From positions 1 to 24,134 of the IMG/VR virus record IMGVR_UViG_3300042309_002026: 24,134 nt of DNA. The stretch is one strand, 5' to 3'. This document shows, piece after piece, positions 1-24,134 of this stretch. The position numbers were made by a program, and so were the translations under genes. How positions within the stretch are numbered: the stretch's first letter is position 1; each line of letters begins with the position of its first letter. A model generated the notes under the pieces. That model was not told the DNA's origin. It saw only the letters and a list, made by a program, of their open reading frames with translations, and ran no database searches. The DNA comes from a virus.

Positions 1-44
1 TTTTTTGTACCCCAGTCGTCGCTGCGACCTATGAAGACCCTGCG

Positions 45-1421
45 ATGACGCTTTCTTGTTCAGATTTTGCGCAGCACGCGCTCGGCCTTTCTCTTTGGGA
101 CAAGCAAAAAGAAATCCTTGACGAGCTGTTTGAGGATAAGATCAACCATGCTGTCTGGTGTCTCGGCAGGCGCAGCGGCAAATCGACCATGGCGGCGGTT
201 GCGGCTGTCTATATGGCGCTTTGCCAAGATGACTACTTCAAAAAGAGGGTTCGTAAAGGCGAAAACTACTACGTGGTGACGATTGCCAACGACCTCAAGC
301 AGGCAAAGATTGCTCTTGACTTTATCCGACAGCTCTTAGTCAACAGTCCATTTGAGCAAGAGATTGTGAGAGAAACAGCCCTGGAAATTGAGCTGTCAAA
401 TAAGTGTATCTTCCAGGCAATCCCTGCTTCTGCAAGGGCTTCGCGGGGTAAGGCTGTGGCCTTGGCAGTTTTTGACGAAGTTGCCTTCAGTTTAGATACA
501 GACGCCAATAGAGGCGCAAGGGCGCTATTTGATGCCCTTTCTCCTGCCATTGCTCAGTTTGCTCCTTATAGCAAAATCCTTGAACTTTCTTCCCCTTGGC
601 TCGCAGATGGCGTCTTTCACGAACATTTTATGCAGGCTAAAAGCGGCGAGTTTAAGGGCATGGCGGCGCGCCAAATTCCCACGTGGGCTATAAACCCAGG
701 GCTCAAGTGGGGCTGTGATTTTCTAGAAAATGCACGCAAGAAAGATCCTGAAACGTTTGCTGTAGAGTTTGGCGCCGAGTTTAGGAATAACAACTCAACG
801 CTCGTTGCCCCGGAAGTGATTGATGCCGCAGTCAACAAGGATCGCACTACGCTCGTTCCCCAGCGTGAACTGATGGGGACTTACGTGCTTGCCCTTGACC
901 CTGCAAGAGGAGGCAAAGGGCGAGACGACTATGTGGCCTGCATTGTTCACTACGAAGGGGACAGGCTTGTGGTCGATAAATTCCATGAATTTGAAGCCAA
1001 TTTTGAGATTGCAGGAAAGATGGAAGTAAACATTGCGGAAGTAGAGTATTGGATTGCCGAGCAACATAGAATGTACGATTTTGAGAGTATTGCGCTTGAC
1101 CAGTACAACAGCGCATCAACCATTCAATCTCTATCTAAATCATTCCCAATCTGCGAGCTTACGTGGAGTGTTTCAACAAAAATGAAGGCTTTTGGTAAAC
1201 TAAAAGAACTGCTAAATTCTGGCCTAATTGAATTGCCCAACCACAAGAAAGCTATTTCTCAGCTCAAAAACCTGGGAGTAATTTACAGGGCAAGTGGACA
1301 ATGGACAGTGACTGGTGGCAAAGAATCGAGCATTGATGACTACTGCTTTTGTTTGGCCGCTGCTATTCTTCAGGCAACAAAAGAGGATTCCATCGACTGG
1401 CTAAACTCGCTTATCCGATAA
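45..1421 (+). CDS. terL: Terminase large subunit (DNA packaging ATPase/nuclease)
   Basis: Packaging motor: hydrolyses ATP to pump DNA into the prohead and cuts concatemers. The 458-aa protein has a Walker A (GRRSGKST, residues 41-48), a Walker B (AVFDE, acidic pair 144-145) and a C-terminal RNase H-like nuclease with candidate metal-binding acids D285 (ALDPARGGKG), D293/D294, D352 (ALDQYNS) and D431/D432 (SSIDDYC). Order and length are typical of TerL. The ATG overlaps a TGA in another frame (ATGA), suggesting coupling to an upstream gene, but the TerL frame is open to the window edge, so a start further left cannot be excluded. It is one of few rightward genes and converges with the leftward block near 1645. 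Family assignment is secure; the packaging type cannot be told from this. Confidence 0.93.
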   Translation: MTLSCSDFAQHALGLSLWDKQKEILDELFEDKINHAVWCLGRRSGKSTMAAVAAVYMALCQDDYFKKRVRKGENYYVVTIANDLKQAKIALDFIRQLLVNSPFEQEIVRETALEIELSNKCIFQAIPASARASRGKAVALAVFDEVAFSLDTDANRGARALFDALSPAIAQFAPYSKILELSSPWLADGVFHEHFMQAKSGEFKGMAARQIPTWAINPGLKWGCDFLENARKKDPETFAVEFGAEFRNNNSTLVAPEVIDAAVNKDRTTLVPQRELMGTYVLALDPARGGKGRDDYVACIVHYEGDRLVVDKFHEFEANFEIAGKMEVNIAEVEYWIAEQHRMYDFESIALDQYNSASTIQSLSKSFPICELTWSVSTKMKAFGKLKELLNSGLIELPNHKKAISQLKNLGVIYRASGQWTVTGGKESSIDDYCFCLAAAILQATKEDSIDWLNSLIR

Positions 1422-1477
1422 CCTCCGCTACAATTTTCACAAATGCGCCTTTTTCGCTTTTCCTGAAAATCCCAGCA

Positions 1478-1642
1478 ATGAACATCTCTCTTTCTCTTAA
1501 AGAAGCAACCTTTCTGGTTGCATTGCTGGAAGCGGACAGGCAGACTGCCTTGCAGCTCTTGGCTGCAGAGCACTTTTACCAGCCAGAATTGCTACCGAAA
1601 CTGCGCAAGCTAGAACGAACGCTAAAGAAAGCGGAAGGCTGA
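1478..1642 (+). CDS. Small protein downstream of terminase
   Basis: A 54-aa protein starting at MNISLSLKEA, 56 bases after the terminase stop. The frame is open further upstream into the terminase, but this ATG is preferred because it follows a pyrimidine-rich stretch (about 1449-1463) like those before most genes here and gives a compact, largely helical, Leu- and Lys-rich protein. No domain is recognised. It is the last rightward gene: its TGA at 1640-1642 faces the leftward stop at 1646 across three bases. The role is unknown. It may be cotranscribed with the terminase. Confidence 0.55.
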   Translation: MNISLSLKEATFLVALLEADRQTALQLLAAEHFYQPELLPKLRKLERTLKKAEG

Positions 1643-1645
1643 TGG

Positions 1646-2041
1646 TCAAGCTTTGTTTTTCCCGATGCGGCATTTGTCGGGAAATCGTTGTACCTTTTGT
1701 TGAGCCATTTTCCCTCGCAGATAGACGATCCTGACAAAGCGAAGCAAGTCATCGCGCATATCGTATCCATCCTGCATTGGATAGCAACACACGCCGTCCG
1801 GCCGTTCGTACGTCAAGCAGTGCTGTGCAGCCAGCGCGATGAAATCTTCGTCTGTAGGATCGGCGGGCAAATGGTCGCTAACCAATGGATCAGTCGCAAG
1901 CTGAACATTCCAAGAGATAATGTCGTGGATAGCTTTTCTGGGATTGTTGGCGTTGGTTTCATCCAAAATAAAATCGCAAACCAAAGCGTCAATGACAGCT
2001 TCCTTCCACTCTTTGTCCGTGGGAGAGCTTGATTTAGTCAT
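1646..2041 (-). CDS. Hypothetical acidic protein (131 aa)
   Basis: Starts at MTKSSSPTDKEW; the frame extends further upstream but that extension has odd composition and is not preferred. The protein is soluble and acidic in the middle (for example DPTDEDFIAL), with a basic C-terminus ending RIGKNKA. It contains Cys residues in ERPDGVCCYP, not spaced like a zinc finger. No family is recognised. It is the last gene of the leftward block and converges with the terminase unit. Confidence 0.6.
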   Translation of the reverse strand: MTKSSSPTDKEWKEAVIDALVCDFILDETNANNPRKAIHDIISWNVQLATDPLVSDHLPADPTDEDFIALAAQHCLTYERPDGVCCYPMQDGYDMRDDLLRFVRIVYLRGKMAQQKVQRFPDKCRIGKNKA

Positions 2042-2371
2042 GCCATTGCCAAGGTTGACACCAGAGTAGCCGCGCCCGCTACCCTTGTCAATTCCAGGGT
2101 CCCGACGTGCTTCGTGATGGCTGGCAGGCGATATGAGACAGGGCGCCATAAAGAAAAAATGCAGAAGCGCTTTGGACAGAAAGACTGTGATATGCTGACG
2201 AGGCTTCCTGCAGGAGCCGCTGGCCAGCGTTCATAGGGGATTCCGTTCCTCCAGTATCAAGAGGGAGCAGGGCCGACCCTGCTTTAATCGTCGTACAAAG
2301 AGGCTTGAAGAACCTCTCGACACCCTTTTGCTCTACTGCCATTGTTCGCCATTCGCAAACAGCGAACAGCT
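2042..2371. other. Intergenic region with hairpins
   Basis: About 330 bases with no convincing gene. An 84-codon leftward frame at 2088-2342 lacks recognisable character. Visible structures: a hairpin with arms 2299-2303/2313-2317, and one with arms GCAGGG (2267-2272) and CCCTGC (2277-2282) followed rightward by TTTAAT, which could act as a weak rightward terminator. A region around 2340-2368 contains GTTCGC/GCGAAC inverted arms just past the stop of the gene at 2372. It could hold a leader or promoter for the gene at 1646-2041, but no clear -35/-10 pair was found. Confidence 0.4.
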
Positions 2372-2572
2372 CTATTGTCTTTCTTGCTCAATCAGCCAGT
2401 CTTTCAACTCTGCAACGTAGGCCCTGAGCGCAGCAGCTTTCTGCTCATGCCACGTAAGTCCAGTTTGTAAGTACAAGGCAGTGTGATTGTCAATGGCACG
2501 GAGGCATTGATAAATGCAGGCGTTCCATGGCTCCCTAAGGGGAGTATTGAAAGTGCGCCTTTCGGAAGTCAC
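2372..2572 (-). CDS. Hypothetical protein (66 aa), coupled to phosphoesterase
   Basis: Starts with GTG at 2572-2570, overlapping the TGA of the upstream metallophosphoesterase gene (GTGA). That is the reason for choosing this start. The predicted protein is small and helical, with aromatic residues (WNACIYQCL, LTWHEQKAA) and a charged C-terminus (LIEQERQ). No family is recognised. It is the third gene of the HU-like / phosphoesterase / 66-aa operon, so it may act in the same process, but nothing in the sequence says how. Confidence 0.7.
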   Translation of the reverse strand: MTSERRTFNTPLREPWNACIYQCLRAIDNHTALYLQTGLTWHEQKAAALRAYVAELKDWLIEQERQ

Positions 2573-3087
2573 TGCCCAAAGTAAGCCCTGATCTTCTCCA
2601 ATGGTACAGGAGCGAAATCGTTACGCTCTAGGCAGCTATTAAAAAACCGCCTGTCCACTTGCCCATCGTCCGTGTAAACCAAATGGCCATGCAAGTGGCC
2701 GTGTACGTTGCCGACGTAACGCCCAGACAGGTTGCATGGATGCACGGGAATATGCGTATAGATCAAGCCTTCACGAAAGAATGCTCCGCGAATGTCATGG
2801 AAATACGGCAAGTAGTCCTGAAGACGGTAAATGTCGTGATTCCCGCGCACCAATACCTTGCTCCCATTAAACCGATCTAGGAGCTTTAGCGCTGAACGGG
2901 GGATTGCCACGTCGCCCAAGATGTAAATGCGATCCTTTGCGTTGACCATTTTGTTCCAGCGATCAATCAAGGTTTCGTGCATTTCCTCAAGTGAAGAAAA
3001 CGGGCGCACCGGAGATCCGTCAGGATTGATAAACTCAAGAATCTTGGAATGGCCTAGATGAAGGTCTGATGTGACGAAAGCGCTCAT
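2569..3087 (-). CDS. Metallophosphoesterase (calcineurin-like)
   Basis: A 172-aa calcineurin-like phosphoesterase with the family metal-binding motifs in order: SDLHLGH (D8, H10), GDVA (D59), GNHD (N83-H84), THIP (H112) and GNVHGHLHGH (H129, H131). The family hydrolyses phosphomono- or diesters with a dinuclear metal centre; phage members are often annotated only generically and the substrate is unknown. The start ATG overlaps the TGA of the upstream HU-like gene (ATGA, 3084-3087), and its own stop overlaps the GTG of the next gene. Coupling to a DNA-binding protein suggests a nucleic-acid or nucleotide substrate, which is inference only. Confidence 0.9.
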   Translation of the reverse strand: MSAFVTSDLHLGHSKILEFINPDGSPVRPFSSLEEMHETLIDRWNKMVNAKDRIYILGDVAIPRSALKLLDRFNGSKVLVRGNHDIYRLQDYLPYFHDIRGAFFREGLIYTHIPVHPCNLSGRYVGNVHGHLHGHLVYTDDGQVDRRFFNSCLERNDFAPVPLEKIRAYFGQ

Positions 3088-3392
3088 GGCAGCTTGCTAG
3101 AGAATTTGTAACGGCCTCCGTTCATGCGTTTAATGAACTCCCTGCTAGGAATGAAGGATGGCACCACATGCGCGGGCACTTTGATGACGCGTCTTGTGAC
3201 GGGCAGTTCGTACTGCCTTGGTTGATGAAGGCGAGGAACGAACGAGCCAAAGCCAGGGAGGCTTACGCGGAACTCTCTGTTTATCATTGCCTCAACGATC
3301 ACTTCAAAGAACGTGTCAGTGATCAAGATGGCACGATGGTAGGGGATGTCGCATCTTGCAGCGACGAGGGCAGCCACTCTTGTCCTGTTCAT
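3084..3392 (-). CDS. HU/IHF-family DNA-binding protein
   Basis: A 102-aa protein from ATG 3392 (MNRTRVAALVAARCDIPYHR). The frame continues upstream but would run into the tRNA-like element at 3426-3506, so this Met is chosen. It has the HU layout: an N-terminal helical dimerisation part, the hallmark LPGFGSFVPR (residues 45-54, compare HU LRGFGTF) and a basic arm region (QYELPVTRRVIKVPAH) before a final helix (SREFIKRMNGG). HU-like proteins bend and compact DNA and support replication, recombination or packaging. It is the first gene of a coupled three-gene operon directly downstream of the structured RNA region. Confidence 0.8.
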   Translation of the reverse strand: MNRTRVAALVAARCDIPYHRAILITDTFFEVIVEAMINREFRVSLPGFGSFVPRLHQPRQYELPVTRRVIKVPAHVVPSFIPSREFIKRMNGGRYKFSSKLP

Positions 3393-3425
3393 GAGGATGC
3401 GCGAGGTGGTGCCACTATACCAGAA

Positions 3426-3506
3426 GGGGAAAGGACGGAATCGAACCATCTACACCAAAGAGGTTTAGCCCCTTTAGTAGCCAGAGCCCGGTCTGGCATC
3501 TTTCCC
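3426..3506 (-). tRNA. tRNA-like gene A (isotype not assignable)
   Basis: Reading leftward, GGGAAAG (3506-3500) pairs perfectly with CTTTCCC (3433-3427), directly joined to a T-arm GATGG-TTCGATT-CCGTC (3450-3434). A D-arm GCCAG-ACCGGGCT-CTGGC (3497-3480) lies in the right place. The anticodon arm is abnormal: the canonical position pairs ACTAA with TTGGT around a 15-base loop, which itself folds into a hairpin with CTAAA at the tip. Reading the tip as TAA would give a Leu anticodon but with C at position 33. Position 8 is A rather than the conserved T, and CCA is not encoded. It could be a degenerate tRNA, a tRNA with an inserted anticodon loop, or a tRNA mimic. Confidence 0.5.
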
Positions 3507-3543
3507 AAAGGCCCCAGGGTTGCGCATCGTTGAGAGGCGTAGG

Positions 3544-3800
3544 GGCGCTACAGGAGGCGATCAACCCTCCTGGCCTGCCGAAGCAGGACTTGAGGCCCGA
3601 TGCCGAAGCAGAGCGGGGGCGAGGGCGGGTAGCCCGAAAGTGGCAATTTGAAATTACCGGACAGGCATCCACCCCCATTTCCGACGTTTGCTAGGTTTTC
3701 CGGTTGCAACGTTGGCCAACTCCCCGGAAACCGCCTTGCTGCTAGAGCAAGGGCTTGCGACAGTACCGACAGGCAAGCCCGTCGCATCTGTCGCTTGAAA
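3544..3800 (-). ncRNA. Putative structured RNA domain with pseudoknot
   Basis: No convincing protein frame, but dense complementary arms if transcribed leftward: 3788-3794 with 3757-3763 (7 bp), interleaved with 3774-3780 and 3751-3757 (7 bp), which is an H-type pseudoknot pattern sharing one base; CCTTGCT/AGCAAGG (3734-3740/3746-3752); TTTCCGG/CCGGAAA (3697-3703/3724-3730); CCTGC-UUCG-GCAGG (3587-3574); and CAGGAGG/CCTCCTG (3551-3557/3566-3572). UUCG tetraloops favour the leftward strand. The domain sits between the two tRNA-like elements. Large phage RNAs such as GOLLD are known next to or enclosing tRNAs; similarity here is only in context and was not tested. Confidence 0.45.
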
Positions 3801-3810
3801 CTATAGCACA

Positions 3811-3911
3811 AAGCCCAGGAGGGACTTGAACCCCCATCGCTATCAGCACTTCCACTAGCGTCCTAGGGAGAGGCGCTGACGCCGCCCTGTCCAATTGGTT
3901 CGCACTGGGCT
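3811..3911 (-). tRNA. tRNA-like gene B (long; isotype not assignable)
   Basis: Reading leftward, AGCCCAG (3911-3905) pairs with CTGGGCT (3818-3812), stacked directly on a T-arm GGGGG-TTCAAGT-CCCTC (3835-3819). This acceptor/T-arm unit is fully tRNA-like. At about 101 bases it is longer than normal class I or II tRNAs. The D-stem is weak, around AACCAATTGG. At the anticodon-stem position GCGTC pairs with GACGC around a 15-base loop containing CCCTAGGA; reading TAG would be a Leu anticodon with C at position 33. A second pairing CGCTA/TAGCG overlaps it and could form a long variable arm. CCA is not encoded. It may be a divergent Leu/Ser-type tRNA, a pseudo-tRNA or a domain of a larger RNA. Confidence 0.45.
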
Positions 3912-3915
3912 GGAA

Positions 3916-3933
3916 GCCCTGCCGGGGCAGGGC
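3916..3933. other. Strong hairpin between NrdB stop and RNA region
   Basis: GCCCTGC (3916-3922) and GCAGGGC (3927-3933) form a perfect 7-bp stem with a 4-base loop, just downstream of the NrdB stop and at the 5' border of tRNA-like element B. No T-tract follows on either strand, so it is more likely an RNA structural or processing element than a factor-independent terminator. Confidence 0.4.
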
Positions 3934-3947
3934 ATAGGCATAAACAA

Positions 3948-4688
3948 TTAAGCAGAATAATCTGGGAGTGAAGTATTCGGGCTCTCGAAAAAGCTAATCG
4001 CTCGACTATTTTTAGTGGCCGAAAGTTCAGGGGCCTTCCCTGTCCAGAATAGCGAACGAGATTGACGCAGCCAAAAGTCTTTATTTAGCCATTGATTAGA
4101 TGAAGCGCCAAGATCATCAAACAGCCATGCAACAGTGGCAGCACGAAGTTTGTCAAGACTTTGGCTCTCTTCCTCTCCCAGTTCCTTGCTCACCATGGCG
4201 TTCACCACTGTGTGAACCCTTTCATCTCTACTTATATCTTGCGAGACGGTGCGCATACCCACGTCGCCCGTCTGTCTGAAAAACGGAAGCGCTACGAAGA
4301 AAATGGAGCGCTCCATGATGCCTGCCTTGAGAATCGGGTGGGCAGGGTGCTCGTTCCATGCCCTCAGGATGCTCAGCACTTCATGCTCTGCTTTTTCGTT
4401 GGTGCCATGGGCAGTAGCCACATAGTCAAGAGCCTCTAGGTGACGATCTTCGTCATCCTGATTGGAGCGCAGTGTTTCAATAAGACCAGGTGTGCTGGGC
4501 AGTTCCCTCTTCATGCCTTCCTCAAGCAACTCCTTCACAGGAATCTCAAGGTGACGCAGCGCCAGAGCCTTGAGCAGGGTGCTTTCAGCGCCCTCCGTCA
4601 CTTGCCCTTTGGCAACGGCCACAGGCTGCCATGCGCGTTTCTTAGATAGAACATTCAGATAGGGGCTGTTTTTGATGGTGGCAATCAT
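3948..4688 (-). CDS. nrdB: Ribonucleotide reductase class I beta subunit (compact NrdB-like)
   Basis: A 246-aa ferritin-like protein; ATG 4688 (MIATIKNSPYLN) is chosen because the upstream extension crosses the terminator at 4699-4723. It shows the NrdB metal-site pattern: E80xxH83 (EDRH), E126 (MERS) and E156xxH159 (ERVH), with a candidate first carboxylate near residue 48. The position of the radical tyrosine in E. coli NrdB (four residues after the first His) is Leu87; the nearest Tyr is Y89. Beta subunits generate the radical used by NrdA. It directly follows the alpha-subunit gene, supporting a class I pair. Cyanopodovirus NrdB proteins of the Cyano SP type are also reported to lack the radical Tyr. 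It is shorter than typical NrdB (about 320-380 aa). Confidence 0.75.
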   Translation of the reverse strand: MIATIKNSPYLNVLSKKRAWQPVAVAKGQVTEGAESTLLKALALRHLEIPVKELLEEGMKRELPSTPGLIETLRSNQDDEDRHLEALDYVATAHGTNEKAEHEVLSILRAWNEHPAHPILKAGIMERSIFFVALPFFRQTGDVGMRTVSQDISRDERVHTVVNAMVSKELGEEESQSLDKLRAATVAWLFDDLGASSNQWLNKDFWLRQSRSLFWTGKAPELSATKNSRAISFFESPNTSLPDYSA

Positions 4689-4698
4689 GGTTCGTGCA

Positions 4699-4723
4699 GA
4701 AAATAAAGGGCCGCGAACGGCCC
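4699..4723 (-). terminator. Terminator/leader hairpin between nrdA and nrdB
   Basis: Leftward, GGGCCG-TTCG-CGGCCC (4723-4708) is a perfect stem with a UUCG tetraloop followed by TTTATTTT. It lies between the nrdA stop (4751) and the nrdB ATG (4688). It may partly terminate and so lower nrdB relative to nrdA, or stabilise the transcript end. Confidence 0.75.
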
Positions 4724-4750
4724 ATAGAGGAAATGCGATGGAAAAGAGCG

Positions 4751-6220
4751 CTATTCGGCGCAACTGGAGCAAAATCCTGCGCTTAGATCACAGGCTGCAG
4801 ACTGTTCAGGAGCTTCTTCGTCAAAACCAAACATGCTCTTGAAATCATCATCCAGTGCGGCATAGGCATCATCTTTCCGCTGCATGTCAGGCATGACCTG
4901 CAGGGAATAGTAGAGGCTTGTCTGAGGCGATTCTAGCCAAGCCTTGAGGAAGTCACGGTCATAGGAAACTAAATCTCCCCAAGAGTTAATCGAATAGCCA
5001 TGGAATAGCCCAGTATTTTGATACAGCTTGACAATGCCATTTACCACCTTAAAGAAAGTGTCCCAGCCCACTTCTGCGGCAATCTCTACATCACCATAAT
5101 CAAAGCTCTCCACGCCAAAAGTGCCAGAGTCACGATCAACGAGGCGACCAATGGGAGGAGCAATTTCAGGGGCAGTGGTGAAGCCCTTGGAATCAAGATA
5201 GCGATAGGAACAGGAGGCCGTAGGAGCGATGCAAAAGGCGCGTTCCATGCCATGGGCGCGTGCCACTTCGGCGGCGGCCTCAATGGCAGTATCAAGGGCC
5301 ACCACAACGTCACCGGCCTTTGTTTCGCACCAATAATCCCATTCCTCGGTGCAAAGAGTATAGCTTTCCAGAGTTTCCCCGAAATCCCGATAGGAAATGC
5401 CGTGAATTGACAAGAAGTTTGCCAAACCAAGAATGCCAAGGCCCACTTGTTTATCAATGGAAGGAGGTAGATATTCGCCAGTGTCGCCCACGCCAGTATT
5501 TGGATGGAGGGCACAAAGCTGCTCCATGCCTTCAACAAAAGCACCTTGAAGATCATCAATTTCGCAAGCACCAAGATTGACATGTTGGAGTAGACAAGTG
5601 CCGCGATGCGGAAGATACACTTCAAGACAAACATTGGCGTAGATACGCTCGCCTTTTGCGTTGTAGCGAATCTTGTTAAGCCAAATGTCGCCAGAGCTAA
5701 TGCCTTTCAGAAGAGCATCAAGCACCTTGGGGCTGATTTTGTCAAGGAAGTCTTCATCTACATCGACACATCTTTTTACCCATGGCAGCTCAGTGCGAGG
5801 CGCATCAAGAAAGCCTGGCTCATATCGACCATTGATTATTTTTCCCAAAATGTCAGGATGGTCGTAATCAAGATGGAGAGTAACGGCGCCATTTTTGAAA
5901 ACGCCGCCACGGCGCAGCACTTCGTTCAGTTTGCTGTAGATACCAGAAAAACTTACGGGACCACTAGCAATCAAGCCCTTGTCGTTGCTTTCCCCCTTGG
6001 GGCGTAGCTTTGAAAGATGGATTGACGCACCAGCCGCGTTGCGCAGTGCATGGGAGGTAAATTGCCAAGAAGCCTCAATACCATCAGGCCCTTCCATTGA
6101 ATCTTCCACGACGAACGTGGTACAGCTCACCGCAAGGCGACCATCAGGAGAGTCGAGCCAGTCTTGCACCCTGCCAGTGCGAGCAATCTTTTCAAACCTT
6201 GCTTTTTCCTTGAGCTTCAT
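4751..6220 (-). CDS. nrdA: Ribonucleotide reductase class I alpha subunit (compact NrdA-like)
   Basis: Reduces ribonucleotides to deoxyribonucleotides for phage DNA synthesis. The 489 residues contain a first redox Cys (AVSCTTF, C33), the catalytic NxCxE motif (N196, C198, E200), the phosphate-binding loop PTASC (333-337), a tyrosine dyad (LYY, Y437-Y438) matching the class I radical-transfer pair, and a C-terminal CSSC (484-487) for reductant exchange. The usual CNLG cysteine is replaced by Val (HVNLG, 214-218), with C209 and C219 nearby. The protein is far shorter than cellular NrdA (about 700-850 aa) and lacks an ATP cone. Such proteins in cyanophages were often called class II (NrdJ); the Tyr dyad and adjacent NrdB favour class I. 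Confidence 0.88.
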   Translation of the reverse strand: MKLKEKARFEKIARTGRVQDWLDSPDGRLAVSCTTFVVEDSMEGPDGIEASWQFTSHALRNAAGASIHLSKLRPKGESNDKGLIASGPVSFSGIYSKLNEVLRRGGVFKNGAVTLHLDYDHPDILGKIINGRYEPGFLDAPRTELPWVKRCVDVDEDFLDKISPKVLDALLKGISSGDIWLNKIRYNAKGERIYANVCLEVYLPHRGTCLLQHVNLGACEIDDLQGAFVEGMEQLCALHPNTGVGDTGEYLPPSIDKQVGLGILGLANFLSIHGISYRDFGETLESYTLCTEEWDYWCETKAGDVVVALDTAIEAAAEVARAHGMERAFCIAPTASCSYRYLDSKGFTTAPEIAPPIGRLVDRDSGTFGVESFDYGDVEIAAEVGWDTFFKVVNGIVKLYQNTGLFHGYSINSWGDLVSYDRDFLKAWLESPQTSLYYSLQVMPDMQRKDDAYAALDDDFKSMFGFDEEAPEQSAACDLSAGFCSSCAE

Positions 6221-6226
6221 AAGACG

Positions 6227-6249
6227 ACAAAGGCTCCCTTCTGGGAGCC
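6227..6249 (-). terminator. Terminator upstream of nrdA
   Basis: Leftward, GGCTCCC-AGAA-GGGAGCC (6249-6232) followed by TTTGT. It separates the 62-aa gene (6297-6485) from nrdA and ends only about a dozen bases before the nrdA ATG, so it may also act in the leader. The T-tract is short. Confidence 0.65.
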
Positions 6250-6296
6250 GAGAATCAACAGGGCAAGCCTAGCGCGGAACAGGGCTTCTCAATGGC

Positions 6297-6485
6297 TTAG
6301 TCGCATAAGCCTTCATGATCTTCGACAGAGCAGCGGTCTTTCGCAAACAGGATGGCATCGTTGCGACTGCGGAAGTAGTACGGGCGTCCTTCCCATGCGA
6401 TAAAGTGCTGGAAGCCAGGGCGACTGGCGCAAGGCCAAATTTTTACTGGCCCAATGTTGAACGGTGCGGGAAGATCGTCAAACAT
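6297..6485 (-). CDS. Hypothetical protein (62 aa)
   Basis: ATG at 6485, right after the terminator hairpin 6486-6517. The protein is compact, with several aromatic residues (KIWPCASRPGFQHFIAWEG) and a C-terminal acidic stretch with two Cys (DRCSVEDHEGLCD). No family is recognised. It sits between two hairpin terminators, so it may be its own short transcription unit. It lies next to nrdA, but no functional link is visible. Confidence 0.65.
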   Translation of the reverse strand: MFDDLPAPFNIGPVKIWPCASRPGFQHFIAWEGRPYYFRSRNDAILFAKDRCSVEDHEGLCD

Positions 6486-6517
6486 AAGAAAGCCCCTAGT
6501 CAGTTAAGGCTAGGGGC
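6486..6517 (-). terminator. Terminator after Gly-X repeat gene
   Basis: Leftward, GCCCCTAG (6517-6510) pairs with CTAGGGGC (6499-6492) around a 10-base loop, followed by TTTCTTA. Its position just after the stop of the Gly-X repeat gene fits a factor-independent terminator. Confidence 0.75.
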
Positions 6518-6546
6518 AATGGGGAAAGCGTGGTGTTCAGAATGAA

Positions 6547-6819
6547 CTACTTGCGCCTAAAACGGTGGAGAGAGCAAGTGCCGCCGTAGCCGTAGCCGTA
6601 GCCGTGGCCGTGGCCGTAGCCGGAGCCGTGGCCGTAGCCGTAGCCGTCGCCGTGGCCGTAGCCGTCGCCGTGGCCGTAGCCGGAGCCGTGGCCGTAGCCG
6701 TGGCCGTAGCCGTAGCCGTCGCCGTGGCCGTAGCCGGAGCCGTGGCCGTAGCCGGAGCCGTGGCCGTAGCCGTAGCCGGAGCCGTCGCCGTAGCCTACGG
6801 GACGAAATATAGCGGTCAT
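6547..6819 (-). CDS. Gly-X dipeptide repeat protein (Gly/Tyr/His-rich)
   Basis: A 90-aa protein: an 8-residue head (MTAIFRPV), 35 uninterrupted Gly-X dipeptides where X is only Tyr, His, Asp or Ser, then a basic tail (GTCSLHRFRRK). The start is set by TGATG overlap with the upstream gene (TGA 6821-6819, ATG 6819-6817), arguing that it is translated. Every Gly codon is GGC and X codons are TAC, CAC, GAC or TCC, so the DNA is a 6-base-period repeat. It resembles low-complexity GYG-type adhesive, structural or condensate-forming sequences; alternating His/Asp could bind metal. No family is assigned. The reverse strand is also open (Val-Ala repeats), but that is a by-product. Confidence 0.7.
   Translation of the reverse strand: MTAIFRPVGYGDGSGYGYGHGSGYGHGSGYGHGDGYGYGHGYGHGSGYGHGDGYGHGDGYGYGHGSGYGHGHGYGYGYGGTCSLHRFRRK
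6586..6797. repeat. Tandem repeat, 6-base period (GCCGTR-type)
   Basis: About 210 bases of degenerate 6-mers (GCCGTA, GCCGTG, GCCGGA, GCCGTC on the + strand) that encode the Gly-X array. Gain or loss of units keeps the frame, so length variation between related phages is expected. Such repeats are also prone to assembly error. Confidence 0.9.
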
Positions 6820-7139
6820 CACAGCCCCCAGTTGTCGCTTACCGGCACGCAAAAAATCTCTGCGCCTTCAGGCATGTCCACGTCCGCCATCGGGCGAATA
6901 TCAGCCTTGCTCGGGTCTTCAATGACCTTGGCAAAGCCGCAGCTTTCCCAACGAAACACCCACACAGCACGACTGATCCTGATGCGGCCATTCTCACGGG
7001 TGATGTCACCAGCAAAAATCCAACCACGATCAACAACAATTACAGCGCGGTTGCCATTGGGTTTGGCTGCAGGAATAGAATCGGCCCTGACGTATTCCAC
7101 GCCATTAACAGAGATGGAGGACAGTTCAGCGGAAGTCAT
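6819..7139 (-). CDS. Conserved phage-type hypothetical (106 aa; possibly DUF6948-like)
   Basis: Starts at ATG 7139 (MTSAELSSISVNGVEYV), chosen over an upstream in-frame start because of composition and a pyrimidine-rich leader. The protein appears beta-rich: VNGVEYVRADSI near the N-terminus, a central AVIVVDRGWIFAGDITR (about residues 32-48), and it ends PVSDNWGL. The VDRGW-F-GD pattern with a terminal WGL recalls a family of small phage proteins I believe is DUF6948, recalled and not tested. It is coupled by 1-base overlap to the Gly-X protein gene. Function unknown. Confidence 0.7.
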   Translation of the reverse strand: MTSAELSSISVNGVEYVRADSIPAAKPNGNRAVIVVDRGWIFAGDITRENGRIRISRAVWVFRWESCGFAKVIEDPSKADIRPMADVDMPEGAEIFCVPVSDNWGL

Positions 7140-7196
7140 GAGAAAAGAGCGATGGGGAATGAGTCGAAGCAAGGATAGAGTAGAGCCGCCACCTTG

Positions 7197-7574
7197 TCAA
7201 GCATCTACAGGAGGAAGGTAATGAGCAAATGCCGTTACCAGTACTTCCTTGTCAATGCCGTCTTCTTTACTTAGCCATTGATAAATGGCGCCAAACACTT
7301 TGTCTGCCGCTCTTTCTACTTCGCCATGCTCTCCTTCACTGAAAAGCTCAAGGATGGCGCACACCTTGTCATAGGCGGTCTCAGGGGACGGGGGCTGCTT
7401 GGCTTGCTCAGCTTCCTCTTTTGCTAGGAGGTAGCCAAAGGCTGCAGCAACACGCTTGGTTGCGCATAGCTCAAAAGCCTCAAACCTATCTACTAGCTGC
7501 TTGAACTCTGGCAACGTGGCATTTTCCATGGCAAGGCCAATTAGGCGTGTTTGATGGAAAGGGTGACCAGTCAT
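7197..7574 (-). CDS. Hypothetical helical protein (125 aa)
   Basis: ATG 7574 overlaps the TGA of the upstream gene (ATGA), which fixes the start; a second Met (MENATLPEFK) lies 15 codons in. The sequence is predominantly helical (FKQLVDRFEAFELC, AAAFGYLLAKEEAEQA, KVCAILELFSEG, AADKVFGAIYQWL), soluble and mildly acidic. No catalytic motif or family is recognised. It belongs to a coupled set of three genes (8351 to 7197). Confidence 0.7.
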   Translation of the reverse strand: MTGHPFHQTRLIGLAMENATLPEFKQLVDRFEAFELCATKRVAAAFGYLLAKEEAEQAKQPPSPETAYDKVCAILELFSEGEHGEVERAADKVFGAIYQWLSKEDGIDKEVLVTAFAHYLPPVDA

Positions 7575-7900
7575 TGCTGGGCCTCCAGTTTGGCGAGACG
7601 GTTGAGGGCGGCGCGGATAACAGAGAGCTGCGGTGTGGTTATAGCTGTGAAGTCGTATTTACCGGCGTCTTCAGGCAGTGATGCCAGCGCCTGTCTCGCC
7701 AGCGTCGGAGGCTTCGGGCGGCGGGTGGCGCGGAGGTGGTTGCTTGTTTGATAGAAACCGCAGCGATTGAGCCACTCACAGCACGCCTCCAGCTCCTGAT
7801 CTGCGCCAGCTTGGAATGCCGTTTCTATCGCGCACATTGGAGGCAGTCCGTTCAATTCCTTTATCAGCTCTGCTTGCATTTTCACAGGATGATCAGTCAT
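7571..7900 (-). CDS. Hypothetical protein (109 aa), LEA-tail family
   Basis: Starts at MTDHPVKMQAEL (ATG 7900), overlapping the end of the upstream gene by 8 bases; its TGA overlaps the next start (ATGA). The N-terminal half has EACCEWLNRCGFYQ; the C-terminus ends LNRLAKLEAQQ. The 3' coding end resembles that of the small paralogs near 21841 and 22047 (they end ELEANR and ELEAQ), and the DNA there (GGCCTCCAG on the + strand) recurs at all three. Function unknown. Confidence 0.7.
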   Translation of the reverse strand: MTDHPVKMQAELIKELNGLPPMCAIETAFQAGADQELEACCEWLNRCGFYQTSNHLRATRRPKPPTLARQALASLPEDAGKYDFTAITTPQLSVIRAALNRLAKLEAQQ

Positions 7901-8351
7901 TATTCTTCTCGTAGTAGTCAGCGGCATCCACCCAGCTTTGCAGAAGGGCTTTGTCATCGTCAGAGAGTTCAATCCCGCTTTTGTAACGATCTGCCCAGTA
8001 CTCATATCCTTGCTCTGTACATGACCAGCCAAATGCCCCCATCAAAGCGCGAGGATTGCTTGAAAGCACTTCAATTGCCGCACCCTTAGCAAAACCAATC
8101 TCGTACAAAAACTCCTTGGTCACTGCAGGCTTGAAAGCCTCCTTATTTGGCGCTCTATCTGCAAGCAGTTTTTCCACTGCTTGAACAATGAAAGGCCATT
8201 CGTCAATGTCAATGGGAAGTTCGGCGTCAATTTCTTCGGCTCGCAGCCAAATGACATCATCATCTGAGCCTTCAATGGTGATGCGAGTGGAATAACCATC
8301 CTCGTCGCTAGGGACAGTTTCGTAGCCAAGGCTATGAAGCGTGTAAGACAT
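7893..8351 (-). CDS. Hypothetical acidic protein (152 aa)
   Basis: ATG 8351 (MSYTLHSLGYETVPSDEDGY) preceded by a striking pyrimidine tract (CTTTCTCCTTTTCTTCC). The N-terminal half is beta-like and acidic (ITIEGSDDDVIWLRAEEID); the C-terminal half is helical (SDDDKALLQSWVDAADYY). No domain is recognised. It is the first gene of a coupled trio reading left. The C-terminal part beginning EFLYEIGFAKG could be a small helical module, but this is not identified. Confidence 0.75.
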   Translation of the reverse strand: MSYTLHSLGYETVPSDEDGYSTRITIEGSDDDVIWLRAEEIDAELPIDIDEWPFIVQAVEKLLADRAPNKEAFKPAVTKEFLYEIGFAKGAAIEVLSSNPRALMGAFGWSCTEQGYEYWADRYKSGIELSDDDKALLQSWVDAADYYEKNND

Positions 8352-8385
8352 GGAAGAAAAGGAGAAAGGAACAATGGGGAAAGGC

Positions 8386-8559
8386 TTAGCGCTTGCGCCA
8401 CACTTGGCGCAGAGCCTCAGTCATTTCAACAGTGAATGAACGCGCAAAGATCACAGCCCCTTCTGCAGCGCACAAGGCAAAGCAAAATGGAATGAGCACT
8501 GGAGCGCTGACGACAAGCGCAATGCGCCTGAGCGTGGTGTTGCGAATGCGGGCGATCAT
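8386..8559 (-). CDS. Small single-span membrane protein (57 aa)
   Basis: ATG 8559 follows TCCTCCC; TAA at 8388-8386. The protein has a basic N-terminus (MIARIRNTTLRR), one hydrophobic helix (about residues 13-32, ALVVSAPVLIPFCFALC) and a C-terminal tail ending RQVWRKR. The charge pattern fits a membrane anchor. No family is recognised. It lies between the coupled trio and the glycoside hydrolase gene. Candidate roles such as a lysis accessory or host-envelope modulator are guesses. The opposite strand has an overlapping frame at 8393-8593 of poor character. Confidence 0.6.
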   Translation of the reverse strand: MIARIRNTTLRRIALVVSAPVLIPFCFALCAAEGAVIFARSFTVEMTEALRQVWRKR

Positions 8560-8656
8560 GGGAGGATGCGACCAATCATGGAAGGCTGCCTAAGGGCTCG
8601 CTTAGCTTAAGCCTCTGCCTGCCATTGTCCAGCAGTCTCAACTGTCGCTTTGAGAC

Positions 8657-9550
8657 TCAGGCTAGAACGTCCTCGATGAACGCTTTAGCAGAGGCCATGC
8701 TTTCCTGGTTGCGCAGGAACGTGCCATTCACGCCGTCCATCAGCAACAATCCCCAGCTTTTGCGCCATGATTCTTGAAAGCTGGCCAATGGGGAAAAGAG
8801 CGGACGGTCGTGGTCGCTATCACGAATGGCAGGCCCCTTGAACCACGGCACGTCTCTAGTGGAGCCCTCTGGAAGGATGAAATCAGCGCCAGTGCCTCCC
8901 ATCCATGTTTCTTGCCTCCCATTGGACGGTCTGATGCCCCTGGCATAACTTACGCCAACGGGCTTGTCAGTCCACTTCTTAATCCACTTCACCACTTGCC
9001 TTTGGAACCATGGCACGCTGCTGCCCATCAGCTCATTGCCCACTTCATACATCACATTGTCATGCTTCTCCAGTGTTTGCACTACTCTCTTTACGTGAGC
9101 ACGTTGGTATTTGTTCCACTTGCCTTTGGTATGCACTTCATCATGATCTTTTGGCCCTAGCCCATTGAAAGGATGGTTCTCCCAGGCTTGATCAAAAATG
9201 TCTTGAATGGAGCCTTCAAACAAGCTGACCATAGTGATCATGTCGCGCTTGTCTGCTCGCTTCACTGCTTTGCCAAGGTTGTCATAGTACGCAGGGTTGA
9301 GGCTGCCGTCTTTCTTCCATGGCACATTGTCCACTTTGATGAAGCCGGGAGTGTTAGAGCCCCAGAGGCTATTGCTTGCTACAAGCCCTTTTGTTTCAAT
9401 GGTCCAGAGCTTAGTGAAATTGCCAGTGATCTTATCAAGCCCTATACGTTCGCCTGCCATTGGCTGAACAGTGTTCCACGTGTGGCTGCCTGCTAAGCGA
9501 ATGGGACGCCCTTTCCATTGGAACTGATCGCCTTTGATGGTGATTGCCAT
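8657..9550 (-). CDS. Glycoside hydrolase-like TIM-barrel protein (clan GH-A-like)
   Basis: A 297-aa protein resembling GH5-like enzymes: an N-terminal strand FQWKGRPIRLAGSHTW (about 10-25) of the type common in these hydrolases, a central DMITMVSLFEGS (103-114), and VMYEVGNELMG (167-177) with the Asn-Glu pair (N172-E173) expected at the end of strand 4 as acid/base. A nucleophile is less clear; E260 is a candidate. It has no signal peptide. A phage enzyme of this kind could be a depolymerase on a virion or act on host polysaccharide. The start ATG 9550 follows a pyrimidine-rich leader. Substrate unknown. Confidence 0.75.
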   Translation of the reverse strand: MAITIKGDQFQWKGRPIRLAGSHTWNTVQPMAGERIGLDKITGNFTKLWTIETKGLVASNSLWGSNTPGFIKVDNVPWKKDGSLNPAYYDNLGKAVKRADKRDMITMVSLFEGSIQDIFDQAWENHPFNGLGPKDHDEVHTKGKWNKYQRAHVKRVVQTLEKHDNVMYEVGNELMGSSVPWFQRQVVKWIKKWTDKPVGVSYARGIRPSNGRQETWMGGTGADFILPEGSTRDVPWFKGPAIRDSDHDRPLFSPLASFQESWRKSWGLLLMDGVNGTFLRNQESMASAKAFIEDVLA

Positions 9551-9571
9551 GGAGAGGGGAGGAAGGAGGGA

Positions 9572-10354
9572 TTAGCTGGCCAAGGCCATTTCCTTGATTC
9601 TACGCAGAGGAACCGCCGCCACTTGCGGAACAATGCTATTGCCTAGCTGTTTAAGTCGGTCCACCCTATTTCGTAGCCCATCATCTCCTCGACAAAGCAC
9701 GGGCTTAGATATGTACCCCCCCCATTCTGGGCTGAGCATTGAACCACCACCGCGCCAGGAAGCCTGCCTTTCTCTGCTGCTTTCTGATAGTTCACATTGG
9801 GGCCGCTGTCCTTGTAATCCCGAGTGGTCGGCGTGGGCAATAATCCAGATGCGTTCTCGACGGTGGCAGGCTCCCAGATCACTTGCTGGAATAACTGCCC
9901 ATTCCGCATCGTACCCTGCTTTGGCAATTTGAAAGAGGGTTTCTTGGAACGTTTCCCCGTTTTTGTGGGATAGTAGATTTCTAACGTTTTCAAGCAGGAG
10001 GAAGTCAGGTCGAAGCTCCCTAGCCAAACGGATGATTTCATAGAAGAGGACGCTGCGCTCGCCATCGTAACCGGCTTGCTTGCCTGCCACGCTGAGATCT
10101 TGACAGGGGAAGCCAGCAGTGATGAGAGAAAGTCCGTCTGGGCATAAGGGCTTGATTTCTTCTGCTGTGAGCGAGCGTACGTCCGTAAAGATGGGCGTGT
10201 CTGGCCAGTGCTTACGAAGCACTTTCCGGCAAGGCTCGTCTGAATCGCAAAAGGCGACTGTCTGGAAGCCGCCGACGAGACGTTCTGCTGCATAGGAGAA
10301 GCCACCGATGCCGGAGAACAAGTCCAAGACTGTCAAGGGCTTATCAGCAGGCAT
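9572..10354 (-). CDS. DNA cytosine-5 methyltransferase
   Basis: Transfers methyl from S-adenosylmethionine to C5 of cytosine in DNA. The 260 aa from ATG 10354 include motif I (DLFSGIGGFS, 11-20), motif IV (GFPCQDLS, catalytic C84), motif VI (ENV, 122-124), motif VIII (RRERIW, 165-170) and motif X (QLGNSIVPQ, 236-244). The target-recognition region (about 172-235) is short. Remarkably, the +1 frame across the same DNA (9846-9643) reads LPTPTTRDYK...FVEEMMGYEIGWTDL, also typical of phage enzymes of this family, and a G8 run (9716-9723) lies in it. It may protect against host restriction. The short TRD or frame arrangement might mean a recent frameshift or two products. Confidence 0.9.
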   Translation of the reverse strand: MPADKPLTVLDLFSGIGGFSYAAERLVGGFQTVAFCDSDEPCRKVLRKHWPDTPIFTDVRSLTAEEIKPLCPDGLSLITAGFPCQDLSVAGKQAGYDGERSVLFYEIIRLARELRPDFLLLENVRNLLSHKNGETFQETLFQIAKAGYDAEWAVIPASDLGACHRRERIWIIAHADHSGLQGQRPQCELSESSRERQASWRGGGSMLSPEWGGYISKPVLCRGDDGLRNRVDRLKQLGNSIVPQVAAVPLRRIKEMALAS

Positions 10355-10449
10355 GGGAGCGATGGAGGGGCAATTCAAGGTAGATCAGTATTTCGGAATA
10401 AGCAAGTGTCCTTTGGAGCACGACAGCGTTCCCTTGGCTGCGCCAGCAG

Positions 10450-10686
10450 TCACCAATCAGGCCAGGAGCCATCTAGGTCTAGTTCTTCCATGGAAGTGCG
10501 CAGGACAACGGCAGCATGGCCAGTCTTGCCCGTGAGCGTAGGAGCGTAGCTGCCTTTCACGGAAGGTTGGAGCAGGCCCTTGAGCTTGCGAATGAGCTGA
10601 TTGTGCGAACGCTTCTTGGCAATGGTGACAGACCACAGGGCTTCATAACGAAGCAGCGTGCGGGAAGGCTCAGAGCGTACGGTCAT
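10450..10686 (-). CDS. Hypothetical basic protein (78 aa)
   Basis: ATG 10686 (MTVRSEPSRTLLRYEALW) with a leader ending GCTCCC. The N-terminal two thirds are rich in Arg/Lys (TIAKKRSHNQLIRKLKGLL) and the C-terminus is acidic and Trp-rich (EELDLDGSWPDW). No family is recognised. The basic stretch could bind nucleic acid. It sits between the methyltransferase and the GIY-YIG-like gene, both leftward. Confidence 0.65.
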   Translation of the reverse strand: MTVRSEPSRTLLRYEALWSVTIAKKRSHNQLIRKLKGLLQPSVKGSYAPTLTGKTGHAAVVLRTSMEELDLDGSWPDW

Positions 10687-10691
10687 GGGAG

Positions 10692-11351
10692 CTATGGGCG
10701 GAGGGAACGAACGCTCTTGCGAGCATGATCAGTTTCAAACAGTTCAATGACTTTCCTGCCAATGCTTGTAAGAACATAGCCATTGTCCGTGCATTTCAGG
10801 CGGCCTTGCGTGGTTAAAGAGGATAGTCGATTGCAAATGGTCTTGAAGTCGTAAATGTCGTGGTGCTTGTAAGCGTCGTACAAATCTTTAGGTGTGACAG
10901 CACTGTGCTCCTTTAGAAACTCGCTTGCAGCCCACAGCATGAACCGTTCACTGCCCTTGGCCCATTCCGGGGCTAACTGCTCACGACGACGCTTCCTGAG
11001 GGCTTCAAAGGATGATGCGTCAACTGGTCGCCACTTTACGGGCAAACCATGAGGGCGCCCAACTAATGCGCGGGCTTCGGCAGTGTGACAAAGGGCTTCG
11101 TCTCTGATGAAAGCAGCAAGCCCCTCTGAGTAGTTGTACCACCATCGCAATACGTGATCGTGAAGGAAGCGGTCGCGGATGGCTTGATGGTCGTCTGCTG
11201 TGCCATGGAAGGCTTTGATGATATGGAGGTCGGAACTGCAGCCCCAGAACAGCCCTTCAATAGATTCCTGAAGATGGTCTGAATAGAAGATGCCAACGCG
11301 AGCGGGAACGGTGCTGCGCTGAGCGAAGAACACCCAAGAGGGAGGAAGCAT
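10692..11351 (-). CDS. GIY-YIG/T5orf172-like domain fused to winged helix
   Basis: A 219-aa protein. The N-terminal region (about 6-72: WVFFAQRS, ARVGIFYSD, DHQAIRDRFLHDHV, LRWWY) has the strand-helix layout and tail of GIY-YIG-like domains of the T5orf172 type found in phage proteins. The GIY/YIG signature is degenerate (VFF...VGIFYSD), so nuclease activity is doubtful. The C-terminal part (150-205: LYDAYKHHDIYDFKTICNRL, RLKCTDNGYVLT) looks like a winged-helix DNA-binding domain. It lies directly left of the DnaA-box cluster, so a replication or regulatory role is possible. Domain naming is from pattern memory. Confidence 0.55.
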   Translation of the reverse strand: MLPPSWVFFAQRSTVPARVGIFYSDHLQESIEGLFWGCSSDLHIIKAFHGTADDHQAIRDRFLHDHVLRWWYNYSEGLAAFIRDEALCHTAEARALVGRPHGLPVKWRPVDASSFEALRKRRREQLAPEWAKGSERFMLWAASEFLKEHSAVTPKDLYDAYKHHDIYDFKTICNRLSSLTTQGRLKCTDNGYVLTSIGRKVIELFETDHARKSVRSLRP

Positions 11352-11571
11352 AAGGGCAATGGGAGAAAGCAGGAGGACTGTAGCCGCTAAATGGCCATTG
11401 TCAAGGGGTTTTCCACAGCTTTTTATCCCCAGTGAGTGCTAGGGATGAGTTTTCCACAGGCAAAGGCAAAGTTTTCCACAGGAAGCCATCCCCAGCGAGA
11501 AGGGCTGATGCGAGGGAAAGGGCCTTCTGAGAGTTTTCCACAGCTCACGCATCCCCACAAGCTCAGTTATA
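11352..11571. other. Candidate replication origin segment with DnaA boxes
   Basis: Four identical TTTTCCACA boxes in one orientation: 11409-11417, 11450-11458, 11472-11480 and 11534-11542. Three are followed 6-7 bases after TTTTCCACAG by ATCCCCA (11425-11431, 11488-11494, 11551-11557), making a composite repeat. TTTTCCACA is the DnaA box known from Synechococcus oriC. No coding sequence is apparent here. No phage replication initiator is visible nearby, so host DnaA might act. Confidence 0.6.
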
Positions 11572-11573
11572 AT
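11568..11573 (+). promoter_or_regulatory. -10 promoter element (TATAAT)
   Basis: A perfect TATAAT, followed at once by ATAGCGTTAT (11572-11581), the inverse complement of the core of the repeat array at 13304-13560. There is no good -35 at the usual distance, so it may be activator-dependent. The presumed transcript would run rightward into the folded region 11582-11970. Confidence 0.4.
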
Positions 11574-11581
11574 AGCGTTAT

Positions 11582-11970
11582 GCGCAGCGTGTGTCTACAA
11601 GCAGTGGACGTACCAACGCGCAGTGGTGCGAGCTGAACTGAGTAGTTACGAGCAGTTCAGAAGCCTCCGCGAGCCGCTACGAGCGGGAGCCTCAAGCGTT
11701 CCTGACTAAGCGGCTCTGCTCTACCACTCCCTCTCAACTACCTTCTTCTTCCAGAAGCAGAAGGACGCGGCGAGAGGGGAGGAGATGCCGACAGGCATCG
11801 TTCGGAAGATCGCCACGCGCAAGAGCCCCCAAGGCGATTGTTCATCAGCGATCTTCCTCCCCCAAAGCGAACGTTCTTAAGCGTCCTTCTTTATGATGCT
11901 TTCCTAAGAAACCTTCGCTAGGAGCCCGTTCGAGCAGAGCCAATAGCGTTTCGTTAAAAGGGCTCCCTCT
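11582..11970 (+). ncRNA. Putative structured RNA downstream of DnaA boxes
   Basis: No convincing gene; successive perfect or near-perfect hairpins: CTGAACTG/CAGTTCAG (11633-11640/11653-11660), CCGCT-ACG-AGCGG (11674-11686), a long arm pair CTCCCTCTC with GAGAGGGGAG enclosing CCTTCT/AGAAGG, GATGCC-GACA-GGCATC (11784-11799), GGAAGATCGC/GCGATCTTCC (11804-11813/11848-11857) and GGAGCCC/GGGCTCC (11921-11927/11960-11966). Preceded by TATAAT. The fold could be a regulatory RNA of replication or a DNA cruciform/resolution region. RNA class unknown; strand inferred from the promoter. Confidence 0.4.
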
Positions 11971-12296
11971 CAACCACCAACCATTAAATACTTTCTGTGC
12001 GAGAGCGATTGGTCTATGGGGGAATAGTGCTTGCGTGGGGCTGGATAGACAAAGAAGTTCAATACTATACAAAAAACCTTCTTGAACAAGCACCTACTGA
12101 CAAAAGCTCGCTAGGGCTCGCCGTCTTCTTGACGGTGCTTTCAGAAAGAACGATGGGAAAGAAAGTGGCGTATACACAATGTATCTACATGGCAACTATC
12201 AGGAAAACAACTAACTGGCAATTATCAGGAATGCAACTAAAAGAAGTAATCGGCCTCTTGAACAATCGCTAAAGCTACTTCTCGTTCGGCCTGCTA
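11971..12296. other. Intergenic segment with short repeats
   Basis: Two overlapping frames, 11997-12272 (+, 91 codons from a GTG) and 11845-12093 (-, 82 codons), have no recognisable protein character. A hairpin CCGTC-TTCTT-GACGG lies near 12120-12134. Around 12190-12236 two roughly 22-base units (GGCAACTATCAGGAAAACAACT-like) repeat in tandem with a few differences. No gene is called. Confidence 0.35.
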
Positions 12297-12364
12297 CGAA
12301 CAATCTTATGCGCTCACTCATGCTCGTAAATGGCTAGATCGTTCGCGCAGTCCTGACTGGCTTT
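12297..12364 (+). repeat. Direct repeat, left copy, flanking HNH gene
   Basis: Begins CGAACAATCTTATG, continues with CTCACTC and then AGATCGTTCG (12336-12345). The right copy at 13090-13156 has the same 14-mer and 10-mer at 38 instead of 39 bases' distance, with a less similar middle. The two copies bracket the HNH gene. Confidence 0.65.
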
Positions 12365-12401
12365 TGCTCGTTATCATAGCGCTTGTTGTCATGAGACAAT
12401 C

Positions 12402-13079
12402 GTGCATCTTGAAACCTCAAAAACGAAGCAGTGTTCCAAGTGCAAGGAAGTGAAGCTGTTGAATGACTTTCCCCGGGACAGGAAGCAAAGAGATGGACTT
12501 CGGGCTTCATGCAAGGATTGCAATAAACTACGGCAAAAAGAATATCATCAAAATAATCGAGATAAAGAGTTACAGCGGGGAAAAGAGTATCGTCAAAATA
12601 ACAAAAATAAAATATCGCAACGTCGTAAAGAATGGTATCAAAACAATCGAGATAAAGCGTTACAGCGGAAAAAAGAGTATTACCAGAATAATCGAGATAG
12701 GGAGTTACAGCGCCGCAAAGAACACCATCAGAATAACCCAGATAAAGCAAGAGCAAAACACGCTCGCAGAAGAGCGACTAAACGTAATGCCACGCCACCA
12801 TGGGCGGACAAAGCAGTTATCGAAGCAATCTATGCAGAAGCAGTATGGCTTCAAGACTTTACCGGCGAACCTTGCCACGTAGATCACATTGTGCCCCTGA
12901 AAAGCGACTTCGTCTGCGGCCTGCACGTACCAGCCAACTTGCAAACGCTTCCAGGCGTGGAGAACATTGCTAAAAGCAATCGCTCATGGCCCGGACAGCT
13001 TCCCTACCAAACTAGACGAGGCATTGACCATCAATGGTGGAAAGAGCTTTACGCTCGCACTATTGCCTTGGAAGAATAG
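12402..13079 (+). CDS. HNH endonuclease with zinc-finger and 15-residue repeats
   Basis: A 225-aa protein, start GTG 12402. Order: zinc ribbon (C11, C14, C37, C40), five 15-residue basic repeats (46-120, pattern KEYxQNNRDKELQRx), a basic linker, then a C-terminal HNH nuclease: CHVDHIVPL (158-166; D161-H162), N179 in VPANLQTL and N188 in VENIAKSN. Free-standing HNH genes of this kind spread as homing endonucleases. It reads rightward within a leftward genome arm and is bracketed by direct repeats, both consistent with insertion. The repeats are likely helical and DNA-contacting. Catalytic competence looks plausible; target unknown. No RuvC domain is present. Confidence 0.88.
   Translation: MHLETSKTKQCSKCKEVKLLNDFPRDRKQRDGLRASCKDCNKLRQKEYHQNNRDKELQRGKEYRQNNKNKISQRRKEWYQNNRDKALQRKKEYYQNNRDRELQRRKEHHQNNPDKARAKHARRRATKRNATPPWADKAVIEAIYAEAVWLQDFTGEPCHVDHIVPLKSDFVCGLHVPANLQTLPGVENIAKSNRSWPGQLPYQTRRGIDHQWWKELYARTIALEE
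12537..12761 (+). repeat. 45-bp tandem repeats inside HNH gene
   Basis: Five units of 45 bases encode the 15-residue repeats. Units 1-4 are the closest to each other; the fifth diverges at its end. In-frame copy-number change is expected between relatives. Confidence 0.8.
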
Positions 13080-13089
13080 AACTCCCTGT

Positions 13090-13156
13090 CGAACAATCTT
13101 ATGACCTCACTCCAGCTCGCTCATTAAAGATCGTTCGGTCAGTCGCAACTAGCTTC
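13090..13156 (+). repeat. Direct repeat, right copy, flanking HNH gene
   Basis: Same arrangement as the copy at 12297-12364: CGAACAATCTTATG at 13090-13103, CTCACTC, and AGATCGTTCG at 13128-13137, then a CAGTC shared shortly after. It starts 11 bases after the HNH stop. Confidence 0.65.
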
Positions 13157-13303
13157 TGACGGAGTATTGGCAGAACGGGCAATACCAGGCTCGTATTGGC
13201 CTTTCCCCATTGACAAACAATAAAGCATTGTGGGGATGAAAAATGAAAACTCGATGAAAACTACGAGCCACTTGGCAGGGGTATACCCCCACCCACCATC
13301 ATC

Positions 13304-13560
13304 ACACTATCCCGTTACTGCGCTACAACACTACCGTTATATGCGCATACAACGCTACCGTGATACAATCATACAACACTATCGTTATGCTGTTGTCAAC
13401 CGTATAACAGTATCGTTATATAGCCTTATCGCAACGCTGTTTTTAACCATATAACGCTATCGTTATATAACACCATCGTTAACCCATTCTTAACCGTATA
13501 ACAGTAGCGCATATAACGGTATGGTTAACCTATGCTTAACCATATAACGCTATCGTTATG
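13304..13560. repeat. Array of about ten pseudo-palindromic iterons
   Basis: Repeated units close to ATAACGCTATCGTTAT (arms ATAACG/CGTTAT), at about 13304, 13326, 13347, 13371, 13402, 13448, 13466, 13496, 13511 and 13541. Two 24-base copies are identical (13443-13466 and 13536-13559); a CCGTATAACAGTA variant also occurs twice. Centres lie mostly 15-31 bases apart. Such arrays act as initiator or partition-protein sites or as operator clusters. No gene is called in 13157-13590; a 74-codon frame at 13230-13454 is a by-product of the repeats. Confidence 0.75.
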
Positions 13561-13590
13561 CCGGAAAGCGTGGATTTTCCCTCTCCCACA

Positions 13591-13622
13591 TTAAAAGGCC
13601 CCCCTAGCCTGAAAGCTAAGGG
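13591..13622 (-). terminator. Terminator left of DUF7178-like unit
   Basis: Leftward, CCCTTAGC (13622-13615) pairs with GCTAGGGG (13608-13601) around 6 bases, followed by GGCCTTTTAATG. It ends transcription of the unit that reads from 14885 or further right, before the iteron array. Confidence 0.75.
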
Positions 13623-13646
13623 AGCAAACGCAGCAGTGGCCGAACT

Positions 13647-13832
13647 CTACAGAACGGGCAAGCCTAGGCGCGTTAAGTGGCTTCTAGCGGGTCGGATTCT
13701 ATGAAGCTTGACAAGGCCACAATGTAGCGTAGCAGTATGGTTGTGCCCCTTCCATTGTCGAGAATAGGCTAGAAAGAACTGGGTGAAACCCAGTACCAGT
13801 CTCGCCCGGTGATGCCATGGGAGGATAATCAT
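13647..13832 (-). CDS. Possible small gene (61 aa), alternative frame also open
   Basis: ATG 13832 overlaps the TGA of the upstream gene (ATGA), giving a 61-aa basic, His-rich product (MIILPWHHRARLVLGF at its start). In another frame ATG 13818, preceded by TTATCCTCCC, gives a 39-aa product to 13699 (MASPGETGTGFHPVL at its start). The two exclude each other in practice and neither has a recognised family. A hairpin CTGGGT-GAA-ACCCAG (about 13779-13793) lies inside. One small coupled gene here is plausible. Confidence 0.35.
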   Translation of the reverse strand: MIILPWHHRARLVLGFTQFFLAYSRQWKGHNHTATLHCGLVKLHRIRPARSHLTRLGLPVL

Positions 13833-14431
13833 GCACCAGCCTCCTTGATAATGCGGCGCCAGGTTAACCATGTAATGGCCTGGATTTGGCGGGCTGAATA
13901 ATTGGCCGCCATGATTCGGTTAATTTGGTTAGCGGCCAGCCTATAGTCTGCCGTAATAGCAGCATAGAGTTTGGGGCTGATCTTAGGCGTTTTGGTCGTG
14001 GGTATACGTTCTCCTGTCCATATAGAATAGGCATGGCCATCGACACAAACACTATCACCGCCGATTATGCAATCATAAAACGCTCTGACTTTCAATCCGC
14101 CCAATACACTTAACGGCTCAGAGCCCGACAGTATGCTTAAAGCTTTTATTTTATTCGCGCTATAGGTTGACACCTTTACACTGTTAGCGTCAGCATGGCC
14201 ACCTAGGTAAAATGCACGGATTAAAGTGTTCGCGTCGCGCTGATTACGCTCCCAGTTATTATTAGGTGACAGCGCAGCAATAACACCAGCGGCATATTCT
14301 ACGCTGCAACCATACTGCCTGGACAATTGCTGACAGTAGGCTAAAGCATCAGAATAGAATCGCGATCCCGCTAGTAATTCGGAATCATTAGCAGTAAAGA
14401 ATACTGCTAGAATTTGCCCGTGGGAGATCAT
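13829..14431 (-). CDS. DUF7178-like phage protein (200 aa)
   Basis: ATG 14431 (MISHGQILAVFFTAND) lies one base after the TGA of the partner gene; an earlier in-frame ATG at 14482 would overlap it by 50 bases. Conserved-looking blocks: GSRFYSDALAYCQQL, VIAALSPNNNWERNQRDA, STYSANKIKALSIL, VCVDGHAYSIWTG and QAITWLTWRRI. I recognise this pattern as a phage/cyanophage family (DUF7178 by memory), with a helical organisation reminiscent of HhH-type DNA glycosylase folds. Biochemical function unknown. The invariant-looking VDGHA suggests an active or metal-binding site. It is paired with the gene at 14433-14885. Confidence 0.7.
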   Translation of the reverse strand: MISHGQILAVFFTANDSELLAGSRFYSDALAYCQQLSRQYGCSVEYAAGVIAALSPNNNWERNQRDANTLIRAFYLGGHADANSVKVSTYSANKIKALSILSGSEPLSVLGGLKVRAFYDCIIGGDSVCVDGHAYSIWTGERIPTTKTPKISPKLYAAITADYRLAANQINRIMAANYSARQIQAITWLTWRRIIKEAGA

Positions 14432-14432
14432 C

Positions 14433-14885
14433 TCAAAATCCCCCAGCTTTAATGAAGCGTTGAGGCTGAAATTCTCCCCCATTGTGCAAACATGCTGCAG
14501 CCTGTAGGACTATCTCGCTAAATAATAACCAGTGAATAGACTTAGGAGCAGTCAGTTTAGCATGGCGAAACGTGCTAATTTCACCGCGCAGTGTGCTATC
14601 GGCGCCAATCAAAATATGGTGCCAATCATGGATAGCGCGGAACCTAGCGTTATCAGTGAAACTTAAACAGGGGTGGCAGTTATGCAATACGCTAATAGGC
14701 AAGATGCCAGTGTTTTCAAAAATAGTAACAGTTAGCGCTAAGCCTATCTCTTCATAGTGAAAATCTACTGACACCGGCAGTTGCCAAAATTGTTCATTAA
14801 TCCAACGTCTAAGCGCTGCTAATTCTTCGCTGTTAGGTGTGCATTCTGCCGCTTCATACATGGCGGCAAGTCTGGAAACAATCAT
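14433..14885 (-). CDS. Partner protein with HDWHH motif (150 aa)
   Basis: ATG 14885 (MIVSRLAAMYEAAE); an alternative TTG start is 9 bases upstream. The centre has FRAIHDWHHILIG (residues 82-94) followed by GEISTFRHA (101-109) and WLLFSEIVLQAA (119-130). The cluster of His/Asp (H86, D87, H89, H90) plus E102 and E124 suggests a metal-binding or hydrolase-like site; this is inference. I recall this gene occurring next to the DUF7178-like gene in other phages. Tight spacing (TGA-G-ATG) implies joint translation. Confidence 0.7.
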   Translation of the reverse strand: MIVSRLAAMYEAAECTPNSEELAALRRWINEQFWQLPVSVDFHYEEIGLALTVTIFENTGILPISVLHNCHPCLSFTDNARFRAIHDWHHILIGADSTLRGEISTFRHAKLTAPKSIHWLLFSEIVLQAAACLHNGGEFQPQRFIKAGGF

Positions 14886-14926
14886 GAAAAACAATGCGAG
14901 AGAATGACGAACAATTGATAATTAAA

Positions 14927-15118
14927 TCAAGACAGGCAGACTCTCACACGGTGGCGGCTGATCCCCAGTTGAGAAGCGATAGATCGTTGCGAGAATCCGG
15001 CCCGGTGCATTGTGCGCACCTTAAGCGCTTGCCTTCTGTCGGCTCCCATGGTGGCCATGTCGATTACGGCGACAGCCAACACAAGGGGCAGCAGAAAAAA
15101 GAAAAGAAAAGAGGACAC
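14927..15118 (-). CDS. Membrane-anchored helix-turn-helix mini-protein (63 aa)
   Basis: GTG start at 15118. A hydrophobic N-terminal segment (residues 4-18, FLFFFLLPLVLAVAV) is followed by a helix-turn-helix in about residues 37-60 (MHRAGFSQRSIASQLGISRH), with the Gly-Ile-Ser turn typical of resolvase/transposase-type HTHs. A later ATG (residue 21 or 24) would drop the membrane part and leave a soluble HTH of about 40 residues. No Shine-Dalgarno sequence supports either start. Upstream, a dyad (15202-15230) could be its operator. It may be a transcriptional regulator; membrane-bound regulation is speculative. Confidence 0.5.
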   Translation of the reverse strand: MSSFLFFFLLPLVLAVAVIDMATMGADRRQALKVRTMHRAGFSQRSIASQLGISRHRVRVCLS

Positions 15119-15447
15119 GATGAGAAAAGCGAGAGGACGCAGGGGATCGCTCCGATGCCTCCCAATGGTAAGCGCCAGGCACCATCAGGCCAGGACAGGC
15201 ACCGATATTGTTACAATTGTTCACAATCGGCCAGACTGAGCCTATTGAGACCGACTCTCAGTAACAGCAAGAACGATTCTCATTGTTATTGCGAATGACT
15301 CTCAGTGGCAATAAGAACGAGAACGATTCTCACTCTCAGCGTATATATTCAACCGCCTATATTACCGCGATCCTTTTAGTCCCCCATACCGTCTTTCGCT
15401 TAGTCCCAAAAATTTTTTTGCCTATATTACCGCCTTTTGGTAACTCC
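15119..15447. promoter_or_regulatory. Repeat- and operator-rich intergenic region
   Basis: About 330 bases with no leftward gene. It contains: a dyad CCGAT...ATCGG (15202-15230) built on two overlapping palindromes, ATTGTTACAAT (15207-15217) and ATTGTTCACAAT (15216-15227); a pair of about 30-base direct repeats starting GACTCTCAGT (15253 and 15297); a GAGAACGATTCTC near-palindrome (15319-15331) like iron-regulator boxes; and two exact copies of GCCTATATTACCGC (15355-15368, 15420-15433). A 134-codon rightward frame (14894-15298) crosses it but is Lys/Gln/Ser low-complexity and unconvincing. Confidence 0.6.
15253..15332. repeat. Two direct repeats (about 30 bp) with TTCTCA ends
   Basis: Both begin GACTCTCAGT and end AAGAACGATTCTCA or a slightly extended form. 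The second copy (15297-15332) carries an internal duplication of GAACGA. The copies start 44 bases apart, about four helical turns. Confidence 0.65.
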
Positions 15448-15702
15448 CTAATAGTCGGAAGTGTCCTCCACTGTCCACTCAGGCCCATAGTCTTCCAACC
15501 ATTGCTTCTGCTCTGTTTCCGTCTCTGGCCAGTCCTCAGGCTCTGCGAGCACCACGGCAGTACATAGTGCTGGAGCCCATTCCTCAGGTTCCCAGCGGCT
15601 TGCGGGGCACACGCAGCGCATGTCATCAACAATGGCCTCCACGCGCACGGTGCCCCTGTCTGGGTTGCCTTGCCAGCGTTCAATGGAGAGAACTGTCATC
15701 AT
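15448..15702 (-). CDS. Hypothetical acidic protein (84 aa)
   Basis: The start is set at ATG 15702, which overlaps the TGA of the upstream gene (TGATG); a second ATG follows immediately. The N-terminus is beta-like (MMTVLSIERWQGN, TVRVEAIVDDM) and the C-terminus is strongly acidic and Trp-rich (PEDWPETETEQKQWLEDYG). No family is recognised. It is coupled to 15702-16007. Confidence 0.7.
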   Translation of the reverse strand: MMTVLSIERWQGNPDRGTVRVEAIVDDMRCVCPASRWEPEEWAPALCTAVVLAEPEDWPETETEQKQWLEDYGPEWTVEDTSDY

Positions 15703-16007
15703 CAAGCCCTCTTGAACTTGGAAAGGCACAGTTGCCACAGCCCTTCGCTCAGGCTGCCAGAGCGATAGAGCTTGTAAGCCAGTGGTGCATAGGTCCAGTC
15801 GCCTTCACCATCAGGCTCCGGCTCACCTTCGTCCTGCCAAATGCCTTTACATTCTCCATTGTCGTCAAACAAGCCAATTTGATACTCACTATCGGCCATA
15901 CATTGACGAATGTGGCGAATTGCATCAGTGAGAGAATTGGCTTGATACACGCCTTGCGTGGGTGGGAAGTAGGGACCGTTGCTGTCGTAACTGCGAACTG
16001 TTGCCAT
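15702..16007 (-). CDS. Hypothetical protein (101 aa)
   Basis: ATG 16007 (MATVRSYDSNGPYFPPTQGV), three bases after the end of the DUF3293-like gene. The fold appears alpha/beta with ALTDAIRHIRQC-type helix (SLTDAIRHIRQCMADS) and an acidic loop (DEGEPEPDGEGDW), then YAPLAYKLYRS. No family is recognised. It belongs to the leftward operon clamp-like / DUF3293 / this gene / 84-aa gene. Confidence 0.7.
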   Translation of the reverse strand: MATVRSYDSNGPYFPPTQGVYQANSLTDAIRHIRQCMADSEYQIGLFDDNGECKGIWQDEGEPEPDGEGDWTYAPLAYKLYRSGSLSEGLWQLCLSKFKRA

Positions 16008-16010
16008 GGT

Positions 16011-16433
16011 TCAGAGGAATCGAGAAGTGGTAGAAAGAACAGCGCCAGACAGGGTGATGACTTGCTTATGTTCTGGCGTGAGGCAGAAAATAGCCTCTTG
16101 ATTAAACATGCGAGCCAAGGAAAGAGCCTTCTCTGTAGACAGGCCACTAATCCCCCACCCTCTCTCTTCCCATTGCCCATCTAAGGAGCCTCCTACGGTT
16201 TCGATGAGAGAAAGACCGGCGTGTAGCTCTCCAATGGCGCGAAGAAGGCGGAAGTGGCGATCTTCGTTGATTGCAGGAGGCAATGCTGTTCCGAACGGGT
16301 TGAATGCAGTGATGACAAAGATGGGAGGATCAATGGGGAGGGGGATAGCATCAGGCCCGGTGAGAAACACAGGGCCATGCTTGATTGTCGTGGACAAATA
16401 GGCCAGCCAACGGGCCTCTTCTGTTTGTCTCAC
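16011..16433 (-). CDS. DUF3293-like protein (140 aa)
   Basis: GTG start overlaps the TGA of the clamp-like gene (GTGA, 16430-16433). It matches the DUF3293 pattern: FVITAFNPFG near residues 38-47, NEDRHFRLLRAI, a GGSLDGQWEERGWGISG core (about 80-96), and LARMFNQEAIFCLT toward the C-terminus. DUF3293 proteins occur widely in bacteria and phages without known activity. Co-operonic with a sliding-clamp-like gene, so a replication-linked role is possible. Confidence 0.75.
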   Translation of the reverse strand: MRQTEEARWLAYLSTTIKHGPVFLTGPDAIPLPIDPPIFVITAFNPFGTALPPAINEDRHFRLLRAIGELHAGLSLIETVGGSLDGQWEERGWGISGLSTEKALSLARMFNQEAIFCLTPEHKQVITLSGAVLSTTSRFL

Positions 16434-17020
16434 CAGTCTCTCACTTGCACAGGCATGAGCAGCAGTTGCACCTCGGTACTTTCCAGGGAAGCGGTAAAGA
16501 GCATTGCGGATGTGGGCGATGCAAGGTGCATTTTGATATTGCCAGTTTCGGAAAACTTAGCCACCACTTCAGAAATGGTCTTCATGTAGGAAGCGTTGAA
16601 GGCAACAGGCTTGCCGGGCTTATTGCTCATTTGCTCTTCACTGGGAAAGATTTGATCAATCTGCGGGAATTGATAGGGCAGTGGTTGGCAGGGGCGAGCT
16701 TCAAGCATGTTGAGTTCTTCCTTCTTTCCTCCATAAAACCTCACCTCTCCTTCCGTGCTGTTGATGATGACTTTACGGGCATAGCCCACTTTCTTCTTGA
16801 AAGCAGACAATGGCACCAACAGCTCGTCATTGTCCATAGAACAGTGTTGACCTTTCTCCACATAGGCACGAAAAGCATAGTGGCCGTTGGTTGCCGCCAC
16901 CCTGATGGTGGTGCCGCAGTTTAGAAAGTGGATGCCTTGCAGGGCTTCTTTGCATTCATCTTTGGAAGCAAATTGAGCAGCGGCCTCAAGGATGTAAGCC
17001 GGGAGTTCAGTGGTGATCAT
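16430..17020 (-). CDS. DNA polymerase III beta-clamp-like protein, short
   Basis: A 196-aa protein from ATG 17020 with leader TTTCCTTCCC. Features of DnaN-type clamps: IRVAATNGHYAFRAYV (like the DGHRLA segment of beta), a QFPQIDQIFPSE stretch like the FPDYxQVIP linker, and a C-terminal VQLLLMPVQ like the terminal MPMR. Bacterial beta is about 370 aa with three domains; this could supply two domains and form a larger oligomer, as phage clamps do, tethering a polymerase to DNA. Overall similarity is modest and a non-processivity role is possible. First gene of its operon. Confidence 0.6.
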   Translation of the reverse strand: MITTELPAYILEAAAQFASKDECKEALQGIHFLNCGTTIRVAATNGHYAFRAYVEKGQHCSMDNDELLVPLSAFKKKVGYARKVIINSTEGEVRFYGGKKEELNMLEARPCQPLPYQFPQIDQIFPSEEQMSNKPGKPVAFNASYMKTISEVVAKFSETGNIKMHLASPTSAMLFTASLESTEVQLLLMPVQVRDW

Positions 17021-17052
17021 GGGAAGGAAAGATGGTGAATGATGAGCAATGA

Positions 17053-17253
17053 TCAGGCGGTAACAGCTTCAAGCTCGGCAATCCATCCAAGGATCTCCTC
17101 TGCTGAATCGCGAGTCATGAGCAATTCAGCAAGGCAGTCGCCAGAGCGGTCAAGGTCGTTCTGCAGCAGACGAGCATCGCCGGTCCAGCCGGTTGCATGG
17201 ATGGCATTGATTTGCTGCTGAAGCGAGGAGCGGAGGGCGGAAGCGTTGATCAT
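17053..17253 (-). CDS. Hypothetical helical protein (66 aa)
   Basis: Starts at MINASALRSSLQQQI (ATG 17253). It appears wholly helical with Ala/Leu repeats (DARLLQNDLDRSGDCLAELL, EEILGWIAELEAVTA) and is acidic. No family is recognised. It lies between the DUF932 gene terminator (17303-17328) and the clamp-like gene, 32 bases from the latter, so it may be the first gene of the clamp operon. Confidence 0.65.
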   Translation of the reverse strand: MINASALRSSLQQQINAIHATGWTGDARLLQNDLDRSGDCLAELLMTRDSAEEILGWIAELEAVTA

Positions 17254-17302
17254 GGCTGAAAGAAGGGCGGCGAGGCTCTCGCCTCTTGGAACTAACAATA
17301 GA

Positions 17303-17328
17303 ACGAAAAGGGGCCGTTGCCAGCCCCT
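17303..17328 (-). terminator. Terminator after DUF932 gene
   Basis: Leftward, AGGGGC (17328-17323) pairs with GCCCCT (17314-17309) around 8 bases and is followed by TTTTCGTT. It lies 22 bases past the DUF932 stop. Confidence 0.75.
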
Positions 17329-17349
17329 GTCATTGATGATCTTTGCTTA

Positions 17350-18360
17350 TCAGGCTGCCAAGGCCAGGGCATGGGCCTTGGTGATGGTGACCTGGCCAGT
17401 GCCCCACCACTGGCTTTCCAGGCGCCTGCGAGCAGCCTCCACGTCAGTGCCACGGCCTGCTTCATGCGTCACCCACTCGGTGACAGCGTTGTAGGCGCCC
17501 CAGTAGGTGCCCTCCACGCCTTTGATGTTGAAGCCGATGCCATCACCACTGAACTTATTGGCAATGGTGTCCCACTGGGGCAGATCAGCCAGCACCTTCG
17601 GGCGAGCCGTGGCCTTGTCGCCTCGCTTGTCGTTCACCACTCCAGCAAGCTGCTCGCTGAACACATCGCGGCAGTATTGAGCGAATTGAGCAGAGGTGCA
17701 GGGCTTTGCGGCCATTGCTTCCAGTTCTGCCAGACCAGCAGTAAACTGTTGCCGCTTGATGTCGATGATCTCCGGCAGGCGATCAATCATTGCGTTGCAG
17801 TTCATTGTATGGCGGATGCTGATGCGCTTGCCCTTAGCAGCAGCGTCAGTGCGGTCAGCGTGCCCCAGAGCTTGGCTCAGCGTATTGGCGCACACCACGC
17901 GCACGGGCGTGAAGAGGGTTTGGAAAGCAAGGGAACCGTCGTGGCTAGTGGCGCCCACAAGGTACTGGCAGATTTCATCGCCTTTCACCACTTCACCTTC
18001 CGCTCCATTGATGCGAGCCGTGAAAGTGACTTTGCGGCCTTCGTCAAGCACACACACTGCACTGATTTCTGCATCTTCGTGGAGAGCTTCAGCCAGCTTG
18101 ATCAGTTGCTCGTTTTGAACAATGGTATAAGAGTCTTTCTGAACGGAAAGCACTTTGCCATTGTCCCCGCGAGTGATGGCTTGATAGCCCTTGATGGGCT
18201 GACCAGTGGGATCGAGAATGGGAGTGGAAACGATCTCCCAGTCGGCTTGGCCGAGAGCGAAGGCTTCGCGGGCAGGCATGGTGCCGTCTACCACCACGCC
18301 AAGCTTGTGCCATGCAGCCTGGCCGTGGAAGAAAGCGCCGCTTTGGAATTGATGGGCCAT
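17350..18360 (-). CDS. DUF932 phage/plasmid-like protein
   Basis: A 336-aa protein from ATG 18360 (MAHQFQSGAFFHGQAAWH), leader TTTTCCTTCCC. It shows the DUF932 (TIGR03299) signature: an N-terminal AWHKLG (residues 16-21), the YTIVQNEQLI segment, a QTLFTPVRVVCANTL block and the C-terminal GTYWGAYNAVTEWVTHEAGR typical of the family. The family is common on plasmids and phages and is of unknown biochemical function, sometimes proposed to act in replication or plasmid maintenance. The opposite strand is open for 534 codons but is not coding. Confidence 0.88.
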   Translation of the reverse strand: MAHQFQSGAFFHGQAAWHKLGVVVDGTMPAREAFALGQADWEIVSTPILDPTGQPIKGYQAITRGDNGKVLSVQKDSYTIVQNEQLIKLAEALHEDAEISAVCVLDEGRKVTFTARINGAEGEVVKGDEICQYLVGATSHDGSLAFQTLFTPVRVVCANTLSQALGHADRTDAAAKGKRISIRHTMNCNAMIDRLPEIIDIKRQQFTAGLAELEAMAAKPCTSAQFAQYCRDVFSEQLAGVVNDKRGDKATARPKVLADLPQWDTIANKFSGDGIGFNIKGVEGTYWGAYNAVTEWVTHEAGRGTDVEAARRRLESQWWGTGQVTITKAHALALAA

Positions 18361-18465
18361 GGGAAGGAAAAGAGGAAAGGAAAGAGCGGGGTCGAGCCGC
18401 TTGAGAGAAAAGTTAGCCCCTATGCCGAGAAAAGTCAAACAGAACAAGGGCCGCTTAACAGGCTG

Positions 18466-18723
18466 TCACATTTGGTCGCAGATGCCCATGAGCACCTCGC
18501 CCACGTATTTGATGGTCTGCTCCAAGCCAGCGAAAGCAGCAATGCGCTCGTCGCGGGCCTTGTAGTAGGCATCAGGGCCTTGAGGGTAGAAATCCCTCCC
18601 GTTGCACGTTGTAGAGGCGAACGCCTCACGGGCTTTCAGGAGGGCATCGTAGGCCTCCGCATACTCGTCGCGCAGTGTGGTGCGGCCTGTGCCGTTGAGG
18701 TGGAGCGTGGGAATAGTGGTCAT
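18466..18723 (-). CDS. Hypothetical protein (85 aa)
   Basis: Starts at MTTIPTLHLNGTGRT (ATG 18723), 4 bases after the upstream stop. Predicted helical (DEYAEAYDALLKAREAF, DERIAAFAGLEQTIKY) with an aromatic loop (GRDFYPQGPDAYYK). No family is recognised. It is upstream of the DUF932 gene with a 105-base gap that has no clear terminator. Confidence 0.65.
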   Translation of the reverse strand: MTTIPTLHLNGTGRTTLRDEYAEAYDALLKAREAFASTTCNGRDFYPQGPDAYYKARDERIAAFAGLEQTIKYVGEVLMGICDQM

Positions 18724-18727
18724 GGGA

Positions 18728-18931
18728 TCAGGCAGCGAGGTGGAAGCTGGTGTTGGTGGCTTGAAGGTGGGCCACGTAGTCATCGTATTGCTGCTGCCAG
18801 TAAGCAGCCTTGGTCAGTAACTTTTGGAAATACTCTTGATCGGGCACGCCAGCAGCCAGATAGGCATTGGCAAGGTCAGCCCAGAATTTGCGTTGGAGAA
18901 CAACGTTGTCGCCGTAGTTAAAAGGAGGCAT
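18728..18931 (-). CDS. Hypothetical protein (67 aa)
   Basis: Starts at MPPFNYGDNVVLQRKFW (ATG 18931). Helical and aromatic (LANAYLAAG, KAAYWQQQYDDYVAHL). It precedes the 85-aa gene with 4 bases between stop and start. No family is recognised. Confidence 0.65.
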   Translation of the reverse strand: MPPFNYGDNVVLQRKFWADLANAYLAAGVPDQEYFQKLLTKAAYWQQQYDDYVAHLQATNTSFHLAA

Positions 18932-19018
18932 GGCTGGCAGTGGTGAAGGAGAGGCTCTCGCCTCGTTGAACCAACAATACAGCACTTCCTCCCCACCATC
19001 GCCCCTTGTTGCAAACGT

Positions 19019-19231
19019 TCACAAAACAGGCTTCCACGGGGGAGGCTCCAGCCCATCCACCACGGCAATGCGCCTGCGGTTGACGGCTCCAATGCGCAGA
19101 AGCGACCGCGCCTGGCGTTCTAGCGCTTGCCTGTCCGGTCCTGAGTCAAGCAGCTCCCAGTGAGCAGCAGGATCAGGCAGGAGTCTGCTCAGCCACAAGC
19201 TATGACCCAACGGGCGCTCAGCGGTGGCCAT
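19019..19231 (-). CDS. Hypothetical basic protein (70 aa)
   Basis: ATG 19231 overlaps the upstream gene by 14 bases. It is Arg-rich (RQALERQARSLLRIG, VNRRRIAVVDGLEPPPW). The end IAVVDGLEPPPWKPVL suggests a short strand and Pro tail. No family is recognised; nucleic-acid binding is possible from charge only. Confidence 0.6.
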   Translation of the reverse strand: MATAERPLGHSLWLSRLLPDPAAHWELLDSGPDRQALERQARSLLRIGAVNRRRIAVVDGLEPPPWKPVL

Positions 19232-19418
19232 TGGCTTGCTCCTGAGCGAAAGATGCGGGCATGTGCGTTAGGCGGCAGTATCGTTCAGGGTGGAGCTTTT
19301 GGCAGGCGGCATAATCCACTGGCCTGTCTTCCAGCTTGGGCGAATAGCTGATGAAGGCGATGGCTGCCAGCCAAGGAGCGATGGCAGCAGCAATAGTGAG
19401 AAAGCGAAGGGGGTGCAT
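19218..19418 (-). CDS. Small membrane or exported protein (66 aa)
   Basis: ATG 19418. A hydrophobic segment in residues 4-24 (LRFLTIAAAIAPWLAAIAF) could be an uncleaved anchor; the remainder is polar with two Cys (AACQKLHPERYCRL) that could pair outside the membrane. No family is recognised. Followed by and overlapping the 70-aa basic gene. A lysis or envelope role is possible but unproven. Confidence 0.65.
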   Translation of the reverse strand: MHPLRFLTIAAAIAPWLAAIAFISYSPKLEDRPVDYAACQKLHPERYCRLTHMPASFAQEQANGHR

Positions 19419-19448
19419 GGACTTGAGGGCGAAGGTGAGTGAACAAAA

Positions 19449-20042
19449 TCAGACCAAGGATTCGCGCAACGCTTTCACCCATGCCGTTTGCTCAGCAGCC
19501 CGTTTCACTTCCTTTGCATAGTGCTCTCTGTGGTAAGAAAGATCACGCTCGCAACCTTTAATTTTCTGCTGTAGCCATTCTTCTCCAGACAATCGCTCAC
19601 AAGGCTTGCTGCAATGCTCTGTTGAGCAGTCAAAACGGATGCTTTCTGTGATTTGCTCACGCATAAACTTCTTAAGCCCATGGTGATCGTCTGTGGGCGG
19701 ATTCCATCGCTCCACTTGGTTAAGCATGTCTTCATAAGAAGCCCGCAATGCAAGTGCCTTTTGCAGACGCTCCAATCGGCTTACTTCAGCCTGTTCCCAT
19801 TCTTGATTGGCTGCACGGGTGCAGTCTGCTGCAGACATCTTGGAAAGGCGTTCCAGTTCAGTCCTGGTGCGGTCAATGGCCTTAAGGTGATAGTCGCTGG
19901 GCTCAAAGGCATCAGGAATTTGCTCACCACCGCCGGGCTCATCCCTCAAGGTGATGCAGGCGCCAAAAGCGCGAGCGCAATCAAGGGCGAACTGCTGAAA
20001 GGTGATGCCCTTTACAATGGGCGCTGTGTATCCAGAAGGCAT
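19449..20042 (-). CDS. Conserved phage-type hypothetical (197 aa)
   Basis: ATG 20042 (MPSGYTAPIVKGITFQQF). N-terminal part FALDCARAFGACITLRDEPG with EPSDYHLKAID, a pattern I recognise from many phage proteins; then a long, charged, coiled-coil-like region (ERLSKMSAADCTRAA, AEVSRLERLQKALAL). C-terminal Cys (CSTEHCSKPCERL) may bind metal: three Cys plus one His within about 12 residues. Function unknown. Confidence 0.75.
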   Translation of the reverse strand: MPSGYTAPIVKGITFQQFALDCARAFGACITLRDEPGGGEQIPDAFEPSDYHLKAIDRTRTELERLSKMSAADCTRAANQEWEQAEVSRLERLQKALALRASYEDMLNQVERWNPPTDDHHGLKKFMREQITESIRFDCSTEHCSKPCERLSGEEWLQQKIKGCERDLSYHREHYAKEVKRAAEQTAWVKALRESLV

Positions 20043-20152
20043 GGCGTGATAGAGGGATCAACAGGGCCACAATAGCCTTACGAGCCTGTCCTGTCCAGCC
20101 CCTCAACAATGCTTCACAAGCCTGTGCCCTGCGCTACAGTTGCGCCAAGGCA

Positions 20153-20177
20153 AGAAAAAGCGCCCCTTGCGGAGCGC
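20153..20177 (-). terminator. Terminator after 69-aa gene
   Basis: Leftward, GCGCTCC-GCAA-GGGGCGC (20177-20160) with a GNRA loop, followed by TTTTTC. It ends the unit at 20261-20470. The rest of 20043-20260 shows no gene. Confidence 0.8.
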
Positions 20178-20260
20178 CTTGAGCCGTTCTCTTCCTCATC
20201 TTGCCTGCCCCATTGCCCCTTGTGAAGCCTTTGTCAGCAAAGGCGGATAAGCACTTATGC

Positions 20261-20470
20261 CTAGGGCTTCAGGCTTGCAATGGAGAATTGCGGCAGTCTG
20301 CCCATGCGCAAGCGGCTAGGGCTGACAAATTGTTGCGAGCCAGTCCTGAGGTTTTTGATCTTGACCAGTTCTGTTTGCACCTTGCTGGCCACCACGATGT
20401 AGCTTCCTCGCCATCCAAACAAAGCATCGTTCAAATCGACAACTGCTCCTGGCGCCCATTGCTGCAACAT
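20261..20470 (-). CDS. Hypothetical SH3-like small protein (69 aa)
   Basis: ATG 20470. Beta-rich character: PGAVVDLNDALFGWRGSYI, KVQTELVKIKNLR, with a basic tail (SPSRLRMGRLPQF). The GxVV...GxY(I)V...V.I..L pattern resembles small SH3-like barrels, which is impression only. Bounded by a terminator on each side (20153-20177 and 20519-20542), so likely monocistronic. Confidence 0.6.
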   Translation of the reverse strand: MLQQWAPGAVVDLNDALFGWRGSYIVVASKVQTELVKIKNLRTGSQQFVSPSRLRMGRLPQFSIASLKP

Positions 20471-20518
20471 TTTCTGACGATTATGGTTCAGCTTTAATTA
20501 TGGCTGGCTCCTAAGCGC

Positions 20519-20542
20519 AATAAAAAAGGCGCCAATGGCGCC
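20519..20542 (-). terminator. Terminator after RlpA-like gene
   Basis: Leftward, GGCGCC-ATT-GGCGCC (20542-20528) followed by TTTTTTATT. Strong factor-independent terminator 27 bases past the RlpA-like stop. Confidence 0.85.
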
Positions 20543-20569
20543 CTCTTGTGTTCCTCACACCATCAGACT

Positions 20570-20926
20570 CTACACCAGTCGGTAGCACACCCTAGCAATG
20601 CCTTGAGACGGGCTTGCAATGCGACTGAATGCACCAGCGCTCAAGTCGAGAATGCGCCCACCGGCATAAGGCCCGCGATCAGTCACAACCACTTGTGTGC
20701 TCCGGCCATTGTCTTGATTGACAACCAGCAAGCGGGTGCCAAAAGGCAGCGAGCGATGGGCAGTGATCGAAGCGGAAGGATTCATTGGCTGGCCGTTCGC
20801 CATTGTTCGGCCTGCAAAACCATCCCCGCGCCCATAGAAGCTGGCATCACCACAACGAGCAGCGTGAACAGGAGCAGGAGCTGCAGCGAGAGCAGCAATA
20901 GACAGGAAAGAAAGAATACGAAGCAT
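20570..20926 (-). CDS. RlpA-like double-psi beta-barrel exported protein
   Basis: A 118-aa protein from ATG 20926 with a signal peptide (MLRILSFLSIAALAAAPAP, likely cleaved after VHA at 22). The mature part is an RlpA-like domain: ASFYG (28-32), FAGRTMANG (37-45), AHRSLPFGT (56-64), VVNQDNGRS (68-76), VTDRGPYAGGRILDLS (81-96; D83 equivalent of the key Asp). RlpA is a lytic transglycosylase acting on peptidoglycan lacking stem peptides, so this could remodel or lyse the host wall after Sec export. The frame is open upstream to ATG 21136, which would add 70 residues. Own terminator downstream. Confidence 0.8.
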   Translation of the reverse strand: MLRILSFLSIAALAAAPAPVHAARCGDASFYGRGDGFAGRTMANGQPMNPSASITAHRSLPFGTRLLVVNQDNGRSTQVVVTDRGPYAGGRILDLSAGAFSRIASPSQGIARVCYRLV

Positions 20927-21203
20927 CAAAAGAAAGTAGATAGTTAGAGGGGCCAGTCGCCTGGCAAGCTCAGGATTGAGCAATGCCCACCGTAGCAGAA
21001 CGAACAATGCCCTTGCGTCGTGGTATGCTTTGTAGGCAATTCGCCCCTGAGGCTTAATCGCCTCCATCGCTGATGCCGTGAGGGTGGGGGAGTCCGGTTG
21101 GTTTTGCACTATCGAGAGAAGTGCAGCCGAGCGCATGGGTCGGTGAGGGCGACCAACCAGCTTCGGGAATGAAGCAGGGCTTATCGGAGGATTGCAAGAG
21201 GAG

Positions 21204-21227
21204 AGCCCCGTAAGGGGCTTTCTTTTT
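21204..21227 (+). terminator. Rightward terminator without an obvious gene
   Basis: AGCCCC-GTAA-GGGGCT (21204-21219) followed by TTCTTTTTG on the + strand. The - strand continuation (CTCTCC) has no T-tract, so it is directional rightward although no rightward gene lies upstream. It suggests a small rightward or antisense RNA. Confidence 0.65.
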
Positions 21228-21309
21228 GTCTATGCTTGTAGCGGGATGTAGGGCGAGCGTTTCTTCGCGCTTGTGAGCAATCAGCTCTCTGCCCGCTGGG
21301 CGATTCTCG

Positions 21310-21347
21310 TCATAAAGAAAGGCCCCTTGCGGGGCCTCTTTTCTTTG
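21310..21347. terminator. Bidirectional terminator
   Basis: GGCCCC-TTGC-GGGGCC (21321-21336) flanked by TTTCTTTAT on the leftward side and TCTTTTCTTT on the rightward side. It ends the leftward operon coming from 22.7 kb. Confidence 0.8.
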
Positions 21348-21377
21348 GCTTGTTGCTTACCAAGGGCTTGCCTTTAC

Positions 21378-21521
21378 TTACCAGTCGCCTTGTCTGGCAA
21401 TGCGCAACACCCTTACGCCAGGGCCTGCTAGTTCAAGAGCAGTTGTAACAGCTTGAGCAGCGCTTATGGCCATGATTGTCCATAGGCCGATGGTGGTGTG
21501 AATGAGGTAGGTGCAGGGCAT
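21378..21521 (-). CDS. Small hydrophobic protein (47 aa)
   Basis: ATG 21521 overlaps the TAA of the upstream gene by one base (TAATG). The protein starts MPCTYLIHTTIGLWTIMAIS, with one likely membrane helix (about residues 5-30), and ends RVLRIARQGDW. It is last in the operon, before the bidirectional terminator. No family is recognised. Confidence 0.6.
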   Translation of the reverse strand: MPCTYLIHTTIGLWTIMAISAAQAVTTALELAGPGVRVLRIARQGDW

Positions 21522-21844
21522 TAGCGAGAAGCGCGAACAGTGGCTAGTGGATGTTCACTGCAAGCTTTGAGGTAGGAGCAGCAGAAGTCATACAGACCTT
21601 GCCAATTACCCCAGCCATTAGGCGGATTGTCTTGTTCACAGAGATGGCGGTGCATCGCCAAGAATGCAATCCCCTTTGAGATCGGTTCAATTAGCTGGTG
21701 AGCAGTTGTGATGCCAATCTCTTCGGGACGCCACAAAGCCTCATAGATTCCAGCGGTGCCAGCCATCTTGTTCAGGTTGTGGGTGATGTTGCGCCAGTAA
21801 AGATCATTGCCGTTTTCGTCTTCAAGGTGAACGTCAAGGCTCAT
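21521..21844 (-). CDS. Conserved phage hypothetical (107 aa)
   Basis: ATG 21844 overlaps the upstream TGA (ATGA). The sequence has the pattern of a widespread phage family: MSLDVHLEDENG, NITHNLNKMAGTAGIYEAL, WRPEEIGI, NPPNGWGNWQGL and a C-terminal YLKACSEHPLATV. No function is known for it. The length is as expected for the family. Confidence 0.8.
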   Translation of the reverse strand: MSLDVHLEDENGNDLYWRNITHNLNKMAGTAGIYEALWRPEEIGITTAHQLIEPISKGIAFLAMHRHLCEQDNPPNGWGNWQGLYDFCCSYLKACSEHPLATVRASR

Positions 21845-22050
21845 CGGTTGGCCTCCAGCTCGGTAGCGATGTCATCTAGCCAGTCATCAGCGGAATCAAC
21901 GTATTCTTCGTTGGCATACGCTTCGCGAAGCTGATCCGCAGCAGCTCGCAGGGCGGCGGCAAGTTGCCCCCACTCTTCGCGGTAACAATTACTGCTCTTT
22001 TCGTAAGCACGTAACACCGCCTGAGCCGCTGGGGAGAGGGGCGGGGTCAT
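21841..22050 (-). CDS. Small acidic protein (69 aa), paralog of next gene
   Basis: Starts MTPPLSPAAQAVLRAY, ends IATELEANR. It shares PLSPAAQ(A/V)VL and the IATELEA end with the gene at 22047-22283, so the two are tandem paralogs. Helical; contains DSADDWLDDIAT. The stop overlaps the next start by 4 bases. Confidence 0.75.
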   Translation of the reverse strand: MTPPLSPAAQAVLRAYEKSSNCYREEWGQLAAALRAAADQLREAYANEEYVDSADDWLDDIATELEANR

Positions 22051-22283
22051 TGGGCCTCCAGTTCGGTGGCGATGGCGAGGAGTTGCTCGCGCACGTCATG
22101 CTTGGCAACAGATGCGTCTGAGGTGCGGAGCCACGGCTTCAGTTCAGGCACCACCTGATCCGTAGCAGCGCGGATGATGGCGGCGGCAATGCTTGTTGCA
22201 TAGGATTCTGACTCTCCAGCGCACATTTGATAGAGGGCTTCGTTTAACACCACCTGAGCCGCTGGGGAGAGTGGTTCAGCCAC
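22047..22283 (-). CDS. Small helical protein (78 aa), paralog of 21841-22050
   Basis: GTG 22283 (encoding VAEPLSPAAQVVLNEAL) is preferred: it overlaps the upstream stop by only 8 bases and aligns with the start of the paralog. An ATG at 22325 would add 14 residues. It ends LLAIATELEAQ; the TGA overlaps the next start (ATGA). Function unknown. Confidence 0.7.
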   Translation of the reverse strand: MAEPLSPAAQVVLNEALYQMCAGESESYATSIAAAIIRAATDQVVPELKPWLRTSDASVAKHDVREQLLAIATELEAQ

Positions 22284-22719
22284 GGTCGGCCTCCTGCTCA
22301 AGCCAATGGACGAGGGTGCTCGCATGAATAAAATCAGCCTTTTTAGCGGCTGCTATTACTTCACGAATCGCGGCGCGAGCTTGGAGAGTATGAAACGATT
22401 GACCGCTGTTGCACGCTGTACTGGTATATCTGTAGTTGGGGTCATCGTCGCTGCATACGGATTCATCAAGTCCGTTGTTCAGCCAGTCTTCGTTCATAAT
22501 CGCCTCCTCAACCCTCTCCACCAACCCAGCAGGCCGAGCCTCAGCACTGGCGGCGCGGAGTTCGGTCATGGGAGCCTCGCTGTGGGCGGCTTCTAGGGCC
22601 TCGATGCGGGCGCGGAGTTCGAGGATGCAGGTCGCAGTAGGCCATGGGATCTTGCCTTCTTCTTTGCAGATCCCTATAACTTCCCACTGCTCAGGCGTGG
22701 CGCGGTGTTGGTCGGTCAT
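22276..22719 (-). CDS. Conserved cyanophage-type hypothetical (147 aa)
   Basis: ATG 22719. The N-terminus MTDQHRATPEQWEVIGI and the CILELRARIEALEAAHSEA segment (helical, coiled-coil-like) are features I know from proteins in Synechococcus and Cyanobium genomes and phages. A variable acidic middle (SVCSDDDPNYRY) follows, then AREVIAAAKK-type helix. Function unknown. First gene of a coupled leftward operon to 21378. Confidence 0.75.
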   Translation of the reverse strand: MTDQHRATPEQWEVIGICKEEGKIPWPTATCILELRARIEALEAAHSEAPMTELRAASAEARPAGLVERVEEAIMNEDWLNNGLDESVCSDDDPNYRYTSTACNSGQSFHTLQARAAIREVIAAAKKADFIHASTLVHWLEQEADRG

Positions 22720-22769
22720 GGCTGGTCAGGGTGTGGTGTGTGCTGCCGGGATAGGCTCCCATGGGCCGT

Positions 22770-23009
22770 TTAGTCGTCGTCTTCGTCGTTTTCAATCTCG
22801 GAAACCTCAATTTCGTTTTGAACACCGTAGAAAACGTTGCCGCGAACAATCTGTTCGTGAGCTTCAAACTCAAGAACCTCGCCGCCATCCTTGACTTCAA
22901 CGTAAAAGTTGGTTTCAAAGGCCTTGTCTTTTGCCTGCTTTTCATCGTCAGCTTGAACCTCGACCAGGACAGTCATAGTGCAAGGGATGATTACTGAATA
23001 CTTGGGCAT
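22770..23009 (-). CDS. Hypothetical beta-rich acidic protein (79 aa)
   Basis: ATG 23009. Pattern MPKYSVIIPCTMTVLVEVQA then EKQAKDKAFE and an acidic C-terminus ending ENDEDDD. The strand-helix-strand layout (TVLVEVQADDEKQAKDKAF) resembles small phage proteins with a single alpha/beta module. No family is assigned. Confidence 0.7.
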   Translation of the reverse strand: MPKYSVIIPCTMTVLVEVQADDEKQAKDKAFETNFYVEVKDGGEVLEFEAHEQIVRGNVFYGVQNEIEVSEIENDEDDD

Positions 23010-23067
23010 GGTTGCAATGCGGTGGGAATGACTGCCGGATTGGAGACGGCTCCGGCGGCCGTGGCGG

Positions 23068-23145
23068 TCAGGCTGCTACCAGCCGTCGCGCCGTGGTCTG
23101 TGAGCAGCCGAGGCGCTCCGCAATGGCGCGGTGTTGATTGCTCAT
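23068..23145 (-). CDS. Possible HTH micro-protein (25 aa)
   Basis: ATG 23145 overlaps the upstream TGA (ATGA). It encodes MSNQHRAIAERLGCSQTTAR and five more residues, which is essentially one helix-turn-helix unit. Either a remnant of a longer regulator or a chance frame. The GC-rich region 23010-23067 has no other convincing gene. Confidence 0.3.
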   Translation of the reverse strand: MSNQHRAIAERLGCSQTTARRLVAA

Positions 23146-23540
23146 GCCAGCCCTCCATTGCCAATGGCAGCAGCATAAGCAGCCAAATAGGCAATTTGGT
23201 CGTCAGCAGTAGGAGCTTCAGTCACCACTTCATGGTGCTGTTCAACGTGGTGGTCATGCGCGGCTTTCAGCGAGCAGAGCAAACAAATAAGATCGCTGCA
23301 ATGAGGATTGCCGGGATTCTCGTCTAGCACCGTCTCAAGCGTTGTCATCCAACGCTCCAAATCAACAATGCGAAAAGACCACGCAACAGTTGGCTGGTTC
23401 ATGGTCATCACCAAGCGGCCTTCCTTGGTGAAAGCGCTGGTGCCAAGCGAATCGCGACTGATGGAAACAGTCATAGTTACTGTCTGAGGGACTCCTCCAT
23501 TGTGGGGACGATGGCAGTAAAGGTCAATGGGAAAGGCCAT
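23142..23540 (-). CDS. Hypothetical protein (132 aa) with His cluster
   Basis: ATG 23540 gives 132 aa; a later ATG at 23474 (MTVSISRDSLGTSAF) gives 110 aa and is equally possible. It contains VAWSFRIVDLERWMTTLE, CSDLICLLCSLKA and a His-rich stretch HDHHVEQHHE that could bind metal. No family is recognised. Coupled by 4 bases to the HTH micro-frame. Confidence 0.65.
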   Translation of the reverse strand: MAFPIDLYCHRPHNGGVPQTVTMTVSISRDSLGTSAFTKEGRLVMTMNQPTVAWSFRIVDLERWMTTLETVLDENPGNPHCSDLICLLCSLKAAHDHHVEQHHEVVTEAPTADDQIAYLAAYAAAIGNGGLA

Positions 23541-23549
23541 TAGCGCTGC

Positions 23550-23978
23550 TTATACCAGTAGCTTCCCGCCTCCGCTTACCACCTTCCCCATACCCAGCCT
23601 TGTCTGTCGCCAGCCGGAGGCAATGATGTGGCACGGCCCCAGAGGCTCCAGAATGGCCCATTGAGCGGCCCTGGCGACTACTGCCTGATAGCCCTGCCGC
23701 TGTGCTTTCGTGAGCGGTCCTGGTGGTTCCACTAGGGCTGTTCTAGCCCAGTCAGCCACCTCCTCAATGTCCTCCAGTTCGTTGGTCGCAATGACAAAAT
23801 GCCTGCCTCGCTGCTCCAGTTTGCGCCATGCAGGGTGAGGGCATTCTGCAGCAGTGGCTTCAAATGCCTCCCTAAGGATAGGCGGCAGGCAAATCCGCAC
23901 TTTTGGCGGAAGCCTGGGTTCCGCTGGAGGCAGCATTTGTTCAATTCCAACAGAAAGCTGGATCATCTTGATGCTCAT
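23550..23978 (-). CDS. Hypothetical protein (142 aa)
   Basis: Starts MSIKMIQLSVGIEQML (ATG 23978), inside the 3' end of the preceding gene (38-base overlap). It has a Pro-rich N-terminal part (PPAEPRLPPKVRICLPP), then helical segments (ILREAFEATAAEC, EDIEEVADWARTALVE, GYQAVVARAAQWAIL). No family is recognised. Confidence 0.65.
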   Translation of the reverse strand: MSIKMIQLSVGIEQMLPPAEPRLPPKVRICLPPILREAFEATAAECPHPAWRKLEQRGRHFVIATNELEDIEEVADWARTALVEPPGPLTKAQRQGYQAVVARAAQWAILEPLGPCHIIASGWRQTRLGMGKVVSGGGKLLV

Positions 23979-24102
23979 AGACAAACAAAATGGACGTTCC
24001 ATCAGGAAGCTGCCGCTGAAACAATAACCAGGCAAGGTTAAGGCTTGTGGCGCTCAGGCTTGTCTGTCTACCATCGCTCAGTCGTGCGTGGTACAAGCTC
24101 AT
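23941..24102 (-). CDS. Small protein (53 aa)
   Basis: ATG 24102 (MSLYHARLSDGRQTSLSAT), TGA at 23943-23941. Balanced composition with beta-like segments (LNLAWLLFQRQLP, TSILFVYEHQDD) and an overlap with the next gene suggest real translation. No family is recognised. A second short frame (from ATG 24133, 21 codons) overlaps it near the window edge and is not called. Confidence 0.55.
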   Translation of the reverse strand: MSLYHARLSDGRQTSLSATSLNLAWLLFQRQLPDGTSILFVYEHQDDPAFCWN

Positions 24103-24134
24103 TGCATTGCCCCTTATCATCCTTCTGCTCCATG

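What the first reader, a model, noticed from the sequence alone, without database searches (positions are those of the whole stretch)
3426..3935. Two unusual tRNA-like folds around a pseudoknotted RNA domain
Both elements have perfect 7-bp acceptor stems stacked on T-arms, but each has a 15-base loop at the anticodon position instead of 7. The 250 bases between contain an interleaved pseudoknot, UUCG-capped hairpins and several 7-bp stems, with no credible protein. This may be a single large RNA with tRNA-like domains, an RNA of the GOLLD kind (known in freshwater metagenomes and phages near tRNAs), or tRNAs with inserts.
Basis: partly seen in the sequence, partly recalled or inferred. Interest (0 to 1): 0.65.

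Follow-up and report, generated by a model that had tools for sequence, protein, structure and literature searches.

The report
Phage antitoxin-RNA mimic before tRNA-like element
A freshwater cyanobacterial virus carries, tucked between two tRNA-shaped RNAs, a copy of the small RNA that bacteria use to keep their own virus-triggered toxin AbiF in check, but without the toxin gene, so it probably disarms that defence during infection; the same toxin-less arrangement recurs in many unrelated phages.

Summary
The two tRNA-like folds are real (3911-3812 and 3506-3427, minus strand): perfect 7-bp acceptors on T-arms. The "15-base anticodon loops" are not; both arms are long helices. abiF RNAs are the antitoxins of AbiF, a HEPN-nuclease toxin related to Cas13. 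Relatives of this S-CBS4-like cyanophage keep the hairpin in the same gap, with varied stems, an unchanged core, and a tRNA or tRNA-like fold right after it. In a wider viral sample, 39 of 98 abiF hairpins abut a tRNA-like fold (1.1% at random positions). No AbiF gene was found in any of 100 virus records, 8 of them whole named genomes; a positive control rang. The likely host family (Cyanobiaceae) carries AbiF with its RNA, near-identical to that of cyanophage relatives outside the apical loop. Best reading: an orphan phage antitoxin mimic, trimmed at its 3' end by RNase P at the tRNA-like element. GOLLD, tmRNA and RNase P RNA are not supported. Binding, neutralisation and expression are untested. 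abiF in a cyanophage (S-CREM1) was already published, without function.

The parts
3510..3546 (-). abiF RNA (RF03085), orphan antitoxin-like hairpin; conserved core CCTCTCAACGATGC at 3537-3524
   Evidence: 44.5 bits vs gathering 37, model 1-37/37, E 2.5e-5 over the window and 8.2e-7 over the region; core invariant and stems covarying in relatives
3427..3506 (-). tRNA-like element 2: 7-bp acceptor, T-arm, 11-bp arm in place of an anticodon arm; starts 3 nt after the abiF match; proposed RNase P substrate
   Evidence: a tRNA or tRNA-like fold directly after abiF in relatives
3812..3911 (-). tRNA-like element 1: 7-bp acceptor, T-arm, long two-part arm in place of an anticodon arm
   Evidence: 6 sequences, 4 double changes in the long arm
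3574..3587 (-). hairpin A (CCTGC-TTCG-GCAGG), conserved upstream of abiF
   Evidence: 40/40 cells paired in 8 distinct sequences, 2 compensatory pairs; the shuffle maximum also reaches 100%, so support is modest
3551..3572 (-). hairpin B (CAGGAGG...CCTCCTG), conserved upstream of abiF
   Evidence: 45/48 cells paired in 7 distinct sequences, 3 compensatory pairs; modest excess over shuffles
3800..3808 (-). extended -10 promoter-like site TGCTATAGT, 3 nt after element 1
   Evidence: only two TGNTATAGT sites in the window (expected 0.24), each just 3' of a tRNA-like element
3414..3422 (-). extended -10 promoter-like site TGGTATAGT, 4 nt after element 2, before the HU-like gene
3948..4772 (-). ribonucleotide reductase class Ia beta subunit (upstream flank)
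   Evidence: phrog_6799 E 1.8e-104
3084..3392 (-). HU-like DNA-binding protein (downstream flank; likely start ATG 3392, not 3449 inside the tRNA-like fold)
   Evidence: PF00216 E 9.7e-13; the phrog_379 match begins at residue 18 of the longer ORF
2569..3087 (-). phosphoesterase (downstream flank, used to find relatives)
   Evidence: phrog_547 E 4.3e-43; synteny

Best explanation
The locus makes a phage-encoded, toxin-less copy of the AbiF antitoxin RNA. During infection the abiF hairpin is proposed to bind host AbiF (a HEPN-domain ribonuclease toxin) and keep it inactive, so that the infected cell does not shut down. The RNA is read from the minus strand as part of a precursor; host RNase P cuts at the 5' end of tRNA-like element 2, which sets the 3' end of the antitoxin just after its stem; tRNA-like element 1 may mark the other side through 3' tRNA processing. 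SHOWN HERE (by computation): the abiF family match, its conservation and covariation, its position just before a tRNA-like fold, no AbiF gene in the phages sampled, AbiF plus its RNA in the presumed host family, and the near-identity of host hairpins and those of cyanophage relatives outside the apical loop. INFERRED: transcription, RNase P cleavage, binding to AbiF, neutralisation, benefit to the phage.
For: abiF above the curated score over its full length. Kept in the same RNR-beta/phosphoesterase gap across diverged relatives (RNR beta as low as 55% identical), core unchanged, stems changed. Inner closing pair at a fixed offset from the core: 94 of 102 distinct viral hairpins form a standard pair, with TA, AT, CG and GC all seen. 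39 of 98 hairpins with enough flank have a tRNA-like fold starting 3-9 nt downstream versus 1.1% at random positions in the same loci; the Rfam match ends 4-5 nt before a real tRNA in S-CREM1, S-SZBM1 and S-SRM01. The partner tRNA changes (Ile, Gly, Ala, Arg, Leu, degenerate folds) while the junction stays. Abi_2 (PF07751): 0 in the window record, 0 of 8 whole named phage genomes, 0 of 45 and 0 of 46 further viral records; control phage phiC2 rings at 7.8e-51. Presumed host family: Abi_2 in 13 of 400 genomes, an abiF-like RNA just upstream of it in G190, G242, G392, G282 and G153; the G153 protein matches the solved AbiF 8VZ6 at 1.1e-23. Host ACACCCCCTAGGCCTCT[loop]ATGCCCAAACCTGGGGGTCACT versus cyanophage ACACCCCCTAAGCCTCT[CAACG]ATGCTCAAACCTGGGGGTCACT: 37 of 39 positions equal, the two differences compensating each other (G-C to A-U). 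abiF RNA works in trans and depends on its stem, not on the stem's sequence (PMC12373285). Phage mimicry of an antitoxin RNA is proven for ToxIN (PMC3475682).
Against: No expression, binding or protection data exist for this RNA. AbiF is uncommon in the presumed host family (13 of 400), the host was inferred from phage similarity only, and the host RNAs have a longer apical loop than the phage core and score below the Rfam cut-off (30-34 bits). The window's own stem is less host-like than that of its relatives. The C. difficile antitoxin carries two motifs; one 37-nt hairpin may not suffice. Most viral records are fragments, so an AbiF gene elsewhere in this phage cannot be excluded. The 14-base search pattern fixed the core, so its invariance in the wider sample is partly imposed.
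Confidence: 0.6

Rival explanations
1. The abiF hairpin is a processing or insulation element for phage tRNAs: a stable 5' leader hairpin that shields the tRNA from upstream sequence, with no link to AbiF in these phages.
For: Tight, constant spacing to tRNA starts.
Against: Many viral copies have no tRNA nearby: several end in an intrinsic-terminator-like T run, and in T7-like Aeromonas phages the hairpin sits just after a T7-type promoter in the leader of the capsid-assembly gene. A mere leader hairpin would not need the antitoxin core. In cyanophage relatives the hairpin resembles the host antitoxin in stem and tail.
Confidence: 0.15
2. Remnant of a complete AbiF toxin-antitoxin module once carried by the phage; the RNA lingers without function.
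For: Some prophages carry complete AbiF systems (PMC12373285).
Against: Core unchanged and stems compensated over large divergence; present in several unrelated phage groups, S-CREM1 among them described as lytic, none with Abi_2.
Confidence: 0.08
3. The phage does have a toxin partner that PF07751 does not recognise, so this is a complete type III system working for the phage.
For: Absence was tested with one profile only; the window record is a fragment.
Against: Eight whole named genomes and 91 further records without a match, while the positive control and 13 host genomes match strongly; the gene after the RNA differs between relatives (HU-like, phosphoesterase, others).
Confidence: 0.07
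4. A single large ornate RNA of the GOLLD or ROOL kind with tRNA-like domains.
For: Phage location near tRNA-like folds; several stable stems.
Against: No GOLLD or ROOL match at E up to 10; the spacer is the variable part: from element 1 to abiF it is about 100 to 360 nt in relatives and largely replaced in L169, whereas abiF and the junction stay.
Confidence: 0.04

Closest known systems
abiF RNA (RF03085), antitoxin of the AbiF/Abi_2 system (C. difficile RCd22, PMC12373285; PbAbiF complex 8VZ6)
   Same: Same hairpin, core and stem logic; full-length match above the curated score.
   Different: No toxin gene with it; a tRNA-like fold follows instead; single motif rather than the two of RCd22.
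abiF sRNA of cyanophage S-CREM1 (PMC9964418)
   Same: Also in a cyanophage, also 4 nt before a tRNA (tRNA-Gly), no AbiF gene.
   Different: Published as an Rfam annotation without function or note of the tRNA junction; different phage group (T4-like myovirus).
Pseudo-ToxI of phage PhiTE (PMC3475682)
   Same: Phage RNA that copies a host type III antitoxin and lacks the toxin.
   Different: Other toxin family (ToxN), repeat array, proven by experiment; here only predicted.
RNA anti-CRISPRs, Racrs (PMC10651486)
   Same: Solitary phage copy of a host defence RNA, away from its protein partner.
   Different: Mimics CRISPR repeats, not a toxin-antitoxin RNA; tested experimentally.
MALAT1-mascRNA (general knowledge, not looked up)
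   Same: A tRNA-like fold serves as an RNase P signal that makes the 3' end of an upstream non-coding RNA.
   Different: Animal nuclear RNA; here the cleavage is only inferred. A 17.9-bit mascRNA match to element 1 is far below its cut-off.
GOLLD RNA
   Same: Large phage RNA near tRNAs.
   Different: No family match.

Membership tests
abiF RNA (RF03085) | Covariance-model score at or above the curated cut-off, full length | tested here: met
   44.5 vs 37 bits, 1-37/37
abiF RNA (RF03085) | Two-part stem with conserved CUCUCAACGAU loop, stems kept by compensation | tested here: met
   94 of 102 inner pairs standard with four Watson-Crick types; compensatory changes in 8 of 10 pairs over 81 distinct hairpins, though the outer stem was chosen for pairing
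abiF RNA (RF03085) | Expressed as RNA | not testable with these tools
   No RNA-seq; only a promoter-like TGCTATAGT at 3808-3800
Type III toxin-antitoxin system AbiF | Abi_2/AbiF toxin gene with the RNA | tested here: not met
   No PF07751 match in the record or in 99 other viral records; the record is a fragment
Phage RNA antitoxin mimic (pseudo-ToxI kind) | Sequence resembles the antitoxin of a host toxin | tested here: met
   Cyanophage relatives vs Cyanobiaceae AbiF RNA: 37 of 39 positions outside the apical loop; the window's own stem is less alike
Phage RNA antitoxin mimic (pseudo-ToxI kind) | Neutralises the host toxin in infection | not testable with these tools
   Needs bench work
tRNA | Acceptor stem and T-arm | tested here: met
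   7/7 and 5/5 pairs in both elements
tRNA | Anticodon arm with 7-nt loop | tested here: not met
   11-bp arm with 5-nt loop in element 2; long two-part arm in element 1; RF00005 does not reach its cut-off in the window
GOLLD / ROOL / tmRNA / RNase P RNA | Rfam model match | tested here: not met
   No match at E up to 10 in 3300-4100; no tmRNA by ARAGORN
RNase P substrate | Cleavage at the 5' end of the acceptor stem | not testable with these tools
   Acceptor plus T-arm present; cleavage inferred

The most novel reading that the evidence does not exclude
A widespread, undescribed class of RNA-based counter-defence: many phages carry solitary AbiF-antitoxin RNAs, often placed directly at the 5' end of a tRNA or tRNA-like fold so that RNase P releases them, in a single transcript that supplies both an antidote to AbiF and a tRNA.
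Probability: 0.45. Interest if true: 0.85.

Novelty: new variant of a known kind. Interest (0 to 1): 0.72.

Why it matters
AbiF is proposed as the ancestor of the Cas13 nuclease, and none of the papers found here says how phages resist it. If solitary abiF RNAs are phage antidotes, they would be a further family of RNA antitoxin mimics after pseudo-ToxI, found in cyanophages, mycobacteriophages and T7-like phages alike, and directly testable with a 37-base RNA. The tRNA junction would also show how a phage can borrow the host's tRNA-processing enzymes to trim a regulatory RNA.

Tried and rejected
(1) GOLLD, ROOL, tmRNA, RNase P RNA: no Rfam match at E up to 10. (2) Lactococcal phage sk1, whose DNA was reported to protect phage 712 from AbiF (title cited in PMC12737573): no abiF match in sk1 or 712, so that case is not explained by this RNA. 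(3) Exact 27-base copy of the cyanophage hairpin in bacterial genomes: none among GTDB species. (4) The exact core in 400 Cyanobiaceae genomes: two hits in closely similar, coding-like sequence, with no hairpin, tRNA or AbiF context, taken as chance. (5) DNA similarity of the region to named phages: none. (6) S-CBS4, the nearest named phage, lacks the core. (7) Covariation of the acceptor and T-arm of element 1 is uninformative because they hardly vary. (8) Known defence-system proteins in the window: only a DNA methyltransferase matches. (9) My first register for the upstream hairpin of the tRNA-Arg group was one base off and was redone.

Full report
WHAT IS THERE. The window is a 24,134-base viral record from IMG/VR. 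Its large terminase is 57% and its ribonucleotide reductase beta subunit 63% identical to Synechococcus phage S-CBS4, so it is an S-CBS4-like cyanophage; the host is inferred, not known. The flagged region lies on the minus strand between the RNR beta gene (4772-3948) and an HU-like gene whose likely start is 3392.

CHECK OF THE OBSERVATION. Both tRNA-like folds exist, at 3911-3812 and 3506-3427, with perfect acceptor stems and T-arms. The claimed 15-base anticodon loops do not hold up. Element 2 has an 11-bp arm closed by 5 bases, with all 29 pairs of the fold kept in three distinct sequences and two double changes; element 1 has a long two-part arm, recovered within a cloverleaf by RNAalifold over six sequences with four double changes. 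ARAGORN finds only a poor tRNA-Gly(ccc) in another register. They are tRNA-like, not decoding tRNAs. The UUCG hairpin (3587-3574) is real and conserved; I did not test the pseudoknot.

THE MISSED ELEMENT. Rfam's only match above a curated score in the window is abiF (RF03085) at 3546-3510, full length, 44.5 bits against a cut-off of 37. Its inner stem is CGC/GCG where the consensus has AGC/GCU. It ends three bases (UUU) before element 2. abiF RNAs are the antitoxins of AbiF, a HEPN ribonuclease toxin that cuts single-stranded RNA and is related to Cas13 (PMC12373285, PMC12737573, PMC12165695). The C. difficile RNA acts in trans, and its activity depends on the stem but not on the stem's sequence.

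RELATIVES. Using RNR beta and phosphoesterase as anchors, the abiF core was found in the same gap in 16 distinct relatives and confirmed above the cut-off by Rfam in those checked. In each the hairpin is followed within a few bases by a tRNA or a tRNA-like fold: tRNA-Ile(GAU) in L124, L129 and L159, degenerate folds in the others. S-CBS4 itself lacks it. Two hairpins upstream (A and B) are also conserved with some compensatory changes; this support is modest.

WIDER SAMPLE. After adding the relatives and named phages, 102 of 128 distinct cases form the two-part hairpin. The inner pair, at a fixed offset and so not chosen by me, is standard in 94 of 102, as TA, AT, CG, GC or GT. The outer stem was chosen for pairing, so its compensated pairs lean towards the structure. 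Of 98 hairpins with enough flank, 39 have a tRNA-like fold starting 3-9 nt downstream; random positions in the same loci give 1.1%, and a few more tRNAs escape the descriptor. A few have a tRNA just upstream instead. Many others end in a T run like an intrinsic terminator. In the Aeromonas T7-like phages T7-Ah and PZL-Ah8 the hairpin follows a T7-type promoter (CTATAGGGA) in the leader of the capsid-assembly gene. S-CREM1, S-SZBM1 and S-SRM01 carry it 4-5 nt before a tRNA; the S-CREM1 copy was already annotated in PMC9964418 as an sRNA not seen before in cyanophages, with no function assigned.

NO TOXIN. PF07751 (Abi_2) has no match in this record, in eight complete named phages, or in 45 plus 46 further viral records with the motif. 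The control phage phiC2, which carries AbiF, scores 7.8e-51. Most of the viral records are fragments, so absence is firm only for the complete genomes.

THE TARGET. In the family of a Cyanobium genome, 13 of 400 genomes have Abi_2. An abiF-like RNA lies just upstream of the gene in G190, G242, G392 and G282 and in G153. The G153 protein matches the solved AbiF 8VZ6 at 1.1e-23, although its open frame may be cut short at the C-terminus. These RNAs score 30-34 bits, below the cut-off, because their apical loop is longer. Outside that loop, the host (G153) hairpin and that of cyanophages (L138, L159, L052, S-SZBM1) agree at 37 of 39 positions, including the tail UCACU, and the two differences compensate each other. 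After that tail the host has the AbiF gene leader and the phage has a tRNA. The window's own stem is less alike.

MECHANISM. The simplest reading is an antitoxin mimic: the phage supplies the inhibitor of a host abortive-infection toxin. The tRNA-like fold directly after it offers an RNase P site that would cut at 3507/3506 and free the RNA's 3' end; acceptor plus T-arm is the minimal known RNase P substrate (general knowledge). Each tRNA-like fold is followed at once by an extended -10 site, TGNTATAGT, the only two in the window against 0.24 expected, which suggests that the RNA could start near 3795. Transcription, cleavage, binding and benefit are inferences. Phage mimicry of a type III antitoxin is proven for ToxIN (PMC3475682), and solitary mimic RNAs for CRISPR (PMC10651486).

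VERDICT. A member of the abiF RNA family by its defining model; not a toxin-antitoxin system, since no toxin was found; not tRNAs; not GOLLD. The new part is the toxin-less, tRNA-coupled arrangement across many phages. My literature search was limited to open papers, so earlier notice of it elsewhere cannot be excluded.

Noticed in passing
L006, L010, L017, L023, L027, L039, L049, L050, L061, L072, L077, L081, L088, L091, L097, L103, L108, L114, L185: 19 of 29 distinct tRNAs abutting a viral abiF hairpin are tRNA-Arg(UCU), against 13 tRNA-Arg of any kind among 233 other tRNAs on those loci; the tRNA sequences are diverse (median identity 62%). Shared ancestry of the junction or a link to AbiF's target are both open.
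   Followed up: partly
same tRNA-Arg group, about 59 bases upstream of the core: A -10-like box at a mostly fixed distance (-59/-60) and a hairpin with a GGUCCAAAC loop whose 5-bp stem covaries (59 of 60 cells paired, shuffles 74%, at most 88%) precede abiF.
   Followed up: partly
L187 and related mycobacteriophages (Thibault, LittleE, Baka and others): An unannotated abiF RNA, 54.9 bits in Thibault, not next to a tRNA and without Abi_2 in the Thibault genome.
   Followed up: no
L189, L191: T7-like Aeromonas phages place an abiF hairpin just after a T7-type promoter in the leader of the capsid-assembly gene.
   Followed up: no
window 3414-3422 and 3800-3808: The only two TGNTATAGT sites of the window sit directly 3' of the two tRNA-like folds.
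   Followed up: partly
window 6547-6852, minus strand: A glycine-tyrosine repeat ORF (GYGHGSGYGHGDGYG...) in the list of ORFs, nature unknown.
   Followed up: no
window 8657-9550, minus strand: Weak cellulase-family (GH5) match, E 8.5e-4, just under the Pfam cut-off.
   Followed up: no
L122, L019, L138, L132, L155: The tRNA-like fold after abiF in these relatives is only about 63-66 nt and seems to lack a D-arm.
   Followed up: no
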